From positions 1 to 47,655 of the forward strand of contig CAMKPL010000007.1 in the NCBI GenBank assembly GCA_946414655.1: 47,655 nt of DNA, written 5' to 3'. Of this stretch, positions 1 to 47,655 are shown piece after piece; the stretch's first letter is position 1; each line of letters starts with the position of its first letter. The notes beneath the pieces are model-generated. The model ran no database searches and was not told the origin of the DNA. It saw nothing but the letters and a program-made list of their open reading frames with translations. The position numbers and the translations under genes were made by a program. This stretch comes from an uncultured Caryophanales bacterium. Its GTDB lineage: Bacteria > Bacillota_I > Bacilli_A > RFN20 > CAG-826.

Positions 1-157
1 GAGGGCGGCGATGACCATGGGGGTGGGTATTTTTTAGACCCCCCTCGGGGTTCTACATTTTCAAATGGTCACGGGTACTAAATAAATTTTTTATGGGATT
101 CTTTTACGATGTATAATGATTATTGTAGAATGTTTTGAATTTTTATTGTTTAAGAAT
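1..157. other. Gene-free left edge with cos-like C/G-rich patch
   Basis: No coding region with a ribosome site was found. Bases 1-60 hold G- and C-runs (GGGGG around 20, CCCCCC around 40) separated by an A/T run. This resembles the C/G-rich stretch beside the cohesive-end site and small terminase gene of HK97-like phages of Gram-positive hosts. That comparison is from memory. Bases 61-157 are A/T-rich without a recognised site. Confidence 0.3.
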
Positions 158-188
158 GTTTCCTCCTCTTTAGAATTGAGGAGGAAAC
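158..188. terminator. Perfect 11-bp inverted repeat after the last gene
   Basis: Arms GTTTCCTCCTC and GAGGAGGAAAC pair perfectly around a 9-base loop, just past the stop of the last minus-strand gene. There is no long T-run on the transcript, so it may be a weak terminator, an RNA 3'-end stabiliser or a bidirectional element. Confidence 0.55.
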
Positions 189-197
189 TTAAAAGTT

Positions 198-479
198 TTA
201 TGATACGTATTCAGAGTCGGGTGATGCTTCTCTGTAAACCAGGATTCTGTTTCCTGTAAGATTCAACGCAACAGCTTCTTCAGCAGCTTTGTTGTAAGCA
301 GCCCTTTCTTCTCTATTGGATAGGTCCGTTGATTCACAGACTCTAGCCATATAAGCACAAGTATTGTAACCTTTTGCGATGTCAAATCTGTACCAATTGA
401 TAAAATCGTCAAAAGGATTGTAAGGATTGTCAGAAGTCGAAAGCAAACAATCGACAACTTTTCTTTCATTTTCGTTCAT
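198..479 (-). CDS. Conserved small phage protein, unknown function
   Basis: 93 residues, soluble, acidic, no membrane segment. An AAGGAG ribosome site sits 8-9 bases before the ATG. The pattern NPFDDFINWYRFDIAKGYNTC near residues 21-41 (written here only as a landmark) recalls a small protein common in Clostridia phages near the terminase region; that is from memory and gives no function. It is the last gene before the left edge, 17 bases after the RNA polymerase gene, and is probably co-transcribed with it. Confidence 0.75.
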   Translation of the reverse strand: MNENERKVVDCLLSTSDNPYNPFDDFINWYRFDIAKGYNTCAYMARVCESTDLSNREERAAYNKAAEEAVALNLTGNRILVYREASPDSEYVS

Positions 480-496
480 TTGGCTTTCTCCTTTCT

Positions 497-3313
497 TTAA
501 TTCAATTGTTTACGCAAAGTTGTTGTACTGATTCCAAACATGTCAGCAACTTCTTTTTGTGTGAAACCTGAATTAAGCATAGCTTTGGCCCTGGCTATAT
601 TAGCCCCTGACATTACTGCATAGTTTGTCTCTTTAGGGAATGCATGCTTCTTAACTGATTCTTGATCAGCTCTTCGCAAAACATCCTCTAAGAAAGTCTT
701 CTTTAAAGCTCCAGCCTGAATTGCAGACCATTCTTTGTCATTAATCTCAAAAGCACTAGCTTTGTTAAGAATAGCTCTTTGCTGATCCATAACTTGCTTT
801 CTAAGCTTGCTAAGATGCGCTTTGCCATCAGCACTTTTGTTATTGTAACGATCAGGATAGTTCTTCATACGATCATTGACAATGATGGTGGTTACTCTGG
901 CTGCTCTACGCTCCAGTACTGCATTAACTTTCGCAGTATCGACTTTCTCTTTCAATGACTTCACTTCTTCCTCATATAGGTCCGCCATCTTGGGATTGTA
1001 TGGTAAGTCTTCTACCTTAGTGGACTCCAGTCTAGCCTTATTAGCTAAGGCCTTCATCTGGTTAGCATACTTAGCGTATACTAATTCGGTCTGGTACTTA
1101 CCAGGAGATACCAGCTCCATAGCATCCTTGGCCTCCGCCATCTTGGTAGACTCAATGGTCTTAAGCTTGCCAGTAGGATCATACTTAGGATGATTTGGAC
1201 CATAATACTTCCATCTTCCTGTTTCAGGATCAACAGTTTGTCTTTTCTCTGTGTATCGCCAGATCTTTTCACCTGTTTCAGGATCTATCTTACCCTGCCA
1301 TTCTCTGTCAGGAACATGTTCTTCACCACTTGCTTTAGAAATGATAGTACCTGATCCACCATACTTACCATTCTCTTTCTTCTGGTAAATACGCTGGAGT
1401 TCATCTATTCTCATCTCCTCCTTACAAGCTTTCCAATTAAGCTTATGCTTCTCAGCATCAATAATAACCTGAGAATACTTTACAGCACGGGCCATCTCAT
1501 CAGGATCTGCACCTATCAGGTTCATATCTGTAATAAGATTTGTTACGATACCCATCTCTGTCTGCTGCTTGTTATGTTTAATAACAGGCATACCCTCATA
1601 ACCAGGATACTGAGCCTTACCATCAAATCCTTCAAGAGCTTTGAGCTGAGGAGCTGACTTAATAAGACCTTTGTTGTTAGGAATAACTACAACAGTATCT
1701 CCATCGAAGTCTGCGCCTGACAATCTTTCAGCTGCCTTAGGATTCATACACAAAGCATCAGATACATCTGTACCTATCATCGCACGACATTCTCTATTTC
1801 TATTGTTTACTGTAAGAATAGGAATGGCAAACTTTCCTTCATGAGGAAAACGAATAAGAGCAAGCTTATCACCATCTTTGTATCCAGGTGCATAGCATTC
1901 ATCTTCCTTTAGTGTCTTACCAGGAAGAATAACGCAAACACTTTGACCGGGTAATGAAGCTGCTTTCATATGCACAGCAGCTGTGTCGCATTCATCAGCA
2001 AACTCTATAAGCTCTTTTCTTCTAACAACAGGATTACTTATCTTCTGAATTTCTTCATATTGTTCCATAATCTTGGTGCGCTGAAGTTCAAGCTGTCTCT
2101 CAGCAAGACGAGGATCCTGTTTGGATAACACCTGAGTAGCCAATGTTTTAGCTGATGTCCAGTCACCCCATTTTCCTTGCTCATTTACTTTATTAATACA
2201 ACCAAGCTGCTCATTTCCTTTTGAATCTGTATAATGTGTTTGACCACCTCTACAAATCTGAGCACCGAAAGGATCTTCCTGATCTACTGTGCCATCAGGA
2301 TTCTTCTTCATCGGTTTAAGAAACTGCTTTGCATTGTCATCATTAGACATCATAACATATTTCTTATCAGACTTTGGAGTATGAGCAATAATATCGATGC
2401 CAGGAGGAAAATCTTTAGGATCAGCATATACTGCCATTCCTTTAAGATAATGAGTTCCATCAACACCGATACGAACCTGATTGTATCTGTTTTCTCCCAT
2501 ATCCAAATCAGGAACACCACGCTTGATAGAGATAAGACCATCTCTAGGATCATTCCAATCAATCATCACTCGCTTGGAAGATATAGATTTGGGCTGCTCA
2601 ATACCGATTGTGGTTTTATTATTTTCATCAACATGAATATCGCAAGGAGGTTCAATCTTATCAAGATTCACAGAAATATCTCTGAATGCTCTCTTAAGTT
2701 TTTCCTGCTCGCTAAGACCTTTCCACTCTTCAGGTGGAGAATATAAAAACATCATTTCTGTTTCTCTTTTGATGTTGTTAGGATTAGGAACCTTTTTCTT
2801 GATCACCATATATCCTTCATCTTTGAGAACTGTCAATGCTGCCTCTAACTTAGTAGGTGTAACACCCATAATATTCGACACACCTTTGCCGACATCAATT
2901 GCACGAACAGTTTTGTTTTTCTCCATATGTTCGATCAACTTGTCAGCAAGATCTCTTGTATGTCTTACCTGCTCTTCAGTGTCAGGCTTCAACCAAGAAT
3001 TAATAGTAGATTCTGAAACACCCATTTTCTCAGCAATAGCCTTGGGTGACATTTGACGAGTATATCTCAACTCTTTAGCATGCGCAATATTTCCTGCTTT
3101 TGTAGCATCTTTAGCATAAGAATATCTATAGCGCAACTCTTTCATAGTCATGCCGAATTCTTCTGCTATTTCTTTGTCAGACTTACCTTGCTTTCTAAGT
3201 TCAGCCCAACCTTGGAACCAAGGCTCATCCTGATAAGGATGTTTTCCAGATCCCCAAGGATATCTTCCTGAGTGTCTTTTGGTTCCAGTGTGTAAGATAT
3301 AATCGTGTTCCAT
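497..3313 (-). CDS. Single-chain DFDGD RNA polymerase (YonO / crAss gp66-like)
   Basis: 938 residues. The core holds the double-psi beta-barrel signature of two-barrel RNA polymerases, LSGADFDGDT at residues 531-540; D535, D537 and D539 are the expected metal ligands. Upstream, residues 473-503 (DGDKLALIRFP landmark) look like barrel strands. This catalytic motif is shared by cellular beta' subunits, fungal QDE-1, SPbeta YonO and crAss-like phage RNA polymerases; YonO and the crAss-like enzymes work as phage-encoded polymerases. Helix-turn-helix-like stretches lie at about 44-65, 88-107 and 917-937, with a winged-helix-like region at 135-172. The N-terminus carries HTGTKRHSGRYPWGSG, a tag-like motif seen in other phage proteins. 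Start: GAGGAG nine bases before ATG. It lies at the downstream end of the replication operon. Which promoters it reads is unknown. Confidence 0.87.
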   Translation of the reverse strand: MEHDYILHTGTKRHSGRYPWGSGKHPYQDEPWFQGWAELRKQGKSDKEIAEEFGMTMKELRYRYSYAKDATKAGNIAHAKELRYTRQMSPKAIAEKMGVSESTINSWLKPDTEEQVRHTRDLADKLIEHMEKNKTVRAIDVGKGVSNIMGVTPTKLEAALTVLKDEGYMVIKKKVPNPNNIKRETEMMFLYSPPEEWKGLSEQEKLKRAFRDISVNLDKIEPPCDIHVDENNKTTIGIEQPKSISSKRVMIDWNDPRDGLISIKRGVPDLDMGENRYNQVRIGVDGTHYLKGMAVYADPKDFPPGIDIIAHTPKSDKKYVMMSNDDNAKQFLKPMKKNPDGTVDQEDPFGAQICRGGQTHYTDSKGNEQLGCINKVNEQGKWGDWTSAKTLATQVLSKQDPRLAERQLELQRTKIMEQYEEIQKISNPVVRRKELIEFADECDTAAVHMKAASLPGQSVCVILPGKTLKEDECYAPGYKDGDKLALIRFPHEGKFAIPILTVNNRNRECRAMIGTDVSDALCMNPKAAERLSGADFDGDTVVVIPNNKGLIKSAPQLKALEGFDGKAQYPGYEGMPVIKHNKQQTEMGIVTNLITDMNLIGADPDEMARAVKYSQVIIDAEKHKLNWKACKEEMRIDELQRIYQKKENGKYGGSGTIISKASGEEHVPDREWQGKIDPETGEKIWRYTEKRQTVDPETGRWKYYGPNHPKYDPTGKLKTIESTKMAEAKDAMELVSPGKYQTELVYAKYANQMKALANKARLESTKVEDLPYNPKMADLYEEEVKSLKEKVDTAKVNAVLERRAARVTTIIVNDRMKNYPDRYNNKSADGKAHLSKLRKQVMDQQRAILNKASAFEINDKEWSAIQAGALKKTFLEDVLRRADQESVKKHAFPKETNYAVMSGANIARAKAMLNSGFTQKEVADMFGISTTTLRKQLN

Positions 3314-3316
3314 TTT

Positions 3317-3895
3317 TTACTGCTCCTCTCTTTTGATTGACTCTATTAATTTATCAAAAGCTATGATCTTGTCCATGATAGGAGCTATTTGCTCGATACC
3401 AGGATTCTCAATTAAAATATCATCATTCTGATATACTCTTAGCTCTATATCTGTCTCATTAAGATCAAGATCATACTCTAAGAAAAACAGTGCTGCATAT
3501 ATCTCCAGCTGAGGCAAATTTCCATATTTATCTGCTACAGGAGTTGTTCCTGTTTTCAGATCGTGAATCCTAAGAAACCGATCTGTCTCGGAATATGAAA
3601 TTGTGTCAGCTGTACCAAAACAATTATCTGAATAATATAACAACTGTTCTGGCTTCATCCTGAAACCTATTGCGTCGTTTACATATCTATTCAGTGTTGC
3701 TGTGGTTGGTGGTAGCTTGATTCGATTTTCAATCAGCTCTGCAGCTATTGCATGAAGCTTGGTGCCTCGTGCGGTGGCTAAATAACTGTAGTAAGTTTCA
3801 GTCAGCTTATCTTCATCATATGAAAGCCAACTATGCTTGCTTGCGCCTAGGAACGCGTGAGCTCCTGCGAGACGCGAATGCCGATTCCATCTCAT
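3317..3895 (-). CDS. PD-(D/E)XK nuclease, RecB/Cas4-like
   Basis: 192 residues from the preferred start. RecB-family nuclease motifs are visible: H48 in RGTKLH, D97 in CFGTAD, D112 and K114 in HDLKTG, and QLEIYA at 129-134. Such enzymes cut or resect DNA ends and in phages are linked to recombination or replication. Longer starts exist in frame (3937, 3913, 3904), but AGGAGG lies nine bases before the ATG at 3895 and the resulting N-terminus (MRWNRHSRLAGAHAFL) fits relatives. The 5' end, including the ribosome site, lies inside the upstream nuclease gene. Confidence 0.8.
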   Translation of the reverse strand: MRWNRHSRLAGAHAFLGASKHSWLSYDEDKLTETYYSYLATARGTKLHAIAAELIENRIKLPPTTATLNRYVNDAIGFRMKPEQLLYYSDNCFGTADTISYSETDRFLRIHDLKTGTTPVADKYGNLPQLEIYAALFFLEYDLDLNETDIELRVYQNDDILIENPGIEQIAPIMDKIIAFDKLIESIKREEQ

Positions 3896-4160
3896 CCAAT
3901 ACATCCTCCTCATTTTCTGGACTGATGAAAGAAGCATATGACATGCGATTCATTTTTGAAATATAATAAGATTGATTGCTTTGTCTAGAAGCTTTCTTTT
4001 CTCTCTTACATTCCAATGCAGCCCAATTATCTTCGTGAAGGACTAACAGATCAGGTATGCCTTGAATATATCTGGCATCATTCTTCAAGACCATACAACC
4101 AGGAAATCGGTCTTTAATCCTGTCTATTAATCCGGATTGGTATCTGTTCTCATTTTTCAT
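3831..4160 (-). CDS. VRR-NUC domain nuclease
   Basis: 109 residues. A VRR-NUC (PD-(D/E)XK) core is visible: G34-I-P-D37, then E50-x-K52 in LECKRE and Q60/Q64. Phage proteins with this stand-alone domain are expected to act on branched DNA such as Holliday junctions. The start has AAAAGGAG six bases upstream. The gene ends with TAG and its last 65 bases overlap the RecB/Cas4-like gene in another frame, so two related-fold nucleases are made as a coupled pair. Confidence 0.82.
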   Translation of the reverse strand: MKNENRYQSGLIDRIKDRFPGCMVLKNDARYIQGIPDLLVLHEDNWAALECKREKKASRQSNQSYYISKMNRMSYASFISPENEEDVLDEMESAFASRRSSRVPRRKQA

Positions 4161-4254
4161 GACCGTCTCCTTTTAAAAATTAAACAAAAAGTTTTAAGGA
4201 TTGAAAAATATCAAAATCCTCTATAGCGGACCTTGTATATTATCTCTCCCCTCA

Positions 4255-4272
4255 CCATATGGAGTGAAAAAA
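4255..4272 (-). promoter_or_regulatory. Outlying T-tract/CAC promoter-like element
   Basis: On the transcribed strand TTTTTTCACTCCATATGG lies directly after the SF2 helicase stop and about 95 bases before the VRR-NUC start. It matches the recurring TTTTTTCAC-N5-TATWAT element of the 10-27 kb region, but with a poor -10 half. It may instead be only the T-run of a terminator. Confidence 0.4.
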
Positions 4273-4278
4273 CTACTG

Positions 4279-5457
4279 TCATGAATATTTGGCCAAAAAC
4301 TCGTCAAAATCTTCAAAATACTTGCTTTCATTGAAGTCTTTTTTATCTTTTAGACACCTGGTTATTGACTTGTCTATATTAGCATTAGATTTTAAGAAGT
4401 AATAATATAAATGTGTAAATGGTGTATTAAGTCTATCGATACGACCAGCAGCTTGTGTCATCATCTTATAAGAGTGATTCAAACTGTAAAATATAATAGT
4501 GTTAGTCTTAATGCAATTCCATCCTTCAGCTCCAGCAGAGTACTGAACCAAATATACCCAATACTTATCAGTCTTCGGAATCTCTTCATGCTTATGTCCA
4601 TTCCATTGACTATACACATATTTCTTTTCTTCACATAATTTTATTAACAACTCAAGTTCATAATTGAAGTTGTAAAATATAATAGAACCAACTGCTTTCT
4701 CTATAAGAGTACTAAGCTTGTTCAGACGATCAGGATCTGAGTTAACAACTCTTCTCAAACATTGACTTAGCTCAGAAGCATTTATTATTGGTTCATCTTT
4801 AAATATGTTCCAACGATTCTTTAAAATATAAAAGTAATTTTCTTTGTCATAATTGCATATGACATCTTCGTCATGTCTAATAGTCTTTCTCTTAAAATCC
4901 ATATTAACCAAAATATCATCTCGATGTTTCTCGAGAAGTTTGGTATTGACATAATGATCTATAACTGGAAAATTCATAAATGGTTTATAGACAACATGCA
5001 TCTTAATAAATTCGTTACGATTTTTATAAAAGCCATTTGCTATAAAAACTGGAATATAATCGGACCAATTATCTCCAGGAGTAGCGCTCAATAAAATCCA
5101 ATCATTGGTTTTAGCAATCTTAATAAATGTCTTAGCCCATTTACCAGAACCAACTACTCGCTGTTCATCAAATATAAAGAACTGATTCTTTACTTTAACA
5201 TATTTCTCTATATTATTCCAACTGTCTATTGTTATCTTACAATTGAAACAGAATGGTATACATTCTTCGTCCCATTCGCAAGTGTCTCTTTTTCTAGCTG
5301 TTGTGATAATATAAAGATTTTTCTTTTTCTTTACTTTATCGAAATATGCTAAAGATGTTCTAGACTTGCCTGAACCGACTCCACCAACTAAGATGGAGCC
5401 AGTCCGAAGTTCATTTACTGCGGCAAGCTGATAATCATATAGATCAGTCTTCTTCAT
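4279..5457 (-). CDS. SF2 DNA helicase
   Basis: 392 residues from ATG at 5457. Superfamily 2 motifs in order: Walker A GGVGSGKS at about 25-32, motif II FDEQR at about 96-100 (DEQR in place of DEAD/DEAH), motif III LSATPG at about 123-128, and motif VI QAAGRIDR near residue 340. The spacing and QAAGRxxR motif fit the small phage SNF2/UvsW-like helicases that remodel forks or branched DNA. Two in-frame upstream codons allow a TTG start at 5463. There is no strong ribosome site; the start lies inside the end of the ssDNA-binding gene, so translation is probably coupled. Confidence 0.87.
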   Translation of the reverse strand: MKKTDLYDYQLAAVNELRTGSILVGGVGSGKSRTSLAYFDKVKKKKNLYIITTARKRDTCEWDEECIPFCFNCKITIDSWNNIEKYVKVKNQFFIFDEQRVVGSGKWAKTFIKIAKTNDWILLSATPGDNWSDYIPVFIANGFYKNRNEFIKMHVVYKPFMNFPVIDHYVNTKLLEKHRDDILVNMDFKRKTIRHDEDVICNYDKENYFYILKNRWNIFKDEPIINASELSQCLRRVVNSDPDRLNKLSTLIEKAVGSIIFYNFNYELELLIKLCEEKKYVYSQWNGHKHEEIPKTDKYWVYLVQYSAGAEGWNCIKTNTIIFYSLNHSYKMMTQAAGRIDRLNTPFTHLYYYFLKSNANIDKSITRCLKDKKDFNESKYFEDFDEFLAKYS

Positions 5458-5941
5458 CACCAATTACATTCTGAGCTGAATCCGGAATATCATAGTACTG
5501 ATCCTCAAACTCATCTTCGACGATGGTAACATACATGGTTTTCAAATATGCTTTGATACCAGACTTACCATTTACGGTATAGTGATACGGATTTATAGCA
5601 ATATCTGCAAACTCAATATCAGCCCAATCCAGAATGTTCACTTCATCTTCGCCGATCTGTGTCTGGCCTTTTCTTGAAACCATAACAATCTTAGGCGGTC
5701 TACCTTTTCCGCCGAATCCGACTTTGATCTGAATATAAGGTGTAGGCTCATCTCCTTCATCACGAGGATTCAGGAAACGAACATTCCAACCTTCTTTGAT
5801 CATATCATCTGCATCATCAGGATGCAGCAGAAGACAAAAGTTTCTATCGCCCTCTTTGTTGAACTTTCCCTCCTTTCCTGAAAAATTCCTGAAACGAATC
5901 GCTCCAGGTTTTACATCCTTAAAAATCTTTTTGTCTGCCAT
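5444..5941 (-). CDS. Probable phage ssDNA-binding protein
   Basis: 165 residues with an acidic C-terminus (DEED), as in many ssDNA-binding proteins. FRNFSGKEGKFN (residues 17-28) and NGKSGIKAYLKTMYVTI (about 124-140) recall a phage family annotated as single-stranded DNA-binding protein in gut phages; the identification is from memory. An AAGGAGG site precedes the ATG. It lies between the helicase-primase-polymerase and the SF2 helicase, which suits a replication role. Confidence 0.68.
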   Translation of the reverse strand: MADKKIFKDVKPGAIRFRNFSGKEGKFNKEGDRNFCLLLHPDDADDMIKEGWNVRFLNPRDEGDEPTPYIQIKVGFGGKGRPPKIVMVSRKGQTQIGEDEVNILDWADIEFADIAINPYHYTVNGKSGIKAYLKTMYVTIVEDEFEDQYYDIPDSAQNVIGDEED

Positions 5942-5971
5942 AATAATTTCCTCCTTTTTTCTATTGTGGCT

Positions 5972-8900
5972 TTATACTGCTTCCGGGAATGGAATTTCTT
6001 CATCCACTCCATCGGGAACATTAACATTTAACATTTTACTCCAAGGCACACCCTCATAAGGTTTAGGATCTACCAACCACGAGAACTCACCAAATTCCTC
6101 AATGTGAGCTACAGCTTTGTCAGCCATTACAGCATAATAAGAAATATCAATATCCTTTTCCATATTGAGATTCTCAACTACACTTGTTTCCAGCCAACGA
6201 TATCCTTTAGCGCCTTCTGCGCTATACATCTTACCATTCTGATCTCTCAACAGAACTCCGCCTCCCTTACCAGGCAAGATAGGTAAGAATGAACCAACTT
6301 TACCAACGAACACATAATTGTGTTCACCATCCGGCATATCTTCATTCATATCCAAATATAAAGCACTCTTAACAGACTTAGTCTGAGCATAGTCACTTAA
6401 TGTCAATTCTTCTTTACTGAACAATGACTTAAATATAAACGGTTCTGCAAACTCTGCTCCTGTTGCTGTCCATTCTCCAGCAGATCCATCAGATTCGCGA
6501 TATCTTGCAATATAAACTGCATCATTTACTAAGCACATCTTATCATATGTTGCTTCCCACTCAAATTCATAACCATATCTAGCACCAAACTCCATAACAA
6601 AGTCAACAATATCCTGATCAATATCAGGAATCTTAATGGAGTCTGTCTTAATATGTGCAACTGTGTAACCGCGCTTTCTAACTTCTTCAGCAAGGTCAAC
6701 CATAAACAGTGCACCTCTTTTTGCAATAATATTATCTTTATTTCTGCTATCTCTGAACGGATTATCAAAGTTAGCAGATGTCAAACCATAGACAGAGTTA
6801 ATAACTGTCTTCAACGCATTGCTAAGATCTTTAGAACTGATTTCTCCAGAATCGATCATAGCAATATACTTAGTTAACTTACCATCCAAAATATCATTAA
6901 GTTCATCCCAATCTTTTCTCTTGATGGCAATACGACCTTCAATAAGTTCAGCAAATCTTCTTGTGAACCTAGGACCAAATATACATTCAGCCATACCAGA
7001 ATGAGGATGCATTGAAGCAACATCCAATAATCCAACAAGTCCATACATACCAGGTTCGGCATACACATAGCCGCCTTCGCCAACTTCAATTCCCTTATAA
7101 ACACTCTTTCCATTCTCAAAAGAATATCCAGGAAAATACGGCAACAATGAATCTGTGTTTTCAGACCACCACTTCATCATATACGGGAACTTCTCCCATA
7201 AGAAGTCACTTACTTCCGGTTCCAAATATGTTACCGGTTTGCTAAGATCTCTGTAACAGAATTCATCCTGCGGATGCTTATTATCGCCAAATATAATTTT
7301 TGTCGAATGCTGGTTTGTACTGTTGTTAGGTGTCATACCATCAATATCTGCCAGAATAATTCTCGCAAGGTAATCGCCCTTAAGATGGTTAAACACTACT
7401 TCTGTAGACATAACGTCATTCTTACAATACTCTACAACCTGATCCCATAATTCTTCAGGAACTGGCTGATCCCAAGGAAGATTATTTTCCAAATGGTTAA
7501 TACCAAGTTCAATCTCCCATTTCTTCAAACTCTTTTTATTCATCGCAGAACTGAAATCATAAATATCAGTGTAACTCAAGTTGTAAGCATTAAGAAATGT
7601 CGCCTTAGGCTCATTGTTAATAATCCTCTGACTGAGCTTGAACAACTGCTCTTCAGAATATCCAAGAATACGACCATAACAGATATGATTGTCATACCTA
7701 CGATTATTGAATCCTACAAGCTTTTTCTTACAGAATTCTTCAATTGTTTTCGGAGAAGGATTAATCAACCCAACCATATCATCCTTACCATATGTCTTAT
7801 AACACAAGACAAACAGGTTTGGGAACACTTCCACGTCAAATATAACCATAGGATCATCATCCTTATATTCAGGACCACTATTGTTATCGATCACACTATC
7901 AATATCCTGATAGAAGTGCATCTTGCTAACTAACCCAACACAATATTCTGCGTGATTGCTCGAGTTACTAGCAAATGCTAATACTTTAGGACGAAGATCA
8001 CTAACATCATAATCGACTCCTTCCTTGTAAGCATCTTCCAATAACTTGTAAATATAATCTACAGATGGCTTAGTTCCAGGATGATACTCTTTTGCTAAGT
8101 TCTTCATAATCATTGTACGAAGAGCTTTTTCATTACTCACTACAAAATCACTTACCATTTTTACATCTCCTTTCTCTTTTAATGGTAATCCGCTATTAAT
8201 GGTGGCTATCGGCAGATTAACACACTGGGTAAGTTTTCTTCGCAACGATGAGTTACCAGTAAATATCTTAATCTCAATGTCATTGTCATATACATTCTTA
8301 AGCATTGTAGGATCACCATCGTAAATATAATGAAGATGAATGCCTTGACCTGACTTACTCAATTCTGCATATGTTGGCGGAAACTTGTTAGCAGCTTCCA
8401 TATTCAAATATAAACTCTTTTCACCTGTCTCAGGGTCTTTAATATCAAAGTCTATTACAATATGATTCAGTGGTAACTGAACATAATGAAGTAAACCAGT
8501 TTCTAAAGAACTTAATTTTGTTTTAACTTTTTCCCATCGAAGAAATGGTAGACCCTGATTATTAGCATATTGTGCAGGACAATCCTCACATAAAATATCA
8601 AAATTGCTATTTTCAACTTTTTCAAACTTTAACCAAGTTTCTAACTTTTCTTTTACTTTTTCAAATATAATTCCAATCTTCCTAAATCTAAAACCCGAAT
8701 AATAATTTTTAAGTCTCTTATCATCTCTGATAGTATCTGCTGAGAACTTATCAAAATAGTCTTTTAATTCTAACTTAAATCTGATCTTATTAAAAGTATA
8801 TTTCATATCAGATAATTCACAATATCTTTTATAACAATCCCACGCATCAACTAACTTACATCCATTATTTTCATCAAGAAATTCTGTATAACAATCTTCA

Positions 8901-9973
8901 ACAAAATTATACATATCATTAGTTGCTCTAATCATTTTAACAGGATAATATTTATTATAATATTTTGGATCTTCTTTAAATACTTGTAAACACTTATTAG
9001 CTATACGTCCATACTCGAATGGCATATGATACATAATATCATCATACTCATCTCTTTCAAAAGTGTTACCTGTAGGCTCGATATCAATAACTCTTCTTAA
9101 TAAACCTGATCTAGCATCAGTAATCTTAACTTCTCTATTAGCACCAGCAAATATCATTGTTCTGAACTTAGCCTGATACAATTTTTTATGCTTCTCATTA
9201 ACTGTTAATGTTTCGTGAGATATAATACTATTTAATCTGGCATTCTCAGTAATATGATCTAACTCAACATCATCCTGAATAGCTATCAAAGGATTATCGC
9301 TAAGCGTCTCTAACGCAAAATCTTTACCCATACCAATCGACTCAATATTTATAGACGATGTATATCCTCTAAACATTTCATTAATGATTCCCAAAATAGT
9401 AGATTTACCTGTACCAGCATCGCCAACAAATATAAAGAACTTCTGAAGATTAACTGATTCGCCTGCTATAACTGCACCTATCGCATATTCTATTTTTCGG
9501 CGCTCCTCAGGAGAGTATAGACGATCAAGTAATTTGTTCCAATAAATAGGTTCTTCTTTCTCTAATGAGTAAGGAAGTTTAAAGGTGGCATAATCTTCTT
9601 TCTTGGTTACATCATTTTTAAATATAATTTTACCATCTAGCCATTTGTAATAATCATTAGAGTTATTCTTATACCATTTGATAAATTCATCAATACCTTT
9701 TGATAGCGATGAACTTAAATTTTTAACATTAACTTCACATCCTGCATACATAGGATTATTCTTCAACTTTTCTGCATAAGAATATAATTCTTTATCAATT
9801 AACCTTATAGCATCACCACGGTCTTTAGACCATAAACCTTGTTCTTTATCCCAGACTGCATAGAAGCCTCCACCTTTTATCATAATGTCTTTAAACCCGT
9901 ACATACGATAAGAAGCTTCTACTCTTACTTTTCTGTTAGATATTACAACTTCTTTTGGCTCGAAAAAATCCAC
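5972..9973 (-). CDS. Helicase-primase-DNA polymerase fusion
   Basis: 1333 residues from GTG at 9973 (GGAGG eight bases upstream). Domains in order: SF3/D5-like helicase, Walker A G184DAGTGKS191, Walker B around D234-D235, N279 sensor and arginines 293-294; archaeo-eukaryotic-primase-like domain with D508-F-D510, SGQGIHLHY at 541-549 and E567/K569; DnaQ-like 3'-5' exonuclease with D713-V-E715, N757/D761 and Y849/D853; family B polymerase with motif A D984VASMHP, motif B K1055TVINSVYG and motif C K1109TDS. Motif C has Lys where DTDS is usual, but the second Asp (D1111), the metal ligand, is kept. The order helicase-primase-polymerase in one chain is unusual. A strong internal ribosome site precedes M606, exactly between primase and polymerase halves. 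Confidence 0.88.
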   Translation of the reverse strand: MDFFEPKEVVISNRKVRVEASYRMYGFKDIMIKGGGFYAVWDKEQGLWSKDRGDAIRLIDKELYSYAEKLKNNPMYAGCEVNVKNLSSSLSKGIDEFIKWYKNNSNDYYKWLDGKIIFKNDVTKKEDYATFKLPYSLEKEEPIYWNKLLDRLYSPEERRKIEYAIGAVIAGESVNLQKFFIFVGDAGTGKSTILGIINEMFRGYTSSINIESIGMGKDFALETLSDNPLIAIQDDVELDHITENARLNSIISHETLTVNEKHKKLYQAKFRTMIFAGANREVKITDARSGLLRRVIDIEPTGNTFERDEYDDIMYHMPFEYGRIANKCLQVFKEDPKYYNKYYPVKMIRATNDMYNFVEDCYTEFLDENNGCKLVDAWDCYKRYCELSDMKYTFNKIRFKLELKDYFDKFSADTIRDDKRLKNYYSGFRFRKIGIIFEKVKEKLETWLKFEKVENSNFDILCEDCPAQYANNQGLPFLRWEKVKTKLSSLETGLLHYVQLPLNHIVIDFDIKDPETGEKSLYLNMEAANKFPPTYAELSKSGQGIHLHYIYDGDPTMLKNVYDNDIEIKIFTGNSSLRRKLTQCVNLPIATINSGLPLKEKGDVKMVSDFVVSNEKALRTMIMKNLAKEYHPGTKPSVDYIYKLLEDAYKEGVDYDVSDLRPKVLAFASNSSNHAEYCVGLVSKMHFYQDIDSVIDNNSGPEYKDDDPMVIFDVEVFPNLFVLCYKTYGKDDMVGLINPSPKTIEEFCKKKLVGFNNRRYDNHICYGRILGYSEEQLFKLSQRIINNEPKATFLNAYNLSYTDIYDFSSAMNKKSLKKWEIELGINHLENNLPWDQPVPEELWDQVVEYCKNDVMSTEVVFNHLKGDYLARIILADIDGMTPNNSTNQHSTKIIFGDNKHPQDEFCYRDLSKPVTYLEPEVSDFLWEKFPYMMKWWSENTDSLLPYFPGYSFENGKSVYKGIEVGEGGYVYAEPGMYGLVGLLDVASMHPHSGMAECIFGPRFTRRFAELIEGRIAIKRKDWDELNDILDGKLTKYIAMIDSGEISSKDLSNALKTVINSVYGLTSANFDNPFRDSRNKDNIIAKRGALFMVDLAEEVRKRGYTVAHIKTDSIKIPDIDQDIVDFVMEFGARYGYEFEWEATYDKMCLVNDAVYIARYRESDGSAGEWTATGAEFAEPFIFKSLFSKEELTLSDYAQTKSVKSALYLDMNEDMPDGEHNYVFVGKVGSFLPILPGKGGGVLLRDQNGKMYSAEGAKGYRWLETSVVENLNMEKDIDISYYAVMADKAVAHIEEFGEFSWLVDPKPYEGVPWSKMLNVNVPDGVDEEIPFPEAV
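8156..8175 (-). promoter_or_regulatory. Internal ribosome site and ATG inside the replisome gene
   Basis: AGAAAGGAG is followed after eight bases by an in-frame ATG (codon 606). Initiation here would give a 728-residue exonuclease-polymerase without the helicase and primase. If one A were lost from the A4 run at 8177-8180, the upstream frame would stop at TAA just before this ATG, the usual layout of two adjacent phage genes. Confidence 0.6.
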
Positions 9974-10011
9974 ATATGTTACCTCCTTTGTTTATTTTTG
10001 TTGTAATAATT

Positions 10012-10115
10012 ATTCACCCTATTCACCCTTTTTTATATATATTAAAACTTTATATATTTACAATTAAATATAAAAAAAGTTTAAAAGCAAAAATTTTTCA
10101 GTTTTTAGGGTGAAT
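10012..10115. repeat. Three ATTCACCCT copies flanking an A/T-rich stretch
   Basis: ATTCACCCT occurs twice in perfect tandem at 10012-10029 and once inverted (AGGGTGAAT) at 10107-10115. The 77 bases between are nearly pure A/T, with many TATATA and poly-A/T runs. The block lies directly upstream of the replisome gene, a plausible place for an origin or an autoregulatory operator. The outer copies could also pair into a long stem-loop. Confidence 0.55.
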
Positions 10116-10125
10116 CCCCCGATTT

Positions 10126-10359
10126 TTAGCAGCTCTTATCTTCACAACTACAAAAATCGTTAGGGGAAATAGGGGAAATGGGGGAAGCCTCATTAGCCGG
10201 CTTTTTCTCGAAATAATCACCCACGTCTTTTACGGTCTTTCTAGCAAGTATTTCTTCAAGCTTAATACCCGCATCATTCTTTCCAGGCCTCATCAACCGA
10301 TCAACGTAGTCGTGGAACTCCTTATTACCCTCGTACAGAAGCATATATTTGTCTATCAT
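10126..10359 (-). CDS. Small hypothetical protein with Pro-Ile-Ser repeat tail
   Basis: 77 residues from the ATG at 10359, which has AAAGGAGG six bases upstream; the longer frame to 10497 runs through the tRNA-like element and is unlikely to be translated. LLYEGNKEFHDYVDRLM resembles a common uncharacterised Clostridia phage protein (from memory). The C-terminus holds PISPISP, then Cys residues (CSCEDKSC). The repeat comes from CCCATTT/CCCTATT-like DNA units. Confidence 0.6.
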   Translation of the reverse strand: MIDKYMLLYEGNKEFHDYVDRLMRPGKNDAGIKLEEILARKTVKDVGDYFEKKPANEASPISPISPNDFCSCEDKSC

Positions 10360-10426
10360 GACACCCTCCTTTCGTCCATGCATGTTCTTACAAATCCTTA
10401 CCAATTCTCGACAACCAAACAAAAAA

Positions 10427-10504
10427 TATAAAGAGTCATACCGATGGATTCGAACCACCCCTTCATAGATCTCTCTATGCCGTGCACCAAGCACCAATAT
10501 ACTC
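10427..10504 (-). other. Degenerate tRNA-like element
   Basis: The transcribed strand carries a textbook T-arm: GGTGG-TTCGAAT-CCATC (10439-10457 region). A D-arm-like GTGC-TTGGT-GCAC and a 5-bp anticodon-like stem CATAG/CTATG precede it. However, the anticodon loop has six bases, the D-loop is short, and the acceptor ends GAGTATA and TATGACTC pair only with a bulge and two extra bases before them. I read it as a decayed tRNA or tRNA mimic, not a working tRNA. It follows a promoter-like element directly. Confidence 0.4.
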
Positions 10505-10505
10505 T

Positions 10506-10525
10506 CATTATATCAAATGAAAAAA
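10506..10525 (-). promoter_or_regulatory. T-tract/CAT/TATAAT promoter-like element
   Basis: Transcribed strand TTTTTTCATTTGATATAATG. The TATAAT is a perfect -10 and lies just upstream of the tRNA-like element and the 77-residue gene. Confidence 0.6.
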
Positions 10526-10547
10526 CACCTTTTCAAAAACAAAAAGA

Positions 10548-10570
10548 GATGAGGCATTTAGTCCTCATCG
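10548..10570 (-). terminator. Intrinsic terminator overlapping a stop codon
   Basis: GATGAGGAC and GCCTCATC pair around a short loop and are followed on the transcript by TCTTTTTGTTTTT. The stop codon of the 33-residue gene lies within the hairpin. Confidence 0.65.
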
Positions 10571-10659
10571 TCTTTACCATTCAGATACTCATCCATCTCA
10601 GACAAATACGCCCAAGAGAATAATATCCAAGTGGCAAATAAAATAATTCCAAATACCAT
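10558..10659 (-). CDS. 33-residue single-pass membrane protein
   Basis: Short reading frame with AGGAGG eight bases before the ATG, between a promoter-like element and a terminator. Residues 1-19 (MVFGIILFATWILFSWAYL) form one hydrophobic helix, followed by an acidic tail (DEYLNGKDDED). No family recognised. The complete expression context makes it a credible gene despite its length. Confidence 0.6.
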   Translation of the reverse strand: MVFGIILFATWILFSWAYLSEMDEYLNGKDDED

Positions 10660-10676
10660 CTCTTTTTCCTCCTTCT

Positions 10677-10696
10677 CATTAGAAGGGGTGAAAAAA
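10677..10696 (-). promoter_or_regulatory. Promoter-like element before the 33-residue gene
   Basis: Transcribed strand TTTTTTCACCCCTTCTAATG, with TCTAAT in the -10 place; AAGGAGG follows almost at once, so any leader would be very short. Confidence 0.45.
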
Positions 10697-10716
10697 GCTT
10701 ATAGGAGCTGTTGCCC

Positions 10717-10887
10717 CTACTTGCTTTCAATAAATAGTACCGGTATACGATAGGTTTTATTGATACTTGCTTTTTCGATACGTCCTAAGTTATACTTATG
10801 TTTAATTCTAATAAGTTCTTCTAAAACTTCATTCTCATTAAAATAATCATAACCTACGAATGTACCATTATACATAATCTGCATCAT
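10717..10887 (-). CDS. Small hypothetical protein
   Basis: 56 residues from the ATG at 10887; the in-frame ATG 15 bases earlier lies in the GGAGG ribosome site itself, so it is rejected. The sequence is mixed and basic with no membrane segment or zinc motif. It ends with TAG, and a TAA follows six codons later. Function unknown. It has its own promoter-like element upstream. Confidence 0.55.
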   Translation of the reverse strand: MMQIMYNGTFVGYDYFNENEVLEELIRIKHKYNLGRIEKASINKTYRIPVLFIESK

Positions 10888-10902
10888 AATAAATACCTCC
10901 AT

Positions 10903-10947
10903 ATAAATTGTTTACGAGACTATTTCTCATTATATGAAGTGAAAAAA
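10903..10947 (-). promoter_or_regulatory. Promoter-like element plus leader hairpin
   Basis: Transcribed strand TTTTTTCACTTCATATAATG at 10947-10928, then GAGA-AATAG-TCTC, then GTAAACAATT and GGAGG. This is a full copy of the recurring terminator-T-run/-10/leader arrangement. Confidence 0.6.
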
Positions 10948-10984
10948 GTTTTCAATACTACACTTACTACGTAAGATGTTATTT

Positions 10985-11491
10985 TCAATACGCATAATTC
11001 TCGTTCCACCACCACGAAGCCTGCATCCACATATGTACCTCGTTTAGATGGTCTTGTTTTTCTTCAAATGAAAATATATTACCCTTTCCATAGTCATCAT
11101 ACTCGCCATCAATCCAATCATCCAAAATATCTCTAACTTCATCCTCATCAAACTCTTCATGAAAAATATCAAGGGATGTTAACATCACTTCTACCAACTC
11201 TTCAACAGAGATATCCTCGTCTCCAAACATATCTCTAACAAGTCTAAACGCAAATCCAACAAAGAACTCCAACATAGTACATTCGTTCCCTTCAAGTGAA
11301 GAATATAAACTAGGATCACTACGATCGTCATCAAATTCTCTACGCATAGCCAAACCGTCGTACATACGATTCTTATCCATATCTATTCTCCACTCAAAAG
11401 GGATAGAATGCAAATATAATGCTAATGACCTGTATTTATCGTCACTGAAGCCCTTTGTATAGAGGAATTCAAAGTAACGATTTTTCTTCAT
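10985..11491 (-). CDS. Acidic hypothetical protein
   Basis: 168 residues, strongly acidic, with several aromatic residues at the C-terminus (WMQASWWWNENYAY). No family recognised and no membrane segment. The start overlaps the previous stop (TAATG), so it is translationally coupled to the zinc-ribbon gene upstream and opens the dense 11-15.7 kb series. Confidence 0.7.
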   Translation of the reverse strand: MKKNRYFEFLYTKGFSDDKYRSLALYLHSIPFEWRIDMDKNRMYDGLAMRREFDDDRSDPSLYSSLEGNECTMLEFFVGFAFRLVRDMFGDEDISVEELVEVMLTSLDIFHEEFDEDEVRDILDDWIDGEYDDYGKGNIFSFEEKQDHLNEVHMWMQASWWWNENYAY

Positions 11492-11676
11492 TATTCAGTA
11501 CTTACCTCCTTTATATCAATATTAGATATAAACTTTTTAATATCTTCTACACAATCATTACATAAATGAGTAATTTGTTTGCAATTATAGTCAAAAGATA
11601 TCTCTACTAAATTAACATCGTTTTCTATTTTCATCTTCTTTCCACAATGATCACAATAAAAATTAACTATTCTCAT
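11491..11676 (-). CDS. Zinc-ribbon-like small protein
   Basis: 61 residues. Two CxxC pairs (YCDHCGKK at 7-14 and LCNDCVED at about 38-45) suggest one bound zinc. The ATG overlaps the previous stop as ATGA. Such proteins often act as adaptors for nucleic acid or protein partners; no specific role can be assigned. Confidence 0.7.
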   Translation of the reverse strand: MRIVNFYCDHCGKKMKIENDVNLVEISFDYNCKQITHLCNDCVEDIKKFISNIDIKEVSTE

Positions 11677-11951
11677 TCCTTATCCTCACTTTCTTTTGCT
11701 GCATACAAAGAGCTTATTAAAGTGTTTGGGTCGTCAAAATCGTGCCGAAATTCAGTATTCGGAAAAATCTTAGTTGCCAGATGATACAACGCTAAATATA
11801 ATTCGCCTCGATCATCGTAGCCAGGAATAACAATTTCTCCATCCTTAACCTTAAATTCAGGTGTATCTTCCGGCAATTTAACACCCAATGTCTCCAGCAA
11901 AATATGAAATGCCTGAGCCTCATCTAAATTCATAGATACATTTACTTTCAT
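11673..11951 (-). CDS. Small hypothetical protein
   Basis: 92 residues from ATG at 11951, chosen because AAGGAGG lies seven bases upstream; the longer frame to 12002 lacks a site. Mixed alpha/beta soluble composition. Coupled to the genes on both sides by overlap or near overlap. No family recognised. Confidence 0.68.
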   Translation of the reverse strand: MKVNVSMNLDEAQAFHILLETLGVKLPEDTPEFKVKDGEIVIPGYDDRGELYLALYHLATKIFPNTEFRHDFDDPNTLISSLYAAKESEDKE

Positions 11952-11953
11952 TC

Positions 11954-12148
11954 TTATTCCTCCTTTTCCGTCTTTGGTAACTTTGTGATCTTTATCGACC
12001 ATTCTAACGGTATCTTGTGTTCAAGACCGCAACTATGCATATATTGCTCACTTTCTACTTTGGAAAATATACATTCACTGCATTTCTCCATTTCATCACA
12101 GAAACAACTTAATTTTACAGCTAATTCTAACGCTTCTTCATTAGTCAT
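11954..12148 (-). CDS. Cysteine-rich small protein
   Basis: 64 residues with a CxC-x6-CxxC cluster (CFCDEMEKCSEC) and another Cys near residue 40. It may bind zinc. AAGGAGG precedes the ATG. It sits in the overlapping small-gene series. No family recognised. Confidence 0.65.
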   Translation of the reverse strand: MTNEEALELAVKLSCFCDEMEKCSECIFSKVESEQYMHSCGLEHKIPLEWSIKITKLPKTEKEE

Positions 12149-12160
12149 TTTCGCACCTCC

Positions 12161-12490
12161 TTATCCCCATTCCAACTCTACATCCTTGTCAGATTCAATT
12201 ATTTCTTTTATTTTATTACGAAGCATTTCAATACGAATCCAATTATTTCCAATATCGGCATCAGCCCAATGGCAATATTCATCCATATAAATATCTATGA
12301 ATTCAGCAAAACTTTTACTATCAAGTTTCACAGGCCCATAGCAGTTGCCGATATACATGTCATTATACTCGCAATCCTGCTTTAAAAAATCCCAAGATTG
12401 CTTAACATACTTTTCCTCGGCATAACCATAAAACTTTGGAAATTCAATGGACTCGTTGTCTGTGTTCACGTACATTCTAAATCCCATCAT
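12161..12490 (-). CDS. Acidic hypothetical protein
   Basis: 109 residues, acidic and aromatic, no membrane segment. Tandem ATGs at the start overlap the previous stop, with GAGG just upstream. No family recognised. Confidence 0.65.
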   Translation of the reverse strand: MMGFRMYVNTDNESIEFPKFYGYAEEKYVKQSWDFLKQDCEYNDMYIGNCYGPVKLDSKSFAEFIDIYMDEYCHWADADIGNNWIRIEMLRNKIKEIIESDKDVELEWG

Positions 12491-12834
12491 TTTACCTCAC
12501 TTTCCTTAAATTTTTTACCACAGAATGGACAAAAGTTAGGTTTTTCATTTTCATACCACTCTCTACTGTCAATCAAGTCCTCAATTCCCTTACCACAATT
12601 AGAACACTTATTATCTATCCATTCTGCTTCACACAAATCTCTCCTTTCATTATCTGCTATGAATGCCAAACTTCTCGATATATCGCACAATACCATAGTG
12701 ATATTCAATAGGTGAGCATCCATTTTTCCCAGAGAATCAATATCCGTTTCTCCAAGTATTTCAATATTTTCTTTAACCGCTTCCAACACCTTACAATTAA
12801 TTTCTTTTCTGCTAATATCTTCTTCATTAGTCAT
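12487..12834 (-). CDS. Small protein with C-terminal zinc ribbon
   Basis: 115 residues from ATG at 12834 (GGAGG seven bases upstream). The C-terminus has CSNC and CPFC pairs about 30 residues apart, a zinc ribbon. The N-terminal half is helical. This pairing is frequent in early small proteins of Clostridia phages; the target is unknown. Confidence 0.68.
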   Translation of the reverse strand: MTNEEDISRKEINCKVLEAVKENIEILGETDIDSLGKMDAHLLNITMVLCDISRSLAFIADNERRDLCEAEWIDNKCSNCGKGIEDLIDSREWYENEKPNFCPFCGKKFKESEVK

Positions 12835-12835
12835 A

Positions 12836-13264
12836 TTAACCCTCCAATTCTTCAACAACTTCGACTTTTTCAGTATCTGTTACTTTTACAATAACATACT
12901 TACCTTTCGGAAAATCTATTTCCGAATGATGCTCCCTGAACCACGCCTTAATCCCTTCTTGAGAATGCTGATTATCAAACGGAGTTACCATTTGAAAGTT
13001 ACGAGTTTCATTTCTGAGCTCGTAGTGAACTCGAGTTCCTGAGAATACAATATCAGTTTTATCCTCCTCTAGATTTTTCACCGCAATGCCTAAAGCTTCA
13101 CACAAATCTGAATCGCAAGGCTCTTGCTCTAGTGCCTTAATTGCATTATGCAATGCATCAATAGTCTTTTCGCCTTCATTTTGATCGCATATCTTTTCGG
13201 ATAAAAGGCGTTTCCAATGCTCTAAATGCTCGTTTAATGTTGCGATATTTTCTTCTTTAGTCAT
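12836..13264 (-). CDS. Helical N-terminus hypothetical protein
   Basis: 142 residues. The first 50 are amphipathic helix ending in ALEQEPC, a string that recurs in many Clostridia phage and prophage small proteins (from memory). The rest looks beta-rich (KYVIVKVTDTEKVEVVEEL). Weak ribosome site but closely spaced with the upstream stop, suggesting coupling. Confidence 0.68.
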   Translation of the reverse strand: MTKEENIATLNEHLEHWKRLLSEKICDQNEGEKTIDALHNAIKALEQEPCDSDLCEALGIAVKNLEEDKTDIVFSGTRVHYELRNETRNFQMVTPFDNQHSQEGIKAWFREHHSEIDFPKGKYVIVKVTDTEKVEVVEELEG

Positions 13265-13268
13265 TCAA

Positions 13269-13580
13269 TCACCATCCATTCTTTTTACACTCATAACAAA
13301 GTGCACCTTTTTTAATAGGCTTTCCACAAATATCACAATGCAACTTAGCTTTAGCCAGCTTTTCTTTCTTCTTTTTCTTCTCAGGTACAAATTGTACCTC
13401 TTCAAAATCCTGCCTTTTTTTCATTTCAAGCAGCCATTCGTAATACTCCTTCTTTTCAACCCATTCCTCACCTTCATCTGCTCTTCCGTTTTTATAACCC
13501 CAAACGTATGAGGCTACCATAGTAATGAGCCATAATATTGTGATGATTATCAATTTGAATGTTAACGAACCGATATACAT
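13269..13580 (-). CDS. Membrane-anchored zinc-ribbon protein
   Basis: 103 residues from ATG at 13580 (AAAGGAGG upstream). Residues 5-27 form one membrane helix, followed by an acidic and Lys-rich linker and a C-terminal zinc ribbon (CDICGKPIKKGALCYEC). It would place a small metal-bound domain at the inner membrane face. Partner unknown. Confidence 0.7.
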   Translation of the reverse strand: MYIGSLTFKLIIITILWLITMVASYVWGYKNGRADEGEEWVEKKEYYEWLLEMKKRQDFEEVQFVPEKKKKKEKLAKAKLHCDICGKPIKKGALCYECKKNGW

Positions 13581-13582
13581 TA

Positions 13583-13918
13583 TCAAATATCCTCCTTTCT
13601 TACATCGCGCATGGAATCGTACAGATCGTTTGGTTGACACCAATGACCGTACTTCTTGTAGTTTTCCTGGATCTGATCCCACAAAGCAGGACCATTCAGC
13701 CTGTCAGATACAAAATATTGGAAATGGTCGGAATAGAAAAAATATTTAGCCTTGTCTTTAGCTGCTTGGATGATCACAGCCATACATAGCATATCCCAAC
13801 CATGTTTCCAATAGAAATCTTGTTTTGGGAGTGTAGGCCCCTCCGATTTAGGAGCAGGCCCACCTCCACTTGTGACTCCGTATTTATTCCCCTTTGGGAA
13901 CTTGTTTCTTTCCGCCAT
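13583..13918 (-). CDS. Hypothetical protein
   Basis: 111 residues from ATG at 13918, with GGGGGTGAG seven bases upstream; its 5' end overlaps the DUF6378-like gene by 35 bases. N-terminus is Gly/Pro/Lys-rich and the rest is aromatic-rich and soluble. No family recognised. Confidence 0.62.
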   Translation of the reverse strand: MAERNKFPKGNKYGVTSGGGPAPKSEGPTLPKQDFYWKHGWDMLCMAVIIQAAKDKAKYFFYSDHFQYFVSDRLNGPALWDQIQENYKKYGHWCQPNDLYDSMRDVRKEDI

Positions 13919-14855
13919 ACCAAATCTCACCCCCGCATGCTGCATAACCTGCTAAGTCTACAAAACTATCTCCGCTACCACCACCGTTTCTGATTCTGGC
14001 AATCTTCATAAGAGCCATAAGCATTGCTACGTCTACTGGTGTCACGGATATAACCGGATTATCGGTCTTCTCTCCTAAATATCCATTCCACAGATCCGCA
14101 ATAAGCTGGAAGTTGGATTCAGGTGTACCGTAGTCCTGTTCTCTCTTTCCACAGACACACTTCTTAGCCTGGTCAAGAATATCAGCACGGGTGTTTGTAT
14201 GCCTGTCCTGCTCAGACTTCATCTTAACCCATTTCTCATACCACTTATTGCAATTTTTCTGTGAATTCTCTAAAGCTTTATCCAGAATATCATAAGCCTT
14301 TTGACGAGCTAAATCCTTCTCTTCCAGATCGTGGACTTTATCTTTAAGCTGCTCATTTTCCTCCTGCAATTTAGCAAATCTTTCAGATAAAGTATCATGT
14401 TCTTTTGACCAATAATCAGCAGCCTCCTTATCAAGCATATCGGCATGTTCGAGCTTTTTGATAGTTTCTTTAAGCTCCTTAATCTTCTGGTCCTTCTCCC
14501 AACCAGTAAACAGTCCAGCTGCCTTACAACTCTGAAGAAGATCTGAACCTTCTAACTCAAACTCGAAAATATCATCATTGGTTGACGCTACGATGGTCAA
14601 TTTACTTTCCTTTTCCATAGGATAGTTTTCAATTGAGAAACTAACACCATTTACATTTTTGATGTTCTGTACACTAGTGGCTTTTTTCATTTTTGTTTCC
14701 TCCAATCTTTCTTTTAATGTTTTAATTTTTACCGGACCAATATAAATTGGTGGCGGTGGACTGTTAAAAAGATCATACTCAGTACCAATACCTCTTTCAA
14801 TATAGTCATATACGATCTTAGCTATTTCACTAGAGTTTGTATTTATAAGATTCAT
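13884..14855 (-). CDS. Coiled-coil protein with C-terminal DUF6378-like domain
   Basis: 323 residues from the ATG at 14855, which overlaps the previous stop (ATGA); a TTG start at 14876 is possible. Residues about 120-215 form a long Glu/Lys coiled coil. The C-terminal ~110 residues hold REQDYGTPESNFQLIADLWNG (landmark, about 240) and DSFVDLAGYAACGGEI near the end, the signature I associate with DUF6378, a widespread phage domain with possible nucleotide-metabolism relatives. The domain name is from memory; the function is unproven. Confidence 0.7.
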   Translation of the reverse strand: MNLINTNSSEIAKIVYDYIERGIGTEYDLFNSPPPPIYIGPVKIKTLKERLEETKMKKATSVQNIKNVNGVSFSIENYPMEKESKLTIVASTNDDIFEFELEGSDLLQSCKAAGLFTGWEKDQKIKELKETIKKLEHADMLDKEAADYWSKEHDTLSERFAKLQEENEQLKDKVHDLEEKDLARQKAYDILDKALENSQKNCNKWYEKWVKMKSEQDRHTNTRADILDQAKKCVCGKREQDYGTPESNFQLIADLWNGYLGEKTDNPVISVTPVDVAMLMALMKIARIRNGGGSGDSFVDLAGYAACGGEIWYGGKKQVPKGE

Positions 14856-15220
14856 CCATCCACCCCCTCTATCCAATAGATGTAGACGTAGTCACCCCAT
14901 TCGCCTATCCAGTCCCAAGCACGGTCCATATCATTTCTAAAAATATCTATGGCCGTGCCATTCCTGAGTTTACGGTTACCACCAATGTCACGACATTCGA
15001 AGAAGCCAATAAACTCTCCGTCTACAGAATATAATACTGCGACATCTCCTAAATGGTCCCTGTTGCTAGCACAGATCCCTTCATACGGTACAGTCCCGTC
15101 AGCTGTTTTATTGCCTGTGGGTAGGTAACACGTACAACGTACTTTCTGAAGATCATCACCCCAAGGAGTTACTGGCATCCTACCAAGCAGATGAGCAACT
15201 GCCAGGATTTCAAATATCAT
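14852..15220 (-). CDS. 3D-domain protein (MltA-like barrel)
   Basis: 122 residues. CTCYLPTGN, GICASN, FFECRDIGG and NGTAIDIF match the '3D' domain, a double-psi barrel related to lytic transglycosylase MltA. Phages carry it as a probable peptidoglycan-active or barrel-binding protein. Residues 1-15 are hydrophobic but not a clear signal peptide. Its ATG overlaps the stop of the 23-residue micro-ORF. Confidence 0.75.
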   Translation of the reverse strand: MIFEILAVAHLLGRMPVTPWGDDLQKVRCTCYLPTGNKTADGTVPYEGICASNRDHLGDVAVLYSVDGEFIGFFECRDIGGNRKLRNGTAIDIFRNDMDRAWDWIGEWGDYVYIYWIEGVDG

Positions 15221-15288
15221 ACTTTTACCCCCATTCTTCCGAGGATCCAGCCAATGATAACTCCTGCTTTAAATATAAAGTTTTTCAT
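15217..15288 (-). CDS. 23-residue membrane micro-ORF with ATGA overlaps at both ends
   Basis: The ATG at 15288 overlaps the stop of the coiled-coil gene (ATGA), and its TGA overlaps the start of the 3D-domain gene (ATGA). The product MKNFIFKAGVIIGWILGRMG (first 20 residues) is mostly one short hydrophobic helix. The exact bridging of two genes supports translation, at least for coupling. Function unknown. Confidence 0.5.
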   Translation of the reverse strand: MKNFIFKAGVIIGWILGRMGVKV

Positions 15289-15494
15289 TCATTTTCCTCA
15301 CTTTCTTCGTTTTCTAATTGAACAACATGCTTAGCAGTATCTGAAATGAAGTTAAGTAATTGGCTGTCAACCACTAACATAACTTCAATTGTTTTATTAA
15401 GTCGTTCTGTCGTCTGTTCCAATTCATAAACTCTTTCTCTAAGTTGACGAATCTCATACTTCAGATCGTGAATCTTCTTTTCTTCGTCAGTCAT
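15285..15494 (-). CDS. Coiled-coil small protein
   Basis: 69 residues from ATG at 15494 (AGGAGG eight bases upstream, within the upstream gene). Heptad-like coiled coil from residues 5 to 35 (KYEIRQLRERVYELEQ landmark), then a hydrophobic segment and acidic tail. No family recognised. Confidence 0.65.
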   Translation of the reverse strand: MTDEEKKIHDLKYEIRQLRERVYELEQTTERLNKTIEVMLVVDSQLLNFISDTAKHVVQLENEESEENE

Positions 15495-15726
15495 TCTGTA
15501 ACCTCCTCCCACAGAAAGGACAATACTTGATTTCCTTCTTTTCCTTAACCAGATAGTCATCACCAATCATAACGCACAGTTCAAGCTCGTTATCATCTGT
15601 AATAAATACTGTTACATCAGGGTTGTAATCATGGTCTTTCTTTTCCAAACCAAACATAGCAGGAAGCCATTTGAAGAAAATATCTTTATTCTCTTCCACA
15701 TCACAAAATTCACATTTATTATCCAT
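15487..15726 (-). CDS. Zinc-ribbon small protein
   Basis: 79 residues with CEFC near the N-terminus and CPFC near the C-terminus, forming a likely zinc ribbon around a beta-rich insert. An AGGAGG site precedes the ATG. First gene after the terminator at 15763-15791, so it starts the dense overlapping series. Confidence 0.7.
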   Translation of the reverse strand: MDNKCEFCDVEENKDIFFKWLPAMFGLEKKDHDYNPDVTVFITDDNELELCVMIGDDYLVKEKKEIKYCPFCGRRLQND

Positions 15727-15755
15727 TTTAAAATCCTCCTTTAAATTGTTGATTG

Positions 15756-15791
15756 TTAAAAAGGCACCTAAGAAGGTGGCTCTCAGGTGCC
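15756..15791 (-). terminator. Intrinsic terminator after the acidic membrane protein
   Basis: GGCACCT and AGGTGCC pair (15763-15791) and are followed on the transcript by TTTTTAA. It separates the 16-24 kb membrane block from the 11-15.7 kb overlapping genes. The leader after it ends in ACAATTTAAAGGAGG. Confidence 0.75.
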
Positions 15792-15807
15792 TGTGCCTGA
15801 AAATATC

Positions 15808-16398
15808 TTATTTATGCTTCTTATCAGCGAAATCTCCGGTTACTTCTTCCTCTTCTTCTCCTTCTCCAAGCACATCGCGTTTGTACGACTGCTCAGATAC
15901 GGTAAGTTCGATCTTCAGCTGATCATCGTGATTAACGAAATATAATTCGTCGCCAACCTCATAACTCTGCAGATCCAGATTACCAAAAACAGTACGAGCA
16001 TCGATTTCATCCTCACGTTCGTCTGTAAGCACTCCATCAGTGTAGAGAGTCAGACAAGTTTCCTCATAATCAGAATATCCATCATAAAATTCTGCCTTGT
16101 CGATCTCCTCAATGCCATCAGGAGTTTCTGACGGAGCTTCATCGTCCTCGTCTTCTTCCTCTTCCTCTTCTTCATCATCTTCGTCATCTACCGGATTTAC
16201 TTCTTCAGAAATATCTTCCAAAGCTTCCTCGTAGGTGTTCTTTTCGTCCTCATCATCGGACATATAGAGATCCCGGATAGCCATGATCTCCTTTTCATAT
16301 TCCTTCTCGTAGACGCCCTTCATATATAAATATGTGCCGCCTACACCCAGACCAAGACCTGCTGCAAATGCTACTGCGATTTTCATTGTACTATTCAT
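15808..16398 (-). CDS. Membrane-anchored acidic protein
   Basis: 196 residues. One N-terminal helix (about residues 5-26, Gly-rich) followed by a very acidic linker with runs of Glu and Asp (about 75-95), then a beta-rich C-terminal part. AAAGGAGG precedes the ATG. It is the last gene of the 16-18.9 kb series and ends in a terminator. Likely inner-membrane protein with a cytoplasmic tail; function unknown. Confidence 0.7.
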   Translation of the reverse strand: MNSTMKIAVAFAAGLGLGVGGTYLYMKGVYEKEYEKEIMAIRDLYMSDDEDEKNTYEEALEDISEEVNPVDDEDDEEEEEEEDEDDEAPSETPDGIEEIDKAEFYDGYSDYEETCLTLYTDGVLTDEREDEIDARTVFGNLDLQSYEVGDELYFVNHDDQLKIELTVSEQSYKRDVLGEGEEEEEVTGDFADKKHK

Positions 16399-16401
16399 TG
16401 T

Positions 16402-16515
16402 TTATGCCTCCTTTAAGATTCTGATTGCGGTTACTACATTACATACGATCGTATCTACGATCAGGAATGTAATAATCGGATGAGCCTTCACAAAGCTCCA
16501 TACGTCATCCTTCAT
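16402..16515 (-). CDS. 37-residue single-pass membrane protein
   Basis: AAGGAGG precedes the ATG by seven bases. Residues 8-33 are a hydrophobic helix (HPIITFLIVDTIVCNVVTAI). It lies tightly between the 56-residue gene and the acidic membrane protein. No family recognised. Confidence 0.6.
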   Translation of the reverse strand: MKDDVWSFVKAHPIITFLIVDTIVCNVVTAIRILKEA

Positions 16516-16527
16516 GCTCTCACCTCC

Positions 16528-16698
16528 TTATTTAAATTTGCTGCTCAGCTCGAAGTTGATGCTATAGTCATCAGTTTCTTCTGTACGCTTTTCTTCAGCA
16601 TTCCACCTGGATTTCTGGCTGATAGTCAGGTATTTGATACCTTCTTCTCTCATCAGCTCGATCAGTTTCTCCAGCAGTCTCTTCATTGCGTTACTCAT
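16528..16698 (-). CDS. 56-residue hypothetical protein
   Basis: AGGAGG before the ATG; the start overlaps the end of the cold-shock-domain gene. Lys/Glu-rich helix at the N-terminus, soluble. No family recognised. Confidence 0.6.
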   Translation of the reverse strand: MSNAMKRLLEKLIELMREEGIKYLTISQKSRWNAEEKRTEETDDYSINFELSSKFK

Positions 16699-17026
16699 TG
16701 TCGTTTCCTCCTTTATAAAATTTGTCTTTTTTCTTTACGTATTCAAGTCTCTTGTTTGCAATACTCATATCGTAACCGTTTGAGACAAGAATATCAATGA
16801 ACTGTTGTTCAACATCCTTTTCAACTACAGCCGGCTCTACGTCAACCGCAATTTCGCCTTTCTCATTATGACCAATCTCGAACGATACCATCTGAAGAGG
16901 ATATAACTTCTTGAATTTCTCCTCAGATGATATGCCGGACCAGTGGACGAAATAGTTTTTACCTGTCTCGTCCACAACAAATCCGTATCCGAGGTCCTCT
17001 TTGAACCACTTACAGATTCCCAGCAT
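16691..17026 (-). CDS. Cold-shock-domain protein
   Basis: 111 residues. The N-terminus GICKWFKEDLGYGFVVDETG (residues 3-22) and YFVHWSGI match the RNA/ssDNA-binding cold shock fold, with aromatic residues of the two RNP motifs kept. A helical extension from about residue 75 (VEQQFIDILVSNGYDM) is not part of the bacterial family. It may bind phage mRNA. Between DUF6353-like and small membrane genes. Confidence 0.78.
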   Translation of the reverse strand: MLGICKWFKEDLGYGFVVDETGKNYFVHWSGISSEEKFKKLYPLQMVSFEIGHNEKGEIAVDVEPAVVEKDVEQQFIDILVSNGYDMSIANKRLEYVKKKDKFYKGGNDNE

Positions 17027-17039
17027 ACCTTATTCCTCC

Positions 17040-18047
17040 TTAAACTACACTTAAGTACTTACCACCAACTCTTACTCTGTGAGTTGCGTTTACCAGATTT
17101 ACCATACCCGGAATATTCGGATTGATGCGAACCCAGACTTTGTCCTTTACTCCGCCCATTTCCTTTTCATATAGCTCTTCTTCTCCAGGTCTAGGACCAA
17201 ACCAGGTTTCCGCACGCAGGTTGATAGCACGTTCGTCCGTGTTCTCACGATTCTGAGGATCTCTCAGGAACCATCCGAGCATTCTGATCTCTTTCTGCAG
17301 CAAACCGTGCTCTTCCAGTTTCTTAACCAGCTCAGCACCATAGATGTACTTCAGAATATCATAGTAGTAGATCGGTACACCAGCATGATACTGAACATTC
17401 AACATATCTTCGTAGTCATGCAACTCGCTCAGCAAGATAATCGCATTACCGCCGGCATGTTCATACAGATGACCTCTGTCTACCGTCATTGCATACGGTG
17501 TATTCGGCCACAGATCATCTGTCTCAGATCCTCTGTAGATCTTCTTCTTTTCGCCGGTAGCCTCGTCTTCAACTTCTTCGGCCTCTTCTCCATACAGAGC
17601 ATATCTTCTGCCTTCTTCTCCGTACTTCTTCTCAACATTGTCGAGAACCTTATCGAGAGTCCTAGCAGTAAACTCTGCAAACGCCGCAGCTGCTGCCGCA
17701 TTAGATTTCTGCTTGTTATAACCGCAAGTGTTTGACACAACACCACCGATCATAAGAGTTCCAGGGCCTGCAAAAGTTTTTACAAATGCCTTACCTGTGT
17801 TGAAGTACACTCCACGAATATCTTTCTTTTTGTCTTTCAGAGTGTAGTCCTCATCAATCAGATAAGACTCAATCTCCTCAAGTGCTTCGTTGTGCTCCTC
17901 CATGATACCGGGAACATACTTAGCTGCTCTTACAGCGCCCCAGACGCCACCTGCTACCATACAGATCGTGCCGCCATACGCAGCAATATCCGGACCACAC
18001 TGCTGTAACTTCATTCCCATCTTAGTTATTATTGCCGGTGTATTCAT
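17040..18047 (-). CDS. DUF6353-like membrane protein 1
   Basis: 335 residues. An N-terminal hydrophobic segment (about 15-42) is followed by an acidic region, a second Gly-rich hydrophobic patch (about 95-110) and a long C-terminal part ending in an NPNIPG-containing tail. It resembles the phage family DUF6353 (from memory), whose role is unknown. AAAGGAG precedes the ATG. GC-richer codon use like the virion genes suggests strong expression. Confidence 0.65.
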   Translation of the reverse strand: MNTPAIITKMGMKLQQCGPDIAAYGGTICMVAGGVWGAVRAAKYVPGIMEEHNEALEEIESYLIDEDYTLKDKKKDIRGVYFNTGKAFVKTFAGPGTLMIGGVVSNTCGYNKQKSNAAAAAAFAEFTARTLDKVLDNVEKKYGEEGRRYALYGEEAEEVEDEATGEKKKIYRGSETDDLWPNTPYAMTVDRGHLYEHAGGNAIILLSELHDYEDMLNVQYHAGVPIYYYDILKYIYGAELVKKLEEHGLLQKEIRMLGWFLRDPQNRENTDERAINLRAETWFGPRPGEEELYEKEMGGVKDKVWVRINPNIPGMVNLVNATHRVRVGGKYLSVV

Positions 18048-18248
18048 TTATTTGTCTCCTTTCTTTTTGTAATACTTAACCGAACACACGTCCCATACAC
18101 CAGGTGCGATGTAGGTGAATATCATTTCTTTACCATTTGTAGTTGTGACCAAGAGGGACCGATCAGAGTCCCTCATAGTCTTAAACTTCTCTACACTAAC
18201 ATTTGGCAATGCGATATTCAATTGTTGCAAAATATCATTTGCCGTCAT
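18048..18248 (-). CDS. 66-residue hypothetical protein
   Basis: ATG at 18248 chosen: GGAGG lies six bases upstream, and the longer frame to 18392 is a shadow of the zinc-ribbon gene. Small alpha/beta protein. The first 14 bases overlap the upstream gene; its stop almost touches the DUF6353-like start. Confidence 0.62.
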   Translation of the reverse strand: MTANDILQQLNIALPNVSVEKFKTMRDSDRSLLVTTTNGKEMIFTYIAPGVWDVCSVKYYKKKGDK

Positions 18249-18633
18249 CGGTTTCCTCCGAAGCTTTTCGCTCTGCAAATTCTGCCTGCTCCTGCTCGAG
18301 TTCAGTTTTATTCTCCAGATTCCGATATACAGGCTTTTTTGACTTCTTTTCCTTCGGCTTTGCATCGTGGATACGGATCTTCGAGTTCTCACCTTTCAGA
18401 ATAGCTGTAGCGATCTCACGCATACAATCCGGGCAAATATCCTTTCCATAAGCCTCATGTACGATCTGCTTTTTCTTGTAATCGTAATATGCAAGCTTCA
18501 CATAGTTGATCGGATACTCCTTAACAACCTCTGTTCCGTCTTCAAGAGTCTCAACTACCTGCTCCTTGTAGACATTGTCCGACTCGAAAATCTTAGCGCA
18601 TTTCGGGCACTTGAACATCATTACAACACTCAT
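18235..18633 (-). CDS. Zinc-ribbon protein with Lys/Glu tail
   Basis: 132 residues. CPKC at 9-12 and CPDC at about 68-71 form a probable zinc ribbon around a beta-rich insert; the C-terminal 50 residues are charged helix. AAGGAGG precedes the ATG. No family recognised. Confidence 0.68.
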   Translation of the reverse strand: MSVVMMFKCPKCAKIFESDNVYKEQVVETLEDGTEVVKEYPINYVKLAYYDYKKKQIVHEAYGKDICPDCMREIATAILKGENSKIRIHDAKPKEKKSKKPVYRNLENKTELEQEQAEFAERKASEETDDGK

Positions 18634-18650
18634 TCTTATTTCCTCCTTAG

Positions 18651-18860
18651 TTATGCGGCTCTATGGCCATTTCTCTTGTTCTTCTTGTTTGCAAATTCTC
18701 CAGACTGTCTTGTCTGCTGAAGATACTCGTACCAATGCTGGCTAAAAAAGCTCGGGACAGCTTTGTCATTGTTGCGTCCCTTCTGGTTAACACGGTTGTA
18801 CCCGGCTAACTCCATTCTGTGATGTGCTACACTTCTTCTGAGTGATCTCATTACCGTCAT
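18651..18860 (-). CDS. Basic hypothetical protein
   Basis: 69 residues, rich in Arg, Lys, Asn and His, no membrane segment; may bind nucleic acid. AAAGGAGG precedes the ATG. No family recognised. Confidence 0.6.
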   Translation of the reverse strand: MTVMRSLRRSVAHHRMELAGYNRVNQKGRNNDKAVPSFFSQHWYEYLQQTRQSGEFANKKNKRNGHRAA

Positions 18861-18889
18861 GGCAATTTCCTCCTTTCTTTAGATTGTAA

Positions 18890-18923
18890 AAAAGTTTAGA
18901 GACCAGATTTCTCTGATCTCTAA
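18890..18923 (-). terminator. Terminator of the shared TCAGAGAAATCTGG loop family
   Basis: Arms TTAGAGATCAGA and TCTGGTCTCTAA pair around GAAA, followed by CTTTTTT on the transcript. Near-copies occur at 21401, 22147 and 22669. Confidence 0.8.
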
Positions 18924-18926
18924 ATA

Positions 18927-19088
18927 TCATTTTTGTTTCCTGATTCCCCAGGTTTTGAAGTTTGTCTTCCAGCCTCTGTCAAGCCAGAATTTGATGATTT
19001 CGGCAATCTCTTCAGCAGAGTAGTTTCCTTTCATTACTAACTCTCTGCCGTCAGGATGCTTGAATCTCAATTTGACTCTAGGTTTCAT
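18927..19088 (-). CDS. 53-residue basic protein
   Basis: AAGGAGG eight bases before the ATG. Basic, with AEEIAEIIKFWL in the middle forming an amphipathic helix and a Lys/Trp-rich tail. It sits alone between a promoter-like element and a terminator, so it is a separate transcription unit. No family recognised. Confidence 0.62.
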   Translation of the reverse strand: MKPRVKLRFKHPDGRELVMKGNYSAEEIAEIIKFWLDRGWKTNFKTWGIRKQK

Positions 19089-19104
19089 GCTGTATACCTC
19101 CTTC

Positions 19105-19124
19105 CTACTATAGGAAGTGAAATA
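19105..19124 (-). promoter_or_regulatory. Promoter-like element before the 53-residue gene
   Basis: Transcribed strand TATTTCACTTCCTATAGTAG. The T-tract is shortened but the CAC-N5-TATAGT spacing is kept. Confidence 0.45.
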
Positions 19125-19250
19125 TCAATTCCAGCCTGCCTTACTTGCCTCGTATTCGTCAGCGAGTTTACTCTGTGTTGCATCACTGAGACTCAAATAT
19201 AAATCCCAACTGATCTTATGAATAACTCGCAACCATGTGTCAAAGCGCAT
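19125..19250 (-). CDS. 41-residue hypothetical protein
   Basis: AAGGAGG six bases before the ATG and two bases past the previous stop. Amphipathic, soluble (SWDLYLSLSDATQSKLADEY). No family recognised. Confidence 0.58.
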   Translation of the reverse strand: MRFDTWLRVIHKISWDLYLSLSDATQSKLADEYEASKAGWN

Positions 19251-19259
19251 AATGCCTCC

Positions 19260-19970
19260 TTAATCTGTCTTGATCGGGCCAGGATCAGGCGTACAGATCA
19301 AAAATCCATCTCTCAGCTGTCTTACAGTTGCACCTCTGAGTTCGCCTTTATACCAGCCAATACGCTCGTCCGTAATATTTGCAGTAATGCCTACAAGATC
19401 GTACAGATCAGCTACAGATGCTACACCATAATCGACAGAGATATCAATCAAGTCTTTCAACTTTCTCTCAACATCTGCCTTTCTGATATCATCGCCATTC
19501 TCGTCATAGCGATCGATGAAAATATCTTCCCAATCGCTACCTCTCCTGCGACTATTCTTTTCGCGGTCTCTTTCGCGTCTGTCTCTGTCCCGGTCTCTAT
19601 CTCTATCGCTAGACCTGCGATAATAAGAAGAATAACTTGATCCGCTATTCCTTCTACGCCTGCTATAGTCATCGCGATAGATAATCATGTCCGCAGAGTT
19701 CCTGATAATATCAGACGCTACATCCTTTGCAGTCGGGACAAGGACATCGTTAAATATCCAATCCCAGATCTTGCTGAATGTGGATTTTACTTCAGATTTC
19801 TCCTGCTTCTTAGCAACTCCTGATCCGAATCCACTACTCTTTACTCTAGGAACATGCTTGGCCGGAGACGGTTGCATGCTCTTAGAGCTGTTTGACGGCA
19901 ACTGAGCGTACGGGTTATGTCTTACCGCAAACTCGTCTTCGTCGTCAACAATGTTCTTTTCATCTGCCAT
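19260..19970 (-). CDS. Arg/Asp-repeat protein
   Basis: 236 residues. A low-complexity stretch of Arg-Asp and Arg-Arg dipeptides (about 110-145, DRDRDRDRDRRERDRE) sits between an Ala/Ser/Lys-rich N-terminus and a folded-looking C-terminal third. Such mixed-charge repeats favour self-association or RNA contact. Similar proteins occur in this gut phage neighbourhood (from memory). GGAGG precedes the ATG. Confidence 0.65.
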   Translation of the reverse strand: MADEKNIVDDEDEFAVRHNPYAQLPSNSSKSMQPSPAKHVPRVKSSGFGSGVAKKQEKSEVKSTFSKIWDWIFNDVLVPTAKDVASDIIRNSADMIIYRDDYSRRRRNSGSSYSSYYRRSSDRDRDRDRDRRERDREKNSRRRGSDWEDIFIDRYDENGDDIRKADVERKLKDLIDISVDYGVASVADLYDLVGITANITDERIGWYKGELRGATVRQLRDGFLICTPDPGPIKTD

Positions 19971-19974
19971 GTTA

Positions 19975-20751
19975 TTATACCTCCAATAATTTGATCTTTT
20001 CTACAGCATCAACCCAAATATAAGCCAATACTGCTGCCGGCAAAGCAGAATATCCAACTGCATCGATGATTACATCAGACTTTGACATAGACTTCTTGAA
20101 GAGTTCAGCTGTCTTCTGGTTCTTCCAGGCAGAGTCGTTCAAATATCCATTGATCACACTCTCACGCTCCTTGAGAGCATTCTGGTAATCCCAGTACGTC
20201 TCGGATTCCTTCTCCATGATAGCAAGCTGCTCAGGAGTTCTGCTTGATACAACCTTCTGATTGATCGTGTCATCAAGAAGCTCTCTACGAGAACGCATCA
20301 TGTCATATTTAGACTGTGCTTCTCGTACAGCAGTCTCCAAAGCAACCTTCTGTCCACTATTCTGGACATTGATCGCTACCGCAGAGTCACCAGTTCCTAC
20401 TGCAACCTGAGTGCTGTCAGGCGTGAACTCCTTAAGAGCTTTCTTTGCTGCCTCGAATGCCTTCTTAGCACTTTCTTCGTTGCTCTTAGCAGTTGCATAA
20501 CCCACAGCTACCTTTTCCTGATCACGTACTGCTTTATCTGCCTTACGAACCTTATTAGCTGCTGTTCGTGCATCTTCGTAGATCGCCAGCAGATCGATAC
20601 ACCTTTCGTCATAACTATCAGGTACCATATCCTCTGCCAACTTACGAAGTTCGTCTCCGTTCACCATTACTTTGCCACCTTTCTTGATGACAAAATATCC
20701 AGTAATACCGGTTGCTGCTATAAGTCCTGCTGTTAAAAGTTTATTCTTCAT
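19975..20751 (-). CDS. Membrane-anchored coiled-coil protein
   Basis: 258 residues from ATG at 20751 (GAGGAGG upstream); the longer frame to 20874 is a shadow. One N-terminal helix (residues 4-22) then long Ala/Glu/Lys coiled coil (about 50-215) and a short hydrophobic segment near the C-terminus (SALPAAVLAYIWV). It looks like a rod tethered at both ends. Overlaps the upstream stop. Confidence 0.68.
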   Translation of the reverse strand: MKNKLLTAGLIAATGITGYFVIKKGGKVMVNGDELRKLAEDMVPDSYDERCIDLLAIYEDARTAANKVRKADKAVRDQEKVAVGYATAKSNEESAKKAFEAAKKALKEFTPDSTQVAVGTGDSAVAINVQNSGQKVALETAVREAQSKYDMMRSRRELLDDTINQKVVSSRTPEQLAIMEKESETYWDYQNALKERESVINGYLNDSAWKNQKTAELFKKSMSKSDVIIDAVGYSALPAAVLAYIWVDAVEKIKLLEV

Positions 20752-21115
20752 CTTCTTCGTCCTCCTCTTCGAACTCTTCTTCGGCGACTGCATTCTTAAC
20801 AGCTTCCTTAGCTGCTTTGATCTTTGCCATATTCTTCTTAAATTCTTTGATGAATATAGCTGCGCTTGTTGCATCCTCTACAGTTTCCTCAACATCTTCG
20901 GCTGCTGCCATCATTGCTTCATTTGCAACCCAATGTGCAATACCGAATATTGCTATGGGCTTGAGAAGAGCTTTAGGACCTTTAATTGGAACATCCAGGT
21001 TCTTCAAAGCAATTCCTACGAATGCTGATGCTCCAGCTCCAGCTAATGTACCTGCGATGATTGCCGGTGCACTAAACTCCTGTTCCTGTAACTTCTTGAT
21101 CTTTTTTCCTGCCAT
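20741..21115 (-). CDS. Two-helix membrane protein with acidic tail
   Basis: 124 residues. Hydrophobic stretches at about 17-38 and 48-70, then Lys/Ala helix and a run of Glu/Asp at the C-terminus. AGGAGG precedes the ATG. Function unknown. Confidence 0.65.
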   Translation of the reverse strand: MAGKKIKKLQEQEFSAPAIIAGTLAGAGASAFVGIALKNLDVPIKGPKALLKPIAIFGIAHWVANEAMMAAAEDVEETVEDATSAAIFIKEFKKNMAKIKAAKEAVKNAVAEEEFEEEDEEDEE

Positions 21116-21117
21116 TT

Positions 21118-21363
21118 TTATTTACCTCCTAAAATATAAATTGTACCATTATTGATTATTGTTGGACTGCTTGAAACCGCGTGCACACTCCCCGTGCCTG
21201 TTAAAGTAGCAACTTCCGCAACGAAGATTGCAATTTGAAATGCGCTTGAGATAAGCGACAAGTAGTCTATACTTTTCTCCGTCACATCTTCTTTTAACTT
21301 CTCCGTCGCATCTTTCACAAAATCCTCTGCAACTTCTTTTCTTCGTCTTCTTAGCCATCTCAT
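21118..21363 (-). CDS. Small membrane protein with basic N-terminus
   Basis: 81 residues. Arg/Lys-rich first 13 residues, amphipathic helix, then a hydrophobic segment at about 38-58. The overlapping 69-residue frame on the same strand is a shadow. AGGAGG precedes the ATG. Confidence 0.62.
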   Translation of the reverse strand: MRWLRRRRKEVAEDFVKDATEKLKEDVTEKSIDYLSLISSAFQIAIFVAEVATLTGTGSVHAVSSSPTIINNGTIYILGGK

Positions 21364-21400
21364 AATGACCTCCTATTAATTGTTAATTGTGAAAAGCTTA

Positions 21401-21425
21401 GGAGACCAGAATATCTCTGATCTCC
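21401..21425 (-). terminator. Terminator of the shared loop family
   Basis: GGAGATCAGA and TCTGGTCTCC arms around a 5-base loop, followed by CTTTTCAC. It lies between the 57-residue gene and the 81-residue gene. Confidence 0.65.
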
Positions 21426-21432
21426 CATATGC

Positions 21433-21606
21433 TTAGACTACTGTGATGTAGTCTGTCTTTCTTGTTTCCGGAGTTTTAACATCAATTTCTCCGCCTGCAT
21501 AGTTTGTCTTAGTCAATTCGCTGATGCCATATCCTGCTAATGCAAGACCGACAATCGTGCAAATGAAACCTAAGATTTTCATCTTTTTAGACTTTTTCCG
21601 TTTCAT
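21433..21606 (-). CDS. 57-residue single-pass membrane protein
   Basis: AAAGGAGG before the ATG. Basic N-terminus (KRKKSKKMK) then a hydrophobic helix (residues 10-27) and a polar tail. Positive-inside charge suggests the tail faces outward. No family recognised. Confidence 0.62.
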   Translation of the reverse strand: MKRKKSKKMKILGFICTIVGLALAGYGISELTKTNYAGGEIDVKTPETRKTDYITVV

Positions 21607-21620
21607 GCCTTTTACCTCCT

Positions 21621-21643
21621 TTCATTATAAGACATGAAATATC
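21621..21643 (-). promoter_or_regulatory. Promoter-like element before the 57-residue gene
   Basis: Transcribed strand ATATTTCATGTCTTATAATG; TATAAT intact, T-tract reduced. AAAGGAGG follows immediately, so the leader is very short. Confidence 0.5.
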
Positions 21644-22109
21644 ACAGTTCATTGATACTCTTGATCGCCGCCAGTGTCTCAGGTGACATGTTCAGAATAT
21701 CATAAATTGCATCCGGGTCTGCTCCTGTCTTAGCTGCTGCCACACATGCCTGCATATCTTTCAGCAAACATGTGGCCTCTTCAGCGTTTGAAGTGAGCTC
21801 CAATTTCTTCTCACCAAGGGCACACATTCCCTTGATGATCATCTTTACTACATCTTTATCCGGGCATATACACTGAATATCAAGATTACCAACAAACTTG
21901 CTTGCCTCTATGCCTGCTGCAAAACCAATCTTATGACCTTTCTTGTAGCCAATCTTCTTGCCAATAGCACTACCAAGTGCTGCTGCTACAATAGCCGTTC
22001 CGATCAATGCTACTTCCGGGTTCTCCTTAACGAACTCTTTGATCTTGCCTTTTTTAACAACTTTCATTTCTTCCTCAACTTCCTTTCTGAACTCTTCTGA
22101 GTAACTCAT
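21642..22109 (-). CDS. Single-pass membrane protein
   Basis: 155 residues from ATG at 22109 (AGGAGG upstream). Charged N-terminal helix, a Gly/Ala-rich membrane segment at about 33-65, then a soluble C-terminus with several Cys (CICPD, CALGEK, CLLKDMQAC). No family recognised. Confidence 0.66.
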   Translation of the reverse strand: MSYSEEFRKEVEEEMKVVKKGKIKEFVKENPEVALIGTAIVAAALGSAIGKKIGYKKGHKIGFAAGIEASKFVGNLDIQCICPDKDVVKMIIKGMCALGEKKLELTSNAEEATCLLKDMQACVAAAKTGADPDAIYDILNMSPETLAAIKSINEL

Positions 22110-22146
22110 CTTTCTTTCCTCCTGTTTTATAGTTTGCAAAAACCTT

Positions 22147-22170
22147 GGGAACCAGATTTCTCTGATTCCC
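22147..22170 (-). terminator. Terminator of the shared loop family
   Basis: GGGAATCAGA and TCTGGTTCCC arms around GAAA, followed by AAGGTTTTTGC on the transcript. It lies after the Lys/Ala-rich gene. Confidence 0.78.
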
Positions 22171-22188
22171 ATAGTTTCCTAAATTCTT

Positions 22189-22590
22189 TTAGATCTCTTC
22201 GATCTCGGCTACATCATCTTCCAGCTCTTCGATCTCGTCCGGCTCTTCTGTTGCCTGATTGTCTGTCAGATAGACATTAACCTCTGTCGGTTTCTGGCTG
22301 TAAGCCTGAATGTCCGTTGCTGCCTGATCTGCTGCTCCCTCATTATACTTGGACTTGCCATGTAAAGCAATCGCTCCTGCGATGCCTGCAATCGCTGTCC
22401 CAGCAATAATAAGTTTCTGCTTCAGTGTCAGCTTCTTCTTTTCTTCTACTACAACCTCTTCCTTCTTCGGTTCCTGCTTAACCGCAGGTGCCTTCTTCTT
22501 GACTACCGGCTTCTTCGTTTCCGCTGTCTTAGCGGTCGCTGCCTTCGTTGTCGTTGTTGCTGCTTTCTTTGTTACTTTTGCTGCTGCCAT
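22189..22590 (-). CDS. Lys/Ala-rich membrane protein
   Basis: 133 residues. The first 55 are Lys/Ala/Thr/Pro-rich like a histone H1 tail (AAAKVTKKAATTTTKAAT), then a membrane helix (about 63-80) and an acidic C-terminus. The basic tail could touch DNA or the membrane surface. AAAGGAGG precedes the ATG. Confidence 0.66.
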   Translation of the reverse strand: MAAAKVTKKAATTTTKAATAKTAETKKPVVKKKAPAVKQEPKKEEVVVEEKKKLTLKQKLIIAGTAIAGIAGAIALHGKSKYNEGAADQAATDIQAYSQKPTEVNVYLTDNQATEEPDEIEELEDDVAEIEEI

Positions 22591-22624
22591 TTTTCTTTCC
22601 TCCTTTAGGATATAAATTGTTTAT

Positions 22625-22667
22625 GAGATAGCACTATTACTACCCCTATTATATCGCGTGAAAAAAC
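22625..22667 (-). promoter_or_regulatory. Promoter-like element plus leader hairpin with TAATAGTG loop
   Basis: TTTTTTCACGCGATATAATAG on the transcribed strand (22667-22647), then GGGGTAG-TAATAGTG-CTATCTC, then ATAAACAATT and AAAGGAGG. It follows a terminator T-run directly. Confidence 0.62.
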
Positions 22668-22668
22668 T

Positions 22669-22694
22669 GAGGTACCAGATTTCTCTGATACCTC
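22669..22694 (-). terminator. Terminator of the shared loop family
   Basis: GAGGTATCAGA and TCTGGTACCTC arms around GAAA, followed by AGTTTTTTCAC; the T-run is also the upstream half of the next promoter-like element. Confidence 0.82.
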
Positions 22695-22702
22695 GTAACG
22701 CT

Positions 22703-22930
22703 TCAGATATTATTCATTTCTTCTCTTAAGCGTTTATTAACTTCTTTCATTTTTTCGTTTTGTGAATCGATAAGCTTGTTTTGTTTGTTAATTAGTTCTA
22801 AGCATTTTTCTAATAGGTCGGCTCGTTTATCGAGTTCTTTTCCTTGGGTTTTAACCAATTCAGAATGATCGTATGCTCCGATTCCGTACCCAAACATAAA
22901 AAATACTATTACTAATACAACTTTCTTCAT
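22703..22930 (-). CDS. Single-pass membrane coiled-coil protein
   Basis: 75 residues from ATG at 22930 (AAAGGAG nine bases upstream; an in-frame GTG is three codons earlier). Hydrophobic helix at 1-18, then a Lys/Glu/Gln coiled coil to the end, reminiscent of an Rz-like spanin or tether in shape only. Confidence 0.65.
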   Translation of the reverse strand: MKKVVLVIVFFMFGYGIGAYDHSELVKTQGKELDKRADLLEKCLELINKQNKLIDSQNEKMKEVNKRLREEMNNI

Positions 22931-22947
22931 GCTTTTCACCTCCTTTC

Positions 22948-22964
22948 ATTATAAGAGATGAAAA
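22948..22964 (-). promoter_or_regulatory. Promoter-like element
   Basis: Transcribed strand TTTTCATCTCTTATAATG with AAAGGAGG right after. Confidence 0.48.
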
Positions 22965-22966
22965 TA

Positions 22967-23164
22967 TCAACCCTCCTCTTTCGGCTTCATATTACCAAGC
23001 TCGTCAAACATATCCTTTGCAAGCTTCTGGCTCAATATAGCACGCTTGGTATCCTCATCAAAATGGTTGATTGATGAATTGACCTGCTCAATGGATAACT
23101 CAGATACAATCTCTGTTGCCGTCCGTACACAGTTCAAATATACTTCATTAGTTATTTCCTGCAT
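22967..23164 (-). CDS. 65-residue hypothetical protein
   Basis: AGGAGG six bases before the ATG. Helical, acidic, soluble. It follows a hairpin at 23188-23215. No family recognised. Confidence 0.6.
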   Translation of the reverse strand: MQEITNEVYLNCVRTATEIVSELSIEQVNSSINHFDEDTKRAILSQKLAKDMFDELGNMKPKEEG

Positions 23165-23187
23165 ATTATCCTCCTAAAATGTTTCTT

Positions 23188-23215
23188 GGAACCCGGGACC
23201 GCAATCTCGGATTCC
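23188..23215 (-). terminator. Hairpin between two membrane-block genes
   Basis: GGAATCCG and CGGGTTCC pair with one G-T. The following run is weak (AAGAAACATTTTA), so it may slow or protect rather than terminate. Confidence 0.45.
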
Positions 23216-23221
23216 AGCTCT

Positions 23222-24058
23222 TCAATAGTTATTGAGATCTACGATATCGAAGTTCAAATATCCAACGCTTACCTCGTGTCCATTATACTCCTCTATGTGC
23301 ATCTCAATGAAATATACTTCCTCGATAGCATCGTGATCCAAGCCAGCAGACTGTACAGCTTTACGATATGTCAGATCTGAGTTGTAACCACCCATCTCTA
23401 ATATAAATTGCTGCAGATCGTAGAACTCTTCTCCTCCTTTGCTAAGTGAGTGATTGACATGCTTCAATGCCCTCTTTACCCTCTCAAATGTAGAGACGAA
23501 ATATTGACCTGTGTGCGGATCGAAGAAAAGCTGCTCGCCGTTCTCTACGCCACACCTTTTTGCAATATCTTCCGGCAATTGAGTAAGGACTCTATCCTGG
23601 ATTTCACGCTTATGTGCTTCATACTCGATATCCCTTTCCTCTTTTTCGCCTATTTTCTTACGTACCTCGTCTTTATATATCTGATGAGATACTTCTGCGG
23701 CTGTAGACCGTGCAACCTCTGCTGCAATGCGTTCACGTGCTTCCTTGCATACTCCTCCGCCACAAACAGTTGTGACAATACCAGATAAGATTGAAGGAAC
23801 ATACCACGGAGCCCCGATCTTTACCTTTTCGAACATTGTCAACGGAATATAATACTCTTCGGGATCATCATTTGTTAATTTTGCTTCCCTTACAGCATCA
23901 TTCCAACGTTCGTCTTCCTCCTCGTCAATTGCACGGATTGCTTTCCAGGTTGCTACAGATGCTAATGTCGCTGTACCGAAGACACCTACCGCTAATCCAA
24001 TTGTGAAAAGTTTTGGGGACTCAATCCCCTTTTGAAATGCCTTTTCTTTAATGCCCAT
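23222..24058 (-). CDS. DUF6353-like membrane protein 2
   Basis: 278 residues from ATG at 24058 (AAAGGAG upstream); the frame to 24223 is an artefact. Hydrophobic segments at about 16-38 and 80-98, the second ending in GGGVC, then a long charged helix (KEARERIAAEVARSTAAEV landmark) and a beta-rich end. Resembles DUF6353 (from memory), thus a divergent partner of the 335-residue protein 6 kb away. Confidence 0.65.
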   Translation of the reverse strand: MGIKEKAFQKGIESPKLFTIGLAVGVFGTATLASVATWKAIRAIDEEEDERWNDAVREAKLTNDDPEEYYIPLTMFEKVKIGAPWYVPSILSGIVTTVCGGGVCKEARERIAAEVARSTAAEVSHQIYKDEVRKKIGEKEERDIEYEAHKREIQDRVLTQLPEDIAKRCGVENGEQLFFDPHTGQYFVSTFERVKRALKHVNHSLSKGGEEFYDLQQFILEMGGYNSDLTYRKAVQSAGLDHDAIEEVYFIEMHIEEYNGHEVSVGYLNFDIVDLNNY

Positions 24059-24126
24059 TTTTCTTCTCCTTTCTTGAGCTAAAGAAAAAGCAGAGATGAA
24101 TATAAACTCAACTCTGCTGTTTGTGA

Positions 24127-24255
24127 TCAGTGTAACAAGAATACCAGCGCTAAAGATGCAATCAGCCCGAAGTCTCCTCCGATAGCTGTCATTGCTACTA
24201 TAAGCGCAAGATATCCAAGCCACTTACAAACTATTGTTTTCCGTTTTTTATCCAT
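24127..24255 (-). CDS. 42-residue membrane protein
   Basis: AAAGGAGC before the ATG; basic N-terminus (DKKRKT) then a hydrophobic stretch to the end. Not in longer-ORF lists because of its length. No family recognised. Confidence 0.58.
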   Translation of the reverse strand: MDKKRKTIVCKWLGYLALIVAMTAIGGDFGLIASLALVFLLH

Positions 24256-24273
24256 CTCTGCTCCTTTCTGTAT

Positions 24274-24438
24274 TCACTTTTTTGAGTTTTTGTCCTCTTT
24301 CGGGACCATTGTTAACTCGCATCCGGTATCTTCTTCCAATACCGATACACATCCTACTGCAGCCATCCCAAGAGCAAATAATACTCCTAATGACATAAAT
24401 ACTGCACCTATGATGTCCTTTACCAACTTAGTTACCAT
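24274..24438 (-). CDS. 54-residue membrane protein
   Basis: AGGAGG nine bases before the ATG. One helix (about residues 8-34) and a Lys-rich tail. Has its own promoter-like element and leader hairpin upstream. No family recognised. Confidence 0.6.
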   Translation of the reverse strand: MVTKLVKDIIGAVFMSLGVLFALGMAAVGCVSVLEEDTGCELTMVPKEDKNSKK

Positions 24439-24465
24439 TTTTATTACCTCCTATAAATTGTGAAT

Positions 24466-24503
24466 GGATGGGCACTTCCCATCCTATAATATAAAGTGAA
24501 AAA
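24466..24503 (-). promoter_or_regulatory. Promoter-like element plus leader hairpin
   Basis: TTTTTCACTTTATATTATAG on the transcribed strand, then GGATGGG-AAGTG-CCCATCC, then ATTCACAATT and GGAGG. Confidence 0.62.
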
Positions 24504-24506
24504 GCT

Positions 24507-24530
24507 GAGAGGGTATGTTTCAACCCTCTC
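24507..24530 (-). terminator. Intrinsic terminator
   Basis: GAGAGGGT and ACCCTCTC around TGAAACAT, followed by AGCTTTTTCAC. The same loop core occurs in the terminator at 25417. Confidence 0.8.
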
Positions 24531-24546
24531 GTTTGGCCTCCTTTCT

Positions 24547-24855
24547 TTACGGCTGCTTGGGCATATGATTGCCCGTAAATTTCTTTGCTAAGTCGACCGT
24601 ATCAGGACTGCTTGCTATTGCTCTCGCGCCGTCCAGTAAGAACGGAGTAGCTAATGTTGCTGCGAATCCTAATGCGATATGCCACCATTTCAATCCGCGA
24701 TCTTTGGAGTCATTCTCCTCTTTATCGCACATATTGACGGTGTGCTCCCATTGGGATTGCATCATACCATACTCCTGTGTACCGGGCTCAAATTCCTGTA
24801 AAGCCTGATACAGTCTTTCTTCTTCTTTCTTAGCATGTTTCTTATGCTTAGCCAT
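24547..24855 (-). CDS. Single-pass membrane protein
   Basis: 102 residues. Lys/His-rich N-terminus, soluble helix, membrane segment at about 60-83, short tail. AGGAGG precedes the ATG. Function unknown. Confidence 0.62.
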   Translation of the reverse strand: MAKHKKHAKKEEERLYQALQEFEPGTQEYGMMQSQWEHTVNMCDKEENDSKDRGLKWWHIALGFAATLATPFLLDGARAIASSPDTVDLAKKFTGNHMPKQP

Positions 24856-24892
24856 AATTTTACCTCCTTTTTTGGCCTTTTTAATTGTTTAC

Positions 24893-24935
24893 GGAGATAC
24901 ACTATTATACCTCCTATAATATAAAGTGAAAAAAG
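24893..24935 (-). promoter_or_regulatory. Promoter-like element plus leader hairpin with TAATAGTG loop
   Basis: CTTTTTTCACTTTATATTATAG-type element, then GGAGGTA-TAATAGTG-TATCTCC, then GTAAACAATT. The loop matches those at 22625 and 25370. Confidence 0.62.
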
Positions 24936-24939
24936 AGAA

Positions 24940-24970
24940 GGGAGCATAAAGCCCCCAAGCCTTCCGGCTT
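24940..24970 (-). terminator. Terminator with two hairpins
   Basis: AAGCC/GGCTT and GGGGGC/GCTCCC hairpins in series followed by TTCTCTTTTTT on the transcript. Confidence 0.7.
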
Positions 24971-24976
24971 ACTCTT

Positions 24977-25336
24977 TTACTTTTCAATTTTGTATATCAA
25001 TTTCCCAATCTGATTCTCAATTCTTTTGAGTGAATCTGTCTGCTTGTCCAGCTGCTTCTGCTGGTCTTCCAGTTTCTTGGTGAGGGTCTCATACTTCTTT
25101 TCTTCAATTTCAAGACTCTCCATGCATAAATCCTTCGTCTTCTTCCACAGCTTTAAGCAGTCGTTAATGATCTGTACACTTTCCTGATCTAATTCATCAG
25201 GGAAGCCACAGCCACTTGCTGCCATTGCCTGGTTGAGCAATTTCATCATGCCCTTTTCTGATTCGTCAAGAAATTCCTTAAGAACTTCTTTCTGATTCCT
25301 CTCTTCCTTCGTTCCAAAATAAACTTTACCAATCAT
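24977..25336 (-). CDS. Coiled-coil protein
   Basis: 119 residues, soluble. From about residue 70 a strong Lys/Gln/Glu coiled coil (LEDQQKQLDKQTDSLKRIE landmark) runs to the end. AGGAGG precedes the ATG. Preceded by its own promoter-like element. Confidence 0.68.
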   Translation of the reverse strand: MIGKVYFGTKEERNQKEVLKEFLDESEKGMMKLLNQAMAASGCGFPDELDQESVQIINDCLKLWKKTKDLCMESLEIEEKKYETLTKKLEDQQKQLDKQTDSLKRIENQIGKLIYKIEK

Positions 25337-25369
25337 CTTTCTACCTCCTATAAATTGTAGATTGTTTAC

Positions 25370-25410
25370 AGAATGGCACTATTACCACTCCTATTATATA
25401 ATGTGAAAAA
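25370..25410 (-). promoter_or_regulatory. Promoter-like element plus leader hairpin with TAATAGTG loop
   Basis: TTTTTCACATTATATAATAG, then GGAGTGG-TAATAGTG-CCATTCT, then GTAAACAATC on the transcribed strand. Confidence 0.62.
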
Positions 25411-25416
25411 TTTAAA

Positions 25417-25436
25417 GGGAGTATGTTTCAACTCCC
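25417..25436 (-). terminator. Intrinsic terminator
   Basis: GGGAGT and ACTCCC around TGAAACAT, followed by TTTAAATTTTTCAC. Confidence 0.72.
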
Positions 25437-25444
25437 ATTAAATA

Positions 25445-25603
25445 TCACCTCCTTTTAATAATCGACCGGATGATCAGTACGTCTCCGCCTATCATTAATA
25501 TAAGTGCTACTGTTAACGGCCATATTACTACAAGTCCTGTTGTAATTAACAGGATTGCAAATAAGACCAATACTAGTAACGCTAACAACAATAGTGTTAA
25601 CAT
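25445..25603 (-). CDS. 52-residue two-helix membrane protein
   Basis: AAGGAG eight bases before the ATG. Almost wholly hydrophobic (Leu/Ile/Val), two helices with a basic end (RSIIKRR). The size and topology would suit a holin-like or small anchor protein, but there is no specific evidence. Confidence 0.6.
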   Translation of the reverse strand: MLTLLLLALLVLVLFAILLITTGLVVIWPLTVALILMIGGDVLIIRSIIKRR

Positions 25604-25637
25604 AATCTTAATCTCCTTTCTTTAAAATTAGGTTTTA

Positions 25638-25660
25638 CCCTATAATAAGGTGTGAAAAAA
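25638..25660 (-). promoter_or_regulatory. Promoter-like element
   Basis: TTTTTTCACACCTTATTATAGGG on the transcribed strand (given in two parts: TTTTTTCACACC, TTATTATAGGG). Confidence 0.6.
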
Positions 25661-25677
25661 TATAATGTCTGAAAAGA

Positions 25678-25695
25678 GGAGACCTAAAAATCTCC
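25678..25695 (-). terminator. Short hairpin near a stop codon
   Basis: GGAGA and TCTCC around TTTTTAGG, followed by CTCTTTTCAG. Weak. Confidence 0.5.
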
Positions 25696-25696
25696 A

Positions 25697-25891
25697 TTAT
25701 AAATCCGTTGCAAATCTTACTATAACCTTTTCTTCATTATCGTCATAACCATCGATGTAATGAAGCTGTATACCCCATGCACCATTAGCTTTTAAATTAG
25801 CTAATACAGTGCTGAGATTTTCAACTCTCACATCCATTTCATGCTTCATGTAATTATGTTCCTTATAAGATCTATTTTTAAATTCTCTCAT
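25697..25891 (-). CDS. 64-residue hypothetical protein
   Basis: AAAGGAG precedes the ATG. Basic N-terminus, then an alpha/beta pattern (GAWGIQLHYIDGYDDNEEKV). Soluble. Own promoter-like element and terminator. Confidence 0.6.
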   Translation of the reverse strand: MREFKNRSYKEHNYMKHEMDVRVENLSTVLANLKANGAWGIQLHYIDGYDDNEEKVIVRFATDL

Positions 25892-25910
25892 AATAATCTC
25901 CTTTCTGTCT

Positions 25911-25931
25911 CCTCATTATAAGAAGTGAAAA
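25911..25931 (-). promoter_or_regulatory. Promoter-like element
   Basis: TTTTCACTTCTTATAATGAG on the transcribed strand. Confidence 0.55.
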
Positions 25932-25938
25932 TTTTAAA

Positions 25939-25962
25939 GGGTCTGAAATTTCTTCCAGACCC
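25939..25962 (-). terminator. Intrinsic terminator
   Basis: GGGTCTG and CAGACCC around a 10-base loop, followed by TTTAAAATTTTCAC. Confidence 0.72.
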
Positions 25963-25972
25963 GAAGATAGAA

Positions 25973-26341
25973 TCATTGAACTTTCCAAACTCCTATAAAT
26001 TCAGATAATTCATAATTCTTTTCTTCTACACTTTCTTGCCACTGAACTGTGGCTCCTTCCCAAGTGTCAATGATTACGCGCTCTTCTGGTGTTATCTGTC
26101 TAATACCCGAAGAGATGTAATTTTTTCCTGCACCACCTCTATCTCTAGGTGTACGGCTATCCACATCTGTCTCGCATACAGGGCACATCCATGTAATATC
26201 CTCTCGGAATGAATGCGGATCATCATAATATTCCATGATCTCCGGATCACCCTTCAAGATCTCAACTTCTGTACCGCAAAGCGGACATCTTAATGTATAA
26301 GCTTTCCACTTATGTAGTGCACCTCTCTTTAAAATCTTCAT
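25973..26341 (-). CDS. Zinc-ribbon hypothetical protein
   Basis: 122 residues. CPLC at about 19-22 and CPVC at about 52-55 form a probable zinc ribbon. GAGAGG before the ATG. Recalls a small phage zinc protein common in Clostridia phages (from memory). Own promoter-like element upstream. Confidence 0.68.
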   Translation of the reverse strand: MKILKRGALHKWKAYTLRCPLCGTEVEILKGDPEIMEYYDDPHSFREDITWMCPVCETDVDSRTPRDRGGAGKNYISSGIRQITPEERVIIDTWEGATVQWQESVEEKNYELSEFIGVWKVQ

Positions 26342-26359
26342 CTTTCTACCTCTCTTTCT

Positions 26360-26399
26360 TTATTATGAGCATGCGCTCTCATAATAGAGAGTGAAAAAA
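26360..26399 (-). promoter_or_regulatory. Promoter-like element plus small leader hairpin
   Basis: TTTTTTCACTCTCTATTATG then GAGC-GCAT-GCTC on the transcribed strand. A partial second TTTTTCAC-like unit follows upstream at about 26400-26412. Confidence 0.58.
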
Positions 26400-26411
26400 T
26401 ATATAAAGTGA

Positions 26412-26431
26412 GAGGACCGTAAATGATCCTC
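26412..26431 (-). terminator. Terminator overlapping a stop codon
   Basis: GAGGATC/GGTCCTC-type stem followed by TCACTTTATATATTTTTTCAC. Confidence 0.6.
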
Positions 26432-26621
26432 AGTATAAAAATTTTCTTTTAAGTTTCTTTTCAAACTTTATCGTTAGATATCCCATTGCGAAGCTGAATA
26501 TCACCGGTGCTATAAACAATTTTGTTAATACATAAATTGCTACAATACCGATCATATTAGCAAACATTGATGATACTATAAATAAAACCATTAAAATAAT
26601 TCCTAATATTTTTTTACCCAT
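26430..26621 (-). CDS. Two-helix membrane protein
   Basis: 63 residues from ATG at 26621 (AAAGGAG upstream). Mostly hydrophobic in two stretches, with a basic end (KFEKKLKRKFLY). No family recognised. Confidence 0.62.
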   Translation of the reverse strand: MGKKILGIILMVLFIVSSMFANMIGIVAIYVLTKLFIAPVIFSFAMGYLTIKFEKKLKRKFLY

Positions 26622-26637
26622 ATAATCTCCTTTCTGT

Positions 26638-26662
26638 CCTCTCATAATAGGATGTGAAAAAA
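26638..26662 (-). promoter_or_regulatory. Promoter-like element
   Basis: TTTTTTCACATCCTATTATG on the transcribed strand. Confidence 0.6.
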
Positions 26663-26666
26663 TATA

Positions 26667-26680
26667 GGGGCCGAAGCCCC
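26667..26680 (-). terminator. UUCG-loop terminator
   Basis: GGGGC-TTCG-GCCCC followed by TATATTTTTTCAC; a very stable tetraloop. Confidence 0.8.
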
Positions 26681-26687
26681 CATTACT

Positions 26688-26969
26688 TTAATCATCCCAG
26701 ATACCTTTCGTATCCTCCTTTTCTTTCCATTTCTCGCACATTTCATTGTGTCCTTTCTCCATTTCTTGCCATGATGAATAGTTCTTCACGTCGAGTTCTC
26801 CCCAATCAAGAACTTCTCCGGTACGATTGTCAGCATGAAACACCATAGTTTCATATCCCCGATCTGGTGTTTCTCTACTGTCTACTACCACTTTCTGTCC
26901 TGTGTCTCCAACCTCGACACAATCCCTATACACATGTTCTCTGTCAATGCAAAAATTAAAGTTTAACAT
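26688..26969 (-). CDS. 93-residue hypothetical protein
   Basis: ATG at 26969 chosen for its AGGAGG; the frame to 27002 lacks one. Soluble, acidic, aromatic-rich. No family recognised. Confidence 0.62.
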   Translation of the reverse strand: MLNFNFCIDREHVYRDCVEVGDTGQKVVVDSRETPDRGYETMVFHADNRTGEVLDWGELDVKNYSSWQEMEKGHNEMCEKWKEKEDTKGIWDD

Positions 26970-26983
26970 AACATTACCTCCTA

Positions 26984-27028
26984 TAAATGTTGCGAGCACC
27001 ATTGCTCATAATAGGATGTGAAAAAAAA
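26984..27028 (-). promoter_or_regulatory. Promoter-like element plus leader hairpin
   Basis: TTTTTTCACATCCTATTATG then GAGCA-ATGG-TGCTC then GCAACATTTATAGGAGG on the transcribed strand. Confidence 0.6.
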
Positions 27029-27029
27029 A

Positions 27030-27048
27030 CTGGGAGTGTTAATCCCAG
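27030..27048 (-). terminator. Intrinsic terminator
   Basis: CTGGGA and TCCCAG-type arms followed by nine T; overlaps the stop of the 83-residue gene. Confidence 0.82.
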
Positions 27049-27290
27049 TCGTTTCTAGATTCGTTGTATGCATCCATAATATCGGACGTATAACAATCCA
27101 TTAAGAAACCATTATCAATTTCTTTTAATTTTTTCGGAATAAAACTTCCTTCTTTTCTAATTACTTTAAATCCTTTTTTGCCAATAAAATGCTTAACACA
27201 TCGTAAATCTGTTGCCGCTACAAAATCAAGCCAAATTTCGTCTGACTCGTTTGCAGTTTCCAATGCCAATTTTTTAACTATGTAATACAT
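27039..27290 (-). CDS. 83-residue hypothetical protein
   Basis: AAAGGAGG before the ATG. Soluble alpha/beta pattern (TDLRCVKHFIGKKGFKVI). Its own promoter-like element precedes it. No family recognised. Confidence 0.62.
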   Translation of the reverse strand: MYYIVKKLALETANESDEIWLDFVAATDLRCVKHFIGKKGFKVIRKEGSFIPKKLKEIDNGFLMDCYTSDIMDAYNESRNDWD

Positions 27291-27303
27291 ATTTATTGCC
27301 TCC

Positions 27304-27344
27304 TTTCATAATAGAAAGTGAAAAAAATATATGAAGTGAAAAAG
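27304..27344 (-). promoter_or_regulatory. Tandem promoter-like element
   Basis: Two T-tract/CAC units in series on the transcribed strand: CTTTTTCACTTCATATAT then TTTTTTTCACTTTCTATTATG (20-base core). AAAGGAGG follows the second at once. Confidence 0.58.
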
Positions 27345-27348
27345 AGAA

Positions 27349-27363
27349 GAGGCATTAAGCCTC
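27349..27363 (-). terminator. Intrinsic terminator
   Basis: GAGGCTTAATGCCTC followed by TTCTCTTTTTCAC on the transcript. Confidence 0.75.
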
Positions 27364-27615
27364 TTTCTTATTAGCCTCCTTTATCTCAGTTTTTTGAATC
27401 TTGTCAAAGTTTCCTTTAAGGTACTGGATAACCATATCGATTACCATCAAACCGAGTCCAATGGAGAAACATTTACCGCATTCTACTGCTACTGACTCGC
27501 TAAAGCCAGTCATACAGAATACTGCAAATACTCCTGCCATGAACGCCGTTATCATGTTGTTCATCTTTGTATCCTTTTCCTTAACCTTTTTAAATTCATT
27601 AATCTTTGCTGCCAT
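27355..27615 (-). CDS. Two-helix membrane protein
   Basis: 86 residues from ATG at 27615 (GAGAGG upstream). Hydrophobic stretches at about 22-40 and 48-64, charged ends. It is the first small gene after the tail fibre and could be a holin on position and topology alone; no motif confirms this. Confidence 0.62.
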   Translation of the reverse strand: MAAKINEFKKVKEKDTKMNNMITAFMAGVFAVFCMTGFSESVAVECGKCFSIGLGLMVIDMVIQYLKGNFDKIQKTEIKEANKKEA

Positions 27616-27639
27616 AATAATTTCCTCTCTTTCTTTATT

Positions 27640-27680
27640 TACGGATAGCACTCACTATCCTATAATAAGGTGTGAAAAAA
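27640..27680 (-). promoter_or_regulatory. Promoter-like element plus leader hairpin
   Basis: TTTTTTCACACCTTATTATAG then GGATAG-TGAGTG-CTATCC then GTAAATAAAG on the transcribed strand. Confidence 0.62.
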
Positions 27681-27683
27681 TAC

Positions 27684-27716
27684 GGACCGGCCCCAGCAAT
27701 AAGCCAGAGCCAGCCC
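27684..27716 (-). terminator. Long GC-rich terminator after the tail fibre
   Basis: Fourteen pairs including G-U pairs join GGGCTGGCTCTGGC and GCTGGGGCCGGTCC around TTATT, followed by GTATTTTTTCAC. It separates the late tail operon from the small-gene array. Confidence 0.75.
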
Positions 27717-27737
27717 AAGAAAGAAAGGAAAAGTAGG

Positions 27738-29333
27738 TTATAAGCAGAAACCAATAAAGAAATATGATGCTAACCAGTCAGATCCAGGGCTTATATTATC
27801 TCCATTATTTGAACCCCATAAGTAATATGATCCAATATGACCACCAGTATTATAGAAAGTACTATTATGATCTCTTAAAGTAATTCTATAACCATCCTGA
27901 AAATTGAGTCCTATGGCTTCGTAATTTGTCGTATAATCAATACCAGGCTCTACTGCCAACATATCAGTAAATACAGACAGGGTTACCGGATATGATGCTT
28001 CAATCGTTTTACTCTGAATTAACGACTTAAACTCAGCAGCACTAGGAATCCATATTTTATCCTGAGATTGCTTAAACACATGCTGAGGATACATATCGTC
28101 GTAATTAACAGCACCATAATAAGTTTTTAATACAGGCTGGATTGCTGCTTTAACAGATTCTGGCATATAATTGAAAAAGTAATAATTGAGATAATCTCTG
28201 AATGCACAGTTACCCCAATCTTGTCTCATTTTAGGCTGAGAAGTATGCCAATCATCATCGGGATCGTACCAAGCACCCGCACCATTTGCTGATTCAACAT
28301 CAGTACCAACTGACGGATTCCAAGTATTACTCATTGGTTCTTTGACATTCATAAAAGTATGAGTCTTTGAAAGCCAAGTCGACGTAGATCCAGATTCACC
28401 TTCTGCTACTTTGATAAAATCGATCAAATATCCAGTTGCAGGAACATCAATAACGCAATGTCTATCAGAGCCATATGCGCTATTTCTAATATTCAACGGA
28501 TATAAGATTTTACCATCTTTCATCTTAGTAGGACAGTTTCTTCTCGCTTCCTCATCATTCGGCCAGTTCCAATACTGTCTAGGAACTTCTACATACATTG
28601 ATTTATGAGCACCTACAGGATATCCAGCGCCATGCTTTGCTGCAATAACATCCCAACCATCAGAAATTTCAGTAGGATCAATAATAATATCTCCATACGA
28701 AGGATAGCAATCCAGATCTCTTGTTACATTTGTAGGAGATGGATTCCATCCTCTAAATGTTTGACCTTGATACATAGTGCCATCAAGAGCTGTACAAACT
28801 GCTGTACCATAAGCAGGACATAACTGTTCGTTAATAACCGTCGTTTTATCAGGTCCAAAGAATCTAACTTTAAACGATCCACTAACCGGAACATTGGAAA
28901 CATTAATATGAATTGCAGAAAATCCATCGAAACCTTCCTCTGCAGCGTAAATCGTTGTATTATTCTCAGTGACTTCATAAATATCTTCCATGATGTCACA
29001 GTTAAGCTGAGGTACGTCAACAGTTACTTTAGAATAATATTCTCCTTCATCCGGAACATATTCCTTGTTTTCTGTTGCTTCAAGCTCAGTCAACTTTGTA
29101 ACACCAGATCCGCTTCCAGAAGCAGGATGTACGACGATATGATCGTATGCGATACCTCCTTCAGCATTAATCTCAAGATCAGATCCATCCGAAGGCATAG
29201 TAGCTGTTCGTTCAGTTACTTGAACAGGATTATCTCCGTGGATCTTATCAAGAGCCTGAATAATAGCATCTCTAACCTGCTCACCACCAGTAGCGTTACG
29301 AATGGTGTCAAGATATTGGTTTATCTGTGCCAT
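27738..29333 (-). CDS. Tail fibre / receptor-binding protein
   Basis: 531 residues. N-terminus MAQINQYLDTIRNATGGEQV and VRDAII match BppU-like tail-attachment domains; middle is beta-rich; the C-terminal ~200 residues (RDYLNYYFFNYMP, DKIWIPSAAEF, ending FIGFCL) resemble the C-type-lectin-like DUF6273 module on phage and surface proteins (from memory). AGGAGG precedes the ATG. It is the last late gene before a strong terminator, the usual place for host recognition. Confidence 0.74.
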   Translation of the reverse strand: MAQINQYLDTIRNATGGEQVRDAIIQALDKIHGDNPVQVTERTATMPSDGSDLEINAEGGIAYDHIVVHPASGSGSGVTKLTELEATENKEYVPDEGEYYSKVTVDVPQLNCDIMEDIYEVTENNTTIYAAEEGFDGFSAIHINVSNVPVSGSFKVRFFGPDKTTVINEQLCPAYGTAVCTALDGTMYQGQTFRGWNPSPTNVTRDLDCYPSYGDIIIDPTEISDGWDVIAAKHGAGYPVGAHKSMYVEVPRQYWNWPNDEEARRNCPTKMKDGKILYPLNIRNSAYGSDRHCVIDVPATGYLIDFIKVAEGESGSTSTWLSKTHTFMNVKEPMSNTWNPSVGTDVESANGAGAWYDPDDDWHTSQPKMRQDWGNCAFRDYLNYYFFNYMPESVKAAIQPVLKTYYGAVNYDDMYPQHVFKQSQDKIWIPSAAEFKSLIQSKTIEASYPVTLSVFTDMLAVEPGIDYTTNYEAIGLNFQDGYRITLRDHNSTFYNTGGHIGSYYLWGSNNGDNISPGSDWLASYFFIGFCL

Positions 29334-29335
29334 AT

Positions 29336-29503
29336 TTACTCTCCTCCTTGGTTATTAGTGGCATTGTTTGAATTCCAGAACTTTTCTGTATGTTCTGCAT
29401 TTATTACTTCAATAAATTTGATGAGGGCATCTTTAAGACCCTGACCAGTATAAGCAGCTTCTAAAGCTGACTTGTATTTATTAAAGTTTTCTACATTAAT
29501 CAT
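29336..29503 (-). CDS. 55-residue tail-region protein
   Basis: Good start at 29503 between the tail-associated protein and the fibre; its stop lies within the fibre's ribosome site. Helical, with an Asn/Gly-rich C-terminus. No family recognised, but position implies a tail role. Confidence 0.62.
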   Translation of the reverse strand: MINVENFNKYKSALEAAYTGQGLKDALIKFIEVINAEHTEKFWNSNNATNNQGGE

Positions 29504-29517
29504 CGTCCGTACCCTCC

Positions 29518-30843
29518 TTATAAAATATCAAGCAACTCTTGTAACTGAGCAGGAGTTAAAGGCTGAGAAGTATCTGTAGGAACTATCACATTTGCAATTC
29601 CTTCATTTACTACAGTTGTACCGTTGACTCTTACATCTTTTACGCCATTATACACAACTCCTCCGCCACTACCACTTCCTGACGAACTACTAGCTCCATT
29701 TATTCCTCCGTTGCCAGTAGTTGTTACATCCGAGGCATAGATCTGAGTAAGCTCTTTTTTGGGAGGCGTTCCAATTGTTATCTGTTTCTTACCAGAGTCA
29801 AGATTCATACTTATCTTATACATAGGATAAGTCACAGTACCCTCGTCAGGAAAATGGATCCCATCTATAACCTCAACGAGTTTACCAACTTGGAATATCG
29901 GATAGCCTTCTCCAAAATATCCAAGTTCTGCAGCCTCTACTTCAATAGTAGCTACATCCGTATTCTTTTTATTTATCCATTGACGAGCTTCTTCATACAG
30001 ATCTTCCTTTGTAGCACATTTGGAAAAATCTTTAACTTGAATAACTGCTCCGTGGTTCTCAACTCCCTCGTGATGATAGAGAATATTAGAACCGTATGTA
30101 TGATCTACTCCTCCTTGATCGGATACTGTAGGACATTCGGCAATTGTCAAATACGCACCATTATCCTGCTGTTCGCCTCTTGGTATTACCGCTGTACAAA
30201 TGTCTTCTCCATGATAAGTTTTTGAAATATCAAGTAAGTTAAGACCAAATTGAACAGGTTGGTCGGATTGACTATCAAGATCTTTAACCCAATCAATGTA
30301 AATTTTGTCCTCGTCGATGTCTTTTCTTAATATCAACCAGCCTCCATTAGTGTCAATGCACATCTGACTAATGACATCAAGAGTTTTTTGCCATTCGACC
30401 TCTCTTGTAACAGAATAATTCATAAAGGATTGATCAATGTTACCAATATAAATCCTTCTATTACTTGGTACGAGATTGTTATGACGGTTAACAATATCTG
30501 TAAAGAAAGAACCTACAGTAGTCCCCTCTCTCCAAGTTACGTGACCGTCAACATAACTATCATTAAAGAAAGCCAGAGCACCTTCGCACTCAACAACTCT
30601 CTCGTTATTCCAATTTTGATCGATATTGATGATACGACCGAAGAATATCAATTCTCCGTATTCATAAACTTCTATATCACCGATAAACACCTTGACCTCC
30701 CCCCACATCGGATGAGTGGGAGGAAGAGTAAAGGTGAGAGAACCGGCAGTATTAAGTTCCATTTCGAGTGACGGATCAAGAACACAATTGTCCAAGTCAC
30801 TTCCCATAAGATCAATACCATTATACACGATTCTGTATATCAT
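29518..30843 (-). CDS. Tail-associated hub / tail endopeptidase-like protein
   Basis: 441 residues. N-terminal beta-rich domain (YGELIFFGRI, GTTVGSFFTDIVNRHN) and central fold match the Tal/gp27-like hub family; a Ser/Gly linker (about 380-400) leads to a short tail. It forms the tail-tip hub below the distal tail protein. Starts with ATGA overlap with that gene. Length is at the short end, without a clear peptidase module. Confidence 0.78.
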   Translation of the reverse strand: MIYRIVYNGIDLMGSDLDNCVLDPSLEMELNTAGSLTFTLPPTHPMWGEVKVFIGDIEVYEYGELIFFGRIINIDQNWNNERVVECEGALAFFNDSYVDGHVTWREGTTVGSFFTDIVNRHNNLVPSNRRIYIGNIDQSFMNYSVTREVEWQKTLDVISQMCIDTNGGWLILRKDIDEDKIYIDWVKDLDSQSDQPVQFGLNLLDISKTYHGEDICTAVIPRGEQQDNGAYLTIAECPTVSDQGGVDHTYGSNILYHHEGVENHGAVIQVKDFSKCATKEDLYEEARQWINKKNTDVATIEVEAAELGYFGEGYPIFQVGKLVEVIDGIHFPDEGTVTYPMYKISMNLDSGKKQITIGTPPKKELTQIYASDVTTTGNGGINGASSSSGSGSGGGVVYNGVKDVRVNGTTVVNEGIANVIVPTDTSQPLTPAQLQELLDIL

Positions 30844-31568
30844 AACTTCTTACCTCTTGTATAATCTACAGTAACAATTCCGGTTCCTTTGAATATCATG
30901 TAGTTAGCACCTGCCGGAAGATCTATTTCATTATCTCCAGTAGTAAGTGCTATAGTTTGAGCTCCAAATATAAGTGTCATAGGGTTGGAAACATTAATAA
31001 TACAGGTCTGCGTAGCGCCAGTATCATTGAGTATTGTTCTAGCCTTCTGACTACGAACTGTGAACTTACCATATATAATAGTGTTATCGAACAGTTCTTT
31101 CCACATCCACTCGACGGTCTTTGTAGAGTCAAGAGGATACTTATACGGCTCCAGATTGTATTTCATTGTAATCTGATTATAATCTCTGGCATCCATTTTG
31201 GTGTCGAGAGTTATTCTTCCAAGATAATAATATTTAGGATCATCATCTAAGATAATCTTAACCTTTTTACCATGCAAGAATGCTAATAATTCAGATTGAA
31301 ATATAAATGGATCAACATTAAAACCGTTGTCCATAATAAAAGTCCAGTTACCTGTGCGCATACCGTACCGAACGGTGCCGGCAAGAATGTCAGTGTAATC
31401 GAGACTCCCGTCAGCACCAGGCACGTCAATATACTCCTCTTTGATAGGAGGAGCGGCTACATAAGGTCTAGACTTTGGCGCGAGATGCCATCCTGACCAG
31501 GTATGGATCTTTTTACCGCCATTTTCAAAGGTGATACCATGTTCACCATTGTAAAAGAAGTCACCCAT
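30840..31568 (-). CDS. Distal tail protein (Dit)
   Basis: 242 residues. VPGADGSLDYTDILAG at about 48-63 and the 'MDARDYNQITMKYNLEPYKY' stretch are characteristic of siphophage Dit proteins, which join tail tube and baseplate. It lies in the canonical place after the tape measure, with TAATG overlap. Confidence 0.86.
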   Translation of the reverse strand: MGDFFYNGEHGITFENGGKKIHTWSGWHLAPKSRPYVAAPPIKEEYIDVPGADGSLDYTDILAGTVRYGMRTGNWTFIMDNGFNVDPFIFQSELLAFLHGKKVKIILDDDPKYYYLGRITLDTKMDARDYNQITMKYNLEPYKYPLDSTKTVEWMWKELFDNTIIYGKFTVRSQKARTILNDTGATQTCIINVSNPMTLIFGAQTIALTTGDNEIDLPAGANYMIFKGTGIVTVDYTRGKKL

Positions 31569-34500
31569 TATACCCTCCTCCTTGCATTTTTGATAGATTT
31601 AGAACCCAATTTGGTATCCAGCGGGTTAATAATTTGCCCAACAAGAGCATTTCCATCAAGTCGTACGTACATACCGTCAATCCTGTTTCCAAGATTTATA
31701 GTATCAGTACGCAAGCTGTTAACTTCTCTTTGAACATTTCTCATTTCATTACTCATATCTCTAAGTAAATTGTTAGTATTATTTGTATTACTACTAATAG
31801 TAGCCAAAGCACTAGAAGAACTATTAAGAGTCGTTTTAAGAGGCTCTAAGTTAATACTACTAGGCATAGTGAAATTGGGCATAGAAATATAATCCCTCAT
31901 ATTAGAAAAATCGGTGACAGGTCTCTTAGCAGACAGGCTTGATTTACTTTCGTATTTCAAATCTGCCAAACTACTGCCAACCTTATACAATTTGTCAGCT
32001 AAATATACATCAGATAATGCCTCATCAAACATCTCTTTTACTCTTTCGCCAAAGGTCATAATAGATCCTTCGAGTTCTGCTAATGCATCCGGATCGCCAA
32101 GACCTTCTGATAAGCCAAGAATAGTATTTACACCCATTCCGTATGTAGCTTTAGACGGCGAATGAATATCCAGAGATTTCTGTAACGAAGTAAGAGACGT
32201 TGTACCTAACTGATACATAACATCCGCAGCTGCCTCAGGATCAATACCTTCAGCAAATCCGAGAGATGTCTGATAACCTGCTTTAGCATAAGCAGAAACA
32301 AGTTTATCAGCTGCAGAAGTCGGTACAGACGCAGATGCTGCATACAAATTATTAGCTTTCTTCAATTCGGCTGACGACATTTTGGCGAATGCTTCTACTT
32401 TAGCTGCACCCTGAGGACCTAATTCTCTAAGAGACTCAAGTAATCCTTCAGACATACCTCTCGAAGCAAGACGAGCCAAATTATTAGCCCAACGACCAAC
32501 TTTCTTAGTCTGTTCAGCCATATTGTAAAGCATCTTGGTTGTAGAGATTTCCTCTTCTTCCTGGAAATCATCAAATATATTAAATGATCCTTTAATAGAT
32601 TTAGCAAGTTCGTCTCTAAAATCTTTAACAGCTGTTAAAGCATCTTCAAATGCAAGTTCCTTCTTCAATGTTTCCATTACGGAATCAGTCATGTATACGA
32701 ATGCTTTTCTGAGTTCAGGAACCTCTTCGACAACCCCATCTGCGAGTTTATCTACTATTTCTTTTCCTGCCTCTTCTGTAGCTTCAGCTTCAGTAATACC
32801 ATCTGCTAATTCAATAGCAATTAATTCTCCAGATTCTTTAAATTGAGCATCGAATTCTTCAACGGTTTCCGGCCACAAAGGAACAATCTTCTTATGGTCA
32901 GCAACCATTTGTTTCATACGAGCTTCAATAATATCAATAGATTTATCTGCAAGTTGTTCACTATCAGCAGACATTGCATTAAGCAACGCAATCTGTTTCG
33001 ATGTCATATTGTAAATTGCATGGACTCTTTCGTACGAAGAAGGTCCAGCCTCTTCCAATTGAGCGATTATAGGTTGAGAAACACCTTTATTAGCAAGACC
33101 AATTAACATCTCAGACCATTCGGTAACACCCTCTATCTGACCCAAGAAGGTCTTGAGAACCTGTTGTCCAGTAAGTTCTGTTTCCTTATTGAATTCCGAG
33201 AACATATCAAGCGAACTTGCTACAGTATCTTTCAACTGTTCGAGCCGTTCTCTTGCTTTCTTAGCTGCTTCATCTTCTTCATTTAAAGCATTAGTTACTC
33301 CACCGAGAGAATCTGCATATTCTTTAGCATCTTCCTCAGCTTTCTTCATCCATTCATCAAAATTACCAAACTGATTGATATAAGAATCCATACCTGTAGA
33401 AGCATGAGCATTAACATAATCTTCAATATCTTTGAAATGACTACCATCTTCTTTGGTTGCAAGTCGCCAGTTTTCCAATCCGTATCTAGAATTGATCTGT
33501 TCGCCATACTCTCTCCAATAATCAGCATCACGAACCGCCTGTTCAGAAGGAAGCGGCATACCACCCATAGCGGTTTTGATAGAATCTACAGCATCCTGAC
33601 CAATCAGATTTACGAACCATCCGCCAATACCATTTTTGATCTCACCGACTAATACATCTGCCTTGGCAAGAGAATTATTGAAATCATCCATTGCGTTTGT
33701 AGCTGCGTCTACTTCAGTATCAATATCATCCGTTTTGTCAATTGTTACATCGACATCGTCTTTAGCAATATTGTAACCTTTACCAATTTGCTTGATGAGA
33801 CCGAGGCCTTTTTCGGCAGTCTGTACAGTATCATGCTGCAATTCCTTCTGCTGAGTTTTAGCAGCGGCTAAGGTTTTATGGATAGTCTCGATACCAATGG
33901 CGTCAACTCTCATACGAATAGGAGATTTGTATTCGTTTTGAAGCTCTGCTCCACCTTTTACAGCTTCTCCAACTGATTTGGTAAGATCACCAACAACATT
34001 TTTAATATCGCCTATGTTATTTATAACACGGGCAGTTTCTTCTTCACTAGAACCAAACATATCACGGATCCAATTTCGATCCGAATGTTCTTGCATATCT
34101 TCATTAAATTCTTCAGCTTTATTAGCAAACGATCTGACGATCATACCAAATACAGAATTCTGAATATTGGCTTGAGTGTTAATATCTTTTAATTGCTGTA
34201 TAAAATCTAATCGTTCGAGTTCAGTGTCCGTATAATTCGTATGAGAAAGGATAGTAAAACCGCCAAAACCTTCGGACTCAATTATTTGTCTAGCACCTTC
34301 ATTAACTCTAAGAAGTTCTGAAATCATCTTCTCGGCTAATTCTGCATTTTCTTCGCCGTATGCATCATAAATTTGACGCATTATTTTAGTATACTGATAT
34401 CCTATTGAATAGTCTTTTAATTCATCAGCTTTCCCAGGGAAATAAGATCGTATGTCGCCAAACGAATCAGTTACACCTTGGCTGAAATATCCTCTATTAA

Positions 34501-37500
34501 TAGCTTCATTTTGAAGTTTTGCAACCTGCTCCAATAAGAACTGATAATTTTCTTTCTCAGCATCAGTCATTTCATCAAAATTCATGATGGTATACTTACT
34601 GAGATCTTCCATCATATTCTTATATGCATTAGCCCATTTATCATAATCATCGTTACCTAATGCATCGTCAACCATATTTTTCCAAGTCTGCTGTAAAGAC
34701 CAATTTTCAAGATCTTTAATACATTGCTTGATGGAATCAAAGCCTTCAAACAATCCAGCAAGACCATTTACAGCAGTCTTAGCCAGAGCTGCAAAAGTAT
34801 TAAATATCACTTGTTGAACTTCCGGCTTATTAAGCCAGTTCACAATAGCACCTAAGATAATATAAATACCATCGAGAATTACATTAATGTTAACAACCAA
34901 AGCCTGAACAAATGCTACTATAACAGATGCAGCAAGTTCACCTATAAATGCTCCGACAATCATACCGATACCGTTCATAATAAATATAATTGCATCGGCT
35001 ATATCCGGGAACGATTGTTTCATAGCAGCAGCTATCTCTTTACTCCTGCTAGCAAATCGAACAATAGCATCTACAGCATTATCAACTTCTTCCTGTGTAG
35101 TTGCGCTAAGTAATCTTATAGCTAAAGCAAAATCAAGAATTCCTTCAGCAACAGATCTGCATGCCATACCCATAGCTAATATAATTGAGGATAGAGCGCC
35201 CAATCCAATTGCTACAGGTCCAAAATATCCAACAACAGCACCTAAAGCAGTCGCAACAGCAGCCATTATGCCAAGCGCTAATGCGTATGCTGTGATCTCT
35301 TCAGGAGATGCTCCAGATTGTTTCATAACTGCAAATGCACCAGCCAAGCTAAGGAAAGATGATGCCACTATAGCAATGGCACCTGCTGACATCATAAGAT
35401 CAGCACTTGTAGAAGCTCCTTTTTTAGCATTAAGGATTCCAAGAGCAGCAGACATTTCAGCGAACAAAATACCGAGTGCTATTGTATCGTGGAGAAGATC
35501 TCCAGGATCGCACAGCTGAAAAGCCGCCTGCATTAATGCTAATGCTCCTGCAATTTCTACAAATCCGAGACATAATATCGCAACACCACCGGTCATTTTA
35601 AGAATATCATTCTTATTCGAGATCGCTTCATACATCTCGCTCATTATAAACACAAGTGTAGATAATCCGAATAATACAGCACCAATAAGCATGGTGTATT
35701 TCAAAGCTTTCTGACCATTACCAACAGGTATCTTAGATATCAATGACATAGATGCTGCAATTGCTAAGAACGAAGGAAGTATTAAAGCCAATGCTCCAAC
35801 ACCTTTTAACACGTTTCCGTAATCATTATCTTTTATTTTAGAAAATCCTATTATAGCTAAAGTCATCACGCCAATTATAGCAGCGATAGATCCACCCATA
35901 GCAGCGATTTGTTGCCATGATACAAGTTTATTGATGTATACAGCTCCACTGAATGCTATAAGGAGTAACGAGAAAGCAGCTACCAAAGGAATTACTGCCA
36001 AAGTATTCTTTGCAGCCTGTTTAGAATTTTTAGCATTACCTCCATTTTTAGGATTAACTATAAAAGAAATAGCAGTTGCCACCAATGCAATAGCACCGGC
36101 TGCTACACCAATAGCTGCAGAAGCTGCCCATAACTTGTCCGTATTTGCAAATTGCAAAATCATCAAAGCAGAAACAACTAATCCTAATGCAGAAAGCATA
36201 CCTACCAAGCCTATTAAGCTTGATTTAGCATATGTTGTTTTTGCAGAAAGTTTTTCTATTAATATTACAGTACCGCCAATCAAACCAATATAAATGCCTA
36301 ATGCAATTAATTGTCCAAGCTGAACATTCTCCATAAGTTTAGCAGCTACACCTATTGCAAGAATAGATGCTGCCATAGCCATAATTACTTTACCTAAACT
36401 TTCGAATGTGTTATTCATTTGACGAGCATTTCTCAAAGTTTCTCTACTGTTTGCAGCTTTAGCAGATATTGAATATTCCATCACACCAACTACTAATGCA
36501 AATGCAGAAAGAAGAGCAACTAATACTCCAAGAACAGTAAGTCCATCGGACATAGCATATCCGTTAGTCAAATGAACGAACGCCGCAAAGCCTAATAAGA
36601 ACAATGTCAACGCGGTTACAAAAGCTGCCATTCCTATAGCCATATTAGTGCCTTTTCCAGCTAAACCTGATGCAACACCAAGAGCCATTATTAGCGGAAT
36701 AAATGCATTAAACACAACTGTTGCTCTTGTGATAGCGTTTTCCACAACATCCATAGGGATGTACGCCAGTATCATAAACATACCAAACAGCACAATAACA
36801 GACATAGTAAATGCTGAAATAGCTAAGGAAGCCCAGCCAGAAGCCTTTCCAGCCACACCTATAGCTATACCAAATGCTATAATAACCGTAGAAAGGGTAG
36901 CCATCGTTTCAGTAAGATCCTCTATCTTCAATCTTGCAATCATCTCTACTGCTTTAACCAAGATGATTATAGACGAAGCAAACGAAACAAATGCAAATGA
37001 TCCTTGTACAATTTTCGGAGTGTATTTCGATAAAAGATACATCGTACCCATCATAGCTGCCATTAAGCTTACAATAGCTCCTACGGCCGTAAACACCTGA
37101 GAAGTGGTAGCATCGAGTTCTGATAATATCTTAAGAGATACAGTCAATGCAAGAACTGCACCTGTAAGGGCTGCAATATTAATGGCAGATCTATCAATAA
37201 CCTGCTTATCTTTACCGACTACCTTTGAACAAATATCCATAGCGAGTACAAATCCAAGTAAGATAGCGCTCAATGCACCGATCGCTACTGTAGATCTTAT
37301 AAGTTCATCTCTAGGAATCTTACTCAAAGTAAGTATTGAATTGGTGACAATTGCAACCGCACCACCGAAAGCTAATAATGTCTGAGCAGGACCTGCAAAG
37401 TTACCAATATTCTGAATAGCAACTCTTATATCACCCAAGATCTTGGGAATATCTGTCATGGCAGACACTAAATGAGCAGAGTTATCGATCAAATTTCTAA

Positions 37501-39511
37501 AAGCGAGCATAACAGATATCAATACAGCCGCAAATAACATCATTATTAACTGACCTTTTTCAATGCTATCCCAAGCTTCTTTGAACTTAGCACCCATCTG
37601 ATGGACTGTTTCGCCCAATTGTCCGAGGGCTTCTCTCATCTTGGTTGCATTATCTGTTATGTCGTTTCCAGTGAAGAAATCTTTGATGAATAAAATAGCC
37701 TCTTCGAAAAATATAATTATTGATTTAAGTCCTTTTAACTGACCAGCAGAACGTATCCAAAAACTGAAAGAGTTGGCTAACGCTACCATAAGATTCCAAA
37801 GAGTCTTAACGTTATTAGCCATTCTATCGAAGAAGGATGTTCCTGAGCCAGCTGAATTTACAGAATCAATAAATGATGAAAATACAGAAGCGACTTTTAT
37901 AAAAGCTTGCAATAATATATTGCCAACTATATAGGCCAAACCAGCCAATGTATCGCCAAGTCTACTAAATACGCCGGAATAAGCAATAGCTTTAATTAAA
38001 GAAACGAAAACTTCAACTAAAACTCTAATTCCAGTTGCTAAAAGTACAACAGCTGTTGTAACAACTTTAACAATAGCTTCAAATATACCCAACTTATCGA
38101 TCACGTCAAGTAAATATAAAGCTAATGGAGACAATATCTCAAATACATTTGTGAAAGCATATACTATTTTAAGTAATGCCACAATCACAGGTCTTGTATA
38201 TTTGGTAAGTGTCGAGAATGTCTTAAGAATCACTCTCAAAACACTGAATAAACCGGTGAATATTCCTTTTATACCAGAGAGAGCTTCTCCAGTAGGAAGT
38301 ATCTGTTCGGTAAATCTTTCAAAAGCAAGAGCCGCTTCAACAACTTCATTAGCTGTCTTCGGAGGGAATACATCATTAAATGCATCTCTAACAGAATGAA
38401 GAATCATAGCCAAGCCCCAAAGAATATTCTCGATACCACGAGTCATTATCGTGAATTTCTGAAGATTAACATTCTTGAGAACCTGCGCACCGTATCTGGT
38501 CAAAGCTCCAAAAATCTTATTAAAACGTTTTGCTATGGGATCCAATGCAGCAGAAAATTCCTTTATACTAGCCTTCAACTGCTGAAGGAAAGGAATCATG
38601 TTTTCGATGTATGGAACGGTGAATCTCTGACCCAATCTAGACAACTGAGCCTTAACATTCGAAAGAACACCCGCATATGTCTCATCGGCTTTACCAGCTG
38701 CTTCACCGTAAGCCTCATACATAGCATCCGCGAATGTTCTGAAGTCGATTTGACCTTTCGAAACCATCTTACGAACTTCACCTTCTGTTTTATGAAGGTA
38801 AGTTGCGATGGTAGAAGCCGCATTAAGACCTCTACCAGAGAACTGATTGAGCTGATCGCCCATCATCTTTCCTTGACCAGCTACAGATGTGAAGATACGC
38901 CCCATATCTTCATAAGAAGAACCAGCCATTGCCGCAGCACCTGCTACAGCTCTCAAATCGAGAGCCATCTGTTCGGCGTCTTCAAGTCCTGATGCCATCA
39001 ACTGAGAAGCTACAGCGGCAGCGGCATCATAACCATATGCAGTACCTGTAACAGCCCAGTCAATAGACTCACCCATAGCTTTTACATACTCAGCCGCAGC
39101 AGCGGAATCGTTTTTAAAACGATCCATCTTGTCGACAAGCGCCTGCATCTTGAAATTAGCCTGCTCAATCTTAAGCGCTCTCGACATACCTCCGGACTTG
39201 ATCTGTCCAAAAGACATATTCCAAAGACTCTTACCAAAATTCATAAAGGATTTAGTAAGCTCAGAAACCATGGTCATACCAGCTACTTGCAAAGCGGAAA
39301 AACTAACCTGAACTCTTTCGGTCTGATTAGTTATGTTGGATAAATCCATCTTCTTAGCAGCTTGAGTAATGCTATCAAGTCCCTTGGCACCGTCGAAATT
39401 GAGGGCCATCTTGAGCTTGTCTAATGTGCCAAGAGAAGTCTGAACATTTCGTTCAAACTGTTTGTTGTCGAATTGCATCTCGACAACTCTTTTATCGATT
39501 TCTACAGACAT
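31568..39511 (-). CDS. Tape measure protein
   Basis: 2647 residues, the longest gene. N-terminal coiled-coil and Gly/Ala region, a long run of repeated hydrophobic helical units between about residues 650 and 1550 (patterns such as ALGVASGLAGKGTNMAIGMA), then charged coiled coil and a Ser/Asn-rich end. It sets tail length and helps pass DNA through the membrane. By the rule of about 0.15 nm per residue the tail could be near 400 nm; this is only an estimate. AGGAGG precedes the ATG. Confidence 0.92.
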   Translation of the reverse strand: MSVEIDKRVVEMQFDNKQFERNVQTSLGTLDKLKMALNFDGAKGLDSITQAAKKMDLSNITNQTERVQVSFSALQVAGMTMVSELTKSFMNFGKSLWNMSFGQIKSGGMSRALKIEQANFKMQALVDKMDRFKNDSAAAAEYVKAMGESIDWAVTGTAYGYDAAAAVASQLMASGLEDAEQMALDLRAVAGAAAMAGSSYEDMGRIFTSVAGQGKMMGDQLNQFSGRGLNAASTIATYLHKTEGEVRKMVSKGQIDFRTFADAMYEAYGEAAGKADETYAGVLSNVKAQLSRLGQRFTVPYIENMIPFLQQLKASIKEFSAALDPIAKRFNKIFGALTRYGAQVLKNVNLQKFTIMTRGIENILWGLAMILHSVRDAFNDVFPPKTANEVVEAALAFERFTEQILPTGEALSGIKGIFTGLFSVLRVILKTFSTLTKYTRPVIVALLKIVYAFTNVFEILSPLALYLLDVIDKLGIFEAIVKVVTTAVVLLATGIRVLVEVFVSLIKAIAYSGVFSRLGDTLAGLAYIVGNILLQAFIKVASVFSSFIDSVNSAGSGTSFFDRMANNVKTLWNLMVALANSFSFWIRSAGQLKGLKSIIIFFEEAILFIKDFFTGNDITDNATKMREALGQLGETVHQMGAKFKEAWDSIEKGQLIMMLFAAVLISVMLAFRNLIDNSAHLVSAMTDIPKILGDIRVAIQNIGNFAGPAQTLLAFGGAVAIVTNSILTLSKIPRDELIRSTVAIGALSAILLGFVLAMDICSKVVGKDKQVIDRSAINIAALTGAVLALTVSLKILSELDATTSQVFTAVGAIVSLMAAMMGTMYLLSKYTPKIVQGSFAFVSFASSIIILVKAVEMIARLKIEDLTETMATLSTVIIAFGIAIGVAGKASGWASLAISAFTMSVIVLFGMFMILAYIPMDVVENAITRATVVFNAFIPLIMALGVASGLAGKGTNMAIGMAAFVTALTLFLLGFAAFVHLTNGYAMSDGLTVLGVLVALLSAFALVVGVMEYSISAKAANSRETLRNARQMNNTFESLGKVIMAMAASILAIGVAAKLMENVQLGQLIALGIYIGLIGGTVILIEKLSAKTTYAKSSLIGLVGMLSALGLVVSALMILQFANTDKLWAASAAIGVAAGAIALVATAISFIVNPKNGGNAKNSKQAAKNTLAVIPLVAAFSLLLIAFSGAVYINKLVSWQQIAAMGGSIAAIIGVMTLAIIGFSKIKDNDYGNVLKGVGALALILPSFLAIAASMSLISKIPVGNGQKALKYTMLIGAVLFGLSTLVFIMSEMYEAISNKNDILKMTGGVAILCLGFVEIAGALALMQAAFQLCDPGDLLHDTIALGILFAEMSAALGILNAKKGASTSADLMMSAGAIAIVASSFLSLAGAFAVMKQSGASPEEITAYALALGIMAAVATALGAVVGYFGPVAIGLGALSSIILAMGMACRSVAEGILDFALAIRLLSATTQEEVDNAVDAIVRFASRSKEIAAAMKQSFPDIADAIIFIMNGIGMIVGAFIGELAASVIVAFVQALVVNINVILDGIYIILGAIVNWLNKPEVQQVIFNTFAALAKTAVNGLAGLFEGFDSIKQCIKDLENWSLQQTWKNMVDDALGNDDYDKWANAYKNMMEDLSKYTIMNFDEMTDAEKENYQFLLEQVAKLQNEAINRGYFSQGVTDSFGDIRSYFPGKADELKDYSIGYQYTKIMRQIYDAYGEENAELAEKMISELLRVNEGARQIIESEGFGGFTILSHTNYTDTELERLDFIQQLKDINTQANIQNSVFGMIVRSFANKAEEFNEDMQEHSDRNWIRDMFGSSEEETARVINNIGDIKNVVGDLTKSVGEAVKGGAELQNEYKSPIRMRVDAIGIETIHKTLAAAKTQQKELQHDTVQTAEKGLGLIKQIGKGYNIAKDDVDVTIDKTDDIDTEVDAATNAMDDFNNSLAKADVLVGEIKNGIGGWFVNLIGQDAVDSIKTAMGGMPLPSEQAVRDADYWREYGEQINSRYGLENWRLATKEDGSHFKDIEDYVNAHASTGMDSYINQFGNFDEWMKKAEEDAKEYADSLGGVTNALNEEDEAAKKARERLEQLKDTVASSLDMFSEFNKETELTGQQVLKTFLGQIEGVTEWSEMLIGLANKGVSQPIIAQLEEAGPSSYERVHAIYNMTSKQIALLNAMSADSEQLADKSIDIIEARMKQMVADHKKIVPLWPETVEEFDAQFKESGELIAIELADGITEAEATEEAGKEIVDKLADGVVEEVPELRKAFVYMTDSVMETLKKELAFEDALTAVKDFRDELAKSIKGSFNIFDDFQEEEEISTTKMLYNMAEQTKKVGRWANNLARLASRGMSEGLLESLRELGPQGAAKVEAFAKMSSAELKKANNLYAASASVPTSAADKLVSAYAKAGYQTSLGFAEGIDPEAAADVMYQLGTTSLTSLQKSLDIHSPSKATYGMGVNTILGLSEGLGDPDALAELEGSIMTFGERVKEMFDEALSDVYLADKLYKVGSSLADLKYESKSSLSAKRPVTDFSNMRDYISMPNFTMPSSINLEPLKTTLNSSSSALATISSNTNNTNNLLRDMSNEMRNVQREVNSLRTDTINLGNRIDGMYVRLDGNALVGQIINPLDTKLGSKSIKNARRRV

Positions 39512-39517
39512 AATGCC

Positions 39518-39556
39518 CCTCCTATTTGCTGTGTTTTACTACCATTTTGATGTTAA
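39518..39556 (-). repeat. 39-base leader repeat, copy A
   Basis: Differs at only three positions from 40467-40505. It carries CATCAAAATGG next to the stop of the second MKWG paralog and ends in the tape measure's AGGAGG. Confidence 0.85.
39542..39552 (-). repeat. CATCAAAATGG word, copy 1
   Basis: Directly adjacent to the stop codon of the second MKWG paralog, upstream of the tape measure gene. Confidence 0.8.
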
Positions 39557-40362
39557 CTATAATATTTTGCTATTTTATTCCAGTCTTCGGTAAAACTTCC
39601 AACTTTATAATCTACAGGATATACATAACAAGATACTTCGGGCATAGTTATAACTTTATCCGTATCTTTAATTTCCATCATTTTATTTAAAACTCCCATA
39701 GAATAAGAATTATCCGTTAAATATGCTATATAAGGATCATACAACGAAAAACCAGATTTTTCTTCAAGTGCCTCTTTTACTTCATATTTAGCCTTTTGCC
39801 AATTTGTAGTCCCAACTTGTTCTTCGCCTATATCTCCTAAATCTTCCAAAATTTTGTTTGCTCTATTTTGTATTTCTTCATAATATTCATCTCTTGCTTT
39901 GTCAGCTTTGTTCATAATATCAATTATTTCTTTTTTACTTTTACCTTGATTAATCAAATAAGCCATTGTAACTTCGCCTCCTTGATCAAGATCATCTCCT
40001 ATTATACTATTTTTATAACGATAAGATGATTCTTTATCATTAGGATAGTACATTTCTTTCATTGTACTTGCTAAAAGATCAACAGCTTTATTATATTCAT
40101 GTTTATCATTATAAGATTGTTTCAATGGATTTACAATATCATCATATTCTTTTTTCTTTTGTAATTCTGATTCAGAAGGATTAAAATTTTTAGAATGTTT
40201 TTCTATAATTTTATTAATACCTTCAGCTCTTTGTTTACTATAAGCTTCTGTTGAAGAAACAACTTTTTTAATATCGTTAACCCTATCTTTAGCGTATCTA
40301 TTTTTACCAGCTTCTGTCAAAGTACCGTCAGGATTTTGATACCGACGAATACCCCATTTCAT
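39553..40362 (-). CDS. MKWG-motif protein, paralog 2 (N-terminus cut by TAG)
   Basis: 269 residues from the first internal ATG; MKWGIRRYQNPDGTLTEAGK at the start is the phage 'GMKWGxRRYQNxDGTLT' motif. The rest is Lys/Glu-rich and helical. The natural start is probably the ATG at 40461 with AGGAGG, which reads five codons (MNDFR), then TAG, then stays open to the motif (FSRQYNDYLQ...CHFGILG). No good ribosome site precedes the internal ATG. Role unknown; the motif elsewhere accompanies head and protease proteins. Confidence 0.62.
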   Translation of the reverse strand: MKWGIRRYQNPDGTLTEAGKNRYAKDRVNDIKKVVSSTEAYSKQRAEGINKIIEKHSKNFNPSESELQKKKEYDDIVNPLKQSYNDKHEYNKAVDLLASTMKEMYYPNDKESSYRYKNSIIGDDLDQGGEVTMAYLINQGKSKKEIIDIMNKADKARDEYYEEIQNRANKILEDLGDIGEEQVGTTNWQKAKYEVKEALEEKSGFSLYDPYIAYLTDNSYSMGVLNKMMEIKDTDKVITMPEVSCYVYPVDYKVGSFTEDWNKIAKYYS

Positions 40363-40443
40363 TCCAAGGATTCCAAAATGGCAAATATAATCTTCTGCAT
40401 AGGGTAAACTATGTTGAAGATAATCGTTATACTGTCTTGAAAA

Positions 40444-40461
40444 CTATCTAAAATCGTTCAT
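40444..40461 (-). other. Cut-off start codon and in-frame TAG of paralog 2
   Basis: ATG at 40461-40459 with AGGAGG upstream, codons MNDFR, then TAG at 40446-40444, in frame with the remaining 302 codons. TAG ends at least five other genes here, so it is probably a true stop. Confidence 0.7.
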
Positions 40462-40466
40462 GACAT

Positions 40467-40505
40467 CCTCCTATTTGTTGCGTTTTACTGCCATTTTGAT
40501 GTTAA
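40467..40505 (-). repeat. 39-base leader repeat, copy B
   Basis: Near-identical to 39518-39556; evidence that the gene with its leader was duplicated. Confidence 0.85.
40491..40501 (-). repeat. CATCAAAATGG word, copy 2
   Basis: Directly adjacent to the stop codon of the first MKWG paralog. Confidence 0.8.
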
Positions 40506-41128
40506 TTCTTTCTTCTCGGTTTGAGTGCTCCGTATCTACGAGAACTTTGCAGTATTTCCATCATATCGGATCTTGCGAGATTGCCTCCAGAAGACTCGTT
40601 TATTATCTGCTGTTTCTCTTCGTTAGACAAATAACTCCTGTCAGGACGTGAGATTACCATTCCGCCAACACCCATCGTCGGCATCATTACAGCATTAACA
40701 GCCGCTGATGTAAGTAAACTAGTTACCAGAGCTTTTGTCTCTTTTGATCTTCTTTCAGCAGAAAGTTCAGAAACTGGTGTGTTTTCGATCTTTTTAATTT
40801 CTGCTTCAGCAAGATCCTTATAAGCCTTAGCTCTATAAGAAGATCTAGCAAACTTAGACATATACTTTTGTACCTTTTTATCATTACCTTTCACCGCTGC
40901 ATCACGTGCTTTACCAAGAGTACGAGCCATATATTTTTCTTCGTTTTTATAATACTTTTTATAATGACTGTCGACGAGATCCTTTTCTTCTTCTCTTTCC
41001 TTGCTATACTGCTTTTTACCAAGTTCAGTTAAAGTACCATCAGGATTTTGGTATCGTCTAATACCCCAACGCATTCCAAGAATTCCATAATGCATCAGAT
41101 AGTCACTATAATCCCTATAACTATTGTT
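40502..41128 (-). CDS. MKWG-motif protein, paralog 1
   Basis: 208 residues from ATG at 41128 (AGGAGG upstream). N-terminus MNNSYRDYSDYLMHYGILGM leads into RWGIRRYQNPDGTLTELGK. The rest is Lys-rich helix with a hydrophobic patch at about 120-140 (SLLTSAAVNAVMMPTMGVGG). A tandem paralog follows. Place between tail chaperone and tape measure is unusual for this motif. Confidence 0.7.
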   Translation of the reverse strand, partial: NNSYRDYSDYLMHYGILGMRWGIRRYQNPDGTLTELGKKQYSKEREEEKDLVDSHYKKYYKNEEKYMARTLGKARDAAVKGNDKKVQKYMSKFARSSYRAKAYKDLAEAEIKKIENTPVSELSAERRSKETKALVTSLLTSAAVNAVMMPTMGVGGMVISRPDRSYLSNEEKQQIINESSGGNLARSDMMEILQSSRRYGALKPRRKN

Positions 41129-41144
41129 CATTCTTTTTATCCTC

Positions 41145-41714
41145 CTATCCTTTACTGTGCAACTTAGCACGTCTTGCCTTGTTTAATGCCGCATTTTCAG
41201 CAAGTATGTCTTTCTTGCTCATCTTTTCCGGGTTATTTTTAGCGTTGCAAACCCTAATTAACGTTATTAATCTATTCAAATGCCACTTCTGAAACTCAAT
41301 CGGAATCTGAAGGGCTATCATTTCCCAATAAATTACTTCTGAAGTAAGTATTTCTTTCTGTTTAGGTTTACCCTTTTTACCACCGGGTTTAGGTTTATCA
41401 TCTCTAAACCAAGTAGCAGTCATTGTATCGTTTATGTATTCTACGATCTTCTTGACATCCTCTTCGGTAAGACATAGATACACATTCGGATCTGGATTTT
41501 GAGGAGTTATGGTCATACACTCGAAATAATACAACTTCTTATCAAGTGTATCTAATGCTCCTTCTACTAAAAAAGGTTTCTTGTATTTCGCTTCCCATTT
41601 AGAAATCGAGAGGAGGGAATGCTCCATAACAAGTTTCGTCTCTTTGACGGTGATGAACCTTTGCGTATCCTCATCGAATAGCTCATTAGGCGGTACATTT
41701 ATTGTTAACGGCAT
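41145..41714 (-). CDS. Tail assembly chaperone, second (gpGT-like)
   Basis: 189 residues from ATG at 41714 (GGGAGG eight bases upstream). LEHSLLSISKWE and KWHLNRLITLIRVCN-like segments match the second tail chaperone of Clostridia siphophages. It is in the same frame as the first chaperone but behind several stops, so no frameshift makes it. Ends TAG, which is part of the next AGGAGG. Confidence 0.78.
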   Translation of the reverse strand: MPLTINVPPNELFDEDTQRFITVKETKLVMEHSLLSISKWEAKYKKPFLVEGALDTLDKKLYYFECMTITPQNPDPNVYLCLTEEDVKKIVEYINDTMTATWFRDDKPKPGGKKGKPKQKEILTSEVIYWEMIALQIPIEFQKWHLNRLITLIRVCNAKNNPEKMSKKDILAENAALNKARRAKLHSKG

Positions 41715-41762
41715 TCCTTTATCCTCCCAACTCCACACAACTCGTGTTATTTAGTTTTATAA

Positions 41763-42209
41763 TTATTCCTGAGTTTTCCCAGGAACAACTTCGAATCCAA
41801 CAAGCTTATTGATGGAATTCGGATCAGCATTCTTCACAGCATCAGCCATCGACGGAGGAATTACTCCATTGATGAAATCGCTCATTGCCTTGTCTCCGCC
41901 CTCAATAAACTCCATAAACAATACATCGTATGCCGGGTGATTCTTGAAACGCTCGCGGATCTCGTCGTTCTTCACGAACTCTTCACCATCGGCAGACTTC
42001 TCACCATAGCAAGACAACACGAAATCTTCAAAGTAATTGAAAATTTCCTTGTTGTTTCCGGACTCAACCATCTTCTTGATCTTGTTCTCCAGACCGCCGT
42101 CTTCATACAGATGCATCTTTGCGATTTCAGATCTAGTCAGGTTGAAGTAGAAATTCTTTGTTTTCTTGTTCCCATTGTAATCTTCATAGGTAATGGCTTT
42201 TGTTAACAT
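41763..42209 (-). CDS. Tail assembly chaperone, first (gpG-like)
   Basis: 148 residues from ATG at 42209 (AAGGAGG upstream). NFYFNLTRSEIAKMHLYED and CYGEKSADG match the first chaperone that binds the tape measure. Follows the major tail protein's terminator, so part of its expression must pass or restart beyond it. Confidence 0.8.
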   Translation of the reverse strand: MLTKAITYEDYNGNKKTKNFYFNLTRSEIAKMHLYEDGGLENKIKKMVESGNNKEIFNYFEDFVLSCYGEKSADGEEFVKNDEIRERFKNHPAYDVLFMEFIEGGDKAMSDFINGVIPPSMADAVKNADPNSINKLVGFEVVPGKTQE

Positions 42210-42233
42210 TTTGTTTGTCCTCCTTAATGTTTT

Positions 42234-42267
42234 TAAAAAAAGGAGAGGGCCTGAAAAGACCCCCTCC
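42234..42267 (-). terminator. Strong terminator after the major tail protein
   Basis: Ten pairs join GGAGGGGGTC and GGCCCTCTCC, followed by seven T. Placed where many phages limit chaperone expression relative to tube protein. Confidence 0.88.
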
Positions 42268-42273
42268 ATACTA

Positions 42274-42284
42274 CCATTTTGATG
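42274..42284 (-). repeat. CATCAAAATGG word, copy 3
   Basis: Four bases after the stop of the major tail protein, before its terminator. Confidence 0.8.
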
Positions 42285-42288
42285 CGGA

Positions 42289-43137
42289 TCAGCCTGCAGT
42301 TACGCCAAGCAGCTCGAATACCTTATCCGGCAGCGGCAGATACGGATCAGTTCCCGGATGAGAAACCTTCTTGTAGTAGGTCTTGCTAACGGTAACAGTC
42401 GTATCAGCGGTGAGAGTGTATACATACGGATCTTCCGTAGTACCAGTACCAGATCTCTCATACAGACCTTCGTCGTGCGGATTCTCGGTCGCCGGAACCG
42501 CTTCTTCATAGGTATCTGCAGATGCATCGGTACCCCACAGAGCATCTTCCAGAGCTTTCAGCTTTGCTGCTGCTTCCGTAGTAGTGAATGCTGTAGAATC
42601 GATAGTGATCAGACAGGTATTCTTGTAACCAGTAACTGCTACCGGTACGCCAGTCATTTCCCAGCTGAACTCGATTGCTTCCGGGCTATCGTTTACAGTG
42701 CTGTGAGATCTCTCAGACGGAGAAGCAGTCAAACCATAGATCAGATGCAGCTTGTAACCATAGTCGTTTGCTTCAGTATCATTACCGATAATAGAACGGT
42801 AAGAGAAACCAAAGGTCTTTCTTGCCTGCTGGTAAACACGTACACCCTTCATCGGGAATGCACTACCATCCATTTCAGCAAATTCATCCGGATAGGTATA
42901 AGCCGTAACGGTCATACCAAACTCCTCTGCTGCTCTCAGAGACAGATACTTGATATTATCTGCATACAGAGCTGTCTCGTCTGCTCCAGACGGAGACTCG
43001 GTTACGCCGGTAACACCGTTCCATGCATAACCTTTCTTGTAGGTCTTTGTTGTCGAGTCGAACGGATAAACGACGGCCCGATCGTCACCTGTTTCATACA
43101 GGTGCTCAGCTACCTGATCCCATAACAGTGCGCTCAT
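42289..43137 (-). CDS. Major tail (tube) protein
   Basis: 282 residues from ATG at 43137 (AAGGAGG upstream). SALLWDQVAEHLYETGDDR, ESPSGADETALYADNIKYL and AYTYPDEFAEMDGS match the major tail protein family of Gram-positive siphophages. A C-terminal Ig-like extension (about 210-265) has Thr-rich repeats. GC-rich codons fit high expression. Confidence 0.9.
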   Translation of the reverse strand: MSALLWDQVAEHLYETGDDRAVVYPFDSTTKTYKKGYAWNGVTGVTESPSGADETALYADNIKYLSLRAAEEFGMTVTAYTYPDEFAEMDGSAFPMKGVRVYQQARKTFGFSYRSIIGNDTEANDYGYKLHLIYGLTASPSERSHSTVNDSPEAIEFSWEMTGVPVAVTGYKNTCLITIDSTAFTTTEAAAKLKALEDALWGTDASADTYEEAVPATENPHDEGLYERSGTGTTEDPYVYTLTADTTVTVSKTYYKKVSHPGTDPYLPLPDKVFELLGVTAG

Positions 43138-43150
43138 TCTTTTTTCCTCC

Positions 43151-43474
43151 TTAAAATGTTGTTGTGAATACGTCATGATGCAGTTCATCAGCTACATAAT
43201 GCCTATCATGAGTCAGAACTAAGTCCTCATCATTAAACAGGATTCTGTCTGCCAAATCACTGTCGGCGTCTTTGTAAATTGCTATGATTTCATAGCGTTG
43301 TCTCCCGAGATAAACTTTATTATCCGCATGTCTAGTGTCAATTCTTGATCTACTATAACGAATACATGGGTATTTCATCTTGAGAGACGCTGGCGGTTCA
43401 AAATATACATTATTCGTCCCCAGAATCTTCCGAATCTTCGCATCCAGTGCAAGCCTCCGGTCCAGTCTCGTCAT
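43151..43474 (-). CDS. Tail terminator / completion protein
   Basis: 107 residues. NVYFEPPASLKMKYPCIRY and the HDRHYVADELHHDVF end match the tail completion protein family. It sits between connector and major tail protein as usual. Overlaps the upstream connector by 65 bases; AGGAGG lies within it. Confidence 0.8.
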   Translation of the reverse strand: MTRLDRRLALDAKIRKILGTNNVYFEPPASLKMKYPCIRYSRSRIDTRHADNKVYLGRQRYEIIAIYKDADSDLADRILFNDEDLVLTHDRHYVADELHHDVFTTTF

Positions 43475-43778
43475 TGTATACCCCTCCTATCTCGAGAATA
43501 AGTCGTGGCGGTTCCACGGTAATAGTGTTAACTTTCCACTTAGTACCCATCCAAACCACATACTTAATATTGGAAAAGTTCTCAAAAGCAAAAGCATCAG
43601 CCAAAATCTCGATTTCATTGCTTATTACAATGTCTTCATTGACTTTATCGGCAGATTGAAGTCTTCTAGAGCATCTGGAAATGTCTCCTCTATACTTTCG
43701 CTCGACAATGACTGATTGCCAGTTGCTCGGTCGAACTTCCATTAAGGTTTCATAGCCTACTACCCCAGCAAACTTCAT
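43410..43778 (-). CDS. Head-tail connector protein
   Basis: 122 residues from ATG at 43778 (GAGG eight bases upstream; GTG at 43787 also possible). YRGDISRCSRR, VNEDIVISNEIEILAD and KWKVNTITVEPPRLIL match small head-tail joining proteins of Clostridia siphophages. Acidic C-terminal tail with two Cys. First gene after the endolysin. Confidence 0.75.
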   Translation of the reverse strand: MKFAGVVGYETLMEVRPSNWQSVIVERKYRGDISRCSRRLQSADKVNEDIVISNEIEILADAFAFENFSNIKYVVWMGTKWKVNTITVEPPRLILEIGGVYNDETGPEACTGCEDSEDSGDE

Positions 43779-43799
43779 ATCTCTCACCTCTTCCTACTT

Positions 43800-43810
43800 C
43801 CATTTTGATG
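43800..43810 (-). repeat. CATCAAAATGG word, copy 4
   Basis: One base after the endolysin stop; leads into the connector ribosome site. Confidence 0.8.
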
Positions 43811-43811
43811 T

Positions 43812-44537
43812 TTACATGAACGGCTCTCTTGCGCCGCTCGCAATTTCTGCCTTGCCGGCGAGTTCGTAATGCCAATAATACATTGACCAATCGTCTCCAA
43901 ATGCCGCTTCGAGGTCCTTGTATGCTGCTCTGTACTTTTTTGCGTCAAATGCATATGGGTTAAGAGCCTCAGTAATGTCCACCCCGTCAACGGTAGCAAT
44001 ATGGGACGTCGTTTCAACGATCTCATTCTCTGCCGGTACAAGTCCGTAATACGGCCTACCATATCCAGCGATCTTAGAATCTCCAATATTGTAAGTTTTT
44101 ATCCTTACCTTGTTTCCAGAATTACCTTCGATTGTCTCGATCTTGTTCCCATTCACAGACACCACAAGTCCAGTATGGTTGATCCTAGAAGCATTCTTAA
44201 AGAAGATCTGATCGCCTTTCTTTGGCTTTGTATACCATCTTTTGTTTCGCTGATAGAAGTCTGCAGAGGTTGGTGTGTATGCACTCCATCCACCAAGTAG
44301 CTTTTTGGCAAGTTCTTTACCGAATGCTTTGATCATACACCAATCCACAAACATATCACACCATGCAACTCCCTGTGAATAGGGAGCCCCGATTTCTTTA
44401 ACGAGATCTCGTGCGTATTTTGTGTAGTTGTTAGACCCAGCATTTGCGGTTTTGCTATCCAGCTGAGCATTGGTCTTCTTCTCGCAATACCCTTCCTCAA
44501 TCAGAGCAATCTGAATCAGCTTATCTTCGGCCGTCAT
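43812..44537 (-). CDS. CHAP-domain endolysin
   Basis: 241 residues. C60 in VAWCDMFVDW, H121 in NHTGLVV and E137 in TIEGNSG form the cysteine-peptidase/amidase triad of CHAP domains that cut peptidoglycan cross-links. The C-terminus (YRAAYKDLEAAFGDDW) is a wall-binding-like repeat. Its start overlaps the upstream gene (ATGA). Its position inside the head-to-tail gene series is unusual for a lysin and may indicate a virion-linked role. Confidence 0.85.
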   Translation of the reverse strand: MTAEDKLIQIALIEEGYCEKKTNAQLDSKTANAGSNNYTKYARDLVKEIGAPYSQGVAWCDMFVDWCMIKAFGKELAKKLLGGWSAYTPTSADFYQRNKRWYTKPKKGDQIFFKNASRINHTGLVVSVNGNKIETIEGNSGNKVRIKTYNIGDSKIAGYGRPYYGLVPAENEIVETTSHIATVDGVDITEALNPYAFDAKKYRAAYKDLEAAFGDDWSMYYWHYELAGKAEIASGAREPFM

Positions 44538-44923
44538 ACTTCATTCATCACGCTGGCAAGTTTCTGCCTAACGTGTTCATTCGGAGCGTTGTTCATCAGA
44601 TTCTGAAGTTCCATATGGAAATTGTCAGTGGAAGAGTACTGCCCAAGAGCATTTCTCTTAGCATACCGACCACGGCCCATAGACATACCCATTTCCGGAC
44701 TCATCATCGATGTATTACCACTAAAGTTTACTCGGCCGCCGTAAGACCCTATCTCGCTGTACTGGTCTTCTTCCTCATACGACTCAATCACTTTACAAAG
44801 ATTCTTTGCAAGGTGAGCCAGCATATCACACACCTGATACTCATTTACATCCAGGTGATCTTTTTCTCCATACTTAGCGAGTTCTTTGACGACCTTGTCT
44901 TTCAGTTCATAGATTCTATGCAT
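44534..44923 (-). CDS. Conserved small late protein
   Basis: 129 residues. Helical N-terminal half, then a Gly/Ser/Arg-rich stretch (RGRYAKRNALGQYSS) and another helix. Recalls a conserved late protein of gut phages (from memory). GGAGG precedes the ATG; ends coupled to the endolysin. Confidence 0.68.
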   Translation of the reverse strand: MHRIYELKDKVVKELAKYGEKDHLDVNEYQVCDMLAHLAKNLCKVIESYEEEDQYSEIGSYGGRVNFSGNTSMMSPEMGMSMGRGRYAKRNALGQYSSTDNFHMELQNLMNNAPNEHVRQKLASVMNEV

Positions 44924-44934
44924 CTCCTCACCTC

Positions 44935-45393
44935 CTATGCAATCCGATCAATTACGAGATTAGCGTTCTGGACATTGATTGACGGAGCCGGCACTGCTGC
45001 AGGATCATCCGTAATACCAGAAACAGCTCTCACCGATACAGTAAAGCAGCAACCTTTCGGAACCTTAATAATCGCCGTAGAAGTTACGTTACCATACACA
45101 TCGACCGCTGCTGGGGTAAAGATTGCTCGACTGGTCTGCCTCTGTTCGCCGTTTACTGTAATAGCAATAGCGATAGGACCAGCCGTTCCACCAGTAGGTA
45201 CAGCAATGTTACCATTGAATGTCACCTGATAGGTAGCAAAACATTGACCGTTAGTGATTCCACGGAGAATAAAAATCCCTGTTTCGTCTTCGTGGTAAAT
45301 GTAACCACGTCGACAAGGAATAGATGCTGTAAAGATTACAGGCTGATTCAGGTCTATACTCTGAACAGCGTTAGCAAGATACTCTGCCGCCAT
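44935..45393 (-). CDS. Head-fibre / decoration-like protein
   Basis: 152 residues, beta-rich. ANAVQSIDLNQPVIFTA at the start and VPTGGTAGPIAIAITVNG in the middle resemble trimeric head-fibre or C1q/TNF-like decoration proteins of siphophages. Ends with TAG inside the next ribosome site. Capsid location is inferred. Confidence 0.65.
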   Translation of the reverse strand: MAAEYLANAVQSIDLNQPVIFTASIPCRRGYIYHEDETGIFILRGITNGQCFATYQVTFNGNIAVPTGGTAGPIAIAITVNGEQRQTSRAIFTPAAVDVYGNVTSTAIIKVPKGCCFTVSVRAVSGITDDPAAVPAPSINVQNANLVIDRIA

Positions 45394-45406
45394 ATTTCAC
45401 CTCCGA

Positions 45407-46135
45407 TCAGCCGCAACCACAGCCGTTAAACTGCTGGCAGCAATTCGGATTCTGAACCACATACGCCGGAATCGGTGTAGGATTCAAATACTGCTCGAGA
45501 GCAACTGTCTGCCTTGCGTTGTCAGCAAGAATCTGTGCTGTCTGAGCCGTCTGAGATGCTGAGAGATTAGCTGCTGTAAGCTGACGCTCCAGATCCGCAA
45601 TCTTCTCATTCTTAGCATCGATCTTATCCTGACACATCTGATCAAGGATTCTCTGAGTATTGTTGTTCTGGTTAACCAGAATGTCACGAATACCGTCAGA
45701 GATAGCCGCACGATCTGCACAATTCTCAGAAAGGATAGTGCTCTGAAGATTTGCAGAAGCCAGTCTGTTCTCACAGCAACAATTCTGGAATTGTGTAGAC
45801 AAATCGAACATCTGCTGCATGTTAGCCATCTGACGAGTATTGGCTCCAGACTCAACTGCAGCGAAGCTATTGCACAGCTGGTTAGACATGCTATTTACAC
45901 TGGACTGGAGTGCGGAAAGCTGGCTGAACAACTGAGCATCCTGGAATCCCTGGTTCATCCAAGGATAGATACCGTTATTGCCGTTTCCGCCAAAACCGTT
46001 ACCGTTGTTTCCCCATCCGATAAGAAGTAACAGAATAATCCAACCCCAGTCTCCACCGAAGCTGCCCATTCCGTTACCATAACCGTTCATGGGTCCTACA
46101 GGCATTACCATGTTCTGTCCGTCTGTTAACGCCAT
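45407..46135 (-). CDS. Gly/Asn-rich late protein with membrane segment and coiled coil
   Basis: 242 residues from ATG at 46135 (AGGAGG upstream). Gly/Asn/Met-rich N-terminus with a Trp-Ile-Leu patch (WGWIILLLLIGWG, about 28-40), then a Gln-rich coiled coil and a Cys-rich end (CCQQFNGCGCG). Recalls a late protein common beside capsid genes in Clostridia phages (from memory). Confidence 0.66.
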   Translation of the reverse strand: MALTDGQNMVMPVGPMNGYGNGMGSFGGDWGWIILLLLIGWGNNGNGFGGNGNNGIYPWMNQGFQDAQLFSQLSALQSSVNSMSNQLCNSFAAVESGANTRQMANMQQMFDLSTQFQNCCCENRLASANLQSTILSENCADRAAISDGIRDILVNQNNNTQRILDQMCQDKIDAKNEKIADLERQLTAANLSASQTAQTAQILADNARQTVALEQYLNPTPIPAYVVQNPNCCQQFNGCGCG

Positions 46136-46179
46136 TTCTTTGTACCTCCTCATAAGATTATTTTGTGAAGTCAACACTT

Positions 46180-46413
46180 CTAACTTCCATTTTGATGATT
46201 CATCATTTGTTGAATCTGTTGAGCTCTCTGAACTGCAGCGTTATACTGATCCTGAGAGATCTGTCCGGAGTTTAGCATCTGCTGGATCATCTGATTGGGA
46301 TTTACGCCAGTCTGTTTAAGCTGATTCAGACGCTGCATAAAGTTCTGCATATTGCCAAATTGTCCGAACGGATTGTTTCCTCCATTTAGTTCATTGTACA
46401 GCGGATTAGCCAT
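46180..46413 (-). CDS. Asn/Gln-rich small late protein
   Basis: 77 residues, rich in Asn, Gln and Met, helical (QRAQQIQQMMN). Its last codons contain CATCAAAATGG. AAAGGAGG precedes the ATG and the start overlaps the upstream gene. Confidence 0.65.
   Translation of the reverse strand: MANPLYNELNGGNNPFGQFGNMQNFMQRLNQLKQTGVNPNQMIQQMLNSGQISQDQYNAAVQRAQQIQQMMNHQNGS
46187..46197 (-). repeat. CATCAAAATGG word, copy 5
   Basis: Inside the last codons of the Asn/Gln-rich gene (His-Gln-Asn-Gly), four bases before its TAG stop. Confidence 0.8.
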
Positions 46414-46846
46414 TAGACTGAGCCTCCTTTGCTCTACGGTTGTTTAACCTTGAGTCAAGACGATTGATCTGTCGCTGGAATTTATCCTCCAGTTCTGCCA
46501 AATCGCTTTTTGTCACGTATTCAGGATCCACTTTTACCACATTAGGATTGTTTTGCTGTTCGGATCCTCGCTCTACGTAATCCAGAGTTCTCATAGATGT
46601 CATACCACTGGCATCTGCTGACTTGATGTATACAACAGGAGCATCCTGATCCCATAATACCACTCTCTGATTCGGTCCTACCATATAGGCTTTTGCGCCT
46701 GCTTCACCCTGTACCCAGATCATATCCGGTTGTCTTGGTGCTGCGATAGGCTGTTGCTGGTATTGTGGTATCCATGCTGGTTGTTGATACGGTTGGAAAG
46801 CTCCTTGTCCAACTTGCAATGGGTTGTAATATGGATTAGTGGCCAT
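46406..46846 (-). CDS. Small late protein with Pro/Gln N-terminus
   Basis: 146 residues. Tyr/Pro/Gln-rich first 40 residues, a compact central part (GEAGAKAYMVGPNQRVVLWD) and a charged helix at the end. Matches a conserved small late gene of Clostridia phages (from memory). AGGAGG precedes the ATG. Confidence 0.66.
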   Translation of the reverse strand: MATNPYYNPLQVGQGAFQPYQQPAWIPQYQQQPIAAPRQPDMIWVQGEAGAKAYMVGPNQRVVLWDQDAPVVYIKSADASGMTSMRTLDYVERGSEQQNNPNVVKVDPEYVTKSDLAELEDKFQRQINRLDSRLNNRRAKEAQSNG

Positions 46847-46860
46847 TTCTTTTATCCTCC

Positions 46861-47235
46861 TTACATTCTACACCACACAAATTGTGGTACTTCATTCGAA
46901 GAGTCCCAGGAATCGTAAATATCACCGTTTACAACCGTACAGCAATGACCTCCGAAACCAAGAACAAATGTTCCATAAGGATTGTCCTTACAGAATTCTC
47001 TTGCGCTGTAACAATTTGGACAAGTGGATGGGATCACGATTCTTTCGAAACCATAGCTTCTTAGAACCGCGCCCCAAACCCAGTCCGCATGAGGGAGATC
47101 ACACATGTTCTTACCAAATTCTGTCAGGATGTCATAAGCTTGTTCCCATGTCATGTTTAGAGCTTTGGTTATTGCACGGACTGCGCAATCTCCTACCGCT
47201 CGTCCACAAGGATTCGGGTTGTATGGTACGTACAT
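46861..47235 (-). CDS. Papain-fold cysteine-peptidase-like protein
   Basis: 124 residues from ATG at 47235 (AAGGAG upstream). Cys17 in VGDCAVRAI, His97 in GGHCCTVV and Asp105-111 in NGDIYDSWDS are arranged as in C39/papain-like enzymes. Relatives are common in Clostridia phages, usually near late genes; the substrate is unknown. Five further Cys may bind metal. Confidence 0.66.
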   Translation of the reverse strand: MYVPYNPNPCGRAVGDCAVRAITKALNMTWEQAYDILTEFGKNMCDLPHADWVWGAVLRSYGFERIVIPSTCPNCYSAREFCKDNPYGTFVLGFGGHCCTVVNGDIYDSWDSSNEVPQFVWCRM

Positions 47236-47248
47236 TGTTAGGATCTCC

Positions 47249-47590
47249 TTACTTTTTAATATAAGCAACTAATGCTACTACTAAAAATGTCGTTCCAATC
47301 TTTAAAACAGATTCTGCAATTTTATTAGTCCATTCGGCCTCTGTTTTAGGAACTGACTCATCAAAGATAAACTTGTTATGTCCTACTATCTCAATTTCTT
47401 TAGCATCTAAGAATGCCACATCAAAATCGTGATCATTAGTTTCCGGATTAATCTTTTCCGGATTTGTTTTCTTAAAAGTTATTATACATTCCTCATCGGA
47501 AAATTCTTGTTTAACATAATCAGCTTGTATTCTATAACAAGCTCCAGACTTTGTTTTAACATACCAAAAACGTTCAGAATTGTTTTCCAT
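47249..47590 (-). CDS. Small C-terminally anchored membrane protein
   Basis: 113 residues from ATG at 47590 (AAAGGAG upstream); the longer frame to 47629 crosses the previous gene end. Mostly soluble beta-rich part, then one helix at the C-terminus (IGTTFLVVALVAYIKK). Possibly a lysis or host-interaction protein. Confidence 0.62.
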   Translation of the reverse strand: MENNSERFWYVKTKSGACYRIQADYVKQEFSDEECIITFKKTNPEKINPETNDHDFDVAFLDAKEIEIVGHNKFIFDESVPKTEAEWTNKIAESVLKIGTTFLVVALVAYIKK

Positions 47591-47601
47591 ACGTTTCTCC
47601 T

Positions 47602-47655
47602 TTACTCCCGCGAGATCCCCCCGGGGCATCGTTCGTAAAACTGCCCTTTAATTAA
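47602..47655 (-). CDS. C-terminal end of an upstream late gene
   Basis: The only frame open from the right edge reads LIKGQFYERCPGGISRE and stops at TAA, which overlaps the next AAAGGAG. Spacing is typical of an operon junction. Too short to identify. Confidence 0.42.
   Translation of the reverse strand, partial: LIKGQFYERCPGGISRE

Follow-up and report, generated by a model that had tools for sequence, protein, structure and literature searches.

The window, that is, the whole stretch of 47,655 nucleotides that was analysed, encodes a phage protein that is best explained as a single-chain DNA-dependent RNA polymerase that is packaged in the virion, injected, and starts transcription at repeated elements. 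This explanation as a whole is considered moderately likely. It is built on a set of computed results, namely the fold, a conserved catalytic motif, a leader shared with genes of the packaging module, co-occurrence with DUF7211, and an element tied to polymerase-bearing phages.

Polymerase gene and predicted fold

The open reading frame (ORF) on which the earlier note was based is real; it starts with ATG and encodes 938 amino acids. The following features were assigned to it:

497..3313, minus strand: gene of the predicted single-chain two-barrel RNA polymerase, 938 aa, phrog_4291 (ORF, profile match, AF2 model, structure alignment)
3233..3301, minus strand: N-terminal leader, residues 5-27 (YILHTGTKRHSGRYPWGSGKHPY), putative packaging tag, DUF7211-type variant (conservation; disordered; found on terminase/portal genes)
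2918..3208, minus strand: N-terminal helix-turn-helix (HTH) region, residues 36-132 (Pfam; model helices)
1019..2602, minus strand: predicted two-barrel polymerase core, residues 238-765 (Foldseek, VIA alignment of the model)
1697..1711, minus strand: putative metal-binding DFDGD, residues 535-539 (sequence; invariant in 57 sequences)
503..607, minus strand: C-terminal HTH, residues 903-937 (Pfam; model)

Because of its E-value of 2.1e-268, the match of residues 2-937 to positions 8-905 of the 909 in the phrog_4291 profile is far above chance. The protein is a member of this family, with a full-length match and similar neighbours in the genomes read. Relatives with about 33-42 % identity were found by tblastn in 250 phage records, and 249 of them cover at least 80 % of the polymerase. 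The hosts of these phages include Arthrobacter, Gordonia, Streptomyces and Lactococcus, among others. The family is thus already present in databases, where its members are recorded as RNA-dependent RNA polymerase, HTH protein, hypothetical, tail fiber or structural protein; 'helix-turn-helix DNA-binding domain protein' is the phrog_4291 label in actinophage records. These record names mention no promoter and no role as a virion polymerase, and a literature search on the family name returned nothing relevant. With NCBIfam, only HTH- and sigma-like fragments of the polymerase were recognized.

The HTH-like stretches previously noted at both ends were recovered as Pfam matches near each terminus. 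HTH_23 matches two stretches (best at 84-109, E 1.1e-11) and Sigma70_r4_2 matches residues 82-108 (E 2.6e-10), while HTH_3 (910-935) and HTH_7 (905-935) match the C-terminal end. The motif LSGADFDGDT is present at residues 531-540, as described before, and S532-D539 shows no variation in an alignment of 57 sequences, comprising the window's polymerase and relatives from fetched contigs. The homologue in Lactococcus phage 1706 is deposited as a structural protein, which would suit a degenerate or structural protein that kept the fold and lost catalysis. However, the invariance of the catalytic Asp and flanking residues across these divergent sequences makes such a loss very improbable.

The AF2 model built on the 57 sequences reached a pLDDT of 83 and a pTM of 0.71. 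The earlier note had proposed a two-barrel polymerase, a reading that depends on paired double-psi barrels; these are seen in the model, and the attempted refutation failed. Among solved structures, the top Foldseek match was QDE-1 (E 5.5e-10), and RDR2, P74 gp62 and P32 gp64 were also found. The model core (238..765) aligns with QDE-1 with a VIA-align Z-score of 14.6 and an rmsd of 4.1 over 355 residues, and the model aligns with the Thermus-phage polymerases P74 gp62 and P32 gp64 at Z 11.8 and 11.4, respectively. Taken by itself, the DFDGD barrel (458-555) matches double-psi barrels at Z of about 10.9 and an rmsd of 1.8, including p97-N (Z 10.9). In BFVD, the model matches the P23-45 protein A7XX94 (E 5e-5). 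At the sequence level, the single polymerase sequence had no match among solved structures, and its profile gave weak HTH and unrelated matches as well as the P23-45 tape measure/RNAP chain 8h2n at E 0.3. With a QDE-1-like pair of double-psi barrels and DxDxD in the second barrel, the modelled protein is a member of the two-barrel superfamily, and its predicted activity as an RNA polymerase is very likely.

QDE-1 and RDR2, the best solved structural matches with both barrels covered, are cellular enzymes acting in RNA interference, whereas the leader and the flanking HTH domains are features of the phage family. Both of these closest folds copy RNA, QDE-1 also DNA. Together with the label 'RNA-dependent RNA polymerase' in databases and the nearby nuclease and recombination genes, this would suit an RNA-dependent or primer-making polymerase for replication or repair. 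Such a role is improbable: the phage has its own primase-polymerase (5972-9973), transcription accords with the fused HTH domains and the promoter-like repeats found across the lineage, and the deposited name of P32 gp64 is RNA polymerase. The eukaryotic-type RNA-dependent RNA polymerase family PF05183 reached 17.1 bits, below its cut-off of 23.8, and covered residues 527-631 only.

Single-chain two-barrel phage polymerases are already known. SPbeta YonO, to which the protein had been compared, resembles it in fold and mechanism, being a phage-encoded single chain of similar length with a DxDGD motif and, according to the literature, of the two-barrel type. The comparison does not extend to the family, since YonO belongs to a separate PHROG (phrog_8308) and has no profile match (hhalign against alignment A2: probability 0.4, 20 columns). 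YonO also carries no such leader and reads DNDGD, not DFDGD as had been stated. The second protein named for comparison, gp66 of the crAss-like phage phi14:2, is much larger than the window polymerase; it was not among the top structural matches listed, which says nothing for or against a likeness. It is cited in PMC10770324 as a single-chain two-barrel polymerase of the virion.

Gene neighbourhood

The polymerase gene had been described as the end of the replication operon. It does lie near the end, but is the penultimate gene, as a small gene follows it:

198..479, minus strand: conserved small gene (phrog_4303), possible polymerase partner (profile match; synteny)
3317..3937, minus strand: Cas4-like exonuclease (phrog_3953), conserved upstream neighbour (profile match; synteny)
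3831..4160, minus strand: endonuclease (phrog_93), conserved upstream neighbour (profile match; synteny; position of the VRR-Nuc genes in relatives)
4254..4270, minus strand: degenerate promoter-like element, upstream of the endonuclease-exonuclease-polymerase genes

The small gene follows the polymerase in every genome read, with 34-44 % identity to the window's copy, and its product contains a conserved LSTSDNPYNPF..W. In the seven phage genomes examined, the polymerase gene closes the early/replication block or lies close to its end. The order VRR-type nuclease, Cas4-like exonuclease and polymerase is common to the actinophages and the window, while several genes separate exonuclease and polymerase in phage 1706. 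The 1333-aa protein encoded at 5972-9973 matches phrog_4210, a DNA polymerase family, from end to end, and its segment at about 109-433 matches primase families; it is a primase/helicase-polymerase fusion that is conserved in the lineage.

N-terminal leader

Residues 8-23 of the leader (HTGTKRHSGRYPWGSG, pattern HxGxxRxSGRYPWGSG) have a mean column conservation of 0.86, compared to 0.87 for the DFDGD segment and 0.62 for the whole polymerase. Most of these residues have a pLDDT below 50 and are predicted to be disordered. A peptide scan of IMG/VR for the leader returned mostly polymerases, but also non-polymerase ORFs, three of them in tandem in contig L035 and one in L068. Scanning for GHSGRYPWG yielded 46 ORFs, 31 polymerases and 15 others. 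Three contigs, in which terminase and portal were named by likeness to a relative's genes rather than by a family search, place such ORFs close to these genes or to the polymerase. Between terminase and portal, L426 has three leader ORFs as well as an HYGIKGQSWG ORF, and one leader ORF adjoins a DUF7211-type tagged gene. In L430, five ORFs with the leader or a near variant flank the terminase ahead of the portal, and in L437 a leader ORF lies within 5 kb of the polymerase. Furthermore, an SGRYPWGSG-led protein in L035 with a GNAT part and, in our reading, a SLOG-like part is homologous to a DUF7211-tagged protein in L304 (E 1.4e-39). Therefore, the SGRYPWGSG and DUF7211 leaders occur on the same cargo.

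A comparison of the polymerase leader and DUF7211 leader profiles scored 15.9, while 60 column-shuffled controls scored 7.9 at most. The hhalign probability was 3 %, both leaders being too short for a significant homology score. At a cut-off of 27 bits, the DUF7211 model matches the polymerase of D_HF4_2 weakly (15.8 bits, E 6.5e-4) and the ReqiPoco6 leader at 15.0 bits; the leader of the window polymerase has no match to it. The polymerase leader thus differs from DUF7211 in carrying SGRYPWGSG after HxG and in scoring below the cut-off. Nevertheless, it can be regarded as a putative virion-packaging tag, a variant of the DUF7211-type leader.

DUF7211-tagged proteins

DUF7211 (Pfam PF23847) is a family of unknown function. 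Its proteins have an N-terminal HYG...WG leader, HYGxKGMKWG being the commoner form of the tag, and unrelated C-terminal parts, and their genes are located near terminase and portal in the same phages. In the fetched loci, 394 complete ORFs carry the tag, which in 347 of them lies no more than 60 residues from the start. The sequences that come after the tag form 114 single-linkage clusters, and matches among 78 of these include a papain-fold deamidase (2), P-loop kinase and NTPase families, portal, and the 'virion structural protein' phrog_35934 (29). In annotated genomes the tagged genes adjoin terminase and portal; in the window, two tagged ORFs stand between tail genes:

40502..41182, minus strand: DUF7211-type tagged protein (DYLMHYGILGMRWGIRRYQNPDG), putative co-packaged protein (tag sequence)
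39553..40380, minus strand: second DUF7211-type tagged ORF (HFGILGMKWG; tag sequence), with an in-frame stop at the 5' end

The stop in the second ORF is a TAG a few codons past the likely start (MNDFR*; region 40343-40526), and the frame is open in a related contig (L405). The tagged proteins in alignment A3 (loci L046-L405) have papain-fold deamidase, P-loop kinase, STAND-like and acetyltransferase/SLOG-like parts and look like injected effectors.

DUF7211 is present in seven of eight polymerase-bearing phage records, the eighth being a 23-kb fragment, but in none of ten phages of the same genera without the polymerase and none of 14 cellular controls. Across 50,697 records, the counts per genus of tag-bearing and polymerase-bearing phages are near-identical. 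Thirteen tag-bearing contigs in IMG/VR are 30 kb or longer, and 10 of them contain the polymerase; the remaining three, without a detectable polymerase, may be incomplete.

Probable virion location

In the record of Lactococcus phage 1706 (EU081845), orf75, the polymerase, is deposited as 'structural protein', and so is orf7, which carries DUF7211. This plain label probably stems from a virion proteome, because predictions in EU081845 are marked as 'putative'. If it goes back to mass spectrometry, contaminants might be among the proteins so labelled. The ReqiPoco6 polymerase is labelled structural by similarity. Packaging of the polymerase in the virion is considered probable because of the sharing of the leader, its exchange with DUF7211 on the same cargo, the co-occurrence with DUF7211 and the 1706 label.

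Since the polymerase gene is grouped with replication genes, its product could also be made early and used inside the cell. In this case, it would be a non-virion polymerase, as has been reported for YonO, made from a host-transcribed operon and transcribing middle or late genes, and the leader would bind a phage or host partner or have another role. The position in the replication operon agrees with this, as do the late genes that come next across the genome end in related complete genomes and the transcription of SPbeta late genes by YonO (PMC5467207). However, the leader is common to unrelated proteins of the terminase-portal module, 1706 orf75 is deposited as structural, and the promoter-like elements precede early genes and are missing from the late region. 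A non-virion role is therefore judged rather unlikely, though it is the foremost competitor to packaging.

For a packaged polymerase, phage P23-45 is a close precedent, as AT-rich motifs ahead of its pre-early genes have been attributed to its virion two-barrel polymerase (PMC10770324). The P23-45 virion (gp96) and non-virion (gp64) enzymes, P74 gp62 and P32 gp64 are two-barrel phage polymerases like the one described here. Unlike in the P23-45, P74 and P32 enzymes, HTH domains flank the core in the window polymerase. The polymerase in the P23-45 virion is a fusion with the tape measure protein, whereas a short transferable leader would do the loading here.

Promoter-like elements

The promoters, which the earlier note had called unknown, now have candidates before the early genes. 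A pattern scan of the window's minus strand for TTTTCAC-N4-TATWAT found 12 strict copies, or 14 when CAT is allowed, compared to a mean of 0.07 in a Markov control. The spacer is always four bases long, and all copies are on one strand:

10507..10523, minus strand: promoter-like element, CAT variant
10929..10945, minus strand: promoter-like element TTTTCAC-N4-TATWAT
22648..22664, minus strand: promoter-like element
22948..22964, minus strand: promoter-like element, CAT variant
24486..24502, minus strand: promoter-like element
24916..24932, minus strand: promoter-like element
25393..25409, minus strand: promoter-like element
25642..25658, minus strand: promoter-like element
25915..25931, minus strand: promoter-like element
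26381..26397, minus strand: promoter-like element
26644..26660, minus strand: promoter-like element
27008..27024, minus strand: promoter-like element
27308..27324, minus strand: promoter-like element
27662..27678, minus strand: promoter-like element, first of the early region

The copies fall into two groups, one where the early region begins (22.6-27.7 kb) and another at 10.5-10.9 kb. None was found in the late region of the window or of the five best-covered genomes. The counterpart of the degenerate element at 4254-4270 is intact in a 90 % relative (L002, position 7053), and the element also stands directly ahead of the nuclease-polymerase genes in Circum (54415), ReqiPoco6 (73867) and Qui (109736).

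Motif discovery without the window pattern found TACACGGGCTATAAT in Circum and ACATACACTATAGTA in 1706, with the same layout as in the window. Across the lineage, the element approximates TTACAC-N4-TATAATGAG with fixed spacing, upstream of early genes. The general pattern WWNCAYNNNNTATWRTRRR has 50 matches in the eight polymerase-bearing phages (ReqiPoco6 13, Tanis 12, 1706 9, Qui 7, Circum 5, LibertyBell 3, D_HF4_2 1 and contig89 0), all in gene direction and none in reverse, compared to no match for a mirrored control pattern in the same phages and one match of the general pattern in ten phages without the polymerase from the same five host genera. As this pattern was designed partly from the tested phages themselves, the contrast to the controls and the strand bias carry weight rather than the raw count. 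The repeated element is the best candidate for the promoter.

The element contains the hexamer TATAAT, the standard -10 sequence that host sigma factors also read. Hence, it might instead be read by the host RNA polymerase as an extended -10 type promoter together with a phage transcription factor, the phage polymerase using other sites. At least four of six matches to TTGACA at a spacing of 15-19 occur in 12 of 38 copies, which is judged not far from chance, and no consistent -35 hexamer was found upstream of the copies. Moreover, the upstream and spacer pattern is alike in phages of low-GC and high-GC hosts, and the element is absent from the same-genus phages without the polymerase apart from the single match. 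Reading by the host enzyme is therefore unlikely, while reading by the phage polymerase is likely, judging from these sequence patterns. A sigma-70 scan of the window found promoter-like sites at chance level.

The T tract of the window element partly overlaps terminator tails. D_HF4_2 shows the element poorly; the majority of the CAC-N4-TATAGG copies in this genome are terminators with a hairpin. The repeated CACGGGTTATAGG copies in this phage were rejected as promoters and counted as terminators because hairpins precede their T runs. In the window, intergenic hairpins at 18895-18924, 22146-22171 and 22669-22694 form a repeated terminator-like family with the common core ATCAGAGAAATCTGG, differing paired outer stems and a T tail. 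A second hairpin type with the loop GTTGAAACATAC occurs at 24507-24530 and 25417-25436, directly upstream of promoter-like elements.

Proposed mechanism and significance

In the proposed mechanism, the polymerase core (238-765) would hold Mg2+ with D535, D537 and D539, and the fused HTH domains at both ends may aid promoter binding without a host sigma factor, doing sigma-like work. The short leader HxGxxRxSGRYPWGSG may serve as a tag for packaging, akin to the leader of DUF7211, so that the polymerase would be loaded into the head and enter a new cell with the DNA. There, it would start transcription at the CAC-N4-TATAAT-type elements ahead of the early genes; one such element may also precede its own operon. 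Its activity, packaging, promoter recognition and timing are what we infer from the computed evidence.

A broader claim, whose chances appear evenly balanced, is that a widespread siphophage lineage infecting Lactococcus, Clostridia and Streptomyces loads a set of proteins into the capsid via a single N-terminal tag that is short and transferable, DUF7211 HYG...WG with its SGRYPWGSG variant. The polymerase would be one of these proteins besides acetyltransferase-, SLOG-, deamidase- and kinase-like cargo, and would provide a start independent of the host RNA polymerase from a conserved promoter of its own.

Should this be true, 250 or more of the phages sequenced from well-studied hosts would bring their own polymerase in the particle, which would explain how early transcription starts in them. 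Both the promoter (about TTACAC-N4-TATAATGAG) and the packaging tag of these phages would be readable, DUF7211 would gain a function, and injected proteins would become predictable. The compact polymerase-promoter pair could also be of use for tool building. Because 1706 and the actinophage members are culturable, each of these claims is directly testable. Literature searches for the tag string and the element string found no phage paper; since the library searched is incomplete, these negatives on the leader, DUF7211 and the element are not proof of novelty.

Related genomes

The host of the phage is uncertain: the window's assembly (G000) comprises 1.21 Mb at 97 % completeness, and an identical polymerase occurs in a 3.4-Mb record labelled uncultured Pseudobutyrivibrio. 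The window contig stops short of terminase, portal and capsid. A close relative of 60,511 bp with an identical polymerase, CAMJBT010000012.1, carries ORFs for all three, as assigned by size, order and sequence resemblance. The possibility that both contigs are the same was rejected, as they are close relatives whose sequences diverge. The ends of CAMJBT010000012.1 (L403-L406) are identical over 17 bases, which points to a possibly complete genome assembled as a circle.
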